NCBI GenBank assembly: GCA_945875545.1
Contig: CAMCKZ010000020.1
Location: 1-42,766, forward strand
DNA: 42,766 nucleotides
Reading direction: 5' to 3'
Source: Polyangium aurulentum
GTDB lineage: Bacteria > Myxococcota_A > Polyangia > Polyangiales > Polyangiaceae
A program made the position numbers and the translations under genes. Numbering within the stretch: position 1 is the stretch's first letter; each line of letters starts with the position of its first letter. This document shows positions 1 through 42,766 of the stretch, piece after piece. Under the pieces are notes generated by a model. It was not told the DNA's origin and made no database searches. It saw nothing but the letters and a program-made list of their open reading frames with translations.

Positions 1-1
1 T

Positions 2-154
2 GCGGCGCTCACCTATCTCTACCGGCGGGTCAACGGGCTGCAGGGCAAAGCGGTCGCGGGGCCGTCGCTCGAAGAACTGACCGCGCGCGCGGCTCAATTC
101 CCAGGTGAATGGCTGTTGCACGGTGCGATTGAACGGCTGAAACAAGAGACCTAG
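2..154 (+). CDS. C-terminal fragment of an unidentified protein
   Basis: An open frame runs in from the left edge and stops at TAG 152-154, giving about 50 C-terminal residues. Codon third positions are mostly G or C, as in the confident genes nearby, which supports real coding. The fragment ends in an amphipathic, Arg/Glu/Lys-rich helix (around GAIERLKQET). No domain is recognisable and no function can be given. It converges with the lipoprotein gene on the other strand, leaving about 120 bases between the two stop codons. Confidence 0.55.
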   Translation, partial: AALTYLYRRVNGLQGKAVAGPSLEELTARAAQFPGEWLLHGAIERLKQET

Positions 155-274
155 CGACGCGCAGCACGCGCCACGCCGAATGCCGCTCGGCAGGTCGACA
201 AATGCGCAGCCGGCGATTTTTTCGACGGTCTTTTTTTCGAAGGTCGTGACTTGGCGTAGCCGCCGAAAAGGGCG

Positions 275-964
275 CTAGATGGCGCGCTTCGTCTTGTAAT
301 TCTTGGCGAAATAGACCTCGAGGCCGACCCAGCTGCGCGAGGCGCGAAGGCCCGTGACGGGCGCGCCGGCTTTGGGAACGGGAACCATGACTCCGCGGTC
401 GTTGACGGGCGCGTTCCATGGGTCGAGAAGAACAAATTTGGTGGGATTGAGCGTGCTGTCGACGCCGCCGAGAACAATGTAGTGGCCAATTTCAGCCGCC
501 GACGCGCCCTTCGCACCGATGCCGAGCATCACGGGCCAGCCGTTGGCGATCGATGTGCCAATGGCCTTCAATTGGGTGGCGCTCGCGGTATAACTGACCG
601 CGGCCATGTACCCGGAGGCCAAAGGCAGGCCGATCCCTGTAAACGTGGCGCGAACGCGGTCGCGGGCGGGCATCGTCTGACCGGTGCGGGCCCAAGCTTG
701 GTCCATGGTGATGGGCGAGGTCGTCAAGTAGTTGAAAATCGTGGTGCAGGCCGCCAAGTAGCAATGATGGGCGTGATCGCTGCCGCGGCCGCCTTGCGAA
801 ACCGTCACGATGTCGAGGAGTGAGCTTGACAGTGCGTCTTCGGAGGACGCGGACGAATCATCCAGTGCGAGAGCTTCTTCGTTGGTGCCGGGGGCCGAGC
901 CACAACCGGCCAACGCAAGGGAAAGAAACGCACCAGCAACCTGCGACACGATTGAACGGACCAT
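275..964 (-). CDS. C39-like (papain-fold) cysteine peptidase lipoprotein
   Basis: A 229-residue exported lipoprotein. The N-terminus has a basic start, a hydrophobic stretch and a lipobox ending LALAGC, with Cys21 the likely lipidated residue; a short Ser/Asp/Glu-rich tether follows. The body fits the C39-like papain-fold pattern: Cys68 (HHCYLAAC) at the start of a helix, His161 in GHYIVLGG, and Asp181 in LLDPWN form a plausible catalytic triad. The start at 964 is chosen because GGAGGT lies just upstream and it begins the signal peptide; the frame stays open further upstream, but that extension does not look coding. It probably cleaves or binds peptides outside the inner membrane; the substrate is unknown. 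It has no C39 ABC exporter beside it, so it is unlikely to be a bacteriocin maturation protease. Confidence 0.75.
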   Translation of the reverse strand: MVRSIVSQVAGAFLSLALAGCGSAPGTNEEALALDDSSASSEDALSSSLLDIVTVSQGGRGSDHAHHCYLAACTTIFNYLTTSPITMDQAWARTGQTMPARDRVRATFTGIGLPLASGYMAAVSYTASATQLKAIGTSIANGWPVMLGIGAKGASAAEIGHYIVLGGVDSTLNPTKFVLLDPWNAPVNDRGVMVPVPKAGAPVTGLRASRSWVGLEVYFAKNYKTKRAI

Positions 965-1348
965 GAGACCTCCAGAAGGTAGAGCAAGGGGGCAGCGCTG
1001 TGCGCTGTTTGAAGTGGTGTGCCCTACTCTAATCTGGCCAAAAGTAAGTGCAAGAAGAAAATGTCGCACACCGAACGACATGTGGAAAAAGGCAAGAAAT
1101 ATGCCCTCTTTTTTTTCGCTGCGGAAAAAGTAAGGGGCGACGCAGCTCGTTCTTGCTGGCGTCGCCCGAAAGCCGCAAAGACGTCGGTGGGAACGAAAGG
1201 CGGGCCCCCGTTTCCCAGCGTCGACCGAGAGCGCTTTTCTGTCGAATTGACCCCGCACGGAGTCGTGCCGCTCAGCATATAAGCTGGTGGGGGTCGTCGG
1301 GGGAGCGGCAGCAGGCGGCCACTCTTAACAGGCCGACCGTAAACGGCT
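965..1348. other. Intergenic region, no gene supported
   Basis: This 384-base gap between two minus-strand genes has no convincing coding frame. It holds the upstream region of the C39-like lipoprotein gene and one clear hairpin (listed separately) that looks like the terminator of the SEC-C gene. Poly-A/T runs near 1085-1130 are unusual against the GC-rich background. Confidence 0.5.
1122..1167 (-). terminator. Intrinsic terminator behind the SEC-C gene
   Basis: GGGCGACGC at 1135-1143 pairs perfectly with GCGTCGCCC at 1159-1167, and the stem extends by three more pairs past a single bulged base. On the minus strand the hairpin is followed by a U-rich run (CUUACUUUUUCC in RNA). This is intrinsic-terminator architecture for transcription from the SEC-C gene, whose stop codon lies about 180 bases upstream on that strand. 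Confidence 0.6.
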
Positions 1349-1600
1349 CTAGATGGCGCGCCGGCGCACGGGATTGGCTGCGGGCGTCCGGGATTTCGGC
1401 TTGGCGGGCGGGGCCATTCGGCGCGCGGAGGCGTTGGTTGCCCCGGATTCTGGCTTGGCTTCGCCGTCGGCCGTCGGGGCGCGCGCCGCCGATTGGGCTG
1501 CGAACTCCGCCGCCTGCGCCGCATCGTCTTTGGCCGCGCAGCACTTCTTGTACTTGTTGCCCGAGTTGCACGGGCATGGGTCGTTGCGTCCAATTTTCAT
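1349..1600 (-). CDS. SEC-C motif small zinc-binding protein
   Basis: An 83-residue protein that opens with a SEC-C motif: Cys9-x-Cys11 followed by SGNKYKKCC (Cys20, Cys21). In SecA and many stand-alone proteins these four ligands bind one zinc ion. The remainder is a low-complexity Ala/Pro/Lys/Arg tail that is probably disordered. ATG at 1600 is chosen because it places the motif at the N-terminus and AGGAGA lies about 11 bases upstream; the frame extends 13 residues further but has no ribosome-binding site there. SEC-C proteins can associate with SecB, ribosomes or nucleic acids; the role here is unknown. Confidence 0.8.
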
Positions 1601-2354
1601 AACGGGCGGGTCTCCTGCGGCGCGCAAACGGGCCGCCAATCACTGGGTGAAGCCCCGAAAACGGGGCCACGGGTCTTGTGGGCGATAAACCGGGGTTTTG
1701 GCCCAAAGCGAACGCCTGCGGCCAACCGCGAACGCCCGAAGCCGGACGACTACCACCGGTGGCCACGCGCGGCAACGAAGACGCGGGCGGCTCGGTGAGG
1801 CGGCGGCCCGAAGATGCGCACGTCGTTGGAGCCGGACGTGGGCCGTGACGGGGCCCGCAAGCGCAGCCCTGAGACCGCGGCGGCAATCCTCGCGTGCCGG
1901 CCCGGTTCACCCGAACGAGAGATGAGTCTACCTGATGTCTTTCATAATTGGCGTGATTGTTCCCGAGCTCATGCTTCATGGGTGCCGATTCATCCGGACT
2001 ACGCCGGCATTGGGGGCCACGATGATGAAAGTACAACCGCAGAATAATGCAATTATGGGATTCGAAGGGGCCGCCGAGAGCCGGCGGTCACGGGCGCGCG
2101 ACTGCATTTTGGCGAGGTGCGTTCGCCGGAACACGCCGCACGATTTGTTCCCTCGGCGAATGCGGCCCCAAATTTCGGCTACACACACAGTACGTGGTTG
2201 GCGCGGTTTTCGCTTGACGACCAGCGGAATCCGGCGGATCACGCGTCCGGCGACGCGGACGTGGCGATACACACGATGATGCCAGCGCTGCTGGCCGGGC
2301 TTGAAGCGGGACGGTTCGCCGCCGTGTTGGCCGCCTTGGCGGGCGCGGCGACGT
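1601..2354. other. Long intergenic stretch, no convincing gene
   Basis: About 750 bases separate the SEC-C gene from the end of the CDF transporter gene. Open frames exist on both strands (for example plus 1935-2279 and minus 1976-2395), but they are Arg-rich, match no family and look like chance frames in GC-rich DNA. Visible structure is a 6-bp hairpin with an AAAA loop at 1652-1667, a 10-bp palindrome CCACCGGTGG at 1753-1762, and a locally AT-richer patch near 1930-2060 that could hold a promoter or small RNA. None of these has an assigned function. Confidence 0.5.
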
Positions 2355-3254
2355 TTACTTTGTGGGCAAACGCGGCCCCGAATGCGGTGCCACATCGGGC
2401 TCCACGTGCACCGTTAGCTCCGCACGCGGCATGCGGTCTTCGAGGGCTGCTTCGAGGGCGTCGCAGCGATCGTGGGCTTCGAGGACGGAAAGATCGGAGC
2501 GAACCACGAGGTGAATCTCAACAAATATCCTCGCACCGGAGCCTCGCGTGCGGAGGTCGTGGTAGCTCTCGGTCGCGAGCAAAGCGCCATCGAGGGTGCG
2601 GCGTAGCAGGGCCAATTCGTTCGCGTCGACGGACTCATCGAGGAGCGCCGACGCGGAACTCCGCACGACCTTCAGACCCTCGTGCAGCAGGTGCGCGGCG
2701 ACGGCGAGGGCGACGATCGAGTCAATCCACACGAGCCCCGAAACGCGCACGAGCAGCAAGCCCAGAACGACGCCGGCCGTCGTCATGACGTCGGCAAGAA
2801 TATGCGTGCTGTCTGCAAGTATCGCGGGAGATGCCTGTGTTTTCCCTACGCGCCGAAGCCATAGTCCAAGCGCCAAATTGACCACAGAGGCAGCCACCGA
2901 GAGCGCGAGCCCACCCGTCAGATCGCTGTGGAGCGAAGGTGCCCGAAGGGCTGCAATGGCCTCGCGCACGATGGCGCACGCGGCGAGCACCACCAGCGTT
3001 CCCTCGACACCGGCGGAGAAATATTCGGCCTTGCCATGGCCCCACGGATGCTCTTCGTCGGCGGGTTGTTTCGCGAATGCGAGAGCCCACGCCACAAGCA
3101 GCGCGGCCACCACATTGACAATCGATTCGAGGGCATCGCTCAGGAGCGCAACGGAACCCGTTAAGCGCCAGGCCAGCGTTTTGGCTACCAAAACGGCGAA
3201 GCCGGCGGCAACACTAACCCGGGCCGCATTGGCTGGCGTTGAAAATGGCCCCAT
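2355..3254 (-). CDS. Cation diffusion facilitator (CDF) family metal transporter
   Basis: This 299-residue inner-membrane protein exports divalent metal in exchange for protons, as CDF proteins do. Several membrane helices are visible, followed by a soluble C-terminal domain (about 200-299). Metal-site signatures are present: Asp40-x2-Glu43-x3-Asn47 in helix 2, the loop motif HPWGHGKAEYF (His69, His73), and His151-x3-Asp155 in the later helix. The helix-2 site has Glu/Asn instead of the zinc-type His/Asp or Asp/Asp pair, a pattern of a common bacterial CDF subgroup, so zinc specificity cannot be assumed. The length is normal for the family. It is divergent from the Cys-rich lipoprotein gene. 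Confidence 0.88.
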   Translation of the reverse strand: MGPFSTPANAARVSVAAGFAVLVAKTLAWRLTGSVALLSDALESIVNVVAALLVAWALAFAKQPADEEHPWGHGKAEYFSAGVEGTLVVLAACAIVREAIAALRAPSLHSDLTGGLALSVAASVVNLALGLWLRRVGKTQASPAILADSTHILADVMTTAGVVLGLLLVRVSGLVWIDSIVALAVAAHLLHEGLKVVRSSASALLDESVDANELALLRRTLDGALLATESYHDLRTRGSGARIFVEIHLVVRSDLSVLEAHDRCDALEAALEDRMPRAELTVHVEPDVAPHSGPRLPTK

Positions 3255-3389
3255 CGCCCGCGAAGCCTAACGCGTTTTTTGACGACCTTCGACGACGGAA
3301 ATGAAGCCCGTTTCGGACGCCTCCGCTGGAAGCTTTTCGTGTCAGCGAAAGAGCTTGCATCGGCTGACACGCGTGGTCAACGAGGAGGC

Positions 3390-4556
3390 ATGGCCTCGCC
3401 CTTGCGTTCGACCCGGTCCGCCTTCTCTTGGTGCATTCTCGCTGGCCTCGTCGCTTGCTCGAGCACGGGAGAGTCCGATGAATTCGTGGTCACGACCGAT
3501 GCCGGAGCGCGTCGCGATGTGGGCGCGCCGGCGAATGAAGACGCCACGGCACCCGAGGGCGACGCGTTCGTAGTAGGCCCCGACGCGGGCCCGCAAACCG
3601 CCGCCGATGCAGCGCTGCCGCCCGCAGACGCGGCGCGGGACTCCAGTATTTTGCCTGATACGGCGGCTCCCCCTGTGGACGCGGGAACACCTGCCACAGA
3701 CGCGGGAACACCCGCCACAGACGCGGGAACACCTGTCACGGACGCGGGAACACCTGCCACAGACGCGGGAACACCCGCCACAGACGCGGGAACACCCGTC
3801 ACAGACGCGGGAACACCCGTCACAGACGCGGGAACGACGGCGGTCGGGGCCACCTGCGGGGCCGCAACCGATTGCCGGATGGCGGCAGGCCTCGTCGGGA
3901 CTTGTTCGGGTTTGAGTCCGGCCCCGGTTTGCATGGCGACGGGTTGCACCATTACGAGCACCACCGCCGTCGATTATTGCGACTCCAACCGTGGGGTCTG
4001 TCTCTCGGGAACTCCTGCAAATTACTGCGTGCAAGCGTGCGCTTTTGCCAACAGCACGGCGAGTCCGACGGGCTGCACCGGGGCCAATCGCTGCAACGCT
4101 TATGGGTTTAGTCGCACGGCGGCCGGGATTGTTTCCGGGGTCGGTTTCTGCCTTGGCGTGTGCACCTCGAACAGCACGTGCGCGGCGGGTACGGTGTGCC
4201 AAGTCGAAGAAGGAATTTGTGTAGCGCCTGCATCTTACCAAGTGTATACGCGGGCTGTCGGTAGTACGTGCACTGTCGGAACAACGGCTACGTGTCGATG
4301 CTTGGGCCGCACGGGGCAGGCCGGCGTCTGCGGCAAAGCGTGCATCACGGGGCCAACCGCTGGCTGCGCCACAGGATTGGCCTGCGCCCCGGACGTTCCC
4401 AAGACCTTTAGCGACGGTTCCCCTGGCTTCACGAGCGCGCCCCTTGGTCTCGCTGGCACCTGTTACAAAACCTGCGTATCCAACGCCAACTGCGTGACCG
4501 GAACCTACTGCGACACGACCGATGTGGCGGGTTCCGTCTGCAAGCCGATGCCCTGA
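3390..4556 (+). CDS. Cys-rich lipoprotein with DAGTP heptad-repeat linker
   Basis: A 388-residue secreted lipoprotein. The lipobox is LVAC, with Cys23 the lipid anchor. An Ala/Asp-rich linker follows, then seven full copies of a seven-residue repeat (DAGTPAT or DAGTPVT) plus a partial one. The C-terminal half carries about two dozen cysteines in spaced pairs, typical of the disulphide-rich surface lipoproteins common in myxobacteria. The start at 3390 is supported by GAGGAGG at 3382-3388; an in-frame upstream start at 3279 would put about 37 residues before the signal peptide. No enzymatic motif is seen, and the role is unknown. Confidence 0.8.
   Translation: MASPLRSTRSAFSWCILAGLVACSSTGESDEFVVTTDAGARRDVGAPANEDATAPEGDAFVVGPDAGPQTAADAALPPADAARDSSILPDTAAPPVDAGTPATDAGTPATDAGTPVTDAGTPATDAGTPATDAGTPVTDAGTPVTDAGTTAVGATCGAATDCRMAAGLVGTCSGLSPAPVCMATGCTITSTTAVDYCDSNRGVCLSGTPANYCVQACAFANSTASPTGCTGANRCNAYGFSRTAAGIVSGVGFCLGVCTSNSTCAAGTVCQVEEGICVAPASYQVYTRAVGSTCTVGTTATCRCLGRTGQAGVCGKACITGPTAGCATGLACAPDVPKTFSDGSPGFTSAPLGLAGTCYKTCVSNANCVTGTYCDTTDVAGSVCKPMP
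3678..3835 (+). repeat. 21-bp in-frame tandem repeat (7 copies plus partial)
   Basis: The unit begins GACGCGGGAACAC and encodes Asp-Ala-Gly-Thr-Pro-(Ala/Val)-Thr. Units 1-2 are identical in sequence to units 4-5, so part of the array arose by duplication of a 63-bp block. Because 21 is a multiple of three, copy-number changes keep the lipoprotein in frame and only alter linker length. Confidence 0.95.
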
Positions 4557-4592
4557 ATTCGTGATGTAGACTCCCGGGCGCGGGAGAATTCT

Positions 4593-5888
4593 ATGCGCGT
4601 TTTGCACACGTCGGATTGGCATTTGGGGCACACGTTCTGCGATCGATCGCGTGCCGATGAACAAGCGTTTTTCCTGCGTTGGCTTCGGTCCACCATCGAG
4701 GAAAACGACATCGACGCCCTCGTCGTCGCCGGCGATATTTTCGACACGACGAACCCTCCTGCCGAGGCTCTCTCGGCCTATTACGGCTTCCTCGCGAGCT
4801 TGAACCCGATGGGCCTCGCTCGTCCGTCCGGCCGCAAGCTTCGCGCCATCGTCGTGGGCGGAAATCACGACTCGCCCGCGCGCCTGACAGCCCCGCGGGA
4901 CATCCTCGATGCCATCGACGTCACCGTCGTTGGGGGCCACGATCCGGCCCGCGAAAGCGTCTTCCTGGGCGATGCGGCGGGGGTTTTGGTGCCCCTCAAA
5001 GGCCCCTCCGGCGAGGTGGAGCTGGTCGTTGCCGCCGTGCCTTTTCTCCACGATTCATCCCTTGGCGTGCGTGGCCTCGATGGCGCTGAAGACGAGGTAC
5101 GCGCCCAAATGGCCCGCGCATTCCGTGAGGTCTACACGCGTCTCGCGGACAAAGCGCAGGCGGCCTTTCCCGGCGTGCCGATCATGGCCACAGGTCACCT
5201 CACGTGCCTCGCGAGCGAGGGCGCCTTCCCAACCGAAGAGGATGCCGTCCCACGGCCGATTCACCGCGTCGGGAGCATCGGCGCCCTGGGCCCGGGCGTC
5301 TTCGACGAGCGACTCCGCTACGTGGCGCTGGGGCACATCCATCGCGGGTTCGCGGTCGATGCGGCGGGCCGCGTCCACTACTCGGGAACGCCCGTCCAGG
5401 TGAGCACCGTCGAAGGAGCTGGATCGCGCCGCGTTTTGCGGGTAGACATCGATGAAAAGCCATTGAAATTACACAGTATTAACGTGCCGCAGCGGCGACG
5501 CTTGGTTCGCATCGCGGGGTCTCTCGACGAAGTCATCGCGTCGCTGCGAGGCACGGGCGCGAAGGGCGACGAGCTGCCTCCGTATGTGACCGCGGAGGTC
5601 GGGCTCGTGAGCCCCAATCCGCGCGCCGAGGAGCAGGTCTTTCAAGCGGCGGAGCGTATGGGCGCCGGTGGTGCGCAGGTTCTCGCTGTAAGAACGCGCG
5701 TTGTGCACCGCGCCGACGCGAGCCCCGTTGCCTCGCCCACGGCCGACACGCGCGACCTTTCGCCGGAGGAGGCCTTTCTTTTCGCATGGCGGTTGAAGTA
5801 CCCGGATGCGACGCCATCCCCGCAGATTTTGCAGCGTTTTCGGTCTCTCCTTGACGGCGTGCATCCGCCTGCGGAGCTCTCAAAATGA
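4593..5888 (+). CDS. sbcD: Exonuclease SbcCD subunit D (Mre11-like nuclease)
   Basis: A 431-residue metallophosphoesterase, the nuclease subunit of SbcCD, which opens hairpins and processes double-strand ends with SbcC. Calcineurin-type metal motifs appear in order: SDWHLG (Asp8, His10), GDIFD (Asp48), GGNHDSP (Asn91, His92), a GHLT box and LGHIH. A capping domain follows. The length matches the family. A GGGAGA element precedes ATG 4593. The stop codon overlaps the sbcC start by four bases (ATGA at 5885-5888), so the two subunits are translationally coupled. Confidence 0.95.
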   Translation: MRVLHTSDWHLGHTFCDRSRADEQAFFLRWLRSTIEENDIDALVVAGDIFDTTNPPAEALSAYYGFLASLNPMGLARPSGRKLRAIVVGGNHDSPARLTAPRDILDAIDVTVVGGHDPARESVFLGDAAGVLVPLKGPSGEVELVVAAVPFLHDSSLGVRGLDGAEDEVRAQMARAFREVYTRLADKAQAAFPGVPIMATGHLTCLASEGAFPTEEDAVPRPIHRVGSIGALGPGVFDERLRYVALGHIHRGFAVDAAGRVHYSGTPVQVSTVEGAGSRRVLRVDIDEKPLKLHSINVPQRRRLVRIAGSLDEVIASLRGTGAKGDELPPYVTAEVGLVSPNPRAEEQVFQAAERMGAGGAQVLAVRTRVVHRADASPVASPTADTRDLSPEEAFLFAWRLKYPDATPSPQILQRFRSLLDGVHPPAELSK

Positions 5889-8800
5889 GGTTTCACAAGC
5901 TCACGCTCACCAACATCAACTCGCTCTACGGAACGCACGAACTCGACTTCGACGCGGTCGCTGGCCAAGACGGCATGTTTCTCATTCACGGCGTGACCGG
6001 CGCGGGGAAGTCCACGGTCCTCGACGGAATCTCCCTCGCGCTCTTCGGCCTGACCTCGCGCCTTCGCTCCACGTCGGCCAAGACCCTCGACGGATCGGCC
6101 GAGGGAGCAGCCGAGGATGCGGTCATGGGCGTACTCTCGCGCGGATGCGGGCGATGCCAGGTTGTCCTGGAATTATCCCTACTTCAAGACTTCGGCGACC
6201 GCACATTTTACCGGGCATCGTGGGGCGTTTACCGGTCACGCGAGAAGGCCGACGGCCCCTTTCAAAACGTGACGCGCGTGCTCGAGGAGCGCGTCGATGG
6301 GGAGTGGAAGACCATCGTCGACAGCGACAAGGTGGGCCAATACACGCCGGCGTTTGCCAAGATGTTGCGCGGACTGACCTTCGACGACTTCGAGCGAACC
6401 ACGCTTCTCGCGCAGTTCAAGTTTCGCGAGTTTCTCGATTCAGACGAGGCTCGGCGTGCCGCCATTTTGGAGCGGATGACCGATGGGCGTCGTTTTCGTG
6501 AGATTGGTTCCCGCGCGGCTACCCAGCGAAAAGCCGCAGCAGAAGGCGTTCGCGATCTCAAAGTGGCCCTCGGCACGGTCACAGTTTGGACCGCGGCCCA
6601 GCGCACCGAGAAAGAGGCTGCCCTCGTCGCCGCGTGCTTCGATACCGCCCTCCTTCGGGAGGCGCACAGTCGGGCCGCCGTTTGTCATCGCCACGTCGCG
6701 CAATCCATCGTTCTCGAAGACACGCAGCGGCGCGCGCTCGGTGCTCGCGAGCTTTTGAAAACGGAGCGCACGTCGTGCGAAACCTTGTTCGCCGCACTTG
6801 CAAGCGATGAGCGCGTGAGGGGCGCGCGCGAGGCCCTCGTGGTGTTTCGCGAAGCGTGCGCCGTAGGGAAAAAAGCAGAGGATTCTGTCAAGCTGGCGGA
6901 GGCCGACGCCGACGCTGCGTCCCAGCGCGAAGGAGCGGCGCGGGCGCTTGGCGACGAGGCGCTTGCGGCGTTGACGCGTGCCATTGCGTCCCGCGAGGCG
7001 AAGCTCCCGGAGGTTCTGGCCGCCGAAGACGCATGGCGCGAAGCGTCGATCGCCGAACGCGATGGGGCGGACGCCGAGGAGAAGGCAAACGGTCGTGAAG
7101 CGGCGAAGGCTGCGGCCCTCGCAGCCTGCGGCGACGCGAAGGCGGCGCTCGACGATAGCCAGGAAGCGATTGCGAAAGTGGACGATAAACTAGGGAAAAT
7201 ACCTGGTGCAAGCGAACTAGCGGCGGCGGTGCCCAAGGTGGAGGCGCTCGCGAAGGCGTGGAAGGACGCGGCGAAAAAAGTGCAGCGCGCCGGTGAACTC
7301 GTCGCGAAAAAAGGGCCCGAGTTGCATGCGCACGAAGCCACTCGGCAGCCCCTCGCGGACGCCTTGTCGGGCGCGCAGCAACGCGAGGCCGATGCTCGCG
7401 CAGAGGAACACGCGGCCAACGAGGCCCTTGCCCGCGGGGCCGGTGACGTGCCCGCGGAAGACGCGATTCGCGCCCAGGAGGCGGTCATCGACGAAAGCAT
7501 AAAACGTGTAAAACTGCTGGATGCCATACGGAATGCGCTTGGCGAAATTGGGGTCGACGACGCGGACGCGCGAAAGGCGCAGGCCCAAGTTCTTCAAGGG
7601 CGCGACGCGTTGGCCCGAGCCCAAATCGCCCACGTGGCGGCGCAGGCTGCGTCCGCGTCGCGGGAGGCGGATTTGGCGACTAGGCGCGAACTCGTGCAGG
7701 CCCTCGACGAGCTTCTTGGGGTGCTCGCCCATCGCGGTGCGCTCAAGGCCGACGAGCCGTGCCCGGTGTGCGGAGGCGAAGAGCACCCGTACCGAAAAAA
7801 TCCCCACCTCGCGCCGAATGTTGAGGAAAAAAAGGCACAACGTGATGCCGCCCGGGCCGCCTGCGTGAGGGCAGAAGCGGCCCTGAGGGCCGCAGTGAAA
7901 GACATGAACCGCGCCCTTGGCGAAGAGGCCACCACAAGAACCGCGGTAAAAAAAGACGAGGACACCCTCGCGGCCATCGAGGTGCGCCGGGCCGGGCACG
8001 TGTGCAATCTGCAGCCACTTTGGGGGGCCGCGGAGCTAGGGCCATGTGCTTCGGTCGATGACGTTCGCGCGGCCATCGGGGTCGAAGAGGGGCGCGGCGC
8101 GGAGGCGAAAGCGCGCATGAACGCCGTGCGCCTGGCGGTCACGCGGGGCACCAGCGCGAGCCTCGCTCACAGCGAAGCGCGCGGAAAAAGGCAGGGTGCC
8201 GAGGCCGAGGTGCGGGCGCACGGGGTCGCCTGCGAGGCCGCCATGGAATCGCTCCGCCACGCGGAAGCAGCCCTTCGCGAGGAGCAAGCTGCGGCAGCTC
8301 GGGCAGAGGCGGAGCTGCGCGAAGTCCTCGTGCCGCTCCACGCGAGTGAGGCCGACGCGATGGCCGGCGCGAAGCTCGTCACGTCGCGCGCCGCAGAGGT
8401 CGTCGCGCTTCGAAACGCCCGCGACGGTCACGAGACGGAGCGGCAAAGGGCCGAGGTCGCCCATGCGGCGGCGCGCGCGAAGGCCGAGGAGTCCGAGCGC
8501 CTCGCGACGGAGACGAGGGATATGGCTAGTGAAAAAGCAGGTGTTGCGAGAGACGCGCGGGCCCGAGCCGGTTCACTGCTCGGGGGTACGGAGCCGTCGC
8601 GTGTGCGGCAGTTGCTCGATGGTGAGGTCAACGCCGCGCGCGAGGCAGAAGCGAATGCGCGCGGCACGGCGGGGAAGATGGCCGTGTATTCCGCCGAGGC
8701 CAGGTCTCGGGCCGACGAACGCCGCACGCAACGCGGTAACGTTCGCGACACGGAAGCTGCGGCCCGCGAGGCACTCGAAAACGAGGCCCGCGCGGCGAAC

Positions 8801-9721
8801 GTTTCCGGCGAAGCCGAGATCGACGCGCTGTCCCTCGATGCCTCCATGCGCATAGATGCAATCACCAGGCGCAGCGACCTCGAAGACAGGGAAAAAGCGG
8901 CAGTTGTGCGCGTCGACGAGGCCGACAAGGCGCTCCTGGAACATGAGGCCCGGGTGCCCGATGGGGCCCCGCTTGACGTTGCAGGCGAGGGTGCAAGCGA
9001 CCGGGCGACGCGCCTTGCAGACCTCGCGCGGGTGGAACTCGAAGCGGGCCTCGCGGCGGATGCGGCCGTGCGCATCGAGGGGTCGCTCTCGCAAGAAATC
9101 GAGGCCGACGCGGCGACGCGCGACGTGGCCTCCAAGCACGCGGACGCACTGGCATCGGCGGAGGACGACCTGGCCAAATGGGAGGTCATCCACGATCTCA
9201 TTGGCGTCGGCGAGGGGGAACGTTTCACGAAGCTTGTGCAGGTGCTCAACCTGCAGCGCGTCCTCGACCGCGCGAATGAGAATCTTGAGCGATTTATGCC
9301 GCGTTACGCGCTCATGCAGGTGACCCACAAGACCGACGGACCCAAGCTCGATTTCCGCGTTCGCGACCGCGAGCACCAAGACACCACGCGCCCGATCAAG
9401 AGTCTCTCCGGCGGCGAGTCGTTCATCGTTTCGCTTGCCCTCGCGCTCGGCCTTGCCGCGATGCGAACGGGGCGCTTGCGCATCGAGACCCTGCTCATCG
9501 ACGAGGGCTTCGGTGCCCTCGATTTGCGCACCCTCGAAACCGCGATGTGCGCCCTCGCGGCTCTCCAAAACGCCCTCGGTGTGCGCATCGGTCTCATCAG
9601 CCACGTCGAGTACCTGAAAGAGGTGATTCCCGCGCAATTCTTTGTGGAAACGCTGGGCGGAGGCCGCTCGAAGGTCACCTCGCCGGCGGTGCCGATCCTA
9701 GCTCCGCAGACGCCCGCGTGA
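5885..9721 (+). CDS. sbcC: Exonuclease SbcCD subunit C (Rad50-like SMC ATPase)
   Basis: A 1278-residue ATPase. Its features in order are Walker A GVTGAGKST (36-44), a long Ala/Glu-rich coiled coil, a zinc hook CPVC at 626-629, a second coiled coil, the ABC signature LSGGES (1174-1179) and Walker B LLIDEG (catalytic Glu near 1207). This is the Rad50-type layout: the coils fold back at the hook so that the two ATPase halves meet and gate DNA access to SbcD. It is longer than the E. coli protein (about 1050 residues), the extra length lying in the coiled coils. The last 47 bases overlap the 3' end of trpF on the other strand. Confidence 0.95.
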   Translation: MRFHKLTLTNINSLYGTHELDFDAVAGQDGMFLIHGVTGAGKSTVLDGISLALFGLTSRLRSTSAKTLDGSAEGAAEDAVMGVLSRGCGRCQVVLELSLLQDFGDRTFYRASWGVYRSREKADGPFQNVTRVLEERVDGEWKTIVDSDKVGQYTPAFAKMLRGLTFDDFERTTLLAQFKFREFLDSDEARRAAILERMTDGRRFREIGSRAATQRKAAAEGVRDLKVALGTVTVWTAAQRTEKEAALVAACFDTALLREAHSRAAVCHRHVAQSIVLEDTQRRALGARELLKTERTSCETLFAALASDERVRGAREALVVFREACAVGKKAEDSVKLAEADADAASQREGAARALGDEALAALTRAIASREAKLPEVLAAEDAWREASIAERDGADAEEKANGREAAKAAALAACGDAKAALDDSQEAIAKVDDKLGKIPGASELAAAVPKVEALAKAWKDAAKKVQRAGELVAKKGPELHAHEATRQPLADALSGAQQREADARAEEHAANEALARGAGDVPAEDAIRAQEAVIDESIKRVKLLDAIRNALGEIGVDDADARKAQAQVLQGRDALARAQIAHVAAQAASASREADLATRRELVQALDELLGVLAHRGALKADEPCPVCGGEEHPYRKNPHLAPNVEEKKAQRDAARAACVRAEAALRAAVKDMNRALGEEATTRTAVKKDEDTLAAIEVRRAGHVCNLQPLWGAAELGPCASVDDVRAAIGVEEGRGAEAKARMNAVRLAVTRGTSASLAHSEARGKRQGAEAEVRAHGVACEAAMESLRHAEAALREEQAAAARAEAELREVLVPLHASEADAMAGAKLVTSRAAEVVALRNARDGHETERQRAEVAHAAARAKAEESERLATETRDMASEKAGVARDARARAGSLLGGTEPSRVRQLLDGEVNAAREAEANARGTAGKMAVYSAEARSRADERRTQRGNVRDTEAAAREALENEARAANVSGEAEIDALSLDASMRIDAITRRSDLEDREKAAVVRVDEADKALLEHEARVPDGAPLDVAGEGASDRATRLADLARVELEAGLAADAAVRIEGSLSQEIEADAATRDVASKHADALASAEDDLAKWEVIHDLIGVGEGERFTKLVQVLNLQRVLDRANENLERFMPRYALMQVTHKTDGPKLDFRVRDREHQDTTRPIKSLSGGESFIVSLALALGLAAMRTGRLRIETLLIDEGFGALDLRTLETAMCALAALQNALGVRIGLISHVEYLKEVIPAQFFVETLGGGRSKVTSPAVPILAPQTPA

Positions 9722-10346
9722 CCGCATCGATGAATGCAACGACGCGCGCTTGGCACTTTTCGCCGGCGCGCGCGCCATCGATCTCGATCCCGCTCGCGAC
9801 GTCCACGCACCACGGGCGAACGGCGTGAATGGCGGCCGCCACATTGCCCGCATGCAGCCCGCCAGCGAGAGACACGCGCCGCTCCAGCGCGAGGGGTGCC
9901 GCCAGCTCGTAAGACCACGAGACGCCCGTTCCGCCCGTTCGCCCGCCCAAGTCAGGGGGCGCATCGAGCAGAATGTACCCGCCTCCAAATGAGCGCGCCC
10001 GCGTGAGGTCGTCGGGCGTCTTGACCGCGACGGCTTTGTAAGCGTGCGGCAGAAAATATTGAAGAAAATCAGGCGTTTCGTCGCCATGCAACTGCAGGCA
10101 ATGAAGGCCCAATTCGGCCTTGAGGCGCGTCAGATCGTTCACCGCCATGTTCGCGACAACGCCCACCACCAGCGTTCGCGCGCCGACTGCGGCGATGATC
10201 GCCCGCGCCGTGTCTTCGGAAATGCATCGCTTCGTGCCGCTCACAAAGTTGAGACCCAAGGAGTCGGCTCCGAGGTCGACGCACATTTCGGCGTCGTGCA
10301 CCGAGGTGATTCCGCAGAGCTTGGTGCGCACGCGAACAGGCGTCAT
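9675..10346 (-). CDS. trpF: Phosphoribosylanthranilate isomerase
   Basis: A 223-residue TIM-barrel enzyme of tryptophan biosynthesis that converts N-(5-phosphoribosyl)anthranilate to the ribulose derivative. Diagnostic segments are KLCGIT with catalytic Cys11, GLNF, SGTKR, VGVVAN, LQLHGDE, GGTG, LAGGLHAGNV and DVASGIE with the catalytic Asp. Its ATG overlaps the fni stop by four bases, so the two are co-transcribed. No other trp gene is nearby. Its tail overlaps sbcC tail-to-tail by 47 bases. Confidence 0.93.
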   Translation of the reverse strand: MTPVRVRTKLCGITSVHDAEMCVDLGADSLGLNFVSGTKRCISEDTARAIIAAVGARTLVVGVVANMAVNDLTRLKAELGLHCLQLHGDETPDFLQYFLPHAYKAVAVKTPDDLTRARSFGGGYILLDAPPDLGGRTGGTGVSWSYELAAPLALERRVSLAGGLHAGNVAAAIHAVRPWCVDVASGIEIDGARAGEKCQARVVAFIDAVTRASAELGSAPPAR

Positions 10347-11416
10347 CGGCTGCCGTCGCCGCCGTCTTCGAGGTGCATGCGAAGGCCAGGCCCGAGGATG
10401 CGCGGCGCCTGGCGAAGGGCGGCGATCGTGGGCGAAGCCGTGAGAAGCATGATGGCCCGAAGCTCCCTTTCGACGGCATCAAAAAAACGGTGAACGCCTG
10501 CGGCGCCGCCCGCGTCAAGAGCCTTCAAGACGGGCCGAGCAAAGCCCGCCATGTGGGCACCGAGGGCCACGGCGCGCGCCACGTCGCCTCCGCTTTGAAT
10601 TCCCCCTGTCGCGATGACCGTGTCGAATCCGAGACGCGACATGCACGCCACGCTCGCAGCTGTGGGAATTCCCCAGTCCCAGAGCGCATTTCCAAGACCC
10701 GCGCCCTCGTCGTCGCCCGCTTGCTCCGCCCGTTTTGTCTCGACGCCGACCCAAGAAGTACCCCCGGCACCGGAAACGTCGACGTGACGAATGCCTGCAC
10801 TCTGCAGCTTTTGTCCGGTTCGCGACGACAGCCCCGAGCCGGTCTCTTTGGCGATCACCGGACACGGCAACTCCGCCACCAGCGTTCGCAGCGTTTCGAC
10901 ACCGCCAGAAAAAGCGCGGTCACCGCCCGGTTGCACAAGCTCCATGGCGGGATTCAGATGAATGCAAAGTGCATCGACTTCCACCGAGGCAATCGCGGCT
11001 TGGACCTCGTGAACCTTCATGGCCTTGGCCTGCACGAGGCCAAGATTTCCGAAGAGCAGCGCGCTTGGTGCCACGTCGCGAACGCGAAAAGTCGACGCGG
11101 TGTGGGGGCGCAGGAGCATGGCCCGCTGCGACCCAAGACCGAACGCGTAGCCGCGTGATTCGGCGACGGCGGCGAGGGCGCGATTGATGCGCGCGGCCTC
11201 CTCGGTGCCGCCTGTCATTGCGGCGATGAGAATCGGCGCGCGCAGGTTTTTTCCTAGAATACGCACCGAGGTGTCGAGGGTTCGCTCGTCGAGTTCCGGG
11301 AGGGCATCGTGCACGAGGCGCACCTCTTCGAGGAGGGTTGTGACCTGCCGAAACCCGACATCGCCGTGGGTGCACAGAGTGAGGTGGTCGGTCTTTCGGT
11401 GAACAATATCGCTCAT
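10343..11416 (-). CDS. fni: Type 2 isopentenyl-diphosphate isomerase (FMN-dependent)
   Basis: A 357-residue TIM-barrel flavoenzyme that interconverts IPP and DMAPP, the step linking the mevalonate operon to the prenyl synthase. Recognisable segments are RKTDHL at the N-terminus, APILIAAMTGG, GLGSQRAML, the HLNPAMELVQPGG substrate loop, KETGSG, DVSGAGGTSW and ATGGIQSGGDVARA near the FMN phosphate site. The length and motif order fit the family. It lies divergently from the prenyl synthase across a 107-base gap, so both units may share control. Confidence 0.95.
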   Translation of the reverse strand: MSDIVHRKTDHLTLCTHGDVGFRQVTTLLEEVRLVHDALPELDERTLDTSVRILGKNLRAPILIAAMTGGTEEAARINRALAAVAESRGYAFGLGSQRAMLLRPHTASTFRVRDVAPSALLFGNLGLVQAKAMKVHEVQAAIASVEVDALCIHLNPAMELVQPGGDRAFSGGVETLRTLVAELPCPVIAKETGSGLSSRTGQKLQSAGIRHVDVSGAGGTSWVGVETKRAEQAGDDEGAGLGNALWDWGIPTAASVACMSRLGFDTVIATGGIQSGGDVARAVALGAHMAGFARPVLKALDAGGAAGVHRFFDAVERELRAIMLLTASPTIAALRQAPRILGPGLRMHLEDGGDGSR

Positions 11417-11523
11417 GAGATTCTTGCGAGTTTCGCTAGCAGTGATCCGGGGAAAGGCATCATCTTCGAGGCGGCGTGGCCGTGGCGGTTGACGAAATCA
11501 TCGCGAGTCTCTAGCGCGGCCTC
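11417..11523. promoter_or_regulatory. Divergent control region of fni-trpF and the mevalonate operon
   Basis: This 107-base gap must hold the promoters of both units unless they are read from further away. Two related elements sit close to the two start codons: GCGAGTTTCGCTAGC at 11426-11440 and GCGAGTCTCTAGC at 11503-11515. No convincing -35/-10 pair could be fixed; a TTGACG at 11489-11494 lacks a good partner. The assignment rests on gene arrangement. Confidence 0.4.
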
Positions 11524-12663
11524 ATGCCTTCCGACGATGCGATCAAGACGGAGCGAACCGCCTCGCTGGCGGGGGCTTTTTCCAGCGCGGACGAATCGAC
11601 CGCGGCAATCGCATTTCAGGCCCATTTGCGGATGGTGAAAGGGCAGGTCGATGGGGCGCTCGCGACCCGTCTCGACGCGCTTCGCGTGCGCCTTCGCGAG
11701 GTTGGGGGAGCGGACCTCGAGGTCGTCGCAGACGCCATGAAATCCCTGGTAATTCGCGGGGGAAAACGCTTTCGACCGGCGCTGCTTGTGGCGGCTTACG
11801 AGGCGTGCGGAGGCGAGGGCGGCATCGCCGCTACGCTTGGCGGCTGCGAGGCCCTGGAGTTGCTGCAAACGTACCTGCTGATTCACGACGACTGGATGGA
11901 CGGCGACGACCTTCGCCGCGGCGGGCCCACGGTGCATGCGGCCTTGCGCGCGCACTTCCAAGACGCTTTTCGCGGCGACGCCTTTGGTATTCTCGCGGGC
12001 GATATGGCGTCGTCCATGGCGCAAGCGGCGCTCGCGGGCTCGCGGCTGGCCCCGGGCCGCGTTTTGGCCGCGTCCAGGGAATTTGCACAGCTTCAGGTCG
12101 ATGTGGTGCTTGGGCAAATGCTTGACATGCAAGGCGCCGCGTCGACCGACGCGCAGATGGATCGCCTCCACGAGCTCAAGACCGGCAGTTACACCGTGCG
12201 CGGGCCGCTTCTCATGGGCGCGGCATTGGCCGCTGCAAGCCCCGCCGCGCGAGCCTCGCTCGAGAGGTTCGCCCGGCCCGTGGGCCTCGCGTTTCAGGTG
12301 CGCGACGACCTCCTTGGAACCTTCGGAGACTCAGCAAAAACAGGCAAATCCGACGTTTGCGATCTTCGCCGAGGCAAGCGCACCGCGCTACTCGTCGAGG
12401 CGGAAAAAGATCCCGCGAGCGCTCCCTATTTGAACGGCGTCGTGGGCGTCGCGCAGGCCTCGGAGGGCGACCTCGCAGCTCTTCGAAATTGGCTCACAGA
12501 GAGCGGTGTTCGCGCCCGCGTGGAGGCCCGCCTTTCATCCCTCCTCGGCGAGGCCCGCCAAGCCCTCGACGACGCCCCGCCCAGCGAGTTCACGGCGCTC
12601 ACGTCGCAGGGCCGGCTCGTCTTGCTTGGGGCCGTTGAAGCCCTTGGCTACCGCGAACAATGA
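11524..12663 (+). CDS. Polyprenyl diphosphate synthase, probable geranylgeranyl diphosphate synthase
   Basis: A 379-residue all-helical trans-prenyltransferase that condenses IPP with allylic diphosphates. It has GGKRFRP near residue 80, the first Asp-rich motif DDWMD at 122-126 followed by RRGGPTVH, and the second Asp-rich motif as DDLLGTFGD starting near 261. The second motif has Gly where the classical DDxxD has its third Asp, as in many bacterial homologues. The first motif has no two-residue insertion and an aromatic Tyr117 five residues upstream; by the known chain-length rule for archaeal-type enzymes this points to a C20 product, but that is inference. It heads the mevalonate operon and overlaps the next gene by four bases. 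Confidence 0.9.
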   Translation: MPSDDAIKTERTASLAGAFSSADESTAAIAFQAHLRMVKGQVDGALATRLDALRVRLREVGGADLEVVADAMKSLVIRGGKRFRPALLVAAYEACGGEGGIAATLGGCEALELLQTYLLIHDDWMDGDDLRRGGPTVHAALRAHFQDAFRGDAFGILAGDMASSMAQAALAGSRLAPGRVLAASREFAQLQVDVVLGQMLDMQGAASTDAQMDRLHELKTGSYTVRGPLLMGAALAAASPAARASLERFARPVGLAFQVRDDLLGTFGDSAKTGKSDVCDLRRGKRTALLVEAEKDPASAPYLNGVVGVAQASEGDLAALRNWLTESGVRARVEARLSSLLGEARQALDDAPPSEFTALTSQGRLVLLGAVEALGYREQ

Positions 12664-13664
12664 GGGCACGAAGAAACGCGATGAGCTCACCCTCCAGCAC
12701 CGAACAGAATCACGCGTCTGCGGGCGGGAAGGTCATTCTTCTCGGGGAACACGCGGTTGTTTACGGGATTCCAGCCCTTGTGCTCGGCGTTTCTCGCGGC
12801 GTGACCGCGCGCCTGCTGGCCGATACATGCACGATGCACGTGCTGCGTATCGAGGGATGGGGCGTCGATGTGGCGACTGGCGACTGCACCACAACAGACC
12901 TGGGGCGAGCGTTCGGGGCCCTTGTGGGGGCATCTGGGGTCCGCGTAGGGGCATCCCCGCGGGTGGTCGAGGTTCACGTTGACCTCCCACCGGGCGGAGG
13001 CCTCGGATGTTCCGCGGCCATCGGCGTTGCGGTGGCGCGTGCCCTCGACGGGGCAGCCTCTCAGGCTGACGTGATGGACCGGGCGATGGCTTGGGAGCGC
13101 ATTTTTCACGGAAATCCCTCAGGAATCGACGTATGGGCTGCGGCTCACGGGGGCATTTTTAGCTTCACTCGCGGCGTGGGAGCGACGCCTCTCGCGCCAC
13201 CATGCACCTTGCATTTGGCCATTGGTTCAACGGGCCGTGCGTCGGGCACCAAGGTCATGGTCGAGAGGGTTCGGGCTCTCAAGCAAGAGGCACCCGAACG
13301 GGTCAACGCCATCTTCGAAGGCATTTCAGGACTTGTGCAGAATGCAACTCACGCTATTTTATGCGGCGACGTTTCCGGTCTTGGTGCCCACATGAATGCG
13401 AATCACGAACACTTGATTAACCTGGGCGTTTCCACACCAGAACTCGACTTCGTCGTGGGCTTGGCGCGAGGCGCGGGCGCTCTCGGGGCAAAACTCACGG
13501 GCGCTGGCGGCGGCGGCTGCGTGGCGGCGTTGGCCGAAAGTGCCGAGCACGCGGAGGCCATTGTGCGCCGCTGGAATCTCGCGGGCGTTGACGGCTGGAC
13601 GACCACGAGTGCCCAGGCACAAGTCGAAATGCCCCCTCGCGGAGCATGGCCGGTCCACCCATGA
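12660..13664 (+). CDS. mvk: Mevalonate kinase
   Basis: A 334-residue GHMP kinase that phosphorylates mevalonate. Motifs are GKVILLGEHAVVYG near the N-terminus, the nucleotide loop PPGGGLGCSAAIG, NPSGIDVW and the C-terminal KLTGAGGGGCV. ATG 12660 overlaps the preceding stop as ATGA, matching the other junctions in this operon; an alternative ATG lies at 12681. Order and overlaps indicate a single transcript with the flanking pathway genes. Confidence 0.93.
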   Translation: MRARRNAMSSPSSTEQNHASAGGKVILLGEHAVVYGIPALVLGVSRGVTARLLADTCTMHVLRIEGWGVDVATGDCTTTDLGRAFGALVGASGVRVGASPRVVEVHVDLPPGGGLGCSAAIGVAVARALDGAASQADVMDRAMAWERIFHGNPSGIDVWAAAHGGIFSFTRGVGATPLAPPCTLHLAIGSTGRASGTKVMVERVRALKQEAPERVNAIFEGISGLVQNATHAILCGDVSGLGAHMNANHEHLINLGVSTPELDFVVGLARGAGALGAKLTGAGGGGCVAALAESAEHAEAIVRRWNLAGVDGWTTTSAQAQVEMPPRGAWPVHP

Positions 13665-14662
13665 CGACCCTCACCGCCACGGCCGTCGCTCACCCGAATA
13701 TTGCTCTCGCGAAGTACTGGGGCAAGCGGGTGGGGCCGGGGAATTACCCAGCAGTTCCAAGTCTTTCCGTGACCCTTGATGGCATGGCGTCGCGCACGAC
13801 TTTGCGGTTCGACGAGCGCCTCCGGGAAGACCGTTTCGTCTTGGGCAACGAGCTTGTGCAGGGTCGCCCGCTGGACCGGATTACGAGCCTCGTCGACGAA
13901 GTGCGCGCCGCTGCCGAAATCACGGCGCGGGTTAGCGTCGTGTCGGCGAACGATTTTCCCACCGCAAGCGGGCTTGCTTCGAGCGCTTCGGGGTTCGCGG
14001 CGTTGGCGTTGGCAGCCGTCTCGGCGGCGGGCCTCGCGTGGTCATCTGAGCAAATAAGCAACCTTGCGCGTCGCGGGTCGGCGAGTGCAGGTCGCAGTAT
14101 TTTTGGCGGCTACGTTCGCTTGCCCGCAGGTCCCATCGGCACCGATGGCTCCATTCCGCTTGCGGCGCAGCCCGTCGCGCCCGCCGATGCCTTGCCCATA
14201 AAAGTTGTCGTGTGCGTCACCCACGCGGGGCCGAAGTCCGTGTCGAGCACCGACGGCATGCTGCGCACCATGGAAAAAAGCCCGTATTACGAAAGATGGC
14301 TATCGTATGCGTGCGAGAATGAGGCGGAGCTTTACCAAGCACTTTTGCAGGGAAATCTACGGTCGGTCGGCGCATTGGCCGAGGCGAGTGCTCTCGCTAT
14401 GCATGCCTCGGCGCTCGCGTGCGGCGTGTCTTATTTCAACGGTGCCACCTTGGAGTTGTGGAAAGAAGTGCGGCTGCTTCGTGAGGCGGGTCTCGCGGTG
14501 TGGGGCACCGTCGATGCGGGCCCGCACATGAAAGTGCTCGTTCGCACGGACCAAGAAACGATCGTGGTTCCGCGCCTTCGCGCCGTGGCGGGCGTCGTGC
14601 GCGTCATCGTCACGACTCCGGGCGGGCAGCCCACAGTGAAGCGGGTTGAGGAGTCGACATGA
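13661..14662 (+). CDS. mvaD: Diphosphomevalonate decarboxylase
   Basis: A 333-residue GHMP-fold enzyme performing the ATP-dependent decarboxylation that yields IPP. Diagnostic segments are HPNIALAKYWGKR, PSLSVTLDG, TASGLASSASGFAALA and RRGSASAGRSIFGG, with DAGPHMKVLV near the C-terminus. The start at 13661 gives the operon's usual ATGA overlap with mvk; the frame is open to another ATG at 13646. A phosphomevalonate decarboxylase role is less likely because a phosphomevalonate kinase gene follows directly. Confidence 0.93.
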   Translation: MTTLTATAVAHPNIALAKYWGKRVGPGNYPAVPSLSVTLDGMASRTTLRFDERLREDRFVLGNELVQGRPLDRITSLVDEVRAAAEITARVSVVSANDFPTASGLASSASGFAALALAAVSAAGLAWSSEQISNLARRGSASAGRSIFGGYVRLPAGPIGTDGSIPLAAQPVAPADALPIKVVVCVTHAGPKSVSSTDGMLRTMEKSPYYERWLSYACENEAELYQALLQGNLRSVGALAEASALAMHASALACGVSYFNGATLELWKEVRLLREAGLAVWGTVDAGPHMKVLVRTDQETIVVPRLRAVAGVVRVIVTTPGGQPTVKRVEEST

Positions 14663-15579
14663 AGGTCTTAGCACCTGGAAAATTGCTGCTATCTGGCGCC
14701 TATGTGGTGCTCGATGGTGCCCCCGCCACGGTCTTGTCCGTGGGCCGCTACGCGAAGGCGAATGCCCTCGTTCGCGAGGTGCCTCGGGCGGCCGAACTGA
14801 TGAAGGCCTATGGTCAGAAGCGAGCGCCAAGCCTTGACCTGAGCGACCTCACCGACGAGGGACGCAAACTTGGTTTGGGGTCGAGCGCGGCGGGGCTCGT
14901 GGCGGCCCTGGCTGCCGACGCGTACGAAGACGGCGTCGATATTGAAGACCGTGTATTCCGCAAGCAACTTTTCGAAAAGGCATTTGCGCTTCACCGCGAG
15001 GTTCAGGGCGGCGGCAGCGGATTCGACGTGGCGGCGGCGGTGTGGGGCGGGTTTTTTCGCTACGAACTCTACGCGGCGGGCAAGGCGCGCGTCACCGATT
15101 TGCTGTGGCCCTCGGGTCTTCAGCTTGAGCTTTTTTCTACGCAAACGAGCGCGCGAACGAGCGAATTCATCGCCGAGATCAACGCCTTTCGCGGCGCTCA
15201 ACCCGAGGTCGCCGGCCCCATGTTTGCGGCTCTTCGCCAGGCCGCTATTCGCGCCTCCGTGGCGTTTGCGGCGGGTAGCATTCAAGATGTGCTGCCCGCC
15301 TTGACGGCCTCTCGCGAGATTCTGGGCGCCATCGGAGAAACGGCCCACGTGCCCGTCGTGCTTCCGCAGGTGCAACGCCTCGGTGTGTTGGCGGCCAGCG
15401 AAGACGCTGTCTTTTACCCTTCCGGCGCGGGTGGCGGCGACGTGTGTGTGCGTCTCGGCGTCGAGCGAGCCTCGGCGCAGTTTCTGCGAGCGGTTGCGGC
15501 CGAGGGGCTAATGCCCCTAAAGGTCATGGCAGATTCCCGCGGCGTTCACGCGGTGGCAGCCGAAGACTCGGAAGACTAA
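14659..15579 (+). CDS. Phosphomevalonate kinase (GHMP type)
   Basis: A 306-residue GHMP kinase predicted to make diphosphomevalonate. It has APGKLLLSGAYVVLDG at the N-terminus, the ATP loop KLGLGSSAAGLVA, GGGSGFDVAAAVWGG, and PSGAGGGDVCVRLG near the C-terminus. It is shorter than the yeast enzyme, as is usual for bacterial forms. Assignment to this step rests on the motifs plus position between mvaD (4-bp overlap) and HMG-CoA reductase, since the other pathway kinase is already accounted for. Confidence 0.87.
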   Translation: MKVLAPGKLLLSGAYVVLDGAPATVLSVGRYAKANALVREVPRAAELMKAYGQKRAPSLDLSDLTDEGRKLGLGSSAAGLVAALAADAYEDGVDIEDRVFRKQLFEKAFALHREVQGGGSGFDVAAAVWGGFFRYELYAAGKARVTDLLWPSGLQLELFSTQTSARTSEFIAEINAFRGAQPEVAGPMFAALRQAAIRASVAFAAGSIQDVLPALTASREILGAIGETAHVPVVLPQVQRLGVLAASEDAVFYPSGAGGGDVCVRLGVERASAQFLRAVAAEGLMPLKVMADSRGVHAVAAEDSED

Positions 15580-15582
15580 TTC

Positions 15583-16929
15583 ATGGCCCGCACCTCACGA
15601 TTTCCTGGGTTCTACAAAATTACCGTGGCCGAGCGTCGCTCGCTCGTGAGCGAATCCACGGGTCTTTCTTCGTCGCAAATGGCCCACGCCTTCGACGCCG
15701 GCGGGCTAAATCCCGAAGCCGCCGACAAATTTGTCGAGAACGTGTTGGGCGTTTACGCGCTGCCCTTGGGTGTGGCGCTTAACGTGCGTGTCAATGGTCA
15801 CGATCACGTCGTGCCCATGGTCGTCGAAGAGCCCAGCGTGGTGGCCGCCGCTTCGAACGCCGCAAAGATGGTGCGGTCCGGCGGAGGGTTTCAGGTCGAG
15901 GTCGACGAGCCCATCATGACAAGCCAGGTTCAGCTGATCGAGGTTGAAGACCTTGCCGGCGGGCCTCAGGCTATCTTGTCAAGAAAAATCGACCTGATAG
16001 CCCGGGCGAACAGGTCAATTCCAGGACTTGTGCGGCGCGGCGGCGGCGTGCGCGACATCGAGGTGCGCCGCATCGGAACCCCGGAAGACCGCATGCTGGT
16101 CGTCCATTTTTTGATCGATTGCCGCGACGCGATGGGTGCCAATTTGGCGAACTCCGTCGCGGAAGCCATGAGCGACGAACTGGCGCGCCTTGTGCGCGGC
16201 CGCGCGGGTCTTCGCATTCTTACAAACCTCAGCGACCGGCGCTGCGTCCGCGTCACGTGCCGCGTGCCGATCGATGTCCTTCAGACCGAGAGCATGAGCG
16301 GGGCCGAGGTCGCCGACGGCATCGTGAACGCCAGCCGATTTGCTGAGCTTGATCCGTATCGCGCGGCCACCCACAACAAGGGAATCATGAACGGCGTCGA
16401 TGCGGTCGTCATCGCCACGGGCAACGATTGGCGAGCCGTGGAGGCCGGTGCACACGCGTTTGCTGCCCGCGACGGGGTCTACAAGCCCCTGGCCACATGG
16501 CGCCGCGACGGTGCCGTGCTGGTCGGAAAACTCGAAATGCCGATGGCTCTCGGTACCGTGGGCGGCACGTTGCGCGTGCACCCTGCGGCGCGTTTGGCCC
16601 TGGAAATGCTGGCGATATCCCACGCCGGCGAACTGGCCGCCATCGCCGCGAGCGTTGGTCTTGCGTCGAACCTCGCGGCGGTTCGGGCCTTGGCCTCCGA
16701 CGGCATTCAGCGTGGCCACATGGCCCTTCACGCGCGCAGCGTGGCGGTGGCGGCGGGCGCCGAAGGCCACGACGTGGAGCGTGTTGCCGCGTGCATCGTC
16801 GAGGCTCGCGACATCACCCTTGAGGCCGCAAAGCGCGCGCTTGAATGCCTGCGCCGAGCCTCCGCGAACGCGGGCGGCGCGGCGGAGTTCGATGAATTGA
16901 GTCTTCAAGACCCGACGGACGAAGCCTGA
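15583..16929 (+). CDS. mvaA: Hydroxymethylglutaryl-CoA reductase, class II
   Basis: A 448-residue soluble reductase without membrane segments, of the class II type first known from Pseudomonas mevalonii. The catalytic set is visible: Glu83 in MVVEEPSVVAA, the Lys in HNKGIMNG, the Asp in DAMGANLANSV and the late His in GHMALHARSVA. Class II enzymes are often degradative and NADH-linked, but placement within a complete IPP-forming operon argues for a biosynthetic role here. It starts three bases after the phosphomevalonate kinase stop. Confidence 0.95.
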   Translation: MARTSRFPGFYKITVAERRSLVSESTGLSSSQMAHAFDAGGLNPEAADKFVENVLGVYALPLGVALNVRVNGHDHVVPMVVEEPSVVAAASNAAKMVRSGGGFQVEVDEPIMTSQVQLIEVEDLAGGPQAILSRKIDLIARANRSIPGLVRRGGGVRDIEVRRIGTPEDRMLVVHFLIDCRDAMGANLANSVAEAMSDELARLVRGRAGLRILTNLSDRRCVRVTCRVPIDVLQTESMSGAEVADGIVNASRFAELDPYRAATHNKGIMNGVDAVVIATGNDWRAVEAGAHAFAARDGVYKPLATWRRDGAVLVGKLEMPMALGTVGGTLRVHPAARLALEMLAISHAGELAAIAASVGLASNLAAVRALASDGIQRGHMALHARSVAVAAGAEGHDVERVAACIVEARDITLEAAKRALECLRRASANAGGAAEFDELSLQDPTDEA

Positions 16930-16940
16930 CGGCGGGAGCA

Positions 16941-16963
16941 ACTTCGTTTATAGAAAACGAAGT
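16941..16963. promoter_or_regulatory. Perfect 9-bp inverted repeat over the kinase-receiver start
   Basis: ACTTCGTTT at 16941-16949 and AAACGAAGT at 16955-16963 are exact reverse complements separated by five bases. The right arm runs into the GTG start codon (16962-16964) of the histidine kinase gene, 12 bases after the HMG-CoA reductase stop. It could be an operator for a dimeric regulator or an RNA hairpin that hides the start codon. It lacks a U-run on either side, so it is not a standard terminator. Confidence 0.7.
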
Positions 16964-18077
16964 GAACGAGCGCGATTCGAAATCGGTGTTGTTGCTTGAC
17001 GGGGCCGAGGGCCATGATCTTTTGGGAACGTTGCACGACGTTTCGAATGCCCTCACGGTGATTCTTGGGTGGGTGGGCGCTGCGCGGGCCTCCGATGCGC
17101 CCGCGGATCTCGTGCATGACGCCCTCGGAGTTATTGAACGCCGTGCGCGAATGGCCAGAGATTTAGCACGAAATGCGCTTGGTGCGCACGATGCCAATGG
17201 TGCCGAAATCGAGGGTCAGGCTCGCATGCAGCCCATCGACGGCATCGTTGCCGAACTGCTCAAGGCGCTGTCGCAAGAGGCCCGGTGCGCCGGTGTGAAA
17301 TTGCGCGTCGAGCGGCGCGGCCCCAACGTGACGATGCCCCACGCGGCGGCGGTCTCGCAGGTTTTGACGGACCTCACCCTCAACGCCATTGCGTTCTCGC
17401 CAAAGGGCACCGCGGTGACCCTCAGCGTCGACACCGTTGCCGGTTCGTGCGTGTGCCGCGTGTCGGACGAAGGCCCTGGAATTGCTACGGAAAGGCGAGA
17501 CCACATTTTCGCCGGAGGTGCCTCGACACGGGCCGGTGGGTCCGGCGTCGGGCTTCGCCATGCGCGCGCCCTCGCGGCGTCGTGCGACGGGCATCTCGTG
17601 CTCTTGGAGAGTGCTCTGCCCGGGGCCCACTTCGAACTCACGTGGCCAAGCGTGCAGTCTACACCTTTACCCGTGCGGCCTTCCATGCGGAGGCTTCAGC
17701 TTTTCGCGGGCCGTGTATTCATCGTATGCGATGACGATCACGACGTAGCGGGGCTTCTGGCCACGGGACTTGAAATGCGCGGGGCGGAGGTCCAGGTGGC
17801 CTCGACGGCGGGCGAATTGTTGGCTCGGCTCCGCGACGCGAGCCCAATTGACGCGGTACTGCTCGACAGAAGTCCTGTGAATTCGCACCTTTCCGAGCTC
17901 GCACGCGCTCTCTCGCAGCACCCTTCGCGGCCACCCGTTTTGGCGATCACTGGCGCGGCCGATGGCCTCGGTCCGGAGCTCAACGGCGTGCATGTGCACG
18001 CGCTGCGCAAACCCTTTGAGCTAGGCGATGTCGTCGAGGGACTCGCGGTGGTGCTCGGCGGTATTCGCGACGCGTGA
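16962..18077 (+). CDS. Cytoplasmic histidine kinase fused to a receiver domain
   Basis: A 371-residue hybrid signalling protein with no membrane segment. A dimerisation helix carries the likely phospho-acceptor His25 in TLHDVSNAL; the ATPase domain has the N-box Asn141, DEGPGI near 169-174 and a glycine-rich GGSGVGLRHA lid near 192-201. From about 250 a receiver domain follows, with acidic CDDDHD (256-261), phospho-acceptor Asp302 and Lys350 in RKPF. There is no N-terminal sensor domain, so the input is either internal or from a partner. The start is GTG, inside a perfect palindrome. It follows the mevalonate genes on the same strand by 32 bases and may be co-transcribed with them. Confidence 0.85.
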   Translation: MNERDSKSVLLLDGAEGHDLLGTLHDVSNALTVILGWVGAARASDAPADLVHDALGVIERRARMARDLARNALGAHDANGAEIEGQARMQPIDGIVAELLKALSQEARCAGVKLRVERRGPNVTMPHAAAVSQVLTDLTLNAIAFSPKGTAVTLSVDTVAGSCVCRVSDEGPGIATERRDHIFAGGASTRAGGSGVGLRHARALAASCDGHLVLLESALPGAHFELTWPSVQSTPLPVRPSMRRLQLFAGRVFIVCDDDHDVAGLLATGLEMRGAEVQVASTAGELLARLRDASPIDAVLLDRSPVNSHLSELARALSQHPSRPPVLAITGAADGLGPELNGVHVHALRKPFELGDVVEGLAVVLGGIRDA

Positions 18078-18112
18078 TGCCCGCTGCGCAACGGCACAAC
18101 GGCAAATTGGCG

Positions 18113-18141
18113 TTGACACCACGCCTGGATTCGGGCACCTT
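18113..18141 (+). promoter_or_regulatory. Probable tRNA-Leu promoter
   Basis: A perfect TTGACA box at 18113-18118 is followed after 17 bases by CACCTT at 18136-18141, a weak -10 of the kind seen in GC-rich genomes. Transcription would start roughly ten bases before the mature tRNA 5' end at 18158, a sensible spacing for a tRNA gene. Confidence 0.55.
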
Positions 18142-18157
18142 CCGCGCCGTTCAGCGA

Positions 18158-18238
18158 GCGAAGGTGGCGGAATGGCAGACGCACTAGCTTGAGGTGCTAG
18201 CGCCGCAAGGCGTAGGGGTTCAAGTCCCCTCCTTCGCA
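18158..18238 (+). tRNA. tRNA-Leu (anticodon GAG)
   Basis: The sequence folds as a long-variable-arm tRNA: acceptor GCGAAGG pairs with CCTTCGC, anticodon stem CTAGC/GCTAG encloses TTGAGGT with anticodon GAG, the variable arm is CGCC-GCAA-GGCG, and the T arm is AGGGG-TTCAAGT-CCCCT. It reads CUC and CUU leucine codons, which are abundant in this GC-rich DNA. CCA is not encoded (the sequence continues ACT). It has its own promoter and terminator. Confidence 0.95.
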
Positions 18239-18245
18239 CTGCTAA

Positions 18246-18282
18246 GAACCCTTGGGGCCTTTGGGTCCCAGGGGTTTCTTGT
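18246..18282 (+). terminator. Terminator after tRNA-Leu
   Basis: GAACCCTTGGG pairs with CCCAGGGGTTT (one G-U and no unpaired positions in the core) around a loop of about ten bases, followed by CTTGTTTG. It begins eight bases after the tRNA end and lies between it and the convergent HAD gene. Confidence 0.7.
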
Positions 18283-18326
18283 TTGTGCCACACATGAAGC
18301 GGAGGGCGCGTACCACGCGGGTATTT

Positions 18327-19082
18327 TCAGGGTTCGCGCAACGGCTCGTGCGTTATACATGGATCGAGATCCAGGGCTTCGAAGAGCAGCGATCGCAGCT
18401 CCGCGTAGCTGAACGCCACGGCGTCCGCCGACGACTGCGCGTCTGCAAATGGCAAGAAGCCATCGAAGCGAATGGCATGGGCCCCGGCGTTGATGGCCCC
18501 CTCGATGTCGGCTGCCTCCGAGTCGCCCACATGAACCACCGCGTCGATGGGGAGCACCAAGTGGGCTGCGGCGAGGGCGAAAATACGGGCGTCGGGTTTG
18601 CCAAAGCCGAGGCGACCTGAGTCCAGAATCTGAAAGAAATAGCTCGAAATACCGACTTCAGCGAGCAGCTCCGCCACGCGCCCTTCGCTGTTCGAGGTGA
18701 TGACCATCGGAACGCCGCGTTCGGCGAGGTCTTGAAGAAGTTGCCGGGCGCCCTCGGGCACAAAGCGCCAAAGATTGCGCTCAGGTTGCGCGGCCCAAAG
18801 CGCCTGAACAATCGATGCAATCTGCACCGAATCGGACAGCTCGGCACCTGCGGCGACCATGTGGCCCATCAGCGCCCTCCAGCCTGCCTCGTGCCCCTCT
18901 CCGCGGGCGATGGCTGCGTCGTGGTCGCGGTAGGCCTGGGCCATGGATCCCTGGAGAAAAGCAGCATTTACGCCGCATTGATGCGCTTCGATACGGCGCT
19001 GAAGTTCGGCCAGATCGATGCCGCCGAGGACGTGACCGTAGTCGAAAGAAATGCCGCGCACGGACCCCCGAATGAGCGCCAT
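18327..19082 (-). CDS. HAD-superfamily hydrolase
   Basis: A 251-residue Rossmann-fold hydrolase with a helical cap. Motif I is FDYGHVLGG with nucleophile Asp14; the usual second Asp (+2) is Gly, as in YihX-like members. Motif II is ITSNSEG, motif III Lys in GKPD, and motif IV VGDSEAADIEGA. It is most likely a phosphatase for a small phosphorylated metabolite; the substrate cannot be read from sequence. It converges with the tRNA-Leu gene. Confidence 0.85.
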   Translation of the reverse strand: MALIRGSVRGISFDYGHVLGGIDLAELQRRIEAHQCGVNAAFLQGSMAQAYRDHDAAIARGEGHEAGWRALMGHMVAAGAELSDSVQIASIVQALWAAQPERNLWRFVPEGARQLLQDLAERGVPMVITSNSEGRVAELLAEVGISSYFFQILDSGRLGFGKPDARIFALAAAHLVLPIDAVVHVGDSEAADIEGAINAGAHAIRFDGFLPFADAQSSADAVAFSYAELRSLLFEALDLDPCITHEPLREP

Positions 19083-19202
19083 ACGTTGGAGCGTACGCGA
19101 ACCGTTCCCGGGCCGGCAAAGCTTTGGCCAAAAGCGGCGGACGCGTCGAAACGGGCGCGTGGAGGTCTTTGCGCCGGGCGCGTTCCGTGCGACGCTCGCG
19201 CG

Positions 19203-19964
19203 ATGGTGACCCTTCGAGCGATTGCAACCGTGATCTCCGCCCTCACCGTGGCGGGGTGCAGCTCAAACGCCAGTAAAAACGCAGGAGGTTCGTGCGGCGG
19301 GTCCGGCGCGCTGGCGAGCTGCCTCGCGCCAACAATGCCGGACAGCTATTACATCGCGCAGGCCGAGCTCTACTTCGACACCCTCGACGTCACGAAAGAT
19401 CCGGAAAAATATCCGAACTATTCGCCGTACGTCGTGCGCTGGGAATGGCTCCCGTGGCTCAAACTCACGGGCTACGGGCGGGCCATTCTTGTTCAAGGAA
19501 ATAAAGCCCTCACCATACGCGACGGGCACACGACGGTGCCGGTCAAAGACTGCCGGGCGTTCCCCAAGCAGCCCTTCGCGCGGTGCTACGTGGAGTTTGA
19601 TTACGCGGGAAAACGCTGCCCGATCTACGAGGAATTCTTCTTCAACGACGCCGGCGACACAACCTTCATCGAGGCTTGGTCGAATCTCCCAGGCAAGCTT
19701 CCCATGGCCACCGCCGAAGACAAGTGGGCGGAGGGTGCGGGCGTTCGGCGTCTCGGTTCGAAGGTGCCAACCCTCGGCGGTCCCGCGGGCGACCTTGATC
19801 TCTACGACGACGCCTATCAAGCGGCGGCCAAGCTCGATCCTGATTTGGCCGATCTCCTTGCGCGCGCCGAGAATTTTGCCCCGGCCCTCGTTGAAGAACT
19901 CAACTCGCGCGTGAGCGAAAAAGCTATGTATGCCGAAGGTTGCGGGTGGCCCGCGGAACTATGA
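19203..19964 (+). CDS. Uncharacterised lipoprotein
   Basis: A 253-residue protein with a clean lipoprotein signal: short basic start, hydrophobic core and lipobox VAGC with Cys19. The mature part has several cysteines and aromatic-rich segments (YVVRWEWLPW, YEEFFFN) and an acidic, helical C-terminus. I do not recognise a family. ATG 19203 is chosen because it begins the signal peptide; the same frame is open back to 18732 through the divergent HAD gene, but that part is antisense to HAD. The last 41 bases overlap the 3' end of the YfiH-family gene. Confidence 0.75.
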   Translation: MVTLRAIATVISALTVAGCSSNASKNAGGSCGGSGALASCLAPTMPDSYYIAQAELYFDTLDVTKDPEKYPNYSPYVVRWEWLPWLKLTGYGRAILVQGNKALTIRDGHTTVPVKDCRAFPKQPFARCYVEFDYAGKRCPIYEEFFFNDAGDTTFIEAWSNLPGKLPMATAEDKWAEGAGVRRLGSKVPTLGGPAGDLDLYDDAYQAAAKLDPDLADLLARAENFAPALVEELNSRVSEKAMYAEGCGWPAEL

Positions 19965-20670
19965 CCGCCATCTGACGCCCGGCATTCGCGCCATCGCGGC
20001 GGAACGAAAAAAATCGCTCAGGCTCGCATTGCGTGCATCCTGCAACATCTTCAATCGACTCCGGTCGCAGGCCGAGGGCGCGGAGTTGAAGGCGCACGGC
20101 GAGGCGCAAATCGACGTGGGGTTTCGGGCCACGAGACCGGTCGGTGACGTCGGGCTCGGAGGCCCCTTCCACCGCCGACGCGACCTCTTCGCCCACTTCG
20201 AAACAGTCCGTGCAAATGCAAGGTCCGATCGCGGCGACCAGGCGAATTGCAGGCCCGCCCATTGCCTGAATCGCTTCTTTCACCACGCACTTTTCGACGC
20301 CCTGCCACCCAGCGTGTACCGCCGCCACGCGCCCCGTGAAGGCGTCCCCAACCAAAACCGGCACACAGTCTGCGGTGCGAATGACCGGCGTGATGGGGGC
20401 GTCTTCTGGGCCCAGCACGATGGCGTCGGCTTCCGTGGACCAGTCGCGGGCTGGCGTTTGCAGCACGGCATTGCCGTGGACCTGCTTGACGCGCAGCGCC
20501 GATTCGGGGTCTCGCCCCAAGGCCTCGAAAAATCCGCTCAGGTGAATCGCGTCGTCCGGAAAGGCGCCGCCGGGTCCGGTGGGTCCTGCTTCCGAGGCCC
20601 ACCTGGTGGAAAATCCGTGCAAAAAACCAGCCTTCGCAAGAATTTTCGAGCGGACGATGAGGGGATGCAT
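19924..20670 (-). CDS. YfiH/LACC1-family purine nucleoside phosphorylase-like protein
   Basis: A 248-residue protein of the family once called polyphenol oxidase or DUF152, whose bacterial and human members act on purine nucleosides. Key segments are KQVHG (His65), RTADCVPVL (Cys102), AVHAGWQG (His119), IGPCI...CFEVG and a C-terminal CTQCEPERFFSFRRDG. These supply the His/Cys/His metal-site residues of the family. ATG 20670 fits the normal N-terminus; a longer frame to 20793 would run into the divergent kinase gene. Reaction inferred from family only. Confidence 0.88.
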   Translation of the reverse strand: MHPLIVRSKILAKAGFLHGFSTRWASEAGPTGPGGAFPDDAIHLSGFFEALGRDPESALRVKQVHGNAVLQTPARDWSTEADAIVLGPEDAPITPVIRTADCVPVLVGDAFTGRVAAVHAGWQGVEKCVVKEAIQAMGGPAIRLVAAIGPCICTDCFEVGEEVASAVEGASEPDVTDRSRGPKPHVDLRLAVRLQLRALGLRPESIEDVAGCTQCEPERFFSFRRDGANAGRQMAVIVPRATRNLRHT

Positions 20671-20738
20671 GGGCCGATCCTGCGCGACTGTGGGACGCCG
20701 GAGCAACTTCGCTGCAGTGTGTGCTACCTCTCTTGCCC

Positions 20739-21863
20739 ATGGCGGCTCCCGACCCGCTCCTCGGACTTTCGCTTTTGGACGGCGAGTACACAATCCTTGA
20801 GCGCATTGGTGCTGGAGGAATGGGTGCAGTCTACAAGGCGCGCCAAGCGGCGTTGAACCGCTTCGTGGCGCTGAAGGTTCTCCACACGAAGTTCGCGAAC
20901 CGCAAAGAAGTGCTCACGCGTTTTCGCCGCGAAGCCCGCATTTTGTCTCAGTTGACGCACCCCAATACGTTGCGCGTTTTCGACACGGGCATGCTCGACG
21001 ATGGCCGATTTTACATCGTGATGGAGCTGCTTGAAGGGCGCAGTCTGCATCGCGTCATACGCACCGAGGCACCGCTCGATGAGGCCCGTGCCGCGTTGAT
21101 TGTGTCGCAAGTGGCCTTCGCCCTCGACGAGGCCCACGCCGCGGGGGTGCTTCACCGCGACATCAAGCCCGAAAATATCTTCCTCCAGGCCACGCCCGCG
21201 GACCTCGAGTTTCCCAAAGTCCTCGACTTTGGCCTGGCAAAACTCGATGAAAGTCTGCTGCCACCGGGCAGTGTTGCCATTACAAAACAGGGCGCGGTTT
21301 TCGGAACGCCCGAGTTCATGAGCCCCGAGCAGGCGCGCGGAGAAGTCATGTGTGCCCAGTCCGACGTGTATTCTTTGGCCGTCGTTCTTTACGAGGCCTT
21401 GTCGGGCAAGCTGCCGTTCAACGCGGGCTCGCCCGTGGAGTGGGTCGTCCACCATAGTCACGCCGTGCCCATTCCCTTGGCCGATCGGATACCGGGCCTG
21501 GCCTTTTCGCCGGCCATTCTAGCCATCATCGATAGGGCGCTCGCGAAGGACCCTGCCCAGCGTTTTTCCTCGGCGCGCGCCTTTGGCGATGCCCTTCTCG
21601 CCCTCGCCCTACCGAACCCCGACGCCAGCGCCGATGCGGTGCAATACTTGGGTGAAGAGCGGGTAACCCTCAACGTCGTCGGCGGAGGCTCGTCGCGTCA
21701 CGACTCGGCCCGTCCGTCCGCGGTGGGCAGTCTGCGCGGCACCGGGCGCGGCCCTTCCCTCGTGATGTCGACCCCCGCGATTGTAGGTCTGGCTGTCGGA
21801 TTTGTGATGCTCGGGGCCGGCATTGCGTTTGTGGCGATGCGTCTCTTCGGTGGGGTTTCGTGA
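20739..21863 (+). CDS. Membrane-anchored Ser/Thr protein kinase (PknB-type)
   Basis: A 374-residue eukaryote-like kinase. It shows the Gly loop IGAGGMGAVYKA, catalytic Lys46 in VALKVL, HRDIKPEN with Asp141, DFGLAKL and GTPEFMSPEQARG, so all catalytic motifs are intact. A Ser/Arg-rich linker leads to one C-terminal membrane helix (about 345-368) with only a few residues beyond it, so there is no external sensor domain. ATG 20739 is preferred; a GTG at 20721 is an alternative. Its TGA overlaps the GTG start of the penicillin-binding protein gene by four bases, so the kinase and the cell-wall enzyme are made together. Confidence 0.92.
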   Translation: MAAPDPLLGLSLLDGEYTILERIGAGGMGAVYKARQAALNRFVALKVLHTKFANRKEVLTRFRREARILSQLTHPNTLRVFDTGMLDDGRFYIVMELLEGRSLHRVIRTEAPLDEARAALIVSQVAFALDEAHAAGVLHRDIKPENIFLQATPADLEFPKVLDFGLAKLDESLLPPGSVAITKQGAVFGTPEFMSPEQARGEVMCAQSDVYSLAVVLYEALSGKLPFNAGSPVEWVVHHSHAVPIPLADRIPGLAFSPAILAIIDRALAKDPAQRFSSARAFGDALLALALPNPDASADAVQYLGEERVTLNVVGGGSSRHDSARPSAVGSLRGTGRGPSLVMSTPAIVGLAVGFVMLGAGIAFVAMRLFGGVS

Positions 21864-24214
21864 CGCTGATTCTTAGGATATTCGCTTGGGTATCGGGCGT
21901 CGCAGTTCTCTCGGGCCTCGTAGGAGCGGCCTCGCTTTATGTCGTCGTGCGTCGCCTTGAGGGGGAGTTGCCACCGGTTACCGAACTGCGGCGCGGCTAC
22001 GATCCTCCGCAAGTGACTCGCGTCCTCGCGAGAGACGGCTCGACCCTCGCCGAACTCTTCACGGAGCGTCGCACCATCGTTCCCATCGAACAGATTCCGG
22101 GTCACGTAAAGCTCGCGGTACTGGCCGCCGAAGATGCCAGTTTTTACGAACATGAGGGCCTCAATTATCTAGGAATTGGCCGAGCATTTCTCGTCAACCT
22201 GCGGAGCGGGCGCCTGCGGCAAGGCGGCTCCACGATTACGCAGCAGGTGGTTAAAAATCTCCTTCTCGACCATCAGCGAACGCTGCGCCGAAAATTGAAA
22301 GAGGCCCTGCTCGCGCGCCTTCTGGAGCAAGAGCTCGCCAAAGATGAGATTTTGGGTCTGTACCTGAACCACATCTATTTTGGCCACGGTCGCTACGGCG
22401 TTGAAGAAGCCTTCCGTTTTTACTTTGGGCATTCCGTGCGGAATGCAAGTATCTCCGAGGCGGCAATTCTTGCTGGCCTCGTTGCAGGCCCGGAAATTTA
22501 CTCGCCGCGACGCGATCCAGGGCGGTCCATGGGTCGCCGTGATTTTGTCCTTGGGCAGATGCGCGAAAAGGGTTTCTTGAAAGAGGCCGCGTGGTCCGAG
22601 GCCCTCTCGGAACCCTTGCATCTTGCACCTATTCAAGACACCTCCAATGAGCTTGCTCCCGAAGCCGTGGAGGTGGCGCGCAAGCTGCTTGTGGAGCTCG
22701 AACCGGAGCGGGCACGACGCGGCGGGTTCACCATTCAAACGACCATCGATTCGCGGCTTCAAGCGCTCGCGCGAAAGAGCGTTCGAGCGAACCTCGAAGC
22801 GTACGACCAGCGTCATCGCCGGAGGGCACCGTTTCGGGCGGTGAAGTTCGATAAACGAGGAAAACCGCAGTTCGATGCACCGCCCGTTTACCAAGGTACG
22901 CCGCGGTTTGAGCTTCACCGCGTCCTTGTGGGCGAGGTTGTGCGCACCGACGACGCACGCGGTGAATTGGTGATTCGCGTGGGCACTCTTCGAGGCGTTT
23001 TGAAGGTCTCCGAATGGCAACGCTATGCCCCGCTCGTCAAGGTCGCTTCCGAGTTCGCGGAGCCCGGTGCGCGCCTTCGCGTGAGTCTTTTGGCGGCACC
23101 TGCCAGCGGGCATGCGGCGGGCGCGGCGGCATCGGGAACTGGGGCGCCGGGCGCCGATGAATTCGTGCCGCTGCGTTTGGAGGAGGGCCCGGAAAGCGCG
23201 CTAATTGCCTTAGATGTGCGCAGTCGCGACATTCTCGCGCTCGTCGGAAGCTACGAGGGTGTGCCCGGCGCGCTGGACCGCGCACATCAATCGCGGCGGC
23301 AACCAGGCTCGACCTTCAAACCCATTGTTTACGGGTACGGCCTCGAAACCCATCGCGTGACGCCGGGCTCGCTCATCGATGTGACGCCCGAGGTCTTCGA
23401 AGGCAAGTACGCGCCGACCAATTACGAGGGCTGGACGGGCCTCGATCCGTTGCGCCTTCGCGAGGCTCTGGCGAGTTCGGTGAACCTCGCGGCGGTGCGC
23501 CTGTTGCGCGATCTCGGGCCCGCGGAAGTACTGTCTTTTGCCAGGACTCTCGGCGTTTCGTCAACCCTTCAACCGGACCTAAGCTTGGCCCTCGGCGCCT
23601 ACGAAATGCACCCCTCCGAGCTCGCCGATGTCTACGCTGTTTTCGCGAGCGGAGGGCTTGCGGCGCCGGCCCGTCTCGTCACCAAAATCACCGGGCCCGA
23701 TGGCCTCGACGTGCCGCTCCCCACGCCGCGCGAGACCAAACGGGTGATGTCGGCGGAGGGTGCGTTTCTCACCACGAGCCTCCTGTCGAGTGTGGTGGAC
23801 CATGGAACGGCCGCGCGAGCACGGGTTCTCGGCCGCCCGCTTGCCGGCAAAACCGGAACGACCAACGATGCCAAAGACGCATGGTTCGCTGGGTTTTCGA
23901 CTGACGTAGTAGCTGTTGTATGGGTTGGGTATGACGACGGTAAGGCTCTCGGCAGCGAGACCGGCGGCTCGGCGGCTCTCCCCGCGTGGATTGAATTCAT
24001 GCGGGGTGCGCACCAAGGCAAATCCGCGACGGAGTTTCCGCGACCCGACGGCATCGTCGAGGTCCGCATCGATAAGGCCTCGGGACTCCTCGCCCGCGAC
24101 ACGGACACGAACACGCTTTTGGAGGTGTTTGCGGCAGGCACCGAACCGACCGAGTACATGGATGCGGGGGTTTCCGGCGTTGACGCCGATGCGCAGGCCG
24201 ATGCCGCGCCCTGA
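21860..24214 (+). CDS. Penicillin-binding protein 1A-type bifunctional transglycosylase/transpeptidase
   Basis: A 784-residue class A PBP that polymerises and cross-links peptidoglycan. After one N-terminal membrane helix come the GT51 motifs AAEDASFYEHEG (catalytic Glu), GGSTITQQ, RKLKEALLA and YLNHIYFG. A middle insertion with an OB-like stretch (about 340-430) holds a Gly/Ala-rich loop. The transpeptidase domain has the Ser-x-x-Lys box STFK in PGSTFKP, SVN, and KTGTTND. The start is GTG, overlapping the kinase stop. The C-terminal tail is Asp/Ala-rich. Confidence 0.95.
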   Translation: MTLILRIFAWVSGVAVLSGLVGAASLYVVVRRLEGELPPVTELRRGYDPPQVTRVLARDGSTLAELFTERRTIVPIEQIPGHVKLAVLAAEDASFYEHEGLNYLGIGRAFLVNLRSGRLRQGGSTITQQVVKNLLLDHQRTLRRKLKEALLARLLEQELAKDEILGLYLNHIYFGHGRYGVEEAFRFYFGHSVRNASISEAAILAGLVAGPEIYSPRRDPGRSMGRRDFVLGQMREKGFLKEAAWSEALSEPLHLAPIQDTSNELAPEAVEVARKLLVELEPERARRGGFTIQTTIDSRLQALARKSVRANLEAYDQRHRRRAPFRAVKFDKRGKPQFDAPPVYQGTPRFELHRVLVGEVVRTDDARGELVIRVGTLRGVLKVSEWQRYAPLVKVASEFAEPGARLRVSLLAAPASGHAAGAAASGTGAPGADEFVPLRLEEGPESALIALDVRSRDILALVGSYEGVPGALDRAHQSRRQPGSTFKPIVYGYGLETHRVTPGSLIDVTPEVFEGKYAPTNYEGWTGLDPLRLREALASSVNLAAVRLLRDLGPAEVLSFARTLGVSSTLQPDLSLALGAYEMHPSELADVYAVFASGGLAAPARLVTKITGPDGLDVPLPTPRETKRVMSAEGAFLTTSLLSSVVDHGTAARARVLGRPLAGKTGTTNDAKDAWFAGFSTDVVAVVWVGYDDGKALGSETGGSAALPAWIEFMRGAHQGKSATEFPRPDGIVEVRIDKASGLLARDTDTNTLLEVFAAGTEPTEYMDAGVSGVDADAQADAAP

Positions 24215-24453
24215 GACGGGCCCCCGCCGGTACCCGCGAGCGGGTCGGACGATTCGAGCCGGTCTTTCGCGGGAGTTTCGTGCGTTGGCACCAGCCGACG
24301 TGTGGCGAGGCCCGGAACTTTGCCGGCCATTTTCAGGCAAAAATCCGGCGTTTTCACCATGGACTCGCCGGTGAGCTTGTCTATGCTGCCGCACGTTGAT
24401 CGTGTGTTGTCGGCAGGCGCAAAAAAATCGTCACGAACGGAGATTGGAGCAAC

Positions 24454-24792
24454 ATGGCACTGCGAAAGCCGACGGCTGGAGAACGGGCACTGCTGGGGCA
24501 TCTGAGTACGCAAGCGATGGGCAGGCCGGATGCGCCGCCGATTCTTTGGGACGGTTTGCTCGTGGAACCTCAGGGTTCGGGCGGGTCGGGGGCCAGTCTG
24601 AGAATCGTGCCTCACGGTCGGAACAAGGTCGAGCGCACCTTCGGCGAGCGGGTCGGGAGCATCGATTTCTTGGACCGCGACAACGTTCCGGTGACGTGCC
24701 ACTTGGTCACGGATCACGAGGGATTTCTCTACGAACTGGAGTTCTGGAAACCAAACTTTACGCGCGTGCAGTTCATTCCCGAATCGTATTGA
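24454..24792 (+). CDS. Small uncharacterised protein (DUF6984-like)
   Basis: A 112-residue soluble protein. The N-terminus (RKPTAGERALLGHL) and the C-terminal pattern (VTCHLVTDHEG..YELEFWKPNF) resemble the small DUF6984 group from memory; no function is known for it. GGAG lies about seven bases before ATG 24454. It is preceded by 239 bases without a recognisable gene after the penicillin-binding protein. Confidence 0.65.
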   Translation: MALRKPTAGERALLGHLSTQAMGRPDAPPILWDGLLVEPQGSGGSGASLRIVPHGRNKVERTFGERVGSIDFLDRDNVPVTCHLVTDHEGFLYELEFWKPNFTRVQFIPESY

Positions 24793-24830
24793 ACACACGC
24801 GCTTCAGAACCGTCTTTTCATTCCTCGGGC

Positions 24831-24850
24831 CGTTGACGTAAAGGTCAACG
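24831..24850. promoter_or_regulatory. 7-bp inverted repeat just before a start codon
   Basis: CGTTGAC at 24831-24837 and GTCAACG at 24844-24850 are perfect reverse complements with a six-base spacer. The right arm ends two bases before ATG 24853. Possible operator or start-site hairpin; it covers the position where a ribosome-binding site should be. Confidence 0.5.
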
Positions 24851-24852
24851 TC

Positions 24853-25359
24853 ATGGCGAAAGCGAAGATCATGGCTGCGCAAAAGCCCAACCTCCGCGGG
24901 AGTCCGGAGGCGGTCAAAAAGCGTGTCGCCGCGCGCAACTTGAACGACGTGCTGTCAGGAAAGAAAACCGGCTTTCCAGTCCTCGACGGTCGCACCGAAA
25001 AGCGTCGCCAACGGCTCCTTGGCGAGGTTGTTCAAGAGGCGCTCAAACCCGTCGATTTGCTGCTGAAAGTGCAGGAGCTGTTCGACCTCGGCGAGAGCTA
25101 CATTTCGCTGCGCAAGCTCATTCCCGCGCGGCGCCTTCGCGCGGTGCCCGAGGGTGCGGCGGAGGCTCTCGCCACCATGATGGAGGCGTACACGTTGAGC
25201 GAAGATGTTTACCGCTTTCTGGGCCTGCCCGAGGCCGTGCTGAAAGAGGCCGGGGCCATCCAGCAGCAAGCCGCGAAGAAATCATTGACGCCAAAAAAGC
25301 GATCCGCCGGCAGCAAATCGCGCACAGAAGCGAGCAAGGCAGAACCAACCGGGGCGTGA
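24853..25359 (+). CDS. Hypothetical basic protein
   Basis: A 168-residue protein I do not recognise. Both ends are rich in Lys, Ala and Ser (C-terminal about 35 residues probably disordered), while the middle (about 45-130) looks helical with regularly spaced Leu. No signal peptide, membrane segment or enzyme motif is seen. The Lys/Ala-rich ends could contact nucleic acid, which is speculation. It is followed directly by the prolyl isomerase gene. Confidence 0.65.
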   Translation: MAKAKIMAAQKPNLRGSPEAVKKRVAARNLNDVLSGKKTGFPVLDGRTEKRRQRLLGEVVQEALKPVDLLLKVQELFDLGESYISLRKLIPARRLRAVPEGAAEALATMMEAYTLSEDVYRFLGLPEAVLKEAGAIQQQAAKKSLTPKKRSAGSKSRTEASKAEPTGA

Positions 25360-25412
25360 AATTCTGCACAGAATTCGCACCGCGGGCGTGGTCACGAGGT
25401 AAGTCAGTCGCC

Positions 25413-26360
25413 ATGGTCGACTATTTTTGTGGGCTCACTTTTCGTCGAACACGGGCCATCGCGATGGTCTTCGCGATCGCTGGGGCCGCAGCCGGTTCCG
25501 GCGAGCTTCTCCGCGTCAAGCTTGGGGCCATCGAAGAGACCATTCCGCAAGCGGAAGGAGAGCGACGCTGGGGCCTCTTGTCGCCGGGGCAGCGGCATGC
25601 CCTCGGGCCCGACGAAGCGGCGCAAAAAACCGCTTTTGCTAGCCTTTTAACCGACGAAACGTTGCTCGCCGCGGAGGCGAAGCGGCTCGAACTACCGAAG
25701 AAGTTCTCCGTCGCCGAGGGGCAGCGCCGCATTCTGGCGCGCGCGGTCATTGATCACGCGACAGCCAGCGTGGGGCCCGCTTCGGCCATCGCATACGAAG
25801 ACGTTGCCGCGTATTACGAAGCACATAAGTCGGCTTATGTGGCACCGGAGCGGGTCCAAGTTTGGCGAATTCTCTGCAAGACCGAGGGCGAGGCGTCGGC
25901 GCTTCTCGCGAAGGTCAAGGCGACGCTTTCGGTGCAAGAGTGGTTCGCCCTCGCGCGCGACCACAGCGCCGATGCGGCAACGAAGTTGCGAGGCGGAAAC
26001 CTCGGTTTTATCGATAGCACCGGCGTGTCAGACGACGCGCCGGTGAGCGCAGATCCCGGGGTCGTTGAGGCGATCAGGGGCGTGCGCGATGGGGCCTTCG
26101 TCGAGCGCCTCGTGCCGGAGCGCGGCTCGTTTGGCATCGTGTGGAGGCGCGCCACGTTGAAGGCCGTGAGCCGTTCGGTGGAAGACGCGGCACCGGCGAT
26201 TCGGGGTGCCCTTTGGCGTGAGCGGGCGACGAAATCCGAAGACGCCGCGGTGAAAAAAATCGTCGCGAACCTGTCGACGGTGGCCCACGTGGACGCCCTC
26301 TCCGCCATCGACGACCGCGTCATCCAGGCGCATGAAGAGGCCAAAAAAGCAAGGAGATAG
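25413..26360 (+). CDS. Exported peptidylprolyl isomerase (parvulin/PpiC type)
   Basis: A 315-residue periplasmic or envelope protein-folding factor. A basic n-region and hydrophobic stretch (FRRTRAIAMVFAIAGAAAG) form a signal peptide or anchor. An N-terminal SurA-like helical region precedes the parvulin domain, recognisable around ERVQVWRILCKTE and LARDHSADAATKLRGGNLGFID. ATG 25413 places the signal peptide near the N-terminus and has AGGT about 12 bases upstream; a GTG at 25356 overlaps the upstream stop and is an alternative. It may help fold outer-membrane proteins. Confidence 0.82.
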   Translation: MVDYFCGLTFRRTRAIAMVFAIAGAAAGSGELLRVKLGAIEETIPQAEGERRWGLLSPGQRHALGPDEAAQKTAFASLLTDETLLAAEAKRLELPKKFSVAEGQRRILARAVIDHATASVGPASAIAYEDVAAYYEAHKSAYVAPERVQVWRILCKTEGEASALLAKVKATLSVQEWFALARDHSADAATKLRGGNLGFIDSTGVSDDAPVSADPGVVEAIRGVRDGAFVERLVPERGSFGIVWRRATLKAVSRSVEDAAPAIRGALWRERATKSEDAAVKKIVANLSTVAHVDALSAIDDRVIQAHEEAKKARR

Positions 26361-26398
26361 CCGCGCGGGCCCGACGGACCGGCTTTGCGCGTGCGGTT

Positions 26399-27844
26399 CT
26401 AGTCGCGGTCGTGGGCGGGGTCGGGGGCTGTTGGCGCCGCGCGCAGCTTCAGGGCAAAACGTGTGCCGCGTTGCGACGACCGTTCGAGGTCCAACCGGCC
26501 GCCGGCCGCTTCCACGAGGCCTCTGCAAATCGATAGCCCGAGGCCCGTGCCGCCTCGCGTTGCCTTCGACGTAACGAAGGGCTCGAAGAGGCGGTCACCC
26601 ACGTCGCGGTGCACACCGGGGCCATCGTCTTCGACGAGGATGCGAACCTGCTCGCCGGAAGCTTCGAGCATGATCAGCACGAGGCCAGGCGAATCCCTGC
26701 TCTCTAGCGCTTCGGCGGCATTGAGAATGAGGTTCAAAAGCACCTGACGAAGCGTGCCTTCGCCCATGCTCACGCGTGCGGTAAGTCGGTCTCCCGCGAG
26801 GGCCAAACGCATGTGCGCATAGCGCCGCTGCGGCTCAAAAAAGCGAATCAAGTCGTCGACCACGCCGAGGGGCTCGCACGATTCTTCCGGTGCATCGCGG
26901 GCCGGAAGGTCCGGGCGGGAAAAGTCGAGGAGGCCCCGAACGATGGCGGCGATGCGTTCATGTTCCGAGCGAATTCGCTCAAGAAAGTCGCGCTCTTGTT
27001 CCTCGGGCAGATCCCCCGCAAGCACCAGATCCAAGAGCGCGAGAATGGCCGTTAGCGGATTGCCGATCTCGTGCGCGAGCCCCGCCGACAGGCGACCCAC
27101 GGCAGCAAGGCGCTCGGCTTGAAGGAGCTGTTGCCGCGTGTCGGCCAGGGCGGCGTTGGTTCGTTTCAGTTCATCGTTGGCTGCCTCCGTGAGCGCAAGA
27201 CGTTCGGCCACATCGAGCTCGCGCGTGCGAAGGCTTAAGACCATGGCCCCGATAGCATCATCAAGTGCGCGAATTTCCTCGACGCGCGAGCCGGCAGGCG
27301 GCACATCTGAAAGGCGGGGCAGGGCCGTTCGCCCTTCGCCCACGCGATTGGCCTCGTCCGCGAGGGCCCGAAGTGGACGCGCCACGACGAGCGCCAGCAC
27401 CAGCGACGTCGCCGCAAAAACGGTGATGGCGGCCAGTGCGAGGAGCGCGTTCGCGATGCGAAGAGGCGTGGACGGACGATCGTTCGAGGCGCGCACGACG
27501 CACACGCGCGAGCCTTCGTCCCCCGCGCAGGCCGCCGACGAAGGCATGGTTGTGAGATGCTCAAGGCCCGGGGGGCAAATGCCCGCGCATGCGGAACTCT
27601 TGCAAATACAGGCGAAATCCGATGTGAGGAGCCGATCGATGGGCACCCCAGCTCGAACCGCCTCGTGGGCGAGACGCGCGGATTCTTCGAGTCCGCGGTG
27701 TGCCTCGAGGTTCGTGGCAATGGCGACGAGATCGCCGGTGATGCGGCGAAAGGGAACGACCACGAGCGCGATGGCCACGGCCACGCTCACCAACAAAAAC
27801 ACGCGCAGAGGAAAGGAGCGCGGGGCGGCGACGGGGTCAGTCAT
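26399..27844 (-). CDS. Sensor histidine kinase with cysteine-rich external loop
   Basis: A 481-residue membrane kinase. Helix 1 spans about 13-31, an external loop about 34-128, helix 2 about 131-154, then HAMP, a dimerisation helix with His258 in GLAHEIGNPL, N-box Asn375, DDGPG (406-410) and GGTGLGLSICRG. The loop has six cysteines: C79-x-C81-x4-C86-x3-C90, then C106 and C115. That spacing suggests a metal or redox site in the sensor. ATG 27844 overlaps the feoA stop by eight bases, placing the kinase in an operon with FeoA and a ribbon protein. No response regulator gene is adjacent. Confidence 0.88.
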   Translation of the reverse strand: MTDPVAAPRSFPLRVFLLVSVAVAIALVVVPFRRITGDLVAIATNLEAHRGLEESARLAHEAVRAGVPIDRLLTSDFACICKSSACAGICPPGLEHLTTMPSSAACAGDEGSRVCVVRASNDRPSTPLRIANALLALAAITVFAATSLVLALVVARPLRALADEANRVGEGRTALPRLSDVPPAGSRVEEIRALDDAIGAMVLSLRTRELDVAERLALTEAANDELKRTNAALADTRQQLLQAERLAAVGRLSAGLAHEIGNPLTAILALLDLVLAGDLPEEQERDFLERIRSEHERIAAIVRGLLDFSRPDLPARDAPEESCEPLGVVDDLIRFFEPQRRYAHMRLALAGDRLTARVSMGEGTLRQVLLNLILNAAEALESRDSPGLVLIMLEASGEQVRILVEDDGPGVHRDVGDRLFEPFVTSKATRGGTGLGLSICRGLVEAAGGRLDLERSSQRGTRFALKLRAAPTAPDPAHDRD

Positions 27845-28073
27845 CGGTGGTTGTAAGATGCACGACGATGCCTCGCGCCAGATCTTCTTCCAAGGCGAGG
27901 AGCGAGTCGTCCGAGCGAATGACGTACACCGGGTATCGCTGATCCACGGCGATTTCCATGCCTGGAACGATTCCAAGGGCCGCCAAGCGATCGACGCGGG
28001 CAGGCGGAAGGTCGATGGCACCGATGATGGCGGAGGCGCCGATCGGAATCTGCGACAGGCGAAGGTCGGTCAT
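27837..28073 (-). CDS. feoA: FeoA-family ferrous iron transport accessory protein
   Basis: A 78-residue SH3-like protein of the FeoA family. It has the typical pattern of a Leu-rich start (LSQIPIGASAIIGAI), a LAALGIVPGMEIAV core and a SLLALEEDLARGIVV C-terminal strand. FeoA normally supports the FeoB iron permease, but no FeoB is in the window. Its ATG overlaps the upstream ribbon gene stop by four bases, and its stop overlaps the kinase start. FeoA domains also occur as metal-binding parts of regulators, so a signalling role with the kinase is possible. Confidence 0.85.
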   Translation of the reverse strand: MTDLRLSQIPIGASAIIGAIDLPPARVDRLAALGIVPGMEIAVDQRYPVYVIRSDDSLLALEEDLARGIVVHLTTTDD

Positions 28074-28264
28074 GTTCGACCGAGCGCGTTCCTGGGCTTC
28101 AGAAGGCTCTTCACGAGCTCCACGAGGCGGGAGGTGGGTGGAAACTCGTAGCCGCACGCGGGGCACGTGACGAGGCCGCAGCCCTTGGAGATAGGGCAGC
28201 CCGCTTGGCAGGCGGCGCCTTCCTCGTTGGTAAAATCGTGACCGCACATTCCGCAGGAAATCAT
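28070..28264 (-). CDS. Small seven-cysteine ribbon protein next to FeoA
   Basis: A 64-residue protein with cysteines at 4, 7, 19, 23, 29, 34 and 37: CGMC at the start, CQAGC and KGCG in the middle, and a rubredoxin-like CPACGYEFP. Four of these are enough for a zinc or iron site. Small proteins of this type are often found beside FeoA in bacterial genomes (recalled, not searched). ATG 28264 is the start that begins this domain; the longer open frame to 28507 is not convincing. It overlaps feoA by four bases. Confidence 0.75.
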   Translation of the reverse strand: MISCGMCGHDFTNEEGAACQAGCPISKGCGLVTCPACGYEFPPTSRLVELVKSLLKPRNALGRT

Positions 28265-28376
28265 CGCTGCAGTCGAGCTTAGGACTTGCGGGGCGAGAGT
28301 CACGCAGGAACGCCCGCGCGGGCATCTTCGCGTCGGGCCCAGGTCACGGCGACGCGCGGGATTGTCCGACGGACCC

Positions 28377-28682
28377 TTAGGACCGGGACTGTTCCGTTTC
28401 GATCCGTCGCGCCTCGTCGAACGCAGCCAGGCCCACTTTGAGGGCTGCATCCAGTGTGTCGCGATGCATACCTCCGACAGCCGCCATAACACCGGACTGA
28501 TACGCAAGCTGCATGGCCATGGAAACCGCGTAGTCGTGCTTCTCGACCTCGGTCGACCCGAGCGAATCTACCCAGCGTCGCAGCCACGTTTCGCAGTGTG
28601 TTTCCAGGGCATCGAAGGCTTCTTGAGCTTCGCGGTCGGGCACGTTGCCGAATTTGAGAAACATGGCCTCGCAGGCTTGCAC
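28377..28682 (-). CDS. Hypothetical helical protein
   Basis: An open frame of up to 101 residues, from GTG 28682 or more likely ATG 28664 (95 residues). It is largely helical, with Asp/Glu/Arg and Met-rich segments and no signal peptide or known motif. It ends just over 110 bases before the ribbon-FeoA-kinase unit on the same strand and is divergent from pirin. I do not recognise it; reading frame quality is reasonable but the start is uncertain. Confidence 0.5.
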   Translation of the reverse strand: MQACEAMFLKFGNVPDREAQEAFDALETHCETWLRRWVDSLGSTEVEKHDYAVSMAMQLAYQSGVMAAVGGMHRDTLDAALKVGLAAFDEARRIETEQSRS

Positions 28683-28742
28683 GGGCGCGCGGGCGGGGCC
28701 AAGCTTCGGCGGCCCCGCGCCAAGACGACCTGAAATTGCATC

Positions 28743-29669
28743 ATGCCGAACGACACGAACCCCGACGCACGCGCACCAAGCGCCCCTTCACACTCCCGAA
28801 CCCGGCCCGTTGACGCGGTCTTTTCGCGGCCCCAACTTCACTGGGTGGGCGATGGATTCCGCGTGGCGGGGTACATGAATGTCGTCCCGAATGCGGCGCG
28901 GCGTTTGAGTCCGTTTCTGCTCCTCGACTACCACCCGCCGTACTTTTATGAGGCAATAACCAGGGCACGCGGCGTTGGCGTGCACCCGCATCGGGGCTTC
29001 GAGACGGTCACGATCGCGTGGGAGGGCCGCGTCGCGCACCACGACAGCACGGGCGCTGGCGGCATCATCGGTCCCGGCGACGTGCAGTGGATGCGCGCGG
29101 CGAGCGGGATTCTTCACAAGGAATTTCATGAGGCCGCGTGGGCAAAAGAGGGTGGCACCATGCACATGGCGCAGCTCTGGGTGAATCTTCCCCGGAGTGA
29201 AAAAATGGGCCCTCCGAGCTACCAGCCCCTCAGCGCGGGCGACATGGGCCTCGTCACGCTTGCGGACGACGCAGGCGTCGTGCGCATTATTGCTGGGGAA
29301 TTTGCAGGCGTTCGCGGGCCCGCGCGAACCGCCACTCGGGTCAACTTGTTCGATGCGCAGCTTCGCGCCGGCGGGCGCGTCACGTTCACGATTCCCCCGA
29401 AAGACAACATCGCGGCCCTCGTGATGCGCGGCGCGGTCCTCGTCAACGGCGTCGCGCGTGCAGGACTGGACACGTTGGTGCTCTTCGAGAACGCCGGCGA
29501 CACCATCGTTATCGAGGCCGCCGAAGACAGTCACGTGCTCCTGATGGGGGGCGAACCCATCGACGAACCGATTTTTCAGCACGGGCCGTTCGTCATGACG
29601 ACGCGCGAGGAAATCGTTCAAGCTTACGAAGACTTTCACAGCGGCAAGTTCGGCTTCCTAGCGAATTAG
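28743..29669 (+). CDS. Pirin-family cupin protein
   Basis: A 308-residue double cupin. The metal ligands match the pirin pattern: His81 and His83 in HPHRGFET, then His125 and Glu127 in GILHKE. Pirins bind iron and include quercetin dioxygenases and redox-sensitive regulators; which role applies is not visible. It stands alone, between the divergent hypothetical gene and the iron-receptor cluster. Confidence 0.92.
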   Translation: MPNDTNPDARAPSAPSHSRTRPVDAVFSRPQLHWVGDGFRVAGYMNVVPNAARRLSPFLLLDYHPPYFYEAITRARGVGVHPHRGFETVTIAWEGRVAHHDSTGAGGIIGPGDVQWMRAASGILHKEFHEAAWAKEGGTMHMAQLWVNLPRSEKMGPPSYQPLSAGDMGLVTLADDAGVVRIIAGEFAGVRGPARTATRVNLFDAQLRAGGRVTFTIPPKDNIAALVMRGAVLVNGVARAGLDTLVLFENAGDTIVIEAAEDSHVLLMGGEPIDEPIFQHGPFVMTTREEIVQAYEDFHSGKFGFLAN

Positions 29670-29776
29670 CTGGGCTTCTCTGGGCCGGCAGCCCCGTTTC
29701 GACCTCCGCGCTGGGGGCTGGGTTCAATGACCACTTGACGCCAGCCTCGGATTGTCCTAGGGGCTTATTGAAAGTG

Positions 29777-32146
29777 ATGTTCAACTTCGTTAACAGAAAC
29801 ACCAAGCGCTTTGCCCACGTTTTCGCGGGCTTTTCGTTGGTGGCTCTGTCGGGCGCCCGCGCGCAGGCCAGCGACCATGCCGCGTCGCCGGAACCTTCGC
29901 CCCCCGCTGAGGCCGCCCCAGCTCCCCCAGCTCCCACAGCTCCCACAGCCCCCACAGCCCCCGTCGCCCCCGCCGCGGAACCTGAGGACGATGACGAGGG
30001 CCTCGACGACGCAACGGCAGCCGCGCCGGAGCCATCCAACGAGCACACCATACCAAAACCAGACGAGGTACGTGTTAACGGAAGCAAGGCCTCGCGCGCC
30101 AGTGGTTCCGTGCAGGTTATCAAGGAAAAACAGCTCAAACGCTTCAAGTACGACGACGTCCACGCGGTGCTCGCGCAAGTGCCCGGCGTGTACACCCGGG
30201 GCGAAGATGGGGTGGGGCTTCGGCCCAACATCGGCCTTCGGGGCGTGAATCCCGACAGGTCCAAGAAAGTGACGCTGACCGAAGACGGCGTGCTCCTGGC
30301 ACCGGCGCCCTATTCGGCACCCGCGGCGTATTACTTTCCTCTTATGTCACGCATCACAGGTATGCGTATTGTAAAGGGAAGTGCCGCGATAGGAGAGGGA
30401 CCCCAAACGATCGCGGGCGCCATCGACTTGACCACCCGGTCGATCCCGGGCCTGGCGGCGGGCGAGCTTGAGCTTGGCGCGGGGCAATTTGGCTACGAGC
30501 GCCTCCGCGGTTGGTTCGGTTCCAGCGACGAAAAGACAGGTTTTCTCCTAGAGGGCGCGCAAATGGGGTCGTCGGGCTTCAAAGAGCTTCCGACCGGCGC
30601 GGACACGGGTTTTTCGCGCAACGAGTGGATGTTCAAGGCGTCGCATGAACTGGAGCACCGCGAAGACCGGAGGCAAGAACTGCGGTTCAAGGCCATCTAC
30701 TCGGACGAGACCTCCAACGAGACGTACCTCGGCCTGTCGGACAGCGACTTTCGCGCGAATCCGAATCGGCGGTACGGCGTGTCTGCCCTCGACCAAATGC
30801 GGAATCACCGCACGGCTCTCGCCCTGACCCACGAGCTCACGCTGGGGCAAAATCTTACCCTGACGACCACGGCGTATCGCAGCGATTTTACCCGCGCTTG
30901 GCGCAAAGTGAACGGCTTTCGCGGGGCCGATCTCTTCGACGTGCTCGGCCCAACGGCGTCGGCGCGCAATGCCGTATTTGTCTCTCTGTTGCGCGGGCAA
31001 GGCGAGTCGTCGAGCAGCGACGAGGCTCTTTTCGTCGGCGTCAATGATCGAACCTACTTTGCCCACGGCGTGCAATCGCGTCTGCGCTGGGCTTTCGACA
31101 CCGGCGCCATGAGTCACCGCTTCGAGGCGGGGATTCGCGCCCACCAAGATGGCCTCACGCGCCGCCACTCCCAAGACGCCTTTCGCATCGTGAATGGCCA
31201 GCTAATTCCCGAAGGAAGCGCCACGGTCACCACCGCCTTCAACGACGCGATGACGACCGCGATCGCGGTGCACGCCCTCGATGCCGTCACGTGGAACGTC
31301 TTCACGCTGACCCCGGGCGTGCGCGTGGAGGCCTTCCGGCAAGCCTTCACCGATCGCTCGAACGGAGGGCCGTCGTCCTCCCTCACGAGCGCCGTTCTCA
31401 TTCCTGGTGTCGGCGCGTTTGCGGGACTGACGAAACATCTCGGCGTCCTCGCCGGCGTTCATCGGGGGTTCAGTCCGCCGGCACCGGGCAGTGCGAACAC
31501 CACGCGTTCCGAGCTCAGTACAAATTATGAGGGCGGAATTCGCTGGGTTCGCGGGGCAGAACGTCTTGAGGCGATTGCATTCTACAACGACTACCAAAAC
31601 ATCACCGACGTATGCACGCTGTCTAGCGGCTGCATAGACGCAAACCTCGACCGTCAATTCAACGGCGGGCGCGCGCGCATTTACGGCCTTGAGGCTTCCG
31701 GCGAACACGACTTTGCGGTTGGTGCGCTGCGCGTTCCGATCATTGCAAGCTACACGTATACGCGGTCGGCGTTTCTCACCGATTTCGTTTCCGCCGATCC
31801 CTTTTTTGGCACCGTGAAGCGCGGCGACGAGCTTCCGTATTTGCCCCGCCACCAGGGCAGCGTCACCGTTGGTGTTGAGGGAAAAGACTGGGCATTGTCG
31901 GGCATCGGCAACTACCTCGCGGCCATGCGCGAGGAGGCGGGCGCGGGCGCCGTCTCAGACGTTCTGCACACCGATCGCCAGTACTGGTTCGACGTCAGCG
32001 GGCGCGCCCGCCTCGGCGAAAACATCACGCTGCAAGTGAACGGGCGAAACATTCTTGGCGACCAGTTCATCGTTTCACACCGCCCCTTCGGCGCCCGTCC
32101 GAACGCCCCGCGCTGGATTCAAGCGGGCCTGACCGTCACTTTTTAA
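29777..32146 (+). CDS. TonB-dependent outer-membrane receptor, FecA-like
   Basis: A 789-residue outer-membrane beta-barrel. A signal peptide (NTKRFAHVFAGFSLVALSG) is followed by a Pro/Ala/Thr-rich linker and an acidic patch, a possible TonB box near DEVRVNG, and the plug domain with VLAQVPGVYTRGEDG, LRGVNPDRSKKVTLTEDG and PQTIAGAIDL. Those plug sequences resemble ferric-dicitrate receptors, so iron-chelate uptake is the best guess. It ends in an aromatic residue (LTVTF), as expected for barrel insertion. ATG 29777 is preferred over the GTG/ATG starts upstream because it begins the signal peptide. Confidence 0.92.
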   Translation: MFNFVNRNTKRFAHVFAGFSLVALSGARAQASDHAASPEPSPPAEAAPAPPAPTAPTAPTAPVAPAAEPEDDDEGLDDATAAAPEPSNEHTIPKPDEVRVNGSKASRASGSVQVIKEKQLKRFKYDDVHAVLAQVPGVYTRGEDGVGLRPNIGLRGVNPDRSKKVTLTEDGVLLAPAPYSAPAAYYFPLMSRITGMRIVKGSAAIGEGPQTIAGAIDLTTRSIPGLAAGELELGAGQFGYERLRGWFGSSDEKTGFLLEGAQMGSSGFKELPTGADTGFSRNEWMFKASHELEHREDRRQELRFKAIYSDETSNETYLGLSDSDFRANPNRRYGVSALDQMRNHRTALALTHELTLGQNLTLTTTAYRSDFTRAWRKVNGFRGADLFDVLGPTASARNAVFVSLLRGQGESSSSDEALFVGVNDRTYFAHGVQSRLRWAFDTGAMSHRFEAGIRAHQDGLTRRHSQDAFRIVNGQLIPEGSATVTTAFNDAMTTAIAVHALDAVTWNVFTLTPGVRVEAFRQAFTDRSNGGPSSSLTSAVLIPGVGAFAGLTKHLGVLAGVHRGFSPPAPGSANTTRSELSTNYEGGIRWVRGAERLEAIAFYNDYQNITDVCTLSSGCIDANLDRQFNGGRARIYGLEASGEHDFAVGALRVPIIASYTYTRSAFLTDFVSADPFFGTVKRGDELPYLPRHQGSVTVGVEGKDWALSGIGNYLAAMREEAGAGAVSDVLHTDRQYWFDVSGRARLGENITLQVNGRNILGDQFIVSHRPFGARPNAPRWIQAGLTVTF
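29922..29976 (+). repeat. 9-bp Pro-Thr-Ala coding repeats
   Basis: Near-repeats of GCTCCCACA/GCCCCCACA encode a Pro-Ala-Pro-Thr run in the receptor's linker before the plug domain. The copies are imperfect and in frame, so the array alters linker length only. Confidence 0.7.
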
Positions 32147-32194
32147 CCCTTAATCACCCTTTTCCATCTCGCACATCGTTACGAAATATCGTCT

Positions 32195-33739
32195 ATGAAA
32201 TTTGCACAAACTTCTGCTTTTTTTCTCGCTATTGTCTACGCAGGCCTCGGCGGTGCGGTCTTCGCGGCGTGCGGTTCCGGCGACGCCGCCACGGCGTCCG
32301 CGACCCCGGACGGTGCGGCTCCCATCGACGGATCAACGGCCAGCGGCGGCGACGGCGGCGATGGCGGGGTGACGGCCGACGGTTCGTCCGATGCCTCCGA
32401 TGCCTCCGATGCCTCCGATGCAAGGGTGGTGGACGCAGGCTCCACGATGGCCGCGCAAGTGCTGCTGCGCCCCCTTTCGCCGACCGGCGCCGATCGGTTT
32501 TTTGGCGTCACCTACGATGCGCAGAACCGCATTGTGGCCGTGGGGCAGGTGTGTCCGGAGGGTACCGGGGGCGACTGTGAGAGCGCGATTGCCAGGTTTT
32601 TGCCTGATGGTTCTCCCGACCTCGCGTTCGGCGCGGCGGGGGTCGTCAAGAGAAATCTTGCGGCCGGAACGAGCGGAGAGACGGCGCGCGGCGTCCTTGT
32701 CACCGCCGACGGCAAGATTGTGATTGCGGCCATTGGCGAGGAGCAGGGGGCGGCCGACGCCCGTGAGCGCGACGTGTATCTTGCACGCTTTCTGAGCACC
32801 GGCGCCATCGACACTTCTTTCGGCACCAACGGCGTCGCGGTCTTCAATCTTGCGCCGGGAAAACTCGTCGGCACGGCGTACAAAACCGACGCCCAGGTTG
32901 GCCTGGCCGCCGACGCGACGGGGCGACTCTACGTCAGCGGTTCGGCGCTGGCCATAGGTCGAAATGACAGCGATTTTGCAGTACTTCGTTGCAGCGCGGA
33001 CGGCGTGCGCGACGCGTCTTTCGGCACGGGCGGTCTCTTCACCCTCGACATCTCGAACGCCGATGCCTCGGCGCGAACCCTCGCGATTTCCCCAAGCGGG
33101 CAAGTCGTTGCCGCGGGGTACATGACGGAATCCGGCGGTGCCATTGTGCCTGTAGTCTACAGGCTTTCGGCCGGCGGCCTTCTCGACACGTCGTTCGGTG
33201 TGGGGGGCGTCTTTACCCAGGCGGTTTTGGCCGCGCAAACCGAGGCCTACGACGTCGCGTTTCAGGGCGACCGCCTCGTCACCAACGGCTACGGGCGCGG
33301 AACGACCAGCGAAGAATTTGACTATATTTCCCTGCGAATAACCGGGTCGGGTGCCCTCGATACCACCTTCGGCACAAGCGGTTTTGTCCGCGTCGATCGG
33401 AACGGTTTCAAGGATCAGGGGCGCGCCGTTGTGGTGCTCGCCGATAAGCGCGTGCTCCTCGTCGGTTCGGGCCGCGCCACCGCGAATGACGCGGACGGAA
33501 TGCTTGTACTCCTCACGGAAAATGGAACGCCGGACACGGCGCTCGGCGCGCGCGGTCAACGCCTCTTTGACCTCGGTGGCACGAACGACACCCTGAGCGC
33601 CGCGGCGAAATCCTCCGATGGACTACGGGCCGTGGCGGTCGGAACGCGAGCATTTTTGCCCGCAGCCGCCGATGCGGGCGTCGACGCTGGCACGGTCAAA
33701 GACGACGACGGCGCCCTCGTGATCGTGAATCTCCGCTAG
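32195..33739 (+). CDS. Delta-60 repeat lipoprotein
   Basis: A 514-residue exported protein, probably a lipoprotein with Cys26 (the lipobox VFAAC is slightly atypical). A Gly/Ser/Asp-rich linker leads to a beta-propeller-like domain with six delta-60 units, each marked by a phrase like GAIDTSFGTNGV (around LPDGSPDLAFG, GAIDTSFG, GVRDASFG, GLLDTSFG, GALDTTFG and GTPDTALG). Such repeats are common in large myxobacterial surface proteins; the ligand is unknown. It begins 48 bases after the receptor stop and is followed at 25 bases by the imelysin gene, so the three are likely co-transcribed. Confidence 0.87.
   Translation: MKFAQTSAFFLAIVYAGLGGAVFAACGSGDAATASATPDGAAPIDGSTASGGDGGDGGVTADGSSDASDASDASDARVVDAGSTMAAQVLLRPLSPTGADRFFGVTYDAQNRIVAVGQVCPEGTGGDCESAIARFLPDGSPDLAFGAAGVVKRNLAAGTSGETARGVLVTADGKIVIAAIGEEQGAADARERDVYLARFLSTGAIDTSFGTNGVAVFNLAPGKLVGTAYKTDAQVGLAADATGRLYVSGSALAIGRNDSDFAVLRCSADGVRDASFGTGGLFTLDISNADASARTLAISPSGQVVAAGYMTESGGAIVPVVYRLSAGGLLDTSFGVGGVFTQAVLAAQTEAYDVAFQGDRLVTNGYGRGTTSEEFDYISLRITGSGALDTTFGTSGFVRVDRNGFKDQGRAVVVLADKRVLLVGSGRATANDADGMLVLLTENGTPDTALGARGQRLFDLGGTNDTLSAAAKSSDGLRAVAVGTRAFLPAAADAGVDAGTVKDDDGALVIVNLR
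32387..32422 (+). repeat. 9-bp Ser-Asp-Ala coding tandem repeat (4 copies)
   Basis: Four copies of TCCGATGCC (the last ends in A) encode Ser-Asp-Ala in the linker of the delta-60 lipoprotein. The repeat is in frame and only affects linker length. Confidence 0.9.
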
Positions 33740-33764
33740 CAGACGCTCGGAAAGAACTGCCACC

Positions 33765-35108
33765 ATGCCCGCGACAGCCAAGCCCTTTTCCGTAGCTTCG
33801 ACCCGGTCGCCTACGCGCCAATACCGGTGGCGAGTCGTCGGCGCCTGCGCCTTGATCTTGGCCGTCGGTGCAGGCTGCAAGAAACCCCTGCCCACCGAAA
33901 CCGTGCACACCGGCGCGCCTCCGGTCGGCCCCGCGGTCGGCCCCGTCGATGCGTCGGCACCGGTCCCCTGGGACGGCGGGTTTGGCTCCAACGAAGTCTT
34001 CACAAAGGCTGGATTTCTTGCGGAAATGTCCGCATGCACCGTGGGGCGCGTGGGCGACTTTTTGTCGAAATCGGTCCGCCTTCGGGACGCGATCGCGGCC
34101 CTCGGACCCGTGCCCGCGGGCGCCGATGCGGGCGCGGAGTCGGGCCTGGAGGCCGACGCGAAGGCCGCCTGGCGCGACGCCTTTTCGTCGTTCCAAGAGT
34201 TGGAGGTGTTTCGTTTTGGTCCCGCCGCTGCACCGCCCGCGGCGGGTGCCATGGGTCTGCGCGATGAAATGTATGCGTGGCCCCTCGTAAGCCGGTGCCG
34301 TATGGACGAAACGCTCGTCGACAAGAGCTATGAAACCCTGGCGTTTTCCTCGTCTCTCGTGAACGGCCGGGGGCTCGCAGCCGTTGACTATCTGTTGTAT
34401 GACACAGGTACGAGCAACGGCTGTTCGGAGTTTTCCGTCATCAACGGGAGTGGGTCTTGGGCCGCGCTCACCGCCAGTGATCTCAAGGAGCGACGACGCC
34501 GGTACGCCGCGGCGGCCGCAGCCGATGTGGCCTCGCGCGCGGGGGAGCTTGCGCGCGCGTGGGCCCCCGGGGGCGGAAACTTTCAGCAAGCGTTTGCCGC
34601 GGCGGGTACGGGATCGGTGGTTTTTCTCAAGGAATCCGACGCACTCAATGCTCTGACCGACGCCCTTATCTACATCGACGACGAGGTGAAAGACTGGAAG
34701 CTCGGAAAGCCCTTGGGGTACTTCGAGTGCACGACGGGCACCTGTCCGGGTGCCGTAGAGGCGCTGTACTCCCGGCAGTCTACAGCGGGGGTACAGAGTA
34801 ATCTCAAGGCTGCGCGTCGTATTGTTCAGGGATGTGGTGAAGATTACGCTGGCCTCGGCCTCCACGACTGGCTGCGGTCGCTCCCGGCGGAAGATCTCGC
34901 AAATCGCCTGCTCGGCGCGCTCGTAGCGGCACAAATGGCTGTCGACACGCTGGGCAGTTCGCCCATCGACGAGCTGCTCGCCCGAGAGCCTGCGAAGGTT
35001 GCCCTCGCCCACGCCAATGTGAGGGCGTTCGCGGCGCTCTTCAAGGGCGAGGTCCTTGCGGCCCTAACCTTGCAGCTGCCCGCGAGTGCGCAGGGCGACA
35101 ACGACTGA
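33765..35108 (+). CDS. Imelysin-like lipoprotein
   Basis: A 447-residue exported protein with a lipobox at AVGAGC (Cys38). The mature all-helical body fits the imelysin (M75) family, whose members are iron-regulated envelope proteins. The family motif GxHxxE appears as G203-LAAV-D208, with Ala in place of His and Asp in place of Glu, so it is probably not a peptidase and more likely binds a metal or chelate. It sits in one unit with a TonB-dependent iron receptor, which supports iron handling. Confidence 0.82.
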   Translation: MPATAKPFSVASTRSPTRQYRWRVVGACALILAVGAGCKKPLPTETVHTGAPPVGPAVGPVDASAPVPWDGGFGSNEVFTKAGFLAEMSACTVGRVGDFLSKSVRLRDAIAALGPVPAGADAGAESGLEADAKAAWRDAFSSFQELEVFRFGPAAAPPAAGAMGLRDEMYAWPLVSRCRMDETLVDKSYETLAFSSSLVNGRGLAAVDYLLYDTGTSNGCSEFSVINGSGSWAALTASDLKERRRRYAAAAAADVASRAGELARAWAPGGGNFQQAFAAAGTGSVVFLKESDALNALTDALIYIDDEVKDWKLGKPLGYFECTTGTCPGAVEALYSRQSTAGVQSNLKAARRIVQGCGEDYAGLGLHDWLRSLPAEDLANRLLGALVAAQMAVDTLGSSPIDELLAREPAKVALAHANVRAFAALFKGEVLAALTLQLPASAQGDND

Positions 35109-35125
35109 TCGCGGCCCGAATCGCC

Positions 35126-36094
35126 ATGACCCTCGTAGAAGAAATGCTTGCATTGTGCACGGAGGCGGTGCGCGCCGTGGTGCAACCCGATAAGCGCGTT
35201 TACTGGCTTCATTTGCTGGTGGCGGCGCTCATCGTTGTCGGTGTGTGGGCGCGTGGGTCCCGAAAAAAATCTCTCTTGAAGCTGTTTTTTGATCCCGCGC
35301 TTTGGCTTCACCCGTCGGCGCGCGAAGACTACGGGCTCTTTTTGTTGCGGGGCATTTTCCGCGTCGTGGTCTTTGCCCCCTTTGCGCTGGGCGCGGTTTC
35401 ATTGGCTGCTGGCCTGGCTTTTCGCCTCCAAGAGACCTTCGGCACCCCTTCGTTCACCGGTATTTCGCACGGGGCCGCGATTGCCATTTTCACCGTGGCC
35501 CTATTTGCCATCGAAGACTTCTCGCGCTTTTTGTTCCACTTCGCGGCCCATCGCTGGGGGTGGCTTTGGGAGTTTCACAAAGTTCATCACTCGGCGGAGG
35601 TCTTGACCCCGCTCACCCTTTACCGGGTGCATCCGCTGGAACTCGTGATGAACCGCACGCGCGGCACGCTAACGACGGCCGCGGTGGCAGGGGTCTTGTG
35701 CTGGGTATTTCCTGGAAAAATACAGGGTCTCGAGATTCTTGGCGTGGATGCCCTCGGGTTTTTGTGGTCGACAGCGGGCGCCAACCTAAGGCATTCCCAC
35801 GTATGGGTGTCGTATGGGTCTCGTATGGAGCACTGGCTGATAAGCCCCGCGCAGCACCAGATCCACCACAGCGTGGAGCCTCGGCACCACGAACGAAATT
35901 TTGGAACGGCGCTCGCGGTCTGGGACAGGCTTTTTGGAACCCTCTACGTAACTGCCGGACGCGAGGTTTTGCGCATGGGTCTTTCGCCCCAAGACAGAAC
36001 CCATGGCCGTGGAATCATTCGACTTATCGTTGAGCCGATCTTCCGTTCGGCGGGCAAGGTTGTCTCGCCCGTGGCGGCGCTTTGGCGGTCCTAA
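35126..36094 (+). CDS. Sterol desaturase/fatty acid hydroxylase-family membrane protein
   Basis: A 322-residue integral membrane di-iron enzyme candidate. Several membrane helices surround the eight-histidine set: His138-x3-His142, HKVHH (151-155), His169, and a late QHQIHH. These ligands bind two irons for O2-dependent hydroxylation or desaturation of a lipid. The substrate cannot be read from the sequence. It starts 17 bases after the imelysin gene, and is last in that plus-strand unit. Confidence 0.88.
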   Translation: MTLVEEMLALCTEAVRAVVQPDKRVYWLHLLVAALIVVGVWARGSRKKSLLKLFFDPALWLHPSAREDYGLFLLRGIFRVVVFAPFALGAVSLAAGLAFRLQETFGTPSFTGISHGAAIAIFTVALFAIEDFSRFLFHFAAHRWGWLWEFHKVHHSAEVLTPLTLYRVHPLELVMNRTRGTLTTAAVAGVLCWVFPGKIQGLEILGVDALGFLWSTAGANLRHSHVWVSYGSRMEHWLISPAQHQIHHSVEPRHHERNFGTALAVWDRLFGTLYVTAGREVLRMGLSPQDRTHGRGIIRLIVEPIFRSAGKVVSPVAALWRS

Positions 36095-36161
36095 CGGGCG
36101 ACGCTGCGAGCACGCGCGGGCCTGGCGTGCGCCTTTTGCGCCCGTGCACAGTGGACATGAA

Positions 36162-36255
36162 ATACATGTGGAATACATGTTGAATACATGTTGAATACAT
36201 GTTGAATACATGTGGAATACATGTGGAATACATGTGGAATACATGTGGAATACAC
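36162..36255. repeat. 11-bp tandem array with ACATGT cores (8 copies plus partial)
   Basis: Eight contiguous 11-base units ATACATG-T(G/T)GA, followed by a partial ATACAC. Three consecutive units (2-4) have T at position nine and the others G. Each carries the palindrome ACATGT, one per helical turn of DNA. The array is AT-rich in a GC-rich genome and lies between two converging genes, 18 bases past the hutI stop and 67 past the desaturase stop. It does not code in any frame on a known gene. Confidence 0.97.
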
Positions 36256-36273
36256 AGGCCTCGCGGGGGCACT

Positions 36274-37461
36274 TCAGTCAATGAGCGAACGACCGTCTCG
36301 CCACACATCGATCACGGGCGGGGCTCCCCAGGGCATCGCGAGAGCGGCTTCGTGAGGCAAATCCCAGAGGGTCAGCGTTGCGGGACCTCCCTCGCGTAGG
36401 ACGGGGCAGGGCAGTCTCAGGGCCGCTGCGGCCTCGGTCGTGGCCCCGCGCATCATCTCGTCGATGGTGAATCCGTACTCGCGAACCGCAAGGGCCATGG
36501 CGAGGGGAAGGCTTTCGGTGGGGGCCGTTCCGGGGTTGGCATCGCTCGCCACCACGAGTCGCACGTTCGCCTCACGAAGGAGCGCGACGGGCGGCGGCGC
36601 CTGACGAAGCGTGTAAGATGCAACCGGCAAAAGGACCGCGCGCACGCCCGCGAGGGCAAGGGCCTGCGCTCCTGGGAGCGAGATATTTTCCAAGTGATCC
36701 GCGCTTCCGGCTCCGTACTTCGCCGCGAGCTCGGCACCGCCGACGTCGGCAAACTGGCCCGCGTGAAGGGTTACGGCGAGGCCAAATTTTGCCGCGGCGT
36801 CGAAGAGGCGCGAAGCTTCGTGGACGGTAAACGCATGCGCATCGACGTAAGCGTCAACGCGGTCGGCCAACCGTTCTCGCGCCACGATCGGTAGAAGCTC
36901 GTCGATCATCTGCGCCACGTACGCATCGCGGCTGCATCCCGAGGGCACCGCGTGCAGCGCTAAAAATGTGCGCACGAGCCGCGGAAGTGCAGCGTTTTCA
37001 CTGGCGCGAGTGATGGCACGAAGCTGTTTGAGTTCGCCTTGAAGGGTCAGCCCGTAACCGCTTTTCACCTCGACGGTGCTCACGCCTTGGCGCGCCATTC
37101 GGCGTAGGCGGCCCTCGAGGACGCGCAACAATTCCGCCTCGTCGATGGCGGCAATGGCGTCGTGGGAGCGGAGAATTCCGCCGCCTGCCTGGGCGATGGC
37201 CACGTAGTCCGCGCCTTGCATACGCAGCACATACTCGGCGTGGCGGTGCCCGGCCCAGGCCGCGTGCGTATGGGCATCGATGAGGCCCGGAGTTACGAGG
37301 CCAGCGCGCAGGATTTTTGCAGGAGATCGATGCGGCGCGTCTTCGGCTCGGCCGATGAAGGCGACCACACCGCCTTCGCCGTCGATCACACCATTTTCAA
37401 AGATGGGCTCGAGGGATCCGGTCCACACGCGATCGGCTTCGATGCGCCAAGATGGGCTCAA
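36274..37461 (-). CDS. hutI: Imidazolonepropionase
   Basis: A 395-residue amidohydrolase of histidine degradation that opens 4-imidazolone-5-propionate to formiminoglutamate. Metal ligands His64 and His66 lie in DAHTHAAWAG; other markers are GGGI, KSGYGL, LHAGQF, ADHLE and ASDANPGT. No hutH, hutU or hutG is nearby. The only supported start is TTG 37461 (no in-frame ATG or GTG between the nagZ stop and there), located inside an 11-bp repeat. Reading is in the same frame as nagZ, with one TGA between. Confidence 0.93.
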   Translation of the reverse strand: MSPSWRIEADRVWTGSLEPIFENGVIDGEGGVVAFIGRAEDAPHRSPAKILRAGLVTPGLIDAHTHAAWAGHRHAEYVLRMQGADYVAIAQAGGGILRSHDAIAAIDEAELLRVLEGRLRRMARQGVSTVEVKSGYGLTLQGELKQLRAITRASENAALPRLVRTFLALHAVPSGCSRDAYVAQMIDELLPIVARERLADRVDAYVDAHAFTVHEASRLFDAAAKFGLAVTLHAGQFADVGGAELAAKYGAGSADHLENISLPGAQALALAGVRAVLLPVASYTLRQAPPPVALLREANVRLVVASDANPGTAPTESLPLAMALAVREYGFTIDEMMRGATTEAAAALRLPCPVLREGGPATLTLWDLPHEAALAMPWGAPPVIDVWRDGRSLID

Positions 37462-37484
37462 GTGAGGCTCAAGTTCGGCTCAAG
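37455..37484 (-). repeat. 11-bp direct repeat at the nagZ-hutI junction (3 copies)
   Basis: GGCTCAAG occurs at 37455-37462, 37466-37473 and 37477-37484, exactly 11 bases apart. On the minus strand each copy reads CTTGAGCC, so each contains an overlapping TTG and TGA. The nagZ stop is in the copy at 37477-37484 and the hutI TTG start is in the copy at 37455-37462. Confidence 0.9.
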
Positions 37485-38559
37485 AAGGTTCGGCGCCCCA
37501 AAGCACACGCACGGCGGTTTGTTCAGCCTGGCGCAAGATGGCACCGAGCATTGGGGCGTCGGTGGCGGCCTTCGCGGGGTAGCGCGAAGCCAGGGCGTCG
37601 ACGCGTTGGCGCGCTTCTGTGCATCTTACACGGAACGCCTCCGAGGCAGCATATTCGCTTGCAAGACGCGCGATAACCGAGCGCACTTGCGCCTCGTTTT
37701 CGCACACCAAGACCGAATCGCAACCGGCTGCAATCGCCGCAACGGCGGCTTCTTCGGGCGTGCCCGCGATGGCCTTCATGCGGAGGTCGTCGGAAAAAAG
37801 GACGCCTACGAAGCCCATGGTCTTTCGGAGAAGCTCCGTGGCGATCGCGTGAGACATGGTTGCGGGCTTGTCGTCTATCGCGCGGTACACGACGTGGGCC
37901 GACATGAAGGCATCGAAACCGGCGGCGGCTGCTTCACGAAAGGGTGAAAATTCTCTGGCCATCAGCACGTGGAGCGGCTCGTCGATGTACGGCAGTTCGA
38001 AGTGCGAATCGGCGAGAGTGGCCCCGTGACCGGGAAAGTGTTTTCCGCACGTGCCGAGGCCGGCCTCGCGCAGCCCGCGGGCGAAGGCGAGAACCTTTGG
38101 AATGGTCTCGGCGACGGTGGAACCGAACGCGCGATCACCGATGATGGGGTTTTTCTCCTCGCTGTGGAGGTCGAGAACCGGCGCAAAATTGATGGTAAAA
38201 CCCAGGGCAACGAGCTGTTTGGCCACGTCGCGGCCGAGGGCCACGAGCGCACGTTCCGACATGCGGTCACCGAGTTCGCGCGCCGACGGGAGCTGCACCA
38301 CCGGCGACTCGCGCAGGCGAGCCACGCGCCCACCTTCTTGATCGATCGCAACAATCAGCGCGCGAGGAGACGCCGTGTGCAGCGCCACGTTCTGGCGACG
38401 AAGAAGATCGAGGTCGCCGGAAATATTGCGACGAAAAAGAGTGAAGCCACCAATGGCTCCGGCCTCCAGCAATTCCGCTGTCTCGCGCGTAGGCTCGGCA
38501 CCGTCGATGGCCCCAAGAACCAGCGGGCCAACGGCACGATCAGCGTCCGAGATCGTCAT
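37480..38559 (-). CDS. nagZ: Beta-N-acetylhexosaminidase (GH3), peptidoglycan recycling
   Basis: A 359-residue cytosolic-type GH3 glycosidase with no signal peptide, matching NagZ, which removes GlcNAc from recycled muropeptides. Diagnostic segments are AIDQEGGRVARL, GKHFPGHG followed by DSH (the His/Asp acid-base loop), and VLFSDDLRMKAI with the catalytic Asp. The length matches NagZ. Start ATG 38559. It stops 18 bases before hutI in the same frame. Confidence 0.93.
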   Translation of the reverse strand: MTISDADRAVGPLVLGAIDGAEPTRETAELLEAGAIGGFTLFRRNISGDLDLLRRQNVALHTASPRALIVAIDQEGGRVARLRESPVVQLPSARELGDRMSERALVALGRDVAKQLVALGFTINFAPVLDLHSEEKNPIIGDRAFGSTVAETIPKVLAFARGLREAGLGTCGKHFPGHGATLADSHFELPYIDEPLHVLMAREFSPFREAAAAGFDAFMSAHVVYRAIDDKPATMSHAIATELLRKTMGFVGVLFSDDLRMKAIAGTPEEAAVAAIAAGCDSVLVCENEAQVRSVIARLASEYAASEAFRVRCTEARQRVDALASRYPAKAATDAPMLGAILRQAEQTAVRVLWGAEPS

Positions 38560-38637
38560 TGCGCTACGCTATCAAGGGGCCGGTGTGGGTTGCTAGTGCC
38601 GCGGGTGGTGCAGAATTGTTTGCGCGCTTTCCGCTTA

Positions 38638-38676
38638 GGACACGGGCTTAGGACACGGGCTTGGGACACGGGCTTG
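38638..38676. repeat. 13-bp tandem repeat upstream of nagZ (3 copies)
   Basis: GGACACGGGCTTA at 38638-38650 and two copies ending in G (38651-38663, 38664-38676), with a partial unit on each side. It lies in the 153-base gap between the charged hypothetical protein's stop and the nagZ start, about 80 bases from the nagZ ATG. Confidence 0.93.
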
Positions 38677-38712
38677 GCCCACGGGGAGGGGTGACTCGAA
38701 CCCGCCCATGCA

Positions 38713-39111
38713 TCAACCGTGGACGTCGATTCGCGCAAGCGTTTCTTTGTTTCCGACGGCTTGAACCTTCGCGGCCTCGGTCGTGGTGGGTGCCAAGTTC
38801 GCCTGCCGACGGTCTTCCAAACGGGCCTCAAAAACCTTCTCTTGCGGTTCTCTCTCGGCGCGGTGGAAGTCTTTCTCGATCGGATCGAGGTTTGCCACGC
38901 GGCGCGTTTCTCGGCGGGATTCGAGCATGCGGTCGGACTTCTGTTTCTCGGCGGCGACCAGAGCGTCGTTTCGCTTAGGGCCTAATTTCGAGAGCTCGAC
39001 GGCGTCTTGCTCGCGGCGCGAGTCGGGTACCGGTAACGGCATAACGGCTGGGAGTTTGACGGGCCCCCCGGAGGGAGGCATGCGGGTTGTGTCTGTAATA
39101 CGAGGGCTCAT
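38713..39111 (-). CDS. Hypothetical charged protein with internal repeat
   Basis: A 132-residue cytosolic protein with no known domain. Residues 63-77 (LESRRETRRVANLDP) and 94-108 (FEARLEDRRQANLAP) are copies 31 residues apart, and residues 31-45 may be a more diverged third unit. The rest is Pro-rich N-terminally and highly charged. ATG 39111 has GGAG about 11 bases upstream; the frame could extend 26 residues further. It is divergent from hisC and precedes nagZ on the same strand. Confidence 0.6.
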   Translation of the reverse strand: MSPRITDTTRMPPSGGPVKLPAVMPLPVPDSRREQDAVELSKLGPKRNDALVAAEKQKSDRMLESRRETRRVANLDPIEKDFHRAEREPQEKVFEARLEDRRQANLAPTTTEAAKVQAVGNKETLARIDVHG

Positions 39112-39316
39112 GAGGATTTCTCCAGGTGATTGATGCGACTCGCGTAGCGGCTCAAGCCCCCCAAAAGACCATCGGACGGTCGTCGACAAGGTCTGTGGGG
39201 CGCGATGGCTACAATCATGGTTCTACGTATGGAACGGTCGTCGCCTCAGAAACTTTAGAGAACCGCGTGCGCTTTTTTCTCGTGGCATATAGCGCGTTGC
39301 GTTATTATTTAGGCCC
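39112..39316. promoter_or_regulatory. Divergent control region of hisC and the charged protein gene
   Basis: This 205-base gap is read outward in both directions. It contains a 10-base direct repeat ACGGTCGTCG at 39176-39185 and 39234-39243, and an AT-rich segment (39286-39312) next to the hisC start. No clear -35/-10 could be set; a look-alike sigma-54 element failed on spacing. Confidence 0.35.
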
Positions 39317-40417
39317 ATGACGAATGACTGGAAATCCGCGGTCAATCCGGCGGCGGCGCAGCTCACCCCGTACGTTCCCGCGCGCCTTCCGGGCATTCGC
39401 CACCGCCTCGACGCGAACGAGGCACCCGCCGAGCTGTTGCACCCGGTGCAAGACGTTCTGGCGAGGGCCGCGGGCCTTGTGGGGGCCTCCAATTACCCGG
39501 ACGCGCGAGCCTCGGCGCTTCGTGAGTCGCTCGCGACGTGGACCGGCGCGTCCGCGGAGAACCTCGTCGTGGGGTCCGGGTCGGACGAAATCATCGCGAT
39601 GGTGGCCCTCGCATTTTCGAGGCCGAGGCCCGGTGCGGGGCGGGCGAAACCCGTGATGCTCCTCCCCACGCCGACCTTTGTGATGTACGGAATTACTGGT
39701 AGTTTGCACGGATTCGACGTGATCGAGGTTCCGTTGAATGCGGCCTTCGAACTCGATGAAACGGCGATGCGCGCGGCCATCGACGAGCATTCGCCGAACA
39801 TTATTTTCCTCGCCTCACCGAACAACCCCACCGGTGCGGCCTTTGCGCCGGACGCCATCGAGCGTTTGGCGAGGCACGCAAGCGGGTCACTCGTCGTGCT
39901 GGATGAAGCCTATGGTCCGTTTTCGTCGCGTCAACTTGCGCGGTCTCCTTCGCTTCCCGAGAACTTGGTGCGGCTCGGAACGTTGAGCAAGATAGGCCTC
40001 GCTTCCCTGCGAATTGGCTGGTTAGAGGCCTCGCCCGCCATCGCGCGTGTCGTCGATTGCGTGCGCCTGCCGTTCAATACCAGCGCCACGAGTCAGGCCA
40101 TCGCCGCGGCAGTACTTGCAGAATGCACCGATCATTTGCGTGCAATGTGCACGGAGATCGTCCACGAGCGAGACCGCGTGGCGTCGGCCCTTCAACGCGC
40201 CGGCGGGGCGATCGTGCATCCGAGCGACGCGAATTTTTTGTGGCTTGAGGTGCCCGGCGAGTCGGCAACCGTGTGGAAAAAGTTGGCAGGCGATGGCATT
40301 CTTGTGCGCAATTTTGCAGGCAACGGTGGCCGGCTTGATCATTGCCTGCGGGTAACCATCGGTGCCCAAGCCGCGAACGATGCGTTCCTGGCGGCCTGGG
40401 GCCCGGCCATTTCTTAG
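39317..40417 (+). CDS. hisC: Histidinol-phosphate aminotransferase
   Basis: A 366-residue PLP enzyme of fold type I that transaminates imidazole-acetol phosphate in histidine biosynthesis. The PLP lysine is Lys225 in GTLSKIGLASLRIGW; other markers are LDANEAP at the start, NPTG in SPNNPTGA, and the DEAYGPF strand. Close relatives act on aromatic substrates, so the assignment is by overall pattern. No other his gene is adjacent. Confidence 0.88.
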   Translation: MTNDWKSAVNPAAAQLTPYVPARLPGIRHRLDANEAPAELLHPVQDVLARAAGLVGASNYPDARASALRESLATWTGASAENLVVGSGSDEIIAMVALAFSRPRPGAGRAKPVMLLPTPTFVMYGITGSLHGFDVIEVPLNAAFELDETAMRAAIDEHSPNIIFLASPNNPTGAAFAPDAIERLARHASGSLVVLDEAYGPFSSRQLARSPSLPENLVRLGTLSKIGLASLRIGWLEASPAIARVVDCVRLPFNTSATSQAIAAAVLAECTDHLRAMCTEIVHERDRVASALQRAGGAIVHPSDANFLWLEVPGESATVWKKLAGDGILVRNFAGNGGRLDHCLRVTIGAQAANDAFLAAWGPAIS

Positions 40418-40514
40418 GAGCGAGAAAGGCCCAGGTGCGCAAACTCTCTCGAGCCAAAGACGCAAAGCGTCATACCGTGTAAGTCGGAAACAATACGACG
40501 TATGAGCAATCGTC

Positions 40515-41474
40515 TTACGAGGCGATTCGCACGGTTCCGAGGCGGCGAAATCGCGCGTAGCGATCGTTGACGAGTTCTTCGCGCGAGAGCGGGAGCAGTT
40601 CTGTGAGGGCCTCTTCGATGGCTTGGCCCACGAGGGCAGCGGTGGCCGCGGCATCACGGTGGGCGCCTCCCGATGGCTCGCACACGATGCGGTCGACCAC
40701 GCCGAGCTTCAGCAGTTCCGGGGCGGTCATTCGCATGCGTTCGGCGGCCTCCGGGGCCTTGGTGCCATCTTTCCAAAGAATCGATGCGCAACCCTCGGGC
40801 GAAATCACCGCGTAGGTTCCGTATTCGAGGACATGCACGCGATTGGCGACCGCGAGAGCCAGCGCGCCGCCGCTGCCGCCTTCGCCAATAATCGTTGTAA
40901 TAACAGGCACTCCCACCCGCGAGAGGGTCGCGAGGCACGCGCCGATGGCCTCGGACTGGCCGCGTTCTTCTGCGCCAATGCCCGGGTACGCGCCGGGCGT
41001 GTCGACGAAGCTCAGGATAGGCAACTGAAAGCGATCGGCGATGGTGTAGAGGCGATCAGCCTTTCGATAACCCTCAGGCTGGGCCATCCCGAAATTGCGC
41101 TTGACGTTCTCTTTCGCGGCGCGGCCTTTTTGATGGCCAATGACCAGCACCGATCGCCCACCAAAACGGCCGAGGCCCGCCACAATGGCCGCGTCTTCGG
41201 AAAAGCGCCGATCGCCATGAAGTTCAACGAAATCGCTGATAAGATGTTGAATGTAGTCGAGGGTGTAAGGCCGTTTCGGATGGCGCGAGAGCTGCACTTT
41301 TTGCCACGGCGTTAGCTCGGAAAAAAGCATGCGCGCCACGACGGCCGCATGGGCTTCCAAGCGCTCGAGCTCGACGCGAAGCGATGGATCGGAACCGAGG
41401 GCTGCGCGAAGGCCGGCCACGCGATCCAGCAGCTCGGCGAGGGGCTTTTCGAAGGGCAATACATGGCTCGCCAT
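40515..41474 (-). CDS. accA: Acetyl-CoA carboxylase carboxyltransferase, alpha subunit
   Basis: A 319-residue subunit that with AccD transfers the carboxyl group from biotin to acetyl-CoA, the first step of fatty acid synthesis. Strong family segments are LTPWQKVQLSRHP, HGDRRFSEDAAIV, GHQKGRAAKENVKRNFGM, FVDTPGAYPG, GEGGSGGALA and PEGCASILWKD. Length equals the E. coli protein. Its 3' end converges with hisC, with about 97 bases between the stops. accD is not in the window. Confidence 0.97.
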   Translation of the reverse strand: MASHVLPFEKPLAELLDRVAGLRAALGSDPSLRVELERLEAHAAVVARMLFSELTPWQKVQLSRHPKRPYTLDYIQHLISDFVELHGDRRFSEDAAIVAGLGRFGGRSVLVIGHQKGRAAKENVKRNFGMAQPEGYRKADRLYTIADRFQLPILSFVDTPGAYPGIGAEERGQSEAIGACLATLSRVGVPVITTIIGEGGSGGALALAVANRVHVLEYGTYAVISPEGCASILWKDGTKAPEAAERMRMTAPELLKLGVVDRIVCEPSGGAHRDAAATAALVGQAIEEALTELLPLSREELVNDRYARFRRLGTVRIAS

Positions 41475-41521
41475 GACCCTCCGTTAGCACGACTGACACG
41501 GCCCGCGCGAGGGAAGCGGAA

Positions 41522-42766
41522 TCACGCGCGCGTGATGGCACTTGCTGGATTTTCGCGCAGCACATTGAAAATAGCGACGGGCTCAGGAATGCCTTTGAGA
41601 AGCACCGGCGGCAGCTCTTCGAGGATAAAATGGTCGCCGAGGTGCTTGCGCGTGGCACCGCTTACGAGCAGTTGACCCGCGGTCGCGATGCCGCAAATGC
41701 GCGCACTCTGATTGGCGGTGTCGCCGATGACCGTGTAGCTCAGCGCCTTTGAACTGCCCACGTAACCGACAACGAGGGGACCTGTGTGAATGCCAATTCC
41801 GACGAATACCGGCGCTTCTCCAACAAGCGCGCGGCGATCGTTGAATTGTTGGAGGGCTGTGAGCTGCAGAAGACCGCATTTGACCGCACGAACCGGGTCG
41901 TCGGCGCTTGCCTTGGGCGCCCCCCAAAACGCCATGATTCCGTCGCCCATGAATTTATCGAGGGTGCCCTCGTATTGAAATATAATCTCGACCATGCTCT
42001 CAAAATATTCGTTGAGCATGTCGACGACGGTGGCCGCGCCAACGCCCGCACTCATGTTGGTGAAACCGCGGATATCGCTGTTAAAAACCGTGCAATGTTC
42101 GAGGGCAACTCCGCCCTTCTTGATCTCAAGCCGGCCAGCCTCGATCTCGGCGGCAACATTCGGCGCGATAAGCCTGGAAAAGCGCTCGCGCATGACGATC
42201 TCTTGCTCGACCTTGCGGGACAAGAGGCTGTTTTGAATGAAAAGGGCGGCCTGCGCGCTCACCGTGGTGACGATCTCCAGGTCTTTTGCGCCAAACTGAC
42301 CGAGTCGCGCGGAGTCAAGCCAAATCGCCCCAAGGACGGTTTCTTCGTGCAGCAGCGGAACGACGATGGCGCTGGAAATGCGGTTGAGAATCATGGATTT
42401 TCCCTTGGATAGGGCGAAATCCATGGCGGCGTCGTGGGTGAGGACGCTTGCCCGCTCTTTGATGACGTGACCGAGGATGGTCGTGCTGAGCGGAATGGCA
42501 TCGGTGGAACCGTCGCGGCGTCGGGCCGCATGAGGCTCCAAATCGCCCTGGTCGTTTCGCAAAAGAATGACGGCGCGGTCGGCGGAAACGAAGGAAAAAA
42601 GTGAGTCGAGGATGCGCTCCAAGAGCTTCTCGAGATTGCGTTCAACGCTGATGGATCGCGTCAGTTCCCACGCGAGGCGCAGGCGCTCGTAGTCGAGGCG
42701 AAGTTGCGCGGGGTCGTTGGCGGCGGCGTCGTAGGCCTGAAAGCCCTTGGTTTGCGCCTGGATTTG
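41522..42766 (-). CDS. GAF-class III adenylate cyclase (5' end outside window)
   Basis: The frame is open to the window edge, so the start and N-terminal domain are missing; 414 residues are visible. A GAF domain (about 50-190) is followed by a class III cyclase domain with both metal Asp residues in NSDIRGFT and KFMGDGIMAFWG, and the VIGDTANQSAR segment with the catalytic Asn and Arg. The Lys/Asp pair in DKFMGD and VIGDT favours ATP as substrate, so cyclic AMP is the likely product. Proteins with this tail often start with an FHA domain, which may lie outside. It is 47 bases upstream of accA on the same strand. Confidence 0.9.
   Translation of the reverse strand, partial: QIQAQTKGFQAYDAAANDPAQLRLDYERLRLAWELTRSISVERNLEKLLERILDSLFSFVSADRAVILLRNDQGDLEPHAARRRDGSTDAIPLSTTILGHVIKERASVLTHDAAMDFALSKGKSMILNRISSAIVVPLLHEETVLGAIWLDSARLGQFGAKDLEIVTTVSAQAALFIQNSLLSRKVEQEIVMRERFSRLIAPNVAAEIEAGRLEIKKGGVALEHCTVFNSDIRGFTNMSAGVGAATVVDMLNEYFESMVEIIFQYEGTLDKFMGDGIMAFWGAPKASADDPVRAVKCGLLQLTALQQFNDRRALVGEAPVFVGIGIHTGPLVVGYVGSSKALSYTVIGDTANQSARICGIATAGQLLVSGATRKHLGDHFILEELPPVLLKGIPEPVAIFNVLRENPASAITRA

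Follow-up and report, generated by a model that had tools for sequence, protein, structure and literature searches.

The window analyzed here is the whole stretch of 42,766 nucleotides from Polyangium aurulentum. On its minus strand are three genes that an earlier note on this DNA described as overlapping by four and eight bases. The open reading frames and coordinates were confirmed, and the features are:

28070-28264, minus strand: gene for a seven-cysteine ribbon protein of 64 amino acids, whose family lies directly behind FeoB elsewhere
27837-28073, minus strand: gene for FeoA, 78 amino acids, matching Pfam PF04023
26399-27844, minus strand: gene for a membrane histidine kinase of 481 amino acids, in the feoB-linked kinase clade
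27488-27622, minus strand: the six-cysteine part of the outer loop of the kinase, about residues 75-119

The ribbon and FeoA genes overlap by 4 bases, and the FeoA and kinase genes by 8 bases. FeoA scores 44.8 bits against a cut-off of 23, and it is the sole copy in the genome (G000). The order ribbon-FeoA-kinase recurs beyond this genome: it is found in each of the three genus genomes (G000, G001 and G002), in agreement with the earlier proposal that the three genes form one unit. The 4-base overlap of ribbon and FeoA is kept in each, and the FeoA/kinase junction varies, being an 8-base overlap, a 7-base gap or a 1-base gap.

The plus strand close to the unit has an iron-flavored character from 28743 to 36091, with genes for a pirin (28743-29669), a TonB-dependent receptor (29735-32146), a DUF5122 beta-propeller, an imelysin-family protein (33765-35108, PF09375) and a fatty-acid hydroxylase. 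Elsewhere in the window, at 10343-16929, there is by reading an apparently complete mevalonate-pathway cluster, comprising a type 2 IPP isomerase, a polyprenyl synthase, mevalonate kinase, diphosphomevalonate decarboxylase, a further GHMP kinase and HMG-CoA reductase.

The kinase has two transmembrane helices, at about residues 11-34 and 127-152, that enclose an outer loop. They are followed by a weak HAMP match (17.5 bits, below the cut-off of 25), HisKA (55.4 bits) and HATPase_c (81.7 bits). HisKA has the sequence HEIGNP at His258, and the H, N and G boxes are intact. The loop had been noted for a C-x-C-x4-C-x3-C pattern plus two more cysteines, and we locate these at positions 79, 81, 86, 90, 106 and 115. 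Six cysteines within 37 residues have a probability of about 2e-6 at a cysteine rate of 1%. Comparing G000 with G002, all six cysteines are kept while 15 of the 45 other residues are identical. The corresponding values for G001 are four of six and 9 of 45, with the C-x-C pair gone. The cysteines are kept better than their surroundings, and are therefore under evolutionary constraint. This conservation, on which the earlier note had staked its reading, holds inside the genus (six, six and four cysteines in G000, G002 and G001) but the cysteines are nearly absent from orthologous kinases. Those of G003, L066 and L166 (G177) have two, nearly all others have none or one, and a few have two or three over a wider stretch. 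By these counts the six-cysteine loop is a lineage-specific elaboration. The idea that loop cysteines accompany feo linkage fitted the first 16 kinases (five feo-associated with 2-6 cysteines, eleven others with 0-1). It was rejected on 20 further loci, which include feoB-linked kinases without loop cysteines.

The four cysteines common to the genus would fit two disulphides. It is possible that the cysteines are purely structural, forming disulphides that replace a lost sensor fold and sensing neither thiols nor metal. The genus loop is shorter than that of most orthologues (about 90 compared with about 125 residues) and poorly conserved apart from its cysteines, it lies in an oxidizing compartment, and the loss of the C-x-C pair in G001 is also consistent with a structural role. 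Nothing speaks directly against this, structure prediction being uninformative in the region (pLDDT under 50 for residues 74-126 of the AlphaFold model), and we place its likelihood only a little below even. That the loop senses thiols or metal is a more tentative suggestion, at the level of the genus.

The connection of the kinase with Feo proposed in the earlier note extends far beyond G000. An N-terminal profile of the kinase matches 168 of the 183 genomes of the order, usually once per genome. When these matches were compared with those for FeoB_C we found 18 FeoB-kinase pairs within 2.7 kb, in 17 genomes of the family, always on the same strand and with the kinase directly downstream of FeoB. 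The intergenic gaps are often just 4-40 bases. No pair in any other arrangement was found within 10 kb. Inspection of the DNA of G163 also revealed FeoB followed by the kinase in this arrangement. The linked genomes are 17 of the 117 for which both matches are listed, and many of the assemblies are fragmented. In a tree of 47 kinases that includes close paralogues of G000 and G002, the window kinase is placed with a clade from related genera (support 99/91) that contains none of the tested paralogues.

Two types of transporter are found on the upstream side of the kinase. Type I is FeoA-FeoB, and type II is a long FeoB-ribbon-FeoA, which precedes a kinase orthologue in G003 (L016), L066 and G177 (L166). 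The genes rplU-rpmA-HAD precede type I in G012 and type II in G177, and the same kinase lies behind both. The same flanks thus surround both FeoB types (L165, type I; L166, ribbon-type), suggesting that the kinase kept its seat and that the transporter module was exchanged in place at this site. The ancestral site cannot be read in G000, where rpmA is at the very end of contig C27. In G003 the order is FeoB-ribbon-FeoA-CxxCH lipoprotein-kinase; the FeoA, lipoprotein and kinase genes touch, and the contig ends inside the kinase. The small lipoprotein-like proteins at L016:6861-7154 (between FeoA and the kinase of G003) and L066:9449-9751 (behind FeoA) each have a single CxxCH, as in a monohaem cytochrome, and no Pfam match. 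At L066 the Feo genes and the kinase are separated by a gene on the opposite strand. Two related proteins, probably outer-membrane beta-barrels, are encoded between the Feo genes and the kinase at L165:4214-5188 and L166:4284-5384, that of L165 having no Pfam match.

Four changes suffice to explain the linked or unlinked state across a tree of 56 kinases, and the association is therefore old and patchy rather than the result of one recent event. Because FeoB is not seen beside most of the order's orthologous kinases, a Feo-specific role is not general, or it was gained or lost more than once. Nor is the common feature of the linked kinases cysteine-based, since most of those behind type I feoB lack loop cysteines, and the outer loop is nearly absent in L157 and L176. 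The kinase could be a mere long-standing neighbor of a split Feo system, co-transcribed by virtue of its position and sensing something unrelated such as cell-envelope stress. Most orthologues are indeed found away from FeoB in mixed contexts, the feo-linked loops have no evident common metal motif, and a polysaccharide deacetylase gene is among the downstream neighbors at the conserved locus. Yet linked kinases invariably share the strand of FeoB and come immediately after it, and the linkage was kept with two different FeoB types, and with ribbon-FeoA after the genus split its Feo genes. We consider the neighbor explanation unlikely. As an operon feature the Feo-associated kinase looks real, and a functional link between kinase and Feo is reasonably likely. 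We found no description of a kinase downstream of feoB in the open-access literature.

Histidine kinases of this type phosphorylate response regulators. As previously remarked, the unit encodes none, nor was one detected next to any of the feoB-linked kinases that were examined. The suggestion that the signal passes to the FeoA/ribbon pair consequently finds no support. G016 and G024 belong to an unlinked sister group, and in both the orthologous kinase has upstream of it, on its own strand, a gene for a REC protein with a Lys/Ala-rich tail; in G024 this lies two genes away. G000 has one close homologue of this protein (C66:16094-16465, 60% identity, Pfam Response_reg 78.7 bits), which is a candidate partner of the kinase, and a lead only. 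This protein (L181), L182 and L179 all have a receiver domain with a long histone-H1-like Lys/Ala/Pro repeat tail, which is conserved in the family.

The ribbon protein has the pattern C-x2-C-x11-C-x3-C-x5-C-x4-C-x2-C, with seven cysteines in 64 amino acids. Across 13 bacterial and archaeal sequences, the cysteines at 4, 7, 19, 23, 29, 34 and 37 show little or no variation. The protein matches no family above cut-off in Pfam or NCBIfam. Its gene lies directly behind FeoB in Myxococcota (L065-L068, L070), Marinimicrobia (L069, L071), Eisenbacteria (L076), a deltaproteobacterium (L080) and Hermodarchaeota (L072-L075), and FeoA or a larger FeoA-bearing protein adjoins it at most of these loci. 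Among true ribbon loci, FeoB is missing only in the genus of the window. That the ribbon gene follows FeoB across phyla, with these exceptions alone, argues that the protein is a companion of FeoB, widely spread and unnamed. Its putative metal content is read from its cysteines alone. Further ribbon-like matches (L077-L079, L081-L087) were set aside, as they have no feo gene and most lie inside long unrelated open reading frames. The AlphaFold model (pLDDT 67) has two knuckle-like hairpins and is too weak for a fold search, and among solved structures only generic zinc fingers and rubredoxins were weakly akin to the protein. We found no description of the ribbon protein, or of feoA or feoB with a zinc ribbon, in the open-access literature. 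Three of the four FeoB-ribbon pairs in Hermodarchaeota have FeoA-bearing proteins encoded on the upstream side of FeoB. At L070:8994-9851 and L069:9200-9838 the FeoA domain is C-terminal in a larger protein (~286 amino acids in L070) that reads like a DtxR-type regulator and is encoded directly behind FeoB-ribbon.

FeoB is a GTP-gated Fe2+ permease. The earlier note remarked that there is no FeoB permease, and this is true of the locus but not of the genome. On contig C81 of G000 we found a FeoB G domain (E 1.2e-43; Pfam FeoB_N 146 bits) in an open reading frame that runs off the contig end, and FeoB is also present in G001 and G002, ruling out its absence from the genome. FeoB_C was not found in the G000 assembly, for which truncation of the gene in a draft assembly provides an explanation, short of proof. 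FeoB_C is present in G002, and both Gate and FeoB_C in the G003 homologue. G002 encodes a complete FeoB of 903 amino acids and G001 the 3' end of feoB, in each case at a locus separate from the ribbon-FeoA-kinase unit; in G000 and G001 feoB is cut by a contig end, so that its neighbors are visible on one side only. Against ribbon-linked FeoBs from the order (L016, L066, L067, L068, L166) the FeoB of the genus reaches 729-795 bits, and against the order's other FeoBs only about 113-208 bits. The genus has therefore kept the matching transporter and has split only the operon. The linkage of feoA and feoB, lost in G000, G001 and G002, is kept in G003, G045, G090, G177 and L066. It had been suggested that the unit may act in signaling rather than transporting iron. 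With a ribbon-type FeoB encoded elsewhere in all three genomes this is not supported, and the unit is most simply an accessory part of a split Feo transporter. A model in which ribbon and FeoA no longer serve transport, but take input from the Cys-loop kinase as an output or metal-sensing device, would accommodate the local absence of FeoB, the overlapping genes and the cysteine-rich loop, but is highly improbable given that a matching FeoB is kept in three of three genus genomes, that the ribbon protein accompanies FeoB across phyla and that histidine kinases act on response regulators.

A Fur-box-like site was sought upstream of the ribbon gene and feoB in the genus, and none was found. The best genus matches were 8-11 of 19 positions for the E. 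coli type and 8-9 of 17 for the deltaproteobacterial type (PMC545781), with no clean palindrome for either. A match of 13 of 17 to the latter was obtained only upstream of feoB in G045.

Feo systems usually have feoA and feoB in one operon. In H. pylori the two genes are 116 kb apart and both are required (PMC10353542), so that location in one operon is not essential. The genus of the window likewise has them at separate loci, but here feoA is kept with the ribbon and kinase genes. The system resembles the FeoABC of Gammaproteobacteria in having FeoA, FeoB and a small cysteine-containing accessory protein. It differs in that the accessory is a seven-cysteine ribbon with no match to the FeoC Pfam family, that FeoB is at another locus and that a kinase is attached. 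By the features tested the locus belongs to Feo, while it is not FeoABC in the strict sense. The FeoB-associated Cys-rich protein (PF12669) is also small, rich in cysteine and encoded beside feoB (PMC8749426), as is the ribbon protein elsewhere, but the latter is without an evident transmembrane stretch, has another cysteine pattern and does not match PF12669. The kinase may be compared with BqsS/CarS, BasS/PmrB and VgrS. To our knowledge, none of these is part of any feo operon. They are iron-sensing histidine kinases with an ExxE motif, and N/O ligands were shown for BqsS (PMC12666569). All are membrane kinases with an outer sensor region connected with iron, but the window loop has six cysteines instead, and neither ExxE nor ExxxE as defined there was found on reading residues 36-126 by eye.

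What was observed directly is the gene structure, the genome-wide presence and type of FeoB, the conserved linkage that ties ribbon to FeoB/FeoA and the kinase to FeoB, and the conservation of the cysteines. Building on these we propose that the locus is probably the accessory and sensory half of a Feo system split in the genus, with an envelope-sensing kinase. The assignment to a split Feo system is the firmer part of this, and we hold it with good confidence. The permease encoded at the second locus would bring in Fe2+, with ribbon and FeoA acting on its cytoplasmic side, presumably by protein contacts. The co-encoded membrane kinase would report a condition of the envelope tied to the supply of Fe2+. 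Its loop in the genus would be a small cysteine-stabilized module with at least two cysteine pairs, and three in two species; disulphide formation or binding of a thiophilic metal is probable. Output would pass through a response regulator encoded elsewhere, which would most likely adjust Feo genes or other iron/redox genes.

A wider reading, which we offer as speculative and rather doubtful, is that members of this myxobacterial order have a variety of Feo with its own dedicated sensor kinase, one type of which includes a new seven-cysteine accessory protein that Marinimicrobia and Hermodarchaeota also have, and that in the genus the kinase uses the six-cysteine loop to sense the envelope's thiol/redox or metal state and so sets ferrous-iron uptake. 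What is known of Feo regulation concerns mostly Fur, FNR and a few unlinked two-component systems. If the proposal is true, a kinase directly behind feoB across the family, and retained with feoA after feoB had moved away, would provide a direct handle on envelope sensing of ferrous-iron uptake. The ribbon protein would be an entry point to what the small cysteine-rich accessories of Feo do.
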